From NCBI GenBank assembly GCA_902786615.1, contig CADADE010000043.1, positions 1 to 11,644 on the forward strand: a DNA stretch of 11,644 nt, read 5' to 3'. The translations under genes and the position numbers were made by a program. Source of the stretch: Oscillospiraceae bacterium. Lineage in GTDB: Bacteria; Bacillota_A; Clostridia; Oscillospirales; Oscillospiraceae. The notes beneath the pieces are model-generated. The model did no database searches. It was not told the DNA's origin and saw only the letters and a list, made by a program, of their open reading frames with translations. Positions within the stretch are counted from its first letter, which is position 1; the number at the start of each line of letters is the position of its first letter. Of the stretch, positions 1-11,644 are shown in pieces.

Positions 1-32
1 CTTTCTTCAACCGGCGTTTTCTTCCAAAACAT
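1..32 (-). CDS. First codons of an unidentified gene leaving the left edge
   Basis: An ATG at 32-30 on the minus strand opens a frame reading MFWKKTPVEE before the window ends. A strong ribosome binding site (GGAGGGAG, complement of 40-47) lies eight bases upstream, which is the main reason for calling it. It follows the decayed serine recombinase on the same strand, so it may belong to the same old mobile element. Only about ten residues are visible and no family can be named. Confidence 0.4.
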   Translation of the reverse strand, partial: MFWKKTPVEE

Positions 33-35
33 AGT

Positions 36-96
36 TATGCTCCCTCCATGATTGACAGTGTTTTTCTTTTTCACTGTCTCTCATAAAGGGAGCATA
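36..96 (-). promoter_or_regulatory. Two-part hairpin covering the ribosome binding site of the leftmost gene
   Basis: An outer 10-bp perfect stem (36-45 with 87-96, TATGCTCCCT against AGGGAGCATA) encloses an inner 7-bp stem (54-60 with 72-78, GACAGTG against CACTGTC) with an 11-base loop. On the minus strand the 3' arm of the outer stem contains the GGGAG of the ribosome binding site for the ATG at 32. The folded RNA would hide that site, so translational control is plausible but inferred. Confidence 0.5.
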
Positions 97-135
97 TCAA
101 AAAACCGATGATCGGGAGCGTTGCATTTACCCGGC

Positions 136-365
136 TCATCCCTCGAAGGTAGAGCCGTTTTTGAAGGTGAAGGTCAGGCGGCCATCCGCGTAGGACGTGG
201 CGTAGTCCAGAAGGCCACACCAGAGCTTTTCGCTGAAGGCGGTGACCTCGCCGTCCTGCTGCTTGGTCCGTCTGGCCAGTTCTCACCGGACCGTCTCGAA
301 GGTTTCCGGGTCAATAATGGCCTCATGGTTTTCTGATTGATATTGTTCTTTTTCCGTTCGTGCTG
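136..365 (-). pseudogene. Remnant of a large serine recombinase (C-terminal part)
   Basis: The minus strand from about 365 to the TGA at 138-136 reads in one frame as an end-of-recombinase sequence. It begins with SENHEAIIDPETFETVR, the typical end of the Recombinase domain, then has an in-frame TGA, then ELARRTK, then LTFTFKNGSTFEG, the typical C-terminal tail. The zinc-ribbon segment that normally lies between ELARRTK and the tail is missing. The N-terminal catalytic resolvase domain is absent too; a TGA near 370 closes the frame. This is a dead fragment of a site-specific recombinase from an earlier mobile element. The identification rests on remembered family motifs, and the stop codon and missing parts are seen directly. 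Confidence 0.7.
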
Positions 366-378
366 TTCAGATAGAACA

Positions 379-412
379 AGAGAGCTTCGCGCTGCGGGAT
401 GCGAAACTCTCT
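379..412 (-). terminator. Hairpin terminator after the Fic gene, possibly bidirectional
   Basis: Arms 379-390 and 401-412 form a 12-bp stem with a single mismatch (AGAGAG-TTCGC against GCGAA-CTCTCT) and a 10-base loop. On the minus strand it is followed by a short T-rich run (TTGTTCT). On the plus strand AT-rich sequence follows. It lies about 50 bases after the stop of the Fic winged-helix part and before the recombinase remnant. Confidence 0.5.
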
Positions 413-460
413 AATAATATTGTTATTCTTGCATTTTCAAGCGCACTTATCAGCCCATGG

Positions 461-1524
461 TCAGGAGATTTCAACCAACACTTCCCAACGGCCGCTGCGC
501 TTGCCGCCCTCACGGCGGAGATAGCCTTTTTCCTGCAGATCCGTCATTCTGCGTTTTATTGTCCGTTCCGATTTACCAATAGCGGCAGCAAGCTCCTTTT
601 GCGTGATGGCGGGATTTGCTATCACGGTTTGCAGCACGGCCAGCTCTTCCAACGTGCAATCCAAAGTGCCATTTTGGCACTTTGATCTTCTCTGAAGTCC
701 ACATGGAGACAGCGATTCTTCAATTCATGCTGCGTGCCGAGGAGCAGGTTTTCAAAAAACATTTCGAGGAACTCGCTTGTAGCATGGATACCTTTTTGCA
801 GATTGTTGTAGTTGGCGCGGACAAGTGCGTTGCGAAAATACCAGGAGTTTGCCGCAAAAACGTCATTGTTCACGTGAAAACCGAAAGTCTTCAAGTATTT
901 CACGACAAACACCGCCGTTGCGCGTGTGTTGCCCTCACAGAAAGGATGGATCTGCCAGATCCCGGATGCAAACTTTGCCATATGGCGGATAGACTCCGGC
1001 ACAGAAATCTTTTCATAGGAGAACTGTTTTTCCTGCGAATAGTCATAATCCAGTGTGTCGCGGATGCTATCCCAGGAAGCGTATGTGACCGTATCGCCGC
1101 CGAGCACCCATTCATTTTTTGTGATGTTATAGGTGCGGAATTGTCCCGCGTGTTCAAAGACACCAGTAAACAAACGGCGGTGAATGCTCTGCAGCTCGGC
1201 CGGAGAAAACTGAAAGGTTTTCTCTCCTAACAGTTCGGTGATACGCGCGGAGACAATATCCGCCTCCATCGTTCCGGCTTCTACCGTTTTGCGGTTGGCC
1301 TGTTCTTTGTAGTAGCTTTGGATGCGCCGCTGCGCCCCGGCAATGTCAATGTCGCCTTCGATATGCGCCTTTGCGGTCTCCAACAAATACGGAGAGGTTT
1401 TCAGCCCATCCACAGCCTGAAGCCCGATGGCCGTCTGCCATGCCGCGCTCTTCTCGGCCCGGTCAGGCTCCCCCTGACGGATGTACTCGCTTAGTGCAAG
1501 CTGCCAGCTGTCCTGATTCGGCAT
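461..1524 (-). pseudogene. fic: Fic/Fido-domain protein with C-terminal winged helix, frameshifted
   Basis: Fic enzymes transfer AMP (sometimes other nucleotides) from a nucleotide donor onto target proteins. Frame 1 (1524-622, 300 aa) starts at an ATG with an AAGGGAG site upstream. It holds the catalytic loop HPFCEGNTR at residues 193-201, complete with its histidine, and the upstream substrate-flap region (GQFRTYNI, residues 127-134). An IEGD near residue 55 recalls the glutamate of Fic inhibitory helices, but the usual Ser/Thr is not obvious. After HVDFREDQSAK the frame runs into unrelated sequence. The neighbouring frame then continues as KCQNGTLDCTLEELAVL and a winged-helix DNA-binding domain ending at the TGA at 463-461. 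The two halves belong to one gene, broken near 670-690. The catalytic domain could still be made; the regulatory winged helix could not without frameshifting. The gene has its own promoter (1559-1587). Confidence 0.8.
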
Positions 1525-1558
1525 TTTCTCAGCTCCCTTCTCCGCTTACTATACAACT

Positions 1559-1587
1559 ATTTTACCATAAGCAGACCTGTACATCAA
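1559..1587 (-). promoter_or_regulatory. Promoter of the Fic gene
   Basis: On the minus strand, -35 TTGATG (1587-1582), a 17-base spacer and -10 TAAAAT (1564-1559) are preceded by TGG, which makes an extended -10. Transcription would start about 25-30 bases before the fic ATG at 1524. Spacing and orientation fit a housekeeping sigma factor. Confidence 0.6.
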
Positions 1588-1808
1588 GGATAACACCGTC
1601 GAGGAAAAGATCGAGAGCCAATAGCCAAAAAATTATATCAGCTCGGGTATAGTTTTGAAATTTGAAATAGTTTTTTCCCGAACGGGTATAAACAATGCTG
1701 TATTACTGTACCGATATAGCTGCTTTTTTAAATTTGCATATAGTAAGCTATCATCTCCTGCATAGAGCACCTATAACGTTTATAGCAAGTAACAATGCAA
1801 CACGAATC
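1588..1808. other. AT-rich non-coding stretch between fic and the plus-strand operon
   Basis: No convincing gene is seen. The stretch is much richer in A and T than its surroundings. It has a short CCCG-aa-CGGG dyad (about 1678-1687) and two copies of CGGGTATA (about 1643 and 1683). A short frame reading LYIKDNTVEEKIESQ ends at about 1622 and overlaps the fic promoter; it could be a remnant of another gene but is too short to name. Confidence 0.4.
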
Positions 1809-1840
1809 GGCCGCCCGGAAACAGGCGGCCTTTTCTGTTA
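1809..1840 (+). terminator. Rho-independent terminator without an obvious upstream gene
   Basis: GGCCGCC (1809-1815) and GGCGGCC (1824-1830) form a 7-bp GC stem with an 8-base loop, followed by TTTTCTGTTATT. It points in the plus direction. No intact plus-strand gene precedes it, so it may be the surviving end of a lost gene, or it may insulate the promoter just downstream. Confidence 0.7.
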
Positions 1841-1866
1841 TTCTGATAGATTACCGACTATCTTTA

Positions 1867-1875
1867 TGGTATACT
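1867..1875 (+). promoter_or_regulatory. Extended -10 promoter of the membrane protein / amidohydrolase / VanZ operon
   Basis: TATACT at 1870-1875 is directly preceded by TGG, a good extended -10. No good -35 is seen at 17 bases. It leaves a leader of about 100 bases before the ATG at 1983. Confidence 0.55.
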
Positions 1876-1892
1876 TATTGCAAGTCAACAGG

Positions 1893-1932
1893 CGGCACGG
1901 TAGAGGCACAGCAATGCCGCTGCTTCGTGCCG
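1893..1932 (+). promoter_or_regulatory. Structured 5' leader hairpin of the operon
   Basis: CGGCACG (1893-1899) pairs with CGTGCCG (1926-1932), a 7-bp stem. Smaller pairings are possible inside it (GGCA near 1905 with TGCC near 1915). It lies between the promoter and the AAGGAGGG site of the first gene. It could be a riboswitch or protein-binding leader, but I do not recognise a known class. Confidence 0.35.
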
Positions 1933-1982
1933 GGAGTTGAGCCGGGAAGGTTATCGACAGTCAGAGATAAGGAGGGACTGAG

Positions 1983-2504
1983 ATGTTTGTATTCTGGGGA
2001 GACGGTTCACAGCAGGCAATGGATCTGGTCAACGCGATCCGCGTGCGCAGTACGGAAAACTTCCGAAACTACGAGGTGATCTATGCGGGCCTGGCCCTGT
2101 ACGGCGTTCACTGGCTTTACGAAATCTGCAACGCCATCATCGGCCACGTTTTCGGGTATCCGCTGTGGTCGGTTTCTAATGAATCGACGACGTTCATTCT
2201 GCTGATCGGCGTCTGCTGGGAGCTGTCCATGATGTTCTCTCTGGCAGGCATTATTTCCTTCAAAATGCTGCCACAGGACCGGAGCACGCGCTTCTTCTCC
2301 AAAAACGGAAAGGGCGGCATCAGCTGCAAGCTGGCCGGAGCGCTGGAAATGGCGCTGCTGTTTGCGCTGTTTGAATCCTTCCTCGCCGGAACGAGCAACC
2401 ATTCCTTCATCTGGGTTTACAAATGGTGGGGTGTGCTGCCCGTATTCGTCACCACATATATACCTTTCTTCCTGGCCGCAAACTATGTGCCGGATATGAA
2501 GTGA
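1983..2504 (+). CDS. Four-helix integral membrane protein of unknown function
   Basis: A 173-aa protein whose ATG is preceded by TAAGGAGGG seven bases upstream. Four hydrophobic segments are visible at about residues 31-58, 69-94, 117-136 and 147-168. A basic, polar loop (about 97-117, QDRSTRFFSKNGKGG) lies between helices 2 and 3. Acidic residues sit within or beside helices (E47, E80, E122, E131), which could matter for transport or binding. There is no signal peptide, and the N-terminal 30 residues look soluble. It is the first gene of an operon, 62 bases ahead of the amidohydrolase. A linked role such as substrate uptake or product export is possible but not shown. I do not recognise the family. 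Confidence 0.75.
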   Translation: MFVFWGDGSQQAMDLVNAIRVRSTENFRNYEVIYAGLALYGVHWLYEICNAIIGHVFGYPLWSVSNESTTFILLIGVCWELSMMFSLAGIISFKMLPQDRSTRFFSKNGKGGISCKLAGALEMALLFALFESFLAGTSNHSFIWVYKWWGVLPVFVTTYIPFFLAANYVPDMK

Positions 2505-2566
2505 TCCCGCTGGGTGTTATTTGAGATAAGCGCAAAACAAAGAATATACGCCGGGAGGATAATACT

Positions 2567-4082
2567 ATGACCGTCTATCACGGAGCGATCGTCACCGTCA
2601 ACGCAAATGACGATGTCTTTCAGTATCTGGTTGAACACAAGGGACGCATCGTGTATGTGGGCAACAGCCTGCCGAAAAAGTACCGCCGGGCGCCCGTCGT
2701 GGAGCTGAGCAGCCGGGCGCTCATTCCGCCCTTTGGCGACACGCACCAGCACTTTGCCTCCTTCTCCGCCTTCAATGCGGGGCTGAACGTGATGGAAGCC
2801 CGCTCCAACGCGGAGATCCTCGCCATGGTGGACCGCTTTGCCGCCGAATGTCCCTCCAAAACGCTGATCGCCTTCGGCGCGTCCCCCTACTCCGTGGCGG
2901 AGCGCTGCCTTGTGAGCCGCGAGGAACTGGACGCGGTCACCCATGGCAAGCCGCTGTTCATGGTGAAGTACGACGGTCACGCCTGCGTGGTAAACACCGC
3001 GCTGCTCAAAAAGCTTCCGCGCAGGACGAAGAAGCTGCGCGGATATCATGCGGACAGCGGCGAGATGAATCAGGAGGCGTTCTTCGCCGTTTCGGATTTC
3101 ATCACCAATTCCATCTCCCCGCTGGAGCTGCTGCGCGACATGCAGATGGCGGCGGACTTTGAAGCTGCACGCGGCATCGGCCTCATCCACACCGTCAGCG
3201 GCGTGGGCTTTGCCATGAATCTGGACATCTCCATGGAGACCTGGTTTGCCAGAAGTCTGCAGAACGGTCTGCAGCTTCGTGTCTTTCCCCAATCTATGGA
3301 TGTGGGGGTAGCCAATGCGCGCAGGCTCCCGCGCATCGGCGGCTGCTTTGCCTGTGCGCTTGACGGATGCTTCGGCTCGCAGGACGCTGCCATGAAGCGG
3401 CCCTACACCTCCGACCCCAACAACCGCGGCATTCTCTACTATACCGACGAGCAGGTCATCGACTTTTGCAAGGCGGCGAACCGGGCGGGTCTGCAGATCG
3501 AGATGCACGCCATCGGCGACCGGGCCTTTGACCAGGCTGCCCGTGCACTCAAGGCCGCGCTGGACGACTTCCCGCGCGAGGATCACCGCCACGGCATCAT
3601 CCACGCCTGCCTGCCCACGGAGTACGGCATGCAGATCTGCCGGCAGTACCGCATCCAGCTCCCCATGCAGATTGCCTTCGACAACTGCGCGGCTCAACCC
3701 GGTCCGCTCCTTTATGGAAAACGGCTGCGTGGTCTCCTTCGGCAGCGACGGGCCCTGCACCTCCCCGGACCCGATCGTCTGGCTCTATAAGGCTGTGAAC
3801 CACTCCAACCCCGCCGAGGCCGTCAGTATCCGGCAGACCCTGCGCATGGCGACCTATAACGGCTACTGGACGAGCTTCGATGAGCAGGAGCGCGGCTCGC
3901 TGGAAGCGGGCAAGATCGCGGACATGGTGATCCTCTCCGCCAATCCCTATGAGCTTCCGAGCGACCGGCTGCTGGACCTCAAAGTCGAGAAGCTGATCCT
4001 CGGCGGCAAAGACTATAAGCCTCAGCACCAGAGCATCCCGCTTGCGGTAATAAAGGGCATGCTCTCCCGGAAAAAGGCGTGA
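2567..4082 (+). pseudogene. YtcJ-type metal-dependent amidohydrolase, broken by an internal deletion
   Basis: The family comprises TIM-barrel hydrolases that use one or two metal ions to hydrolyse amide or similar bonds. The ATG follows GGGAGG at eight bases. In frame 1 (2567 to about 3685) the metal motif THQH is seen (H60 and H62), then EMHAIGDRA (H314) and IIHACL (H346), as expected for Amidohydro_3 proteins. At about 3686-3692 the homologous sequence jumps to another frame, reading RLNPVRSFMENGC, then FGSDGPCTSPDP with the catalytic aspartate, to the stop at 4082. The two halves total about 503 aa, against roughly 530-550 usual for the family, so about 20 or more residues are missing along with the frame. 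As it stands no active enzyme can be made, because the SD motif is lost from frame 1. It sits between two membrane-protein genes in one operon. The substrate cannot be read from the sequence. Confidence 0.8.
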
Positions 4083-4128
4083 TTCTCCGAATACAGGAAA
4101 CAATTCGGCGTTTGAGGAGGTGCAGCGC

Positions 4129-4659
4129 ATGATTGAGATTTCTTTGCTGAGCGGCGAATTGATTTTCGCAGCGCTGTGGCTCCTCTGCCGGGGAATCCTT
4201 TGGCTGCGGCAGAAGAAGATTGTCTGGAAAAGAGAAGCTGTTCTTCTTTTGATGTTTGTCAATCTTGCCGTTCTTATTCGCTTCGTCTTTTATCCGTTTT
4301 TCACTGTCAACGGTCATGTGCGGCCGCTTATGATCAATCTGAGCAGTATTCAGCCGATTCGGATCAATTTGATTCCGTTTGTGAATATTCTCGATTATGA
4401 TAGCAAACGTGAAGCCGCAATCAATATCATCGGGAATACCTGCATGTTTATCCCGACAGGCATTATTCTGCCGATTTTGTATCCCCGCCTGGATTGCTTT
4501 TGGAAAGTGCTTCTTGCCGGCGCGGGACTGTCGCTCGTCATTGAGATGATGCAATTGTTTTTTCCCGGAAGTGTAAGCGATATCGATGATCTGATCCTCA
4601 ATACGGCCGGTGTGGCCATTGGATACGGTATTTATAAGCTTGTCAGGCGGAAAGCCTGA
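4129..4659 (+). CDS. VanZ-like membrane protein
   Basis: A 176-aa protein. I chose the ATG at 4129 because GAGGAGG (4114-4120) lies eight bases upstream; an in-frame GTG at 4120 would overlap that site. Five hydrophobic segments are seen at about residues 7-27, 38-58, 98-118, 125-147 and 155-172. The VanZ signatures are present: NLIPFVNIL (80-88), NIIGNTCMFIPTGIILP (99-115), SLVIEMMQLF (135-144) and SDIDDLILNTAGVAIGYGIY (150-169). VanZ proteins are membrane proteins; the founding member gives low-level teicoplanin resistance, while most homologues have no known job. Base composition is lower in GC than the amidohydrolase gene before it. It lies 46 bases after that gene and is probably co-transcribed with it. 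Confidence 0.88.
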   Translation: MIEISLLSGELIFAALWLLCRGILWLRQKKIVWKREAVLLLMFVNLAVLIRFVFYPFFTVNGHVRPLMINLSSIQPIRINLIPFVNILDYDSKREAAINIIGNTCMFIPTGIILPILYPRLDCFWKVLLAGAGLSLVIEMMQLFFPGSVSDIDDLILNTAGVAIGYGIYKLVRRKA

Positions 4660-4700
4660 TTTCGTCTCGATCGCCGGGATTCAGATTTCGCATTCTGGAG

Positions 4701-4853
4701 GTGCGCCAGCTGGACAAACTGGTCGACGAGCTTGCCAGGGGAAAAGCGATGGAGAAGGTAATGGAACACGGAGCTTTTGATCACCATAGCATTTTCATCA
4801 ATCAAAAATCAATTAATGATGGACGAATTGTGATTTTCTATATTGACATATGA
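4701..4853 (+). other. Small reading frame or 3' gene fragment, unidentified
   Basis: A frame ending at the TGA at 4851-4853 reads from a GTG at 4701 through LDKLVDELARGKAMEKVMEH to DGRIVIFYIDI. It is codon-like: amphipathic, charged, with a hydrophobic end. The start is unclear. GGAGG at 4697-4701 would suit a CTG at 4710; the first ATG is only at 4749. The frame stays open upstream to about 4643, overlapping the vanZ 3' end. It may be the 3' remnant of a larger protein whose beginning was deleted. No family recognised. Confidence 0.35.
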
Positions 4854-4876
4854 GAAGGAAGGCCCTTGACAACAAG

Positions 4877-4923
4877 CGAAAGAAACTGCCCTTGCGTCAT
4901 CTCGCGGGCAGTTTTTTCTTTCG
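4877..4923 (+). terminator. Strong rho-independent terminator closing the operon
   Basis: CTGCCC (4886-4891) pairs with GGGCAG (4906-4911), extended by AAA/TTT and by an outer CGAAAG / CTTTCG pairing, with six T's at 4912-4917. Because the outer arms also pair, the structure is partly symmetric and may stop transcription from both sides. It is the last feature I would assign to the chromosomal operon before the mobile element. Confidence 0.85.
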
Positions 4924-5000
4924 GAAGCTATACTCCATCAGTCAGCAGAGGGGCGCGGACGCACGCAGGAAAACGATCTTAATAAAATGAGAATTTTTAC

Positions 5001-5029
5001 TTGACAAGCGATCTTTGCTGTGGTATTTT
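5001..5029 (+). promoter_or_regulatory. Promoter of the stand-alone ncRNA
   Basis: A perfect -35 TTGACA (5001-5006), a 17-base spacer and -10 TATTTT (5024-5029) with TGG in front. A second AT-rich hexamer TATAAT at 5029-5034 is 22 bases from the -35, too far to be the usual partner. Transcription should begin near 5036. Confidence 0.75.
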
Positions 5030-5035
5030 ATAATA

Positions 5036-5266
5036 TTTCCTTGTCGAATCCTGTCTCTCAGCCTCGAAGGAAGGCGAGACCAAGGTCAGGGAGAACAACT
5101 GAATAACGTTATCCGACAGGCCTGTAAAGACTTGTCGAAGAATACTCCGGTACGAGCCTGAAAAGGCTTACCGATGTATTGTAGCAGCGAAACCGTTACA
5201 TATCAATACGGTCCGCGGGAGGCCATTTACTCCCGCTGGATTCGTATTGATATGTAACGGTTTTTT
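5036..5266 (+). ncRNA. Structured ~230-nt non-coding RNA with its own promoter and terminator
   Basis: No open frame fits, but the sequence is full of paired arms. The 5' domain has CCTTG (5039-5043) with CAAGG (5081-5085), GTCTC (5053-5057) with GAGAC (5076-5080), and GCCT (5061-5064) with AGGC (5072-5075), with the 3' arms contiguous. The middle has CGACA (5114-5118) with TGTCG (5133-5137). A long hairpin then stacks AATAC (5141-5145) with GTATT (5176-5180), CGGTA (5148-5152) with TACCG (5169-5173) and AGCCT (5155-5159) with AGGCT (5164-5168) on a GAAA tetraloop (5160-5163). The 3' end is a 20-bp terminator-like stem. This is RNA-gene architecture, perhaps one of the large ornate Firmicutes RNAs (raiA-like is one candidate to test). 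I cannot identify the class with certainty. It could instead be a long attenuator for the downstream rep region. Confidence 0.7.
5190..5266 (+). terminator. Long-stem terminator of the ncRNA
   Basis: A perfect 20-bp inverted repeat (5191-5210 with 5243-5262, arm beginning AACCGTTACA) is followed by a T run (5261-5266). Its apex carries a second stem, GCGGGAG (5215-5221) with CTCCCGC (5230-5236). The stem is far longer than a normal terminator needs, so it may also protect the RNA 3' end or serve another role. Confidence 0.75.
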
Positions 5267-5294
5267 GAATAGGAGGGAAAAAAGAAAGGCAAAA

Positions 5295-5441
5295 AGAACA
5301 ACTGAATGACCGGCTGGATGGTTATTACTCACCCCGGCGAAGTGTGCCAGGACCTCACGAAAAGGAGCGAGCATGCCAAGGGGTGTTGGCAACGACCGCG
5401 GTGAAAGAGTCCGGGGCGGAACGCCATCCAGATCAAACGGC
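5295..5441 (+). repeat. Structured 147-nt repeat, copy 1
   Basis: Nearly identical (142 of 147 bases) to 5722-5868. The fold on the plus strand has closing stem CTGGATGG (5314-5321) with CCATCCAG (5424-5431) and an outer CCG (5310-5312) with CGG (5438-5440). Inside are CCCCGG (5332-5337) with CCGGGG (5411-5416), and hairpin TGCCAA (5374-5379) with TTGGCA (5386-5391). The CTC/GAG hairpin (5354-5367) is weaker than in copy 2. No convincing protein is encoded in either direction. Probably part of an RNA in the leader of the rep region. Confidence 0.7.
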
Positions 5442-5464
5442 GCAACAACACAAAGGGACAGAGG

Positions 5465-5719
5465 ATGAAAAAATCTGGAGCAGACCGTCATGTTTTGCCG
5501 TTCCCGTGGCTTTATTATGGGAGCATTTTTGAAAACACTCAGAAGCCGGATACCTCAAAACACTCAGCAGCTAAAATGTTCACAAAAAATTCACAAAATA
5601 AACCGGACGTTTTGGCCGTTTCCGTGAGCTACCTATGGAGGGATTTTTACTATGAAGAGCCTCAAAGCTTAATAATTTGCTTTCATCTGGGAGAAACCGT
5701 ATGCGGAATCCCGGTTTGA
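5465..5719 (+). CDS. Possible 84-aa small protein between the two repeats
   Basis: A frame from ATG 5465 to TGA 5717-5719 fills the gap between the repeat copies; GGG at 5454-5456 is a weak ribosome binding site. The product has an aromatic-rich half (PFPWLYYGSIFEN), a polar middle and a second similar aromatic segment (SYLWRDFYYEEPQ). The two segments match a loose DNA repeat (about 5490-5530 and 5610-5650), so the coding appearance could be a by-product. A shorter TTG frame (from about 5529) competes in another phase. No family recognised; low confidence. Confidence 0.22.
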   Translation: MKKSGADRHVLPFPWLYYGSIFENTQKPDTSKHSAAKMFTKNSQNKPDVLAVSVSYLWRDFYYEEPQSLIICFHLGETVCGIPV

Positions 5720-5721
5720 AT

Positions 5722-5868
5722 AGAACAACTGAATGATCGGCTGGATGGTTATTACTCATCCCGGCGAAGTGTGCCAGGACCTCCTGAAAAGGAGCGAGCA
5801 TGCTAAGGGGTGTTGGCAACGACCGCGGTGAAAGAGTCCGGGGCGGAACGCCATCCAGATCAAACGGC
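5722..5868 (+). repeat. Structured 147-nt repeat, copy 2
   Basis: Second copy, offset exactly 427 bases from the first, with differences at 5737, 5759, 5784, 5785 and 5804. The three C-to-T changes (5737, 5759, 5804) each turn a predicted C-G pair into a U-G pair, so the fold is kept on the plus strand. The other two changes create a perfect CTCCT / AGGAG stem with a GAAA loop (5781-5794). It ends about 75 bases before the rep gene, so it is probably in the rep 5' leader. Confidence 0.7.
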
Positions 5869-5905
5869 ACACAAACCATGACAGGCATTGCCTGACTAAA
5901 CACAG

Positions 5906-5929
5906 GGCAGGAGTCTGGGCGCTCCTGCC
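5906..5929 (+). promoter_or_regulatory. Hairpin just before the rep ribosome binding site
   Basis: GGCAGGAG (5906-5913) pairs perfectly with CTCCTGCC (5922-5929) around an 8-base loop. The rep AAAGGAGG site begins seven bases later (5936). There is no T run, so it is not a normal terminator. The AGGAG in its 5' arm resembles a ribosome binding site, so competition or translational control is possible. Confidence 0.4.
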
Positions 5930-5944
5930 GCGGTCAAAGGAGGA

Positions 5945-7085
5945 TTGATCAAAATCAAGAAAACGGAGCTCAAAGACTTCTATGGCATGATGTACCCGGA
6001 CTATCCGGACATCGTAACCGTTCCCCAGCTGCAAAAGATGCTGGGGATCAGCCGGGGGCTGGCCTACAAGCTGGTCCGCGAAAACGAGATCCACGGCATC
6101 AAAATCGGCAATGCCCTGCGGGTGCCGAAGGTAAACGTCATCAACTATGTCATTGTGGATGCCGACACTTTGCTCTCGACTCCGCTGGAGAAGACCCTTT
6201 TCATCGTAGAGGGCCTAATCCCGCAGGGGGTGACGCTGCTGGGCGGGTCCAGCAAGATCGGCAAAAGCTGGCTGATGCTCCAGCTCGGGCTGCAGGTTGC
6301 GCGGGGACTCCCGCTCTGGGGACTGAAAACAACCTGCTGCGACGTGCTGTACCTGAGTCTGGAGGACACCATGAGCCGTCTGCAGAACCGGCTCTATCGC
6401 CTGACCGACGAGGCACCGCCCGGTCTCCGCTTTGCGACTGTCTGCGGAAAGTTGGGCAGCGGGCTGGAGGAACAGATCACCCAGGCCCTGTGCGATTACC
6501 CGGCGACAAAGCTTGTCATCATCGACACGCTGCAGAAGGCGCGGGACTCCCGCAGCGCGGCGGGCAAGACGGGTCTCTATTCCGCCGACTACGACGACAT
6601 GTCCGCCCTCAAGCAGATCGCAGACCGCCAACCAGCTTTCGGGCAGTACCGGTATCACGGGCGCGGCCGACACCAGCATGGTGCTGCTGCGGCAGCGCGG
6701 CGCCGATACCGCGACGCTCCTGGCCACCGGGCGCGATATCGACTATCAGCGCCTCACGCTCCGCTTTGAAAACCTGAGCTGGCAGCTGGTGGAGCGCACG
6801 GAGAGTACAGAGCTCCAGCGGGAGCAGATCCCGTCGGTTTTATTCCGGCTGGTCGCGTTTTTGAGGCAGTACACGGAGTGGACAGGCACCGCGACGGAGC
6901 TGCTGAGCGAGCTGGGCGAAAAGGAGACCCCGAGCAACGTCATCACCAAGTATCTGGGGCGCTACGCAAACGATGTGCTGCGCCCCGCCGGCATCACTTA
7001 CCGCACCAGGCGCACAGGTCAAAGCCGCCTGCTGTGCTTCACCCATGACGGCCATGACAGCAATGACGGCAAATCCGGGATATAG
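5945..7085 (+). pseudogene. Excisionase-like HTH fused to RepA/AAA_25 ATPase, frameshifted
   Basis: Probable replication ATPase of the element. Frame 1 begins at TTG 5945, tight against AAAGGAGG; no ATG lies near, so the start is uncertain. Residues about 22-68 (VTVPQLQKMLGISRGLAYKL) form an excisionase/MerR-type HTH. From residue 72 follows an AAA_25 (RepA/KaiC-like) domain with Walker A GGSSKIGKS (100-108), YLSLED (136-141) and Walker B KLVIIDTL (189-196). Near 6629-6632 homology jumps to another frame, reading LSGSTGITGAADTSMVL, and runs to the stop at 7085. The stretch usually found there, with the HH-(T/L)RK motif, is missing: about 20-25 residues plus the frame. An in-frame GTG at 6155 could start the ATPase alone. 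The 3' end carries opposed 9-bp repeats, and the next gene follows after 52 bases. The product as written should be inactive. Confidence 0.75.
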
Positions 7086-7119
7086 CCGAAAACCCGTCAC
7101 AGCCGTCATAACCGTCACA
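7044..7119 (+). repeat. Opposed triplets of 9-bp repeats (iteron-like)
   Basis: Three tandem units CATGACGGC, CATGACAGC and AATGACGGC (7044-7070) lie in the last rep codons, encoding the HDGHDSNDG tail. After 23 bases come three units in the opposite orientation (7093-7119), each with core CCGTCA. All six share TGACGG or one change from it. Such arrays are typical of Rep-binding iterons or operators. Here they straddle the rep stop and end just before the next ribosome binding site. Confidence 0.65.
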
Positions 7120-7137
7120 GACAAGGAGGAAAAAGAA

Positions 7138-7545
7138 ATGAGTTTTCACGCCTATTCCAAACGGCAATTCTACGCGCTTAACTTTGACACAACGCCCTAT
7201 CGCAAGCTGACTGGAGATGACTCCGGTACAGCCTGCGCCCGCCTCGACTGCAAACGCTGGGGCGCGCATTGCATGTTCCTGTATCTTACACTGGATCGGG
7301 GCTGCAAAGTTTTTGCCCCGGTTTTTCAGCAGAATCCCACCGGCATTCCGTATCTGGGCTTTGCTGATATTCCGATCGGCGCCATTGTCGATATCGACAT
7401 TGACGGGGAAATCCATGGAGATAAAGCCTGGCTTATCTACGCCGAATGGCTCCCTGATGAGACCGATCCTGCTGAGGCTATGGCAAAACAACTGGGGGTC
7501 GATCCCCTCGCAGACAGTACGGGTACTGCCTGTCCTGCGGAGTAG
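7138..7545 (+). CDS. Small protein of unknown function typical of mobilizable elements
   Basis: A 135-aa protein. The ATG at 7138 has AAGGAGG (7123-7129) eight bases upstream. No signal peptide or membrane segment is seen. It has four cysteines in the first half (residues 33, 38, 45, 56), a GTACARLDCKRWGAHC region, and a beta-rich middle (GIPYLGFADIPIGAIVDIDIDGE). The last ~25 residues are low in conservation-like character and overlap an inverted repeat (7514-7527), so the ancestral protein may have been shorter. It lies between the rep gene with its iterons and the candidate oriT, so an accessory role in replication or mobilization is possible but unproven. I do not know a named family. Confidence 0.65.
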   Translation: MSFHAYSKRQFYALNFDTTPYRKLTGDDSGTACARLDCKRWGAHCMFLYLTLDRGCKVFAPVFQQNPTGIPYLGFADIPIGAIVDIDIDGEIHGDKAWLIYAEWLPDETDPAEAMAKQLGVDPLADSTGTACPAE

Positions 7546-7553
7546 CGAGCATA

Positions 7554-7606
7554 GGCTTTGTGCTGACAAAGCCGGAACGGCTCAGGCCGAAAGGGGCACT
7601 GCCCCT
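7554..7606 (+). other. Candidate origin of transfer (oriT)
   Basis: The 90-base gap before mobC carries two perfect hairpins. GGCTTTGT (7554-7561) pairs with ACAAAGCC (7566-7573) around a GCTG loop, and AGGGGC (7592-7597) pairs with GCCCCT (7601-7606) around ACT. Inverted repeats immediately upstream of mobC and the relaxase gene are the usual place for the nic region of MOBP systems. The nick site itself cannot be assigned. Confidence 0.5.
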
Positions 7607-7635
7607 GTAACCCCAAATTAGAAAGGAGAGTTCAT

Positions 7636-7956
7636 TTGCAGAGAACAAGAGAATATCCCATTCAGATCCGCGTGACCGAGAGCGAGAAGCGGCGGCTGCA
7701 GCGCAATGCCCGCGCCTGCCGGATGAGCCTTTCGGCGTACATGCGGGCCGTTGGCCTGGGCAAGAACGTACAGTCCTTCCCGGCGGACGAAGTCCATACA
7801 CTCTACCGTGGCTTCTGTCAGCTGCGGGACGAATATCCGCATCAGGATCTCGACTGGATCGAGCAGCGCTTCGAGGACCTGACGAAACAGTTTTACCGGG
7901 TCTGCGCCGCAGGAGGAAGCAGTGACGATGGCAGTCACGAAGATTTGGCCGATTAA
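7636..7956 (+). CDS. mobC: MobC-like relaxosome accessory protein
   Basis: A 106-aa protein starting at TTG 7636, with AAAGGAGAG six bases upstream; no better ATG exists. Residues about 7-42 (YPIQIRVTESEKRRLQRNAR then MSLSAYMRAVGLG) form a ribbon-helix-helix DNA-binding domain of the MobC type. The rest is helical and charged, with no further motif seen. MobC proteins bind oriT and help the relaxase melt or nick it, acting on DNA in the cytoplasm. Its 3' end overlaps the relaxase start by 29 bases, which implies translational coupling, and the candidate oriT lies just upstream. This order (oriT, mobC, relaxase) is standard in mobilizable elements. Confidence 0.82.
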   Translation: MQRTREYPIQIRVTESEKRRLQRNARACRMSLSAYMRAVGLGKNVQSFPADEVHTLYRGFCQLRDEYPHQDLDWIEQRFEDLTKQFYRVCAAGGSSDDGSHEDLAD

Positions 7957-9313
7957 AGACAGTCTGCGCCGGGTGGTGGACTATGCCCGCAACCCGGCCA
8001 AGACCGAGTACACCGACCTGCAGGCCGTGCTCCACTACGCGGCCAACGGGGAAAAGACGGAACACGGCGTGGAGAAAACCATGTATGTCACCGGGATCAA
8101 CTGCAACCGGGACCGTGCCTTTCAGGAGATGTACGCTGTGCAGGAGCGCTTCGGCAAGACCGGGGGCAACGTGGCCTACCATGCCTACCAGAGCTTCAAG
8201 CCCGGCGAGGTCACGCCGGAGCTCTGCCATCAGATGGGCGTGGAGCTGGCAAAACGCATGTGGGGCGAGGACCATCAGGTCCTCGTCGCCACCCACTTCA
8301 ACACCGGCACCTACCATAATCATCTGGTCATCAACTCCGTGAATATGTGGGACGGCAGAAAGTTCGATTGCAGCAAGCGGGCCTATTATGAGCTGCGCCG
8401 CCTGTCGGACGAGCTGTGTGAGGAACACGTGCTTTCCGTGATTCGCGCGCCCGGAGGCAAAACGCCGCGGAGCATCTATTTTGCCGAGAAGAACGGCGAG
8501 CCCACCCGCTACAATCTTATGCGGCAGGCCATCGACGAAGCGGCGGCCATAGCCCGGACACAGAGGGATTTTGCGGAGATCCTGCGTCTAAAGGGTTACA
8601 CCGTGCAGATGGATGAAAGGCGCAAGTATTTCACCATCTGTTCGCCGGGCAGCAAAAAGCCGGTGCGCATGGCGCGGCTGGGCGAGGGCTACGACAACAA
8701 ATCTATCCTGAACCGCATCTATCTGGACGACAGCCCCGCCCGCTTCCGGGGCAACCGGGAGTTTTGGCTGGAACAGCACGAACGCCTAAAAAGCAAACCG
8801 GAGAAGGTCCGGCTCAGCGGCAGCGTGCACCGGGTCAAGAAGGTCACGGGTCTGCGGGCGCTGTATCTCCATTACTGCTATCTGCTGGGCTATCTTCCGC
8901 GGAAGAAGCCGCACAAGCCTCTGTCGCCGGAGATGCGGGAGGCCGTGCGCCGCATGGACCGCTACTCCGCCCAGGCAAAGCTGGCAGCCGCGCACAAGCT
9001 GGACAGCATCCCGGCGGTGAAGGCTTTCATTGCGCAAACCGAAAACACGATGCAGACAGTCATCGCCCGGAGAAACAGGCTTTATAACCGCATGCGCCGC
9101 TGTCGAAGTCCGGAGGAACTAGAAGAATTGAAAGCGGCAAGAGACCAGTGTACCCGGCAGCTTTCCGCCCTGCGTCGGGAAAAGAAGACCGCGCAGGGCA
9201 TCATCTCCGATCAGAAAGAAATCCACAATAACATCCGGGTGGAGCTGGCTTTGCGGCACGAGCTGTATCACCCGGAGAAAAACAAAGAACGAAAGAGAGG
9301 TTATGTACGATAA
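7928..9313 (+). CDS. mobA: MOBP-type relaxase (MobA/VirD2-like)
   Basis: Nicks oriT on one strand, stays covalently bound to the 5' end and leads it through a helper element's type IV secretion channel. The protein has 461 aa and appears intact. The N-terminal region has a tyrosine near residue 19 (VVDYARNP), the expected nucleophile position. The histidine motif HFNTGTYHNHLVIN holds H123, H130, H132 and N136, the metal-binding triad. The C-terminal half (from about 280) is basic and partly coiled-coil (ELKAARDQCTRQLSALRREK). I chose ATG 7928 because related proteins start MA(V/I)TKIW; GTG 7922, five bases after AGGAGG, is also possible. No transfer ATPase or secretion genes are present, so the element is mobilizable rather than self-transmissible, as far as the window shows. 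Confidence 0.92.
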   Translation: MAVTKIWPIKDSLRRVVDYARNPAKTEYTDLQAVLHYAANGEKTEHGVEKTMYVTGINCNRDRAFQEMYAVQERFGKTGGNVAYHAYQSFKPGEVTPELCHQMGVELAKRMWGEDHQVLVATHFNTGTYHNHLVINSVNMWDGRKFDCSKRAYYELRRLSDELCEEHVLSVIRAPGGKTPRSIYFAEKNGEPTRYNLMRQAIDEAAAIARTQRDFAEILRLKGYTVQMDERRKYFTICSPGSKKPVRMARLGEGYDNKSILNRIYLDDSPARFRGNREFWLEQHERLKSKPEKVRLSGSVHRVKKVTGLRALYLHYCYLLGYLPRKKPHKPLSPEMREAVRRMDRYSAQAKLAAAHKLDSIPAVKAFIAQTENTMQTVIARRNRLYNRMRRCRSPEELEELKAARDQCTRQLSALRREKKTAQGIISDQKEIHNNIRVELALRHELYHPEKNKERKRGYVR

Positions 9314-10083
9314 AAAACCAAAATGAGGAAATGGAGAGGATCGTGGAGAGCATCCGGAAGGTCGGAGTGCTCTCGCCGGGTCTTGCCCGCCCCACAGCGG
9401 ACGGCAGCTATGAGCTGGTGTCCGGTCACCGGCGACTGGCGGCCTGTCAGCAGCTGGAGCTGGAGACCATGCCGGTGGTCGTGCGGGAGATGACGGACGA
9501 CGAAGCCGTGATTGCCATGGTGGACGCCAATTTGCAGCGCGAGCACATTCTCCCCAGCGAAAAAGCGTTTGCGTATAAGATGAAATTTGAAGCCATGCGG
9601 CACCAGGGGACTTCGTCCCAACTTGGGACGAAGTTGAGAACGGACGAGATGATGGCTGAACAATCCGGAGACAGCAGAAATCAAATCCAGCGTTTCATTC
9701 GCCTGACCAACCTGATCCCGGAGATTCTCGCCAAGGTGGACGAGGGCAAAATTGCTTTCAATCCGGCGGTGGAGCTGTCCTATCTCTCCGAAGAACAGCA
9801 GCGGGATTTGCTGGCCGCCATGGAGAAAAACCAATGTACCCCGTCCCACGCCCAGGCCATCCAGCTCAAGCGCGCAGCCCAGACCGGAACGCTTGACCAC
9901 GACGCCATTCAGGCACTCATGCAGCAGGAGAAACCCAACCAACAGGAACAGATCAAGCTGCGGCGCGAGGATTTTCGCAGCTTTTTCCCGCCGCACTACA
10001 CCGGCGAACAGATCAAGCGCGACATCCTCAAGGGGCTGGAGCTTTTGAAGCGCCAGCGTGAGCGCAGCCGCGACGCGCGGTAA
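9303..10083 (+). pseudogene. parB: ParB-family protein with damaged 5' end
   Basis: ParB-like proteins bind centromere-like sites and hydrolyse CTP; on small elements they aid maintenance or regulation. An ATG at 9303 behind AGAGAGG opens a frame MYDKKPK that stops at once at TGA 9324. The ParB sequence is in the next frame, picking up as NEEMERIVESIRKVGVLSPG with its first ATG at 9331 (250 aa to 10083). The missing part is the start of the ParB/Srx fold, including the usual (N/H)HPF segment, about 30-45 residues. Still present are the CTP-binding SGHRRLA (residues 31-37 of the short frame), the NLQREHI region (68-73) and the central HTH (MMAEQSGDSRNQIQRFIRL, 107-125). A short product from 9331 might be made but would lack part of the nucleotide fold. 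The gene overlaps the relaxase 3' end. Confidence 0.7.
9610..9634. repeat. 25-bp palindrome inside parB
   Basis: ACTTCGTCCCAA (9610-9621) and TTGGGACGAAGT (9623-9634) are a perfect 12-bp inverted repeat with a one-base centre. It encodes the TSSQLGTK stretch between the N-terminal domain and the HTH. A perfect dyad of this size in coding DNA could be a ParB operator or parS-like site, or chance under codon constraint. Confidence 0.6.
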
Positions 10084-10085
10084 AT

Positions 10086-10199
10086 CGCACATTCAAAAAA
10101 CCAATTCGCAGATTGGACGGATTCGAGCTCTGGCAGTACAATGTCGATGATCCGAAACACCGTCCGTGCTGCCCGGAAGGAGGGATTTACTCTTGGTAG
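10086..10199 (+). other. Small reading frame ahead of the integrase, start missing
   Basis: A frame ending at TAG 10197-10199 reads RTFKKPIRRLDGFELWQYNV, then DDPKHRPCCPEGGIYSW. It looks like real protein and is not explained by parB or int. No ATG or GTG with a ribosome binding site is present at its beginning; the frame is open into parB, which is in another phase. The stop overlaps the integrase TTG start (TTGGTAG), as in coupled genes. It may be a conserved small protein that lost its first codons. Family unknown. Confidence 0.35.
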
Positions 10200-11389
10200 C
10201 AGGACACCTGCAAGAGAAAAACGGCATATATTATGCGGTACTCAGTTATAAAGACCCCGCGGGAAAAAGAAAACAGCCCTGGATCTCCACCGGCGTGCCG
10301 GTGCGCAAGGGCAACAAAAAGAAAGCGGAACAGGAATTGCAGAAGCTGCGCCGGGAATATGTAGCCCCGGCGAGGGCGGCAGGGGATGGGGAAATCTCCC
10401 CGGACATGCCCTTTGCCGATTTCATGGAGGCCTGGCTTCTCATCATCAAAAGCTCCGTAGCCCCCACCACCTACTGTTCCTACAGCGGAAACGTCAAAAA
10501 GAAGATCGTCCCCTATTTCCGCGCCCACAGTGTCACCCTCGCGGGCCTGCAGGCGCGGCATCTCCAGAGTTTCTACCTCCATGAGCTCCAGAACATCAGC
10601 GCAAGCTCTGTTATCCGAGAGCACGCCAATCTCCACAAGGCGCTCAAATACGCCGTGAAGATGGATCTGATCCCCTTCAATCCGGCAGACCGGGTGGAGC
10701 GCCCGCGGGCGGAAAAACACCTGGGGAATTACTACAACGCCGCCGAGCTGGAAGAGCTCTTTGAAGCCAGCCGCGAGCATAAGCTGGGTCTGTTCATCCA
10801 GATGGCCGCCTTTTACGGCCTGCGCCGCAGCGAACTGCTGGGCCTCCGCTGGGATGCTTTCGACTTTGACAAGGACACCATCACCGTCAGGCACATCTTA
10901 ACCGAGGTACTGGTGGACGGCAAGCTGCAGCTCTATGAGGCCGACCGCGCCAAGACCAAATCCAGCCTCCGCTCCCTGCCGCTGGTGGGGCAGTTCAAGG
11001 CGCAGCTTCTGGCGCTCCGTGAACAGCAGAAACGAAACCGGGAGATCTGCGGCAACAGCTACAACACACAGTATCTGGGCTATGTATTCGTCGATGAGAT
11101 GGGCAACATCTTTAAACCCGGCTATGTCTCCAACAGCTTCTGCAAGCTGCTGCGGGAAAAGGGGCTGCGGCATATCCGCCTGCACGATCTGCGGCACAGC
11201 TGTGCCTCCCTGCTGCTCAAAAACGGTGTCCCCATGAAGCAGATCCAGGAGTGGCTGGGGCACAGCGATATCAGCACCACGTCCAATATCTATGCGCACC
11301 TGGACTACAGCTCGAAGGTCCTCTCCGCCAGCACCATGGAGGGCGCGCTCAAGCTGCCGGAGCTCAATCTCAGCAAAAGCTGGGACTGA
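10193..11389 (+). CDS. int: Tyrosine recombinase / integrase of the element
   Basis: Integrates and excises the element by strand exchange through a 3'-phosphotyrosine link. The protein has 398 aa. I chose TTG 10193 because AAGGAGGG (10177-10184) lies eight bases upstream. The N-terminal 60 residues resemble an AP2-like arm-binding domain (GIYYAVLSYKDPAGKRK). Residues about 72-165 form the SAM-like core-binding domain (FADFMEAWLLIIKSSVAPTT). The catalytic domain follows with R211 (YGLRRSELLGLRW), a lysine in AKTKSS (about K254-K256), H331 and R334 (HDLRH), H357 (LGHSDIST) and Y367 (IYAHL). All key residues are present and the length is normal, so it should be active. It is the last gene of the element, reading toward the 3' end of tRNA-Ser about 160 bases away. 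Confidence 0.95.
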   Translation: MVAGHLQEKNGIYYAVLSYKDPAGKRKQPWISTGVPVRKGNKKKAEQELQKLRREYVAPARAAGDGEISPDMPFADFMEAWLLIIKSSVAPTTYCSYSGNVKKKIVPYFRAHSVTLAGLQARHLQSFYLHELQNISASSVIREHANLHKALKYAVKMDLIPFNPADRVERPRAEKHLGNYYNAAELEELFEASREHKLGLFIQMAAFYGLRRSELLGLRWDAFDFDKDTITVRHILTEVLVDGKLQLYEADRAKTKSSLRSLPLVGQFKAQLLALREQQKRNREICGNSYNTQYLGYVFVDEMGNIFKPGYVSNSFCKLLREKGLRHIRLHDLRHSCASLLLKNGVPMKQIQEWLGHSDISTTSNIYAHLDYSSKVLSASTMEGALKLPELNLSKSWD

Positions 11390-11396
11390 AACGCCC

Positions 11397-11422
11397 AAAA
11401 AAAGCAGGGCCTTTCGCCCTGC
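11397..11422 (-). terminator. Hairpin after the integrase, oriented to stop minus-strand transcripts
   Basis: GCAGGGC (11404-11410) pairs with GCCCTGC (11416-11422) around a 5-base loop. Seven A's at 11397-11403 become a T run on the minus strand. On the plus strand no T run follows, so termination of the integrase message here would be weak. It probably shields the element from transcription entering from the tRNA side. Confidence 0.6.
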
Positions 11423-11480
11423 GTTACATAGAATTCTCCCCCGATTTGGCGGTTTTCTCTCCAATCACCAATAATTGGCA

Positions 11481-11498
11481 TTTTCGAGATCTCGAAAA
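11481..11498. repeat. 18-bp perfect palindrome between integrase and tRNA
   Basis: TTTTCGAGATCTCGAAAA is a perfect palindrome 92 bases after the integrase stop and about 55 bases before the tRNA 3' end. Its half-site TTTCGAG also occurs in the tRNA-Ser anticodon arm (plus strand, about 11604-11610). It could be part of the attachment site or a binding site for Int or an excisionase; this is inferred from position only. Confidence 0.4.
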
Positions 11499-11513
11499 CA
11501 TCCTCTAAAAGTA

Positions 11514-11548
11514 CAAAAAATCGCCGATTTATAAGTAAAATCGGCGAT
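11514..11548 (-). terminator. Terminator of tRNA-Ser
   Basis: Arms 11520-11530 (ATCGCCGATTT) and 11538-11548 (AAATCGGCGAT) form an 11-bp perfect stem with a 7-base loop. On the minus strand it is followed by a run of T's (complement of 11515-11520). It lies directly after the tRNA 3' end. Confidence 0.88.
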
Positions 11549-11551
11549 AAG

Positions 11552-11642
11552 TGGCGGACAGGGTGGGATTCGAACCCACGAGCCTCTTGCGAGACTACCT
11601 GATTTCGAGTCAGGGCCGTTATGACCACTTCGATACCTGTCC
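11552..11642 (-). tRNA. tRNA-Ser (anticodon CGA), reading UCG codons
   Basis: On the minus strand the acceptor stem GGACAGG (from 11642) pairs with CCTGTCC. The anticodon arm is CCTGA-CTCGAAA-TCAGG with anticodon CGA. A long variable arm (TCTCGCAAGAGGC region) marks a class II tRNA, and the T arm is GTGGG-TTCGAAT-CCCAC. CCA is encoded at 11554-11552; the body without CCA ends at 11555. It is intact. Serine tRNA genes are common integration targets, and the integrase lies on its 3' side, the usual arrangement for tRNA-targeting elements. Confidence 0.97.
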
Positions 11643-11644
11643 AT

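Follow-up and report, generated by a model that had tools for sequence, protein, structure and literature searches.

A plus-strand structured RNA family with a boxA-like start in mobile-element operon leaders of Clostridia

The leaders of mobile-element operons in Clostridia contain, on the plus strand, a family of structured RNAs that matches nothing in the Rfam release searched. Two of its members stand in tandem before a replication gene in the window, which here means the whole stretch of 11,644 nucleotides analysed, from an Oscillospiraceae bacterium. The best explanation, to which we give about an even chance, is that the RNA is a cis-acting boxA/Nus-type antitermination signal heading these operons.

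In the window, a tRNA-Ser adjoins an integrative mobilizable element that encodes a Rep protein (HTH_17 and AAA_25), a NikA-like protein, a MobA-type relaxase, a ParB-like protein and a tyrosine integrase. The RNA occupies the leader of this element's AAA_25 replication gene, where an earlier note on this DNA had placed it (Table 1). The rep gene (5945-7085) and an amidohydrolase gene (2567-4082) each seem to be split over two frames, and thus both may be broken in this assembly. The inverted repeat between the promoter and copy 1 is absent from the list given by a scan for short-loop terminators, and its T run was read by eye. The RNA covariance model R1, described below, has no match in the structured leader part at 5085-5184. 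No repeats of at least 12 nt were found between the right end (11501-11644) and the remainder of the window. Searches with blastn returned no match of the window element to plasmids and phages and none of the 1-kb leader to plasmids; a phage match of 29 nt falls within the spacer, and tblastn gave weak matches on the minus strand. Some pattern scans of viral contigs were empty, and two pattern matches in viral contigs were dropped as unrelated, being read as coding DNA.

Table 1. Features of the leader and the start of rep in the window
Feature	Position	Strand	Basis and remarks
Candidate sigma-70 promoter, TTGACA-17-TATTTT	5001..5029	+	By eye; placement as in the promoter-leader-hairpin-RNA order of L093, L096, L116, L119 and L124
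Structured leader part with the first AGAACAACTGAATAA box	5085..5184	+	Fold z -4.23; box common to both copies
Perfect 21-bp inverted repeat with a 32-nt loop and six T at its end, terminator-like; promoter upstream, copy 1 downstream	5190..5266	+	
RNA copy 1	5295..5441	+	Model match 5301-5443; R1 E 3.9e-6; R2 93.0 bits (copy 1 in R2 training set)
Spacer resembling the L017 leader upstream of the single RNA copy of L017	5442..5721	+	229 nt at 84% plus further partial repeats
RNA copy 2	5722..5868	+	Model match 5728-5870; R1 E 1.2e-5; R2 86.7 bits (copy 2 in R2 training set)
GC-rich hairpin GGCAGGAG/CTCCTGCC without T run, between copy 2 and the ribosome-binding site	5906..5929	+	By eye
Ribosome-binding site AAAGGAGG and TTG start codon of rep	5936..5947	+	By eye
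Start of rep (HTH_17 + AAA_25)	5945..6769	+	Frame seemingly broken; second frame 6432-7085

The fold comprises P1 (CCG/CGG), P2, a three-way junction with J2/3 (AUAUG), a P3 arm, P4 and J4/2 (AGGAACG). In the second type, P3 consists of an outer helix (for instance CUCCCC/GGGGAG or GUUUUUC/GAAAAAC), an internal loop and then an inner helix, for example GUA-x-CGC/GCGUAC. Covariation among homologues, the lack of which the earlier note had named as counter-evidence, strongly supports its proposal of a plus-strand RNA kept by structure. In alignment A2, 95.0% of the pair cells are paired and both sides have changed in 9 of 27 pairs; in A4 (MAFFT, 25 sequences) the values are 92.5% and 22 of 29 pairs. 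Alignment A5 (92 distinct relatives) has 92.9% standard pairs, compared to at most 41.8% in slid registers, with both sides changed in 25 of 29 pairs; it was fitted to the model, and A4 is in agreement with it. Over all alignments, slid registers reach at most 44.2% paired. Among 500 shuffles of A5, 13 reached 25 doubly changed pairs, and none reached the 457 double-change cells (mean 126.8). For P4, the register 68-70 with 86-88 took the place of a first one, 69-72 with 87-90, whose columns 70/89 failed in 11 of 20.

Further analysis of the helices in 81 nonredundant members revealed 163 GU/UG cells against 48 AC/CA cells; as the former outnumber the latter, it is the sense strand that folds, and the plus-strand call holds. 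A K-turn-like motif (3-nt gap, GA facing GA; NNN-GA/GA) comes after the inner helix of P3 in 59 of the 71 scorable members and is absent from 12, the other 10 of 81 not being scorable; in L021, L023, L125 and L141 it lacks the second helix. GNRA caps, tried as an RNA signature, were dropped with only 6 occurrences in 71.

The two window copies are the duplication of 147 nt that had been described, 5295-5441 against 5722-5868, with exactly five differing positions: 5310/5737, 5332/5759, 5358/5785 and 5377/5804 (all C to T) and 5357/5784 (A to C). The repeat unit reaches 158 nt at 94% identity. Three of the changes had been read as C-G pairs turned into U-G; this stands for 5310, which pairs with G5440, and for 5332, which pairs with G5383, but the family model leaves 5377 unpaired, which makes the conversions two and not three. 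Positions 5357 and 5358 lie in a variable hairpin, and copy 2 can indeed form the GAAA-capped stem suggested for it (CUCCU-GAAA-AGGAG, by eye). Single-sequence fold z values for copies 1 and 2 are -0.48 and -2.34 on the plus strand and -1.71 and -1.31 on the minus strand, which is weak and not decisive evidence; the structure is proven by the homologues, and the five copy differences alone would fall short. A coding role was rejected, with one frame open across copy 1 and stopped in copy 2, and with stops and indels that break the short frames in L021 and L023.

The duplication looks local to the window. The leaders L017-L020, whose RNA is 90-98% identical to that of the window, each carry a single RNA copy ahead of rep. 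The stretch shared with the 240-nt upstream part of the window leader (5041-5280) is 240 nt in L018, 214 nt in L019 and 181 nt in L020, and L017 has 229 nt of the spacer part at 84% identity. From the single-copy leaders of L018-L020 and the spacer-like leader of L017 it follows that both leader variants are present in the window, each accompanied by an RNA, and leader recombination may have been the origin of the duplication.

No Rfam 15 match overlapped the RNA in 27 sources scanned at an E-value threshold of 1 or 5, a covariance search that the earlier note had advised. A sub-threshold TD-1 match in L128 (2596-2717, minus strand, E 0.1) lies away from the RNA. A literature search of titles and abstract starts, together with a main-text term search of PMC8040213, PMC11109978, PMC8632094 and PMC2864571, found no description of the RNA family; an unnamed motif in the supplements could still be the same RNA.

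A scan for Rep in genome contigs gave 263 relatives, the best 80 of which were taken further, and a recognisable relative of the RNA was present in the leaders of distant Reps. Model R1 was built from 20 of these distant-Rep leader sequences with the window subtype left out, and in the window it matched both copies and nothing else. Its search covered 85 sources, which are Rep relatives and the window (84 of 92 loci; L001, L002 and L005-L010 left out). At E up to 1, 36 of them were hit, with 40 matches in total, all on the rep strand and including the 20 training sequences. Over 21 whole genomes at the same threshold, 19 were matched, one of them with 10 matches. Model R2, which has an extra outer helix, was built from 25 sequences including the window copies, and also finds first-type members outside its training set, such as those of L029 and L038. 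It was searched against 95 sources, mostly picked for earlier matches, with L060 giving none; the 95 matches were reduced to 81 members at a 95% cut, and one without flanks was set aside to leave 80 for the box analyses.

Genome tallies were made over groups centred on G001 or G017, with the centre counted and with filters that lose weak matches. R1 (E up to 1e-3) was found in at least 30 of 200 genomes, and R2 (E up to 1e-4) in at least 36 of 200 genomes of one family, with up to 10 copies per genome; wider tallies gave at least 22 of 391 genomes of the class and at least 10 of 398 of the phylum. Lachnospiraceae bacterium A2 and Sporofaciens musculi are among the cultured carriers. Several variants were seen among the members. 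Insertions of ~100 nt interrupt the RNA in L015 (610-846) and L027 (1698-1909), the latter hairpin-rich and in the P3 arm. L044 (3340-3550) matches the RNA model weakly twice in tandem (E 0.0039 and 0.065), and L149, L150, L153 and L163 form a low-GC subfamily.

The first downstream gene was scanned for 66 of the 70 genes found for the 81 loci (window copy 1, L114, L179 and L183 left out). The leading named families are HTH_17 (16), Cys_rich_VLP (8), NikA-like (6) and AAA_25 (4), to which NCBIfam adds excisionase (9) and ICEBs1 Xis (5); recombinase, phage integrase, DUF3847 and GntR occur once each. The distance from the RNA end to the start codon ranges from 20 to 429 nt at 70 loci, and is 20-45 nt in 24 of them. 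In Vescimonas fastidiosa, the RNA (16062-16220 of L113) precedes genes for DeoR, DUF3847, a MobQ relaxase, CHC2, VapE and conjugation proteins. A separate motif, TACATAGC, recurs immediately before rep in L013, L021-L023, L027-L031, L049, L050, L063 and L064, loci without the RNA among them, often with a hairpin and the rep ribosome-binding site after it.

The RNA start in 80 members has the consensus UGnACCUUGA(A/C)A followed by ACUGAAU. Host 16S leaders carry ACCUUGAAAAUUGAA, ACCUUGACAGCUGAA, UCUUUGAAAACUGAA or similar sequences 78 to 308 nt upstream of 16S, a box that we take to be boxA. The comparison used 14 genomes with a 16S leader; in one set of 20 genomes, 10 showed no 16S start. A 15-position box pattern occurs with no mismatch in 7 of the 14 host leaders, with at most one in 11 and with at most two in 13, G371 being without it. 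The corresponding shares are 0, 0.2 and 4.8% for shuffled leaders and 0.6, 1.1 and 3.9% for 1274 random segments. With at most two mismatches, the pattern sits at offset -9 in 47 of the 80 RNA members, and no other offset between -60 and +39 has it in more than 1 member; the other 33 members exceed two mismatches at -9. L099 and L021 are examples of boxA-type members. When members are scored with a matrix derived from 13 leaders, the best match falls at -9 in 61 of the 80; 47 matches, all at -9, exceed the 99% mononucleotide-shuffle cut-off, against 0 in the downstream control. Since the pattern was written after both sets had been seen, box match and matrix are partly circular, and it is safer to rely on the fixed offset and the shuffled leaders. 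At the box site, the window copies read AAAAGAACAACTGAA and AATAGAACAACTGAA, with 5 and 4 mismatches; their subtype has AGAACAACUGAA in place of the boxA core and keeps the fold. The leaders of L185 (~1500-2000, minus strand) and L187 (~1500-1900) have an exact CTTTGAAAACTGAATA start and a large fold-like sequence of another kind (GGTGAGAATCCCGGAGGTGAAATTCCTGTGG in L187 and a relative of it in L185, with a similar one before rep in L064), and may represent a second class of leader RNA headed by boxA.

Two arrangements of promoter and RNA were recognised. Readable promoters lie directly upstream of the RNA in L120, L123, L126, L132, L135, L138 and L139; in L093, L096, L116, L119 and L124 the promoter lies ~250 nt before the RNA and a terminator-like hairpin comes in between, and the window has this second type of layout (promoter 5001-5029, hairpin 5190-5266, then RNA). 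A conserved leader stretch, CGACTTTGAATTTCAAAGCC..TTACAT, is found upstream of the RNA in L093, L096, L097 and L116, with a long-stem terminator-like hairpin after it in L093, L096 and L116. Promoters called by an automatic scan were not biased to the sense strand (sense promoter within 100 nt in 14 of 80). Terminator-like hairpins upstream of the RNA number 24 of 79 on the sense strand against 6 of 79 on the antisense strand. Intrinsic terminators are not enriched downstream, either within 400 nt (8/79 sense, 12/79 antisense) or within 3 kb (14/51 sense, 20/51 antisense). A strong terminator separates the RNA from rep in 5 of 20 Rep-class rows (L027, L029, L031, L033 and L041), and in L149, L150 and L153 the next gene (HTH_3 or GntR) has its own promoter downstream of the RNA.

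Nus-factor antitermination in cis best accounts for a boxA-like start at a set distance from a conserved nascent-RNA fold, with unrelated mobile-element genes downstream. The nascent RNA would recruit NusB-S10 and other Nus factors via boxA to its own polymerase, with the fold stabilising or specifying the Nus complex; the polymerase would then transcribe the operon in cis while resisting termination, which may be mostly of the Rho-dependent kind, as it is in rRNA operons. Fold, sense strand, position and box resemblance were computed; recruitment of NusB-S10 and resistance to termination we infer. The covariation, the finding of both copies by R1, the sense strand, the mobile-element genes downstream, the boxA statistics, the antiterminator precedents and the terminator before rep in five loci all favour antitermination. 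Against it stand the window copies without a boxA core, the 33 of 80 members with more than two mismatches, the lack of enrichment of downstream intrinsic terminators and of sense bias in promoters, the upstream terminator-like hairpins, one of which the window RNA lies behind, and the own next-gene promoters of the three loci named above.

Comparison with boxA antitermination of rRNA operons (NusB-S10) shows that 13 of the 14 host genomes have, upstream of 16S, a box which the 15-nt start resembles; unlike here, the rRNA leaders as far as read have the box without this fold, and in our family it heads mobile-element operons. The canT RNA of Tn916 is described as a processive antiterminator, orientation-specific and acting in cis on transfer genes (PMC11658703, available text); by description only, both are element-borne RNAs, but canT is given as 452 nt long and boxA is mentioned 0 times in that text. 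In pLS20, the conAn2 RNA at the head of a Gram-positive conjugation operon likewise antiterminates, and conAn needs a protein partner, according to the available part of PMC8955417, which sets it apart. A hairpin-T7 terminator lies right before the first gene of the pLS20 operon (by eye), as in L027 and its kin; R1 and R2 at E up to 10 found no match, and thus no homologue, in 50,000 of 65,774 pLS20 bases, including the leader at 1968-2564. RNA-based antitermination is also stated for put of HK022 and EAR of the Bacillus eps operon (portions of PMC11658703 and PMC8955417), with which the sequence comparison extends as far as the Rfam scan.

A riboswitch-like ligand-sensing or translational leader would use its three-way junction as the binding site for a small molecule or ion, and would control the operon by an attenuator hairpin or by the accessibility of the ribosome-binding site. 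Such a leader agrees with the conserved junction, the K-turn-like arm and the terminator, or CCUCC-bearing hairpin before the ribosome-binding site (by eye), of some leaders. With 20-45 nt between RNA end and start codon, however, 24 of 70 loci leave little room for a switch, a general expression platform was not seen, the downstream genes are too varied for a single metabolic theme and the boxA-like start is left unexplained, which makes this reading unlikely. The NNN-GA/GA motif in 59 of 71 scorable members also suits a protein-binding leader, on whose K-turn-like arm a host or element protein would repress or stabilise the mRNA in feedback, or which boxA/Nus binding would repress as in E. 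coli suhB, for which boxA-mediated repression is reported in the accessible part of PMC5725501. Four loci lack the second helix of the motif, and autoregulation by one element protein is unlikely because the first genes differ widely; we consider this doubtful.

A fold on the same strand alone cannot tell RNA from DNA, and a single-stranded DNA structure on the transferred strand (a single-strand origin, an entry site for primase or RNA polymerase, or part of oriT) would fit the many members near mobilization or replication genes and the oriT-like CCCC repeat ~100 nt from the RNA in L093 and L096 (by eye). The frequent G-U pairs (163 cells), the readable promoters right upstream in the seven loci listed, the boxA-like start and the position ahead of excisionase-like, integrase and regulator genes render it improbable. 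Most improbable is the copy-control or origin RNA of Rep that the earlier note had envisaged from its place before rep, which holds in the window and in the Rep loci: R1 matched 36 of the 85 sources, which are Rep relatives and the window, and the same RNA also stands before genes other than rep (excisionase-like HTH_17, NikA-like, Cys_rich_VLP, recombinase and regulator genes), so that a role in copy control or as a replication origin is not supported.

Under the antitermination reading, the elements of Clostridia may share a portable module in which the host rRNA boxA is fused to a dedicated three-way-junction RNA, and which would send a termination-resistant polymerase over excision, replication and transfer operons. 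It would be a new class of RNA antiterminator licensing horizontal transfer, with the window holding a boxA-less subtype duplicated by rep; we regard this larger picture as possible, at rather less than an even chance. Present in at least 36 of 200 genomes of one family, the RNA would be a shared control point of gene transfer in gut-type Clostridia. Should the boxA reading be true, mobile elements borrow the rRNA transcription machinery of their hosts for the expression of transfer genes.
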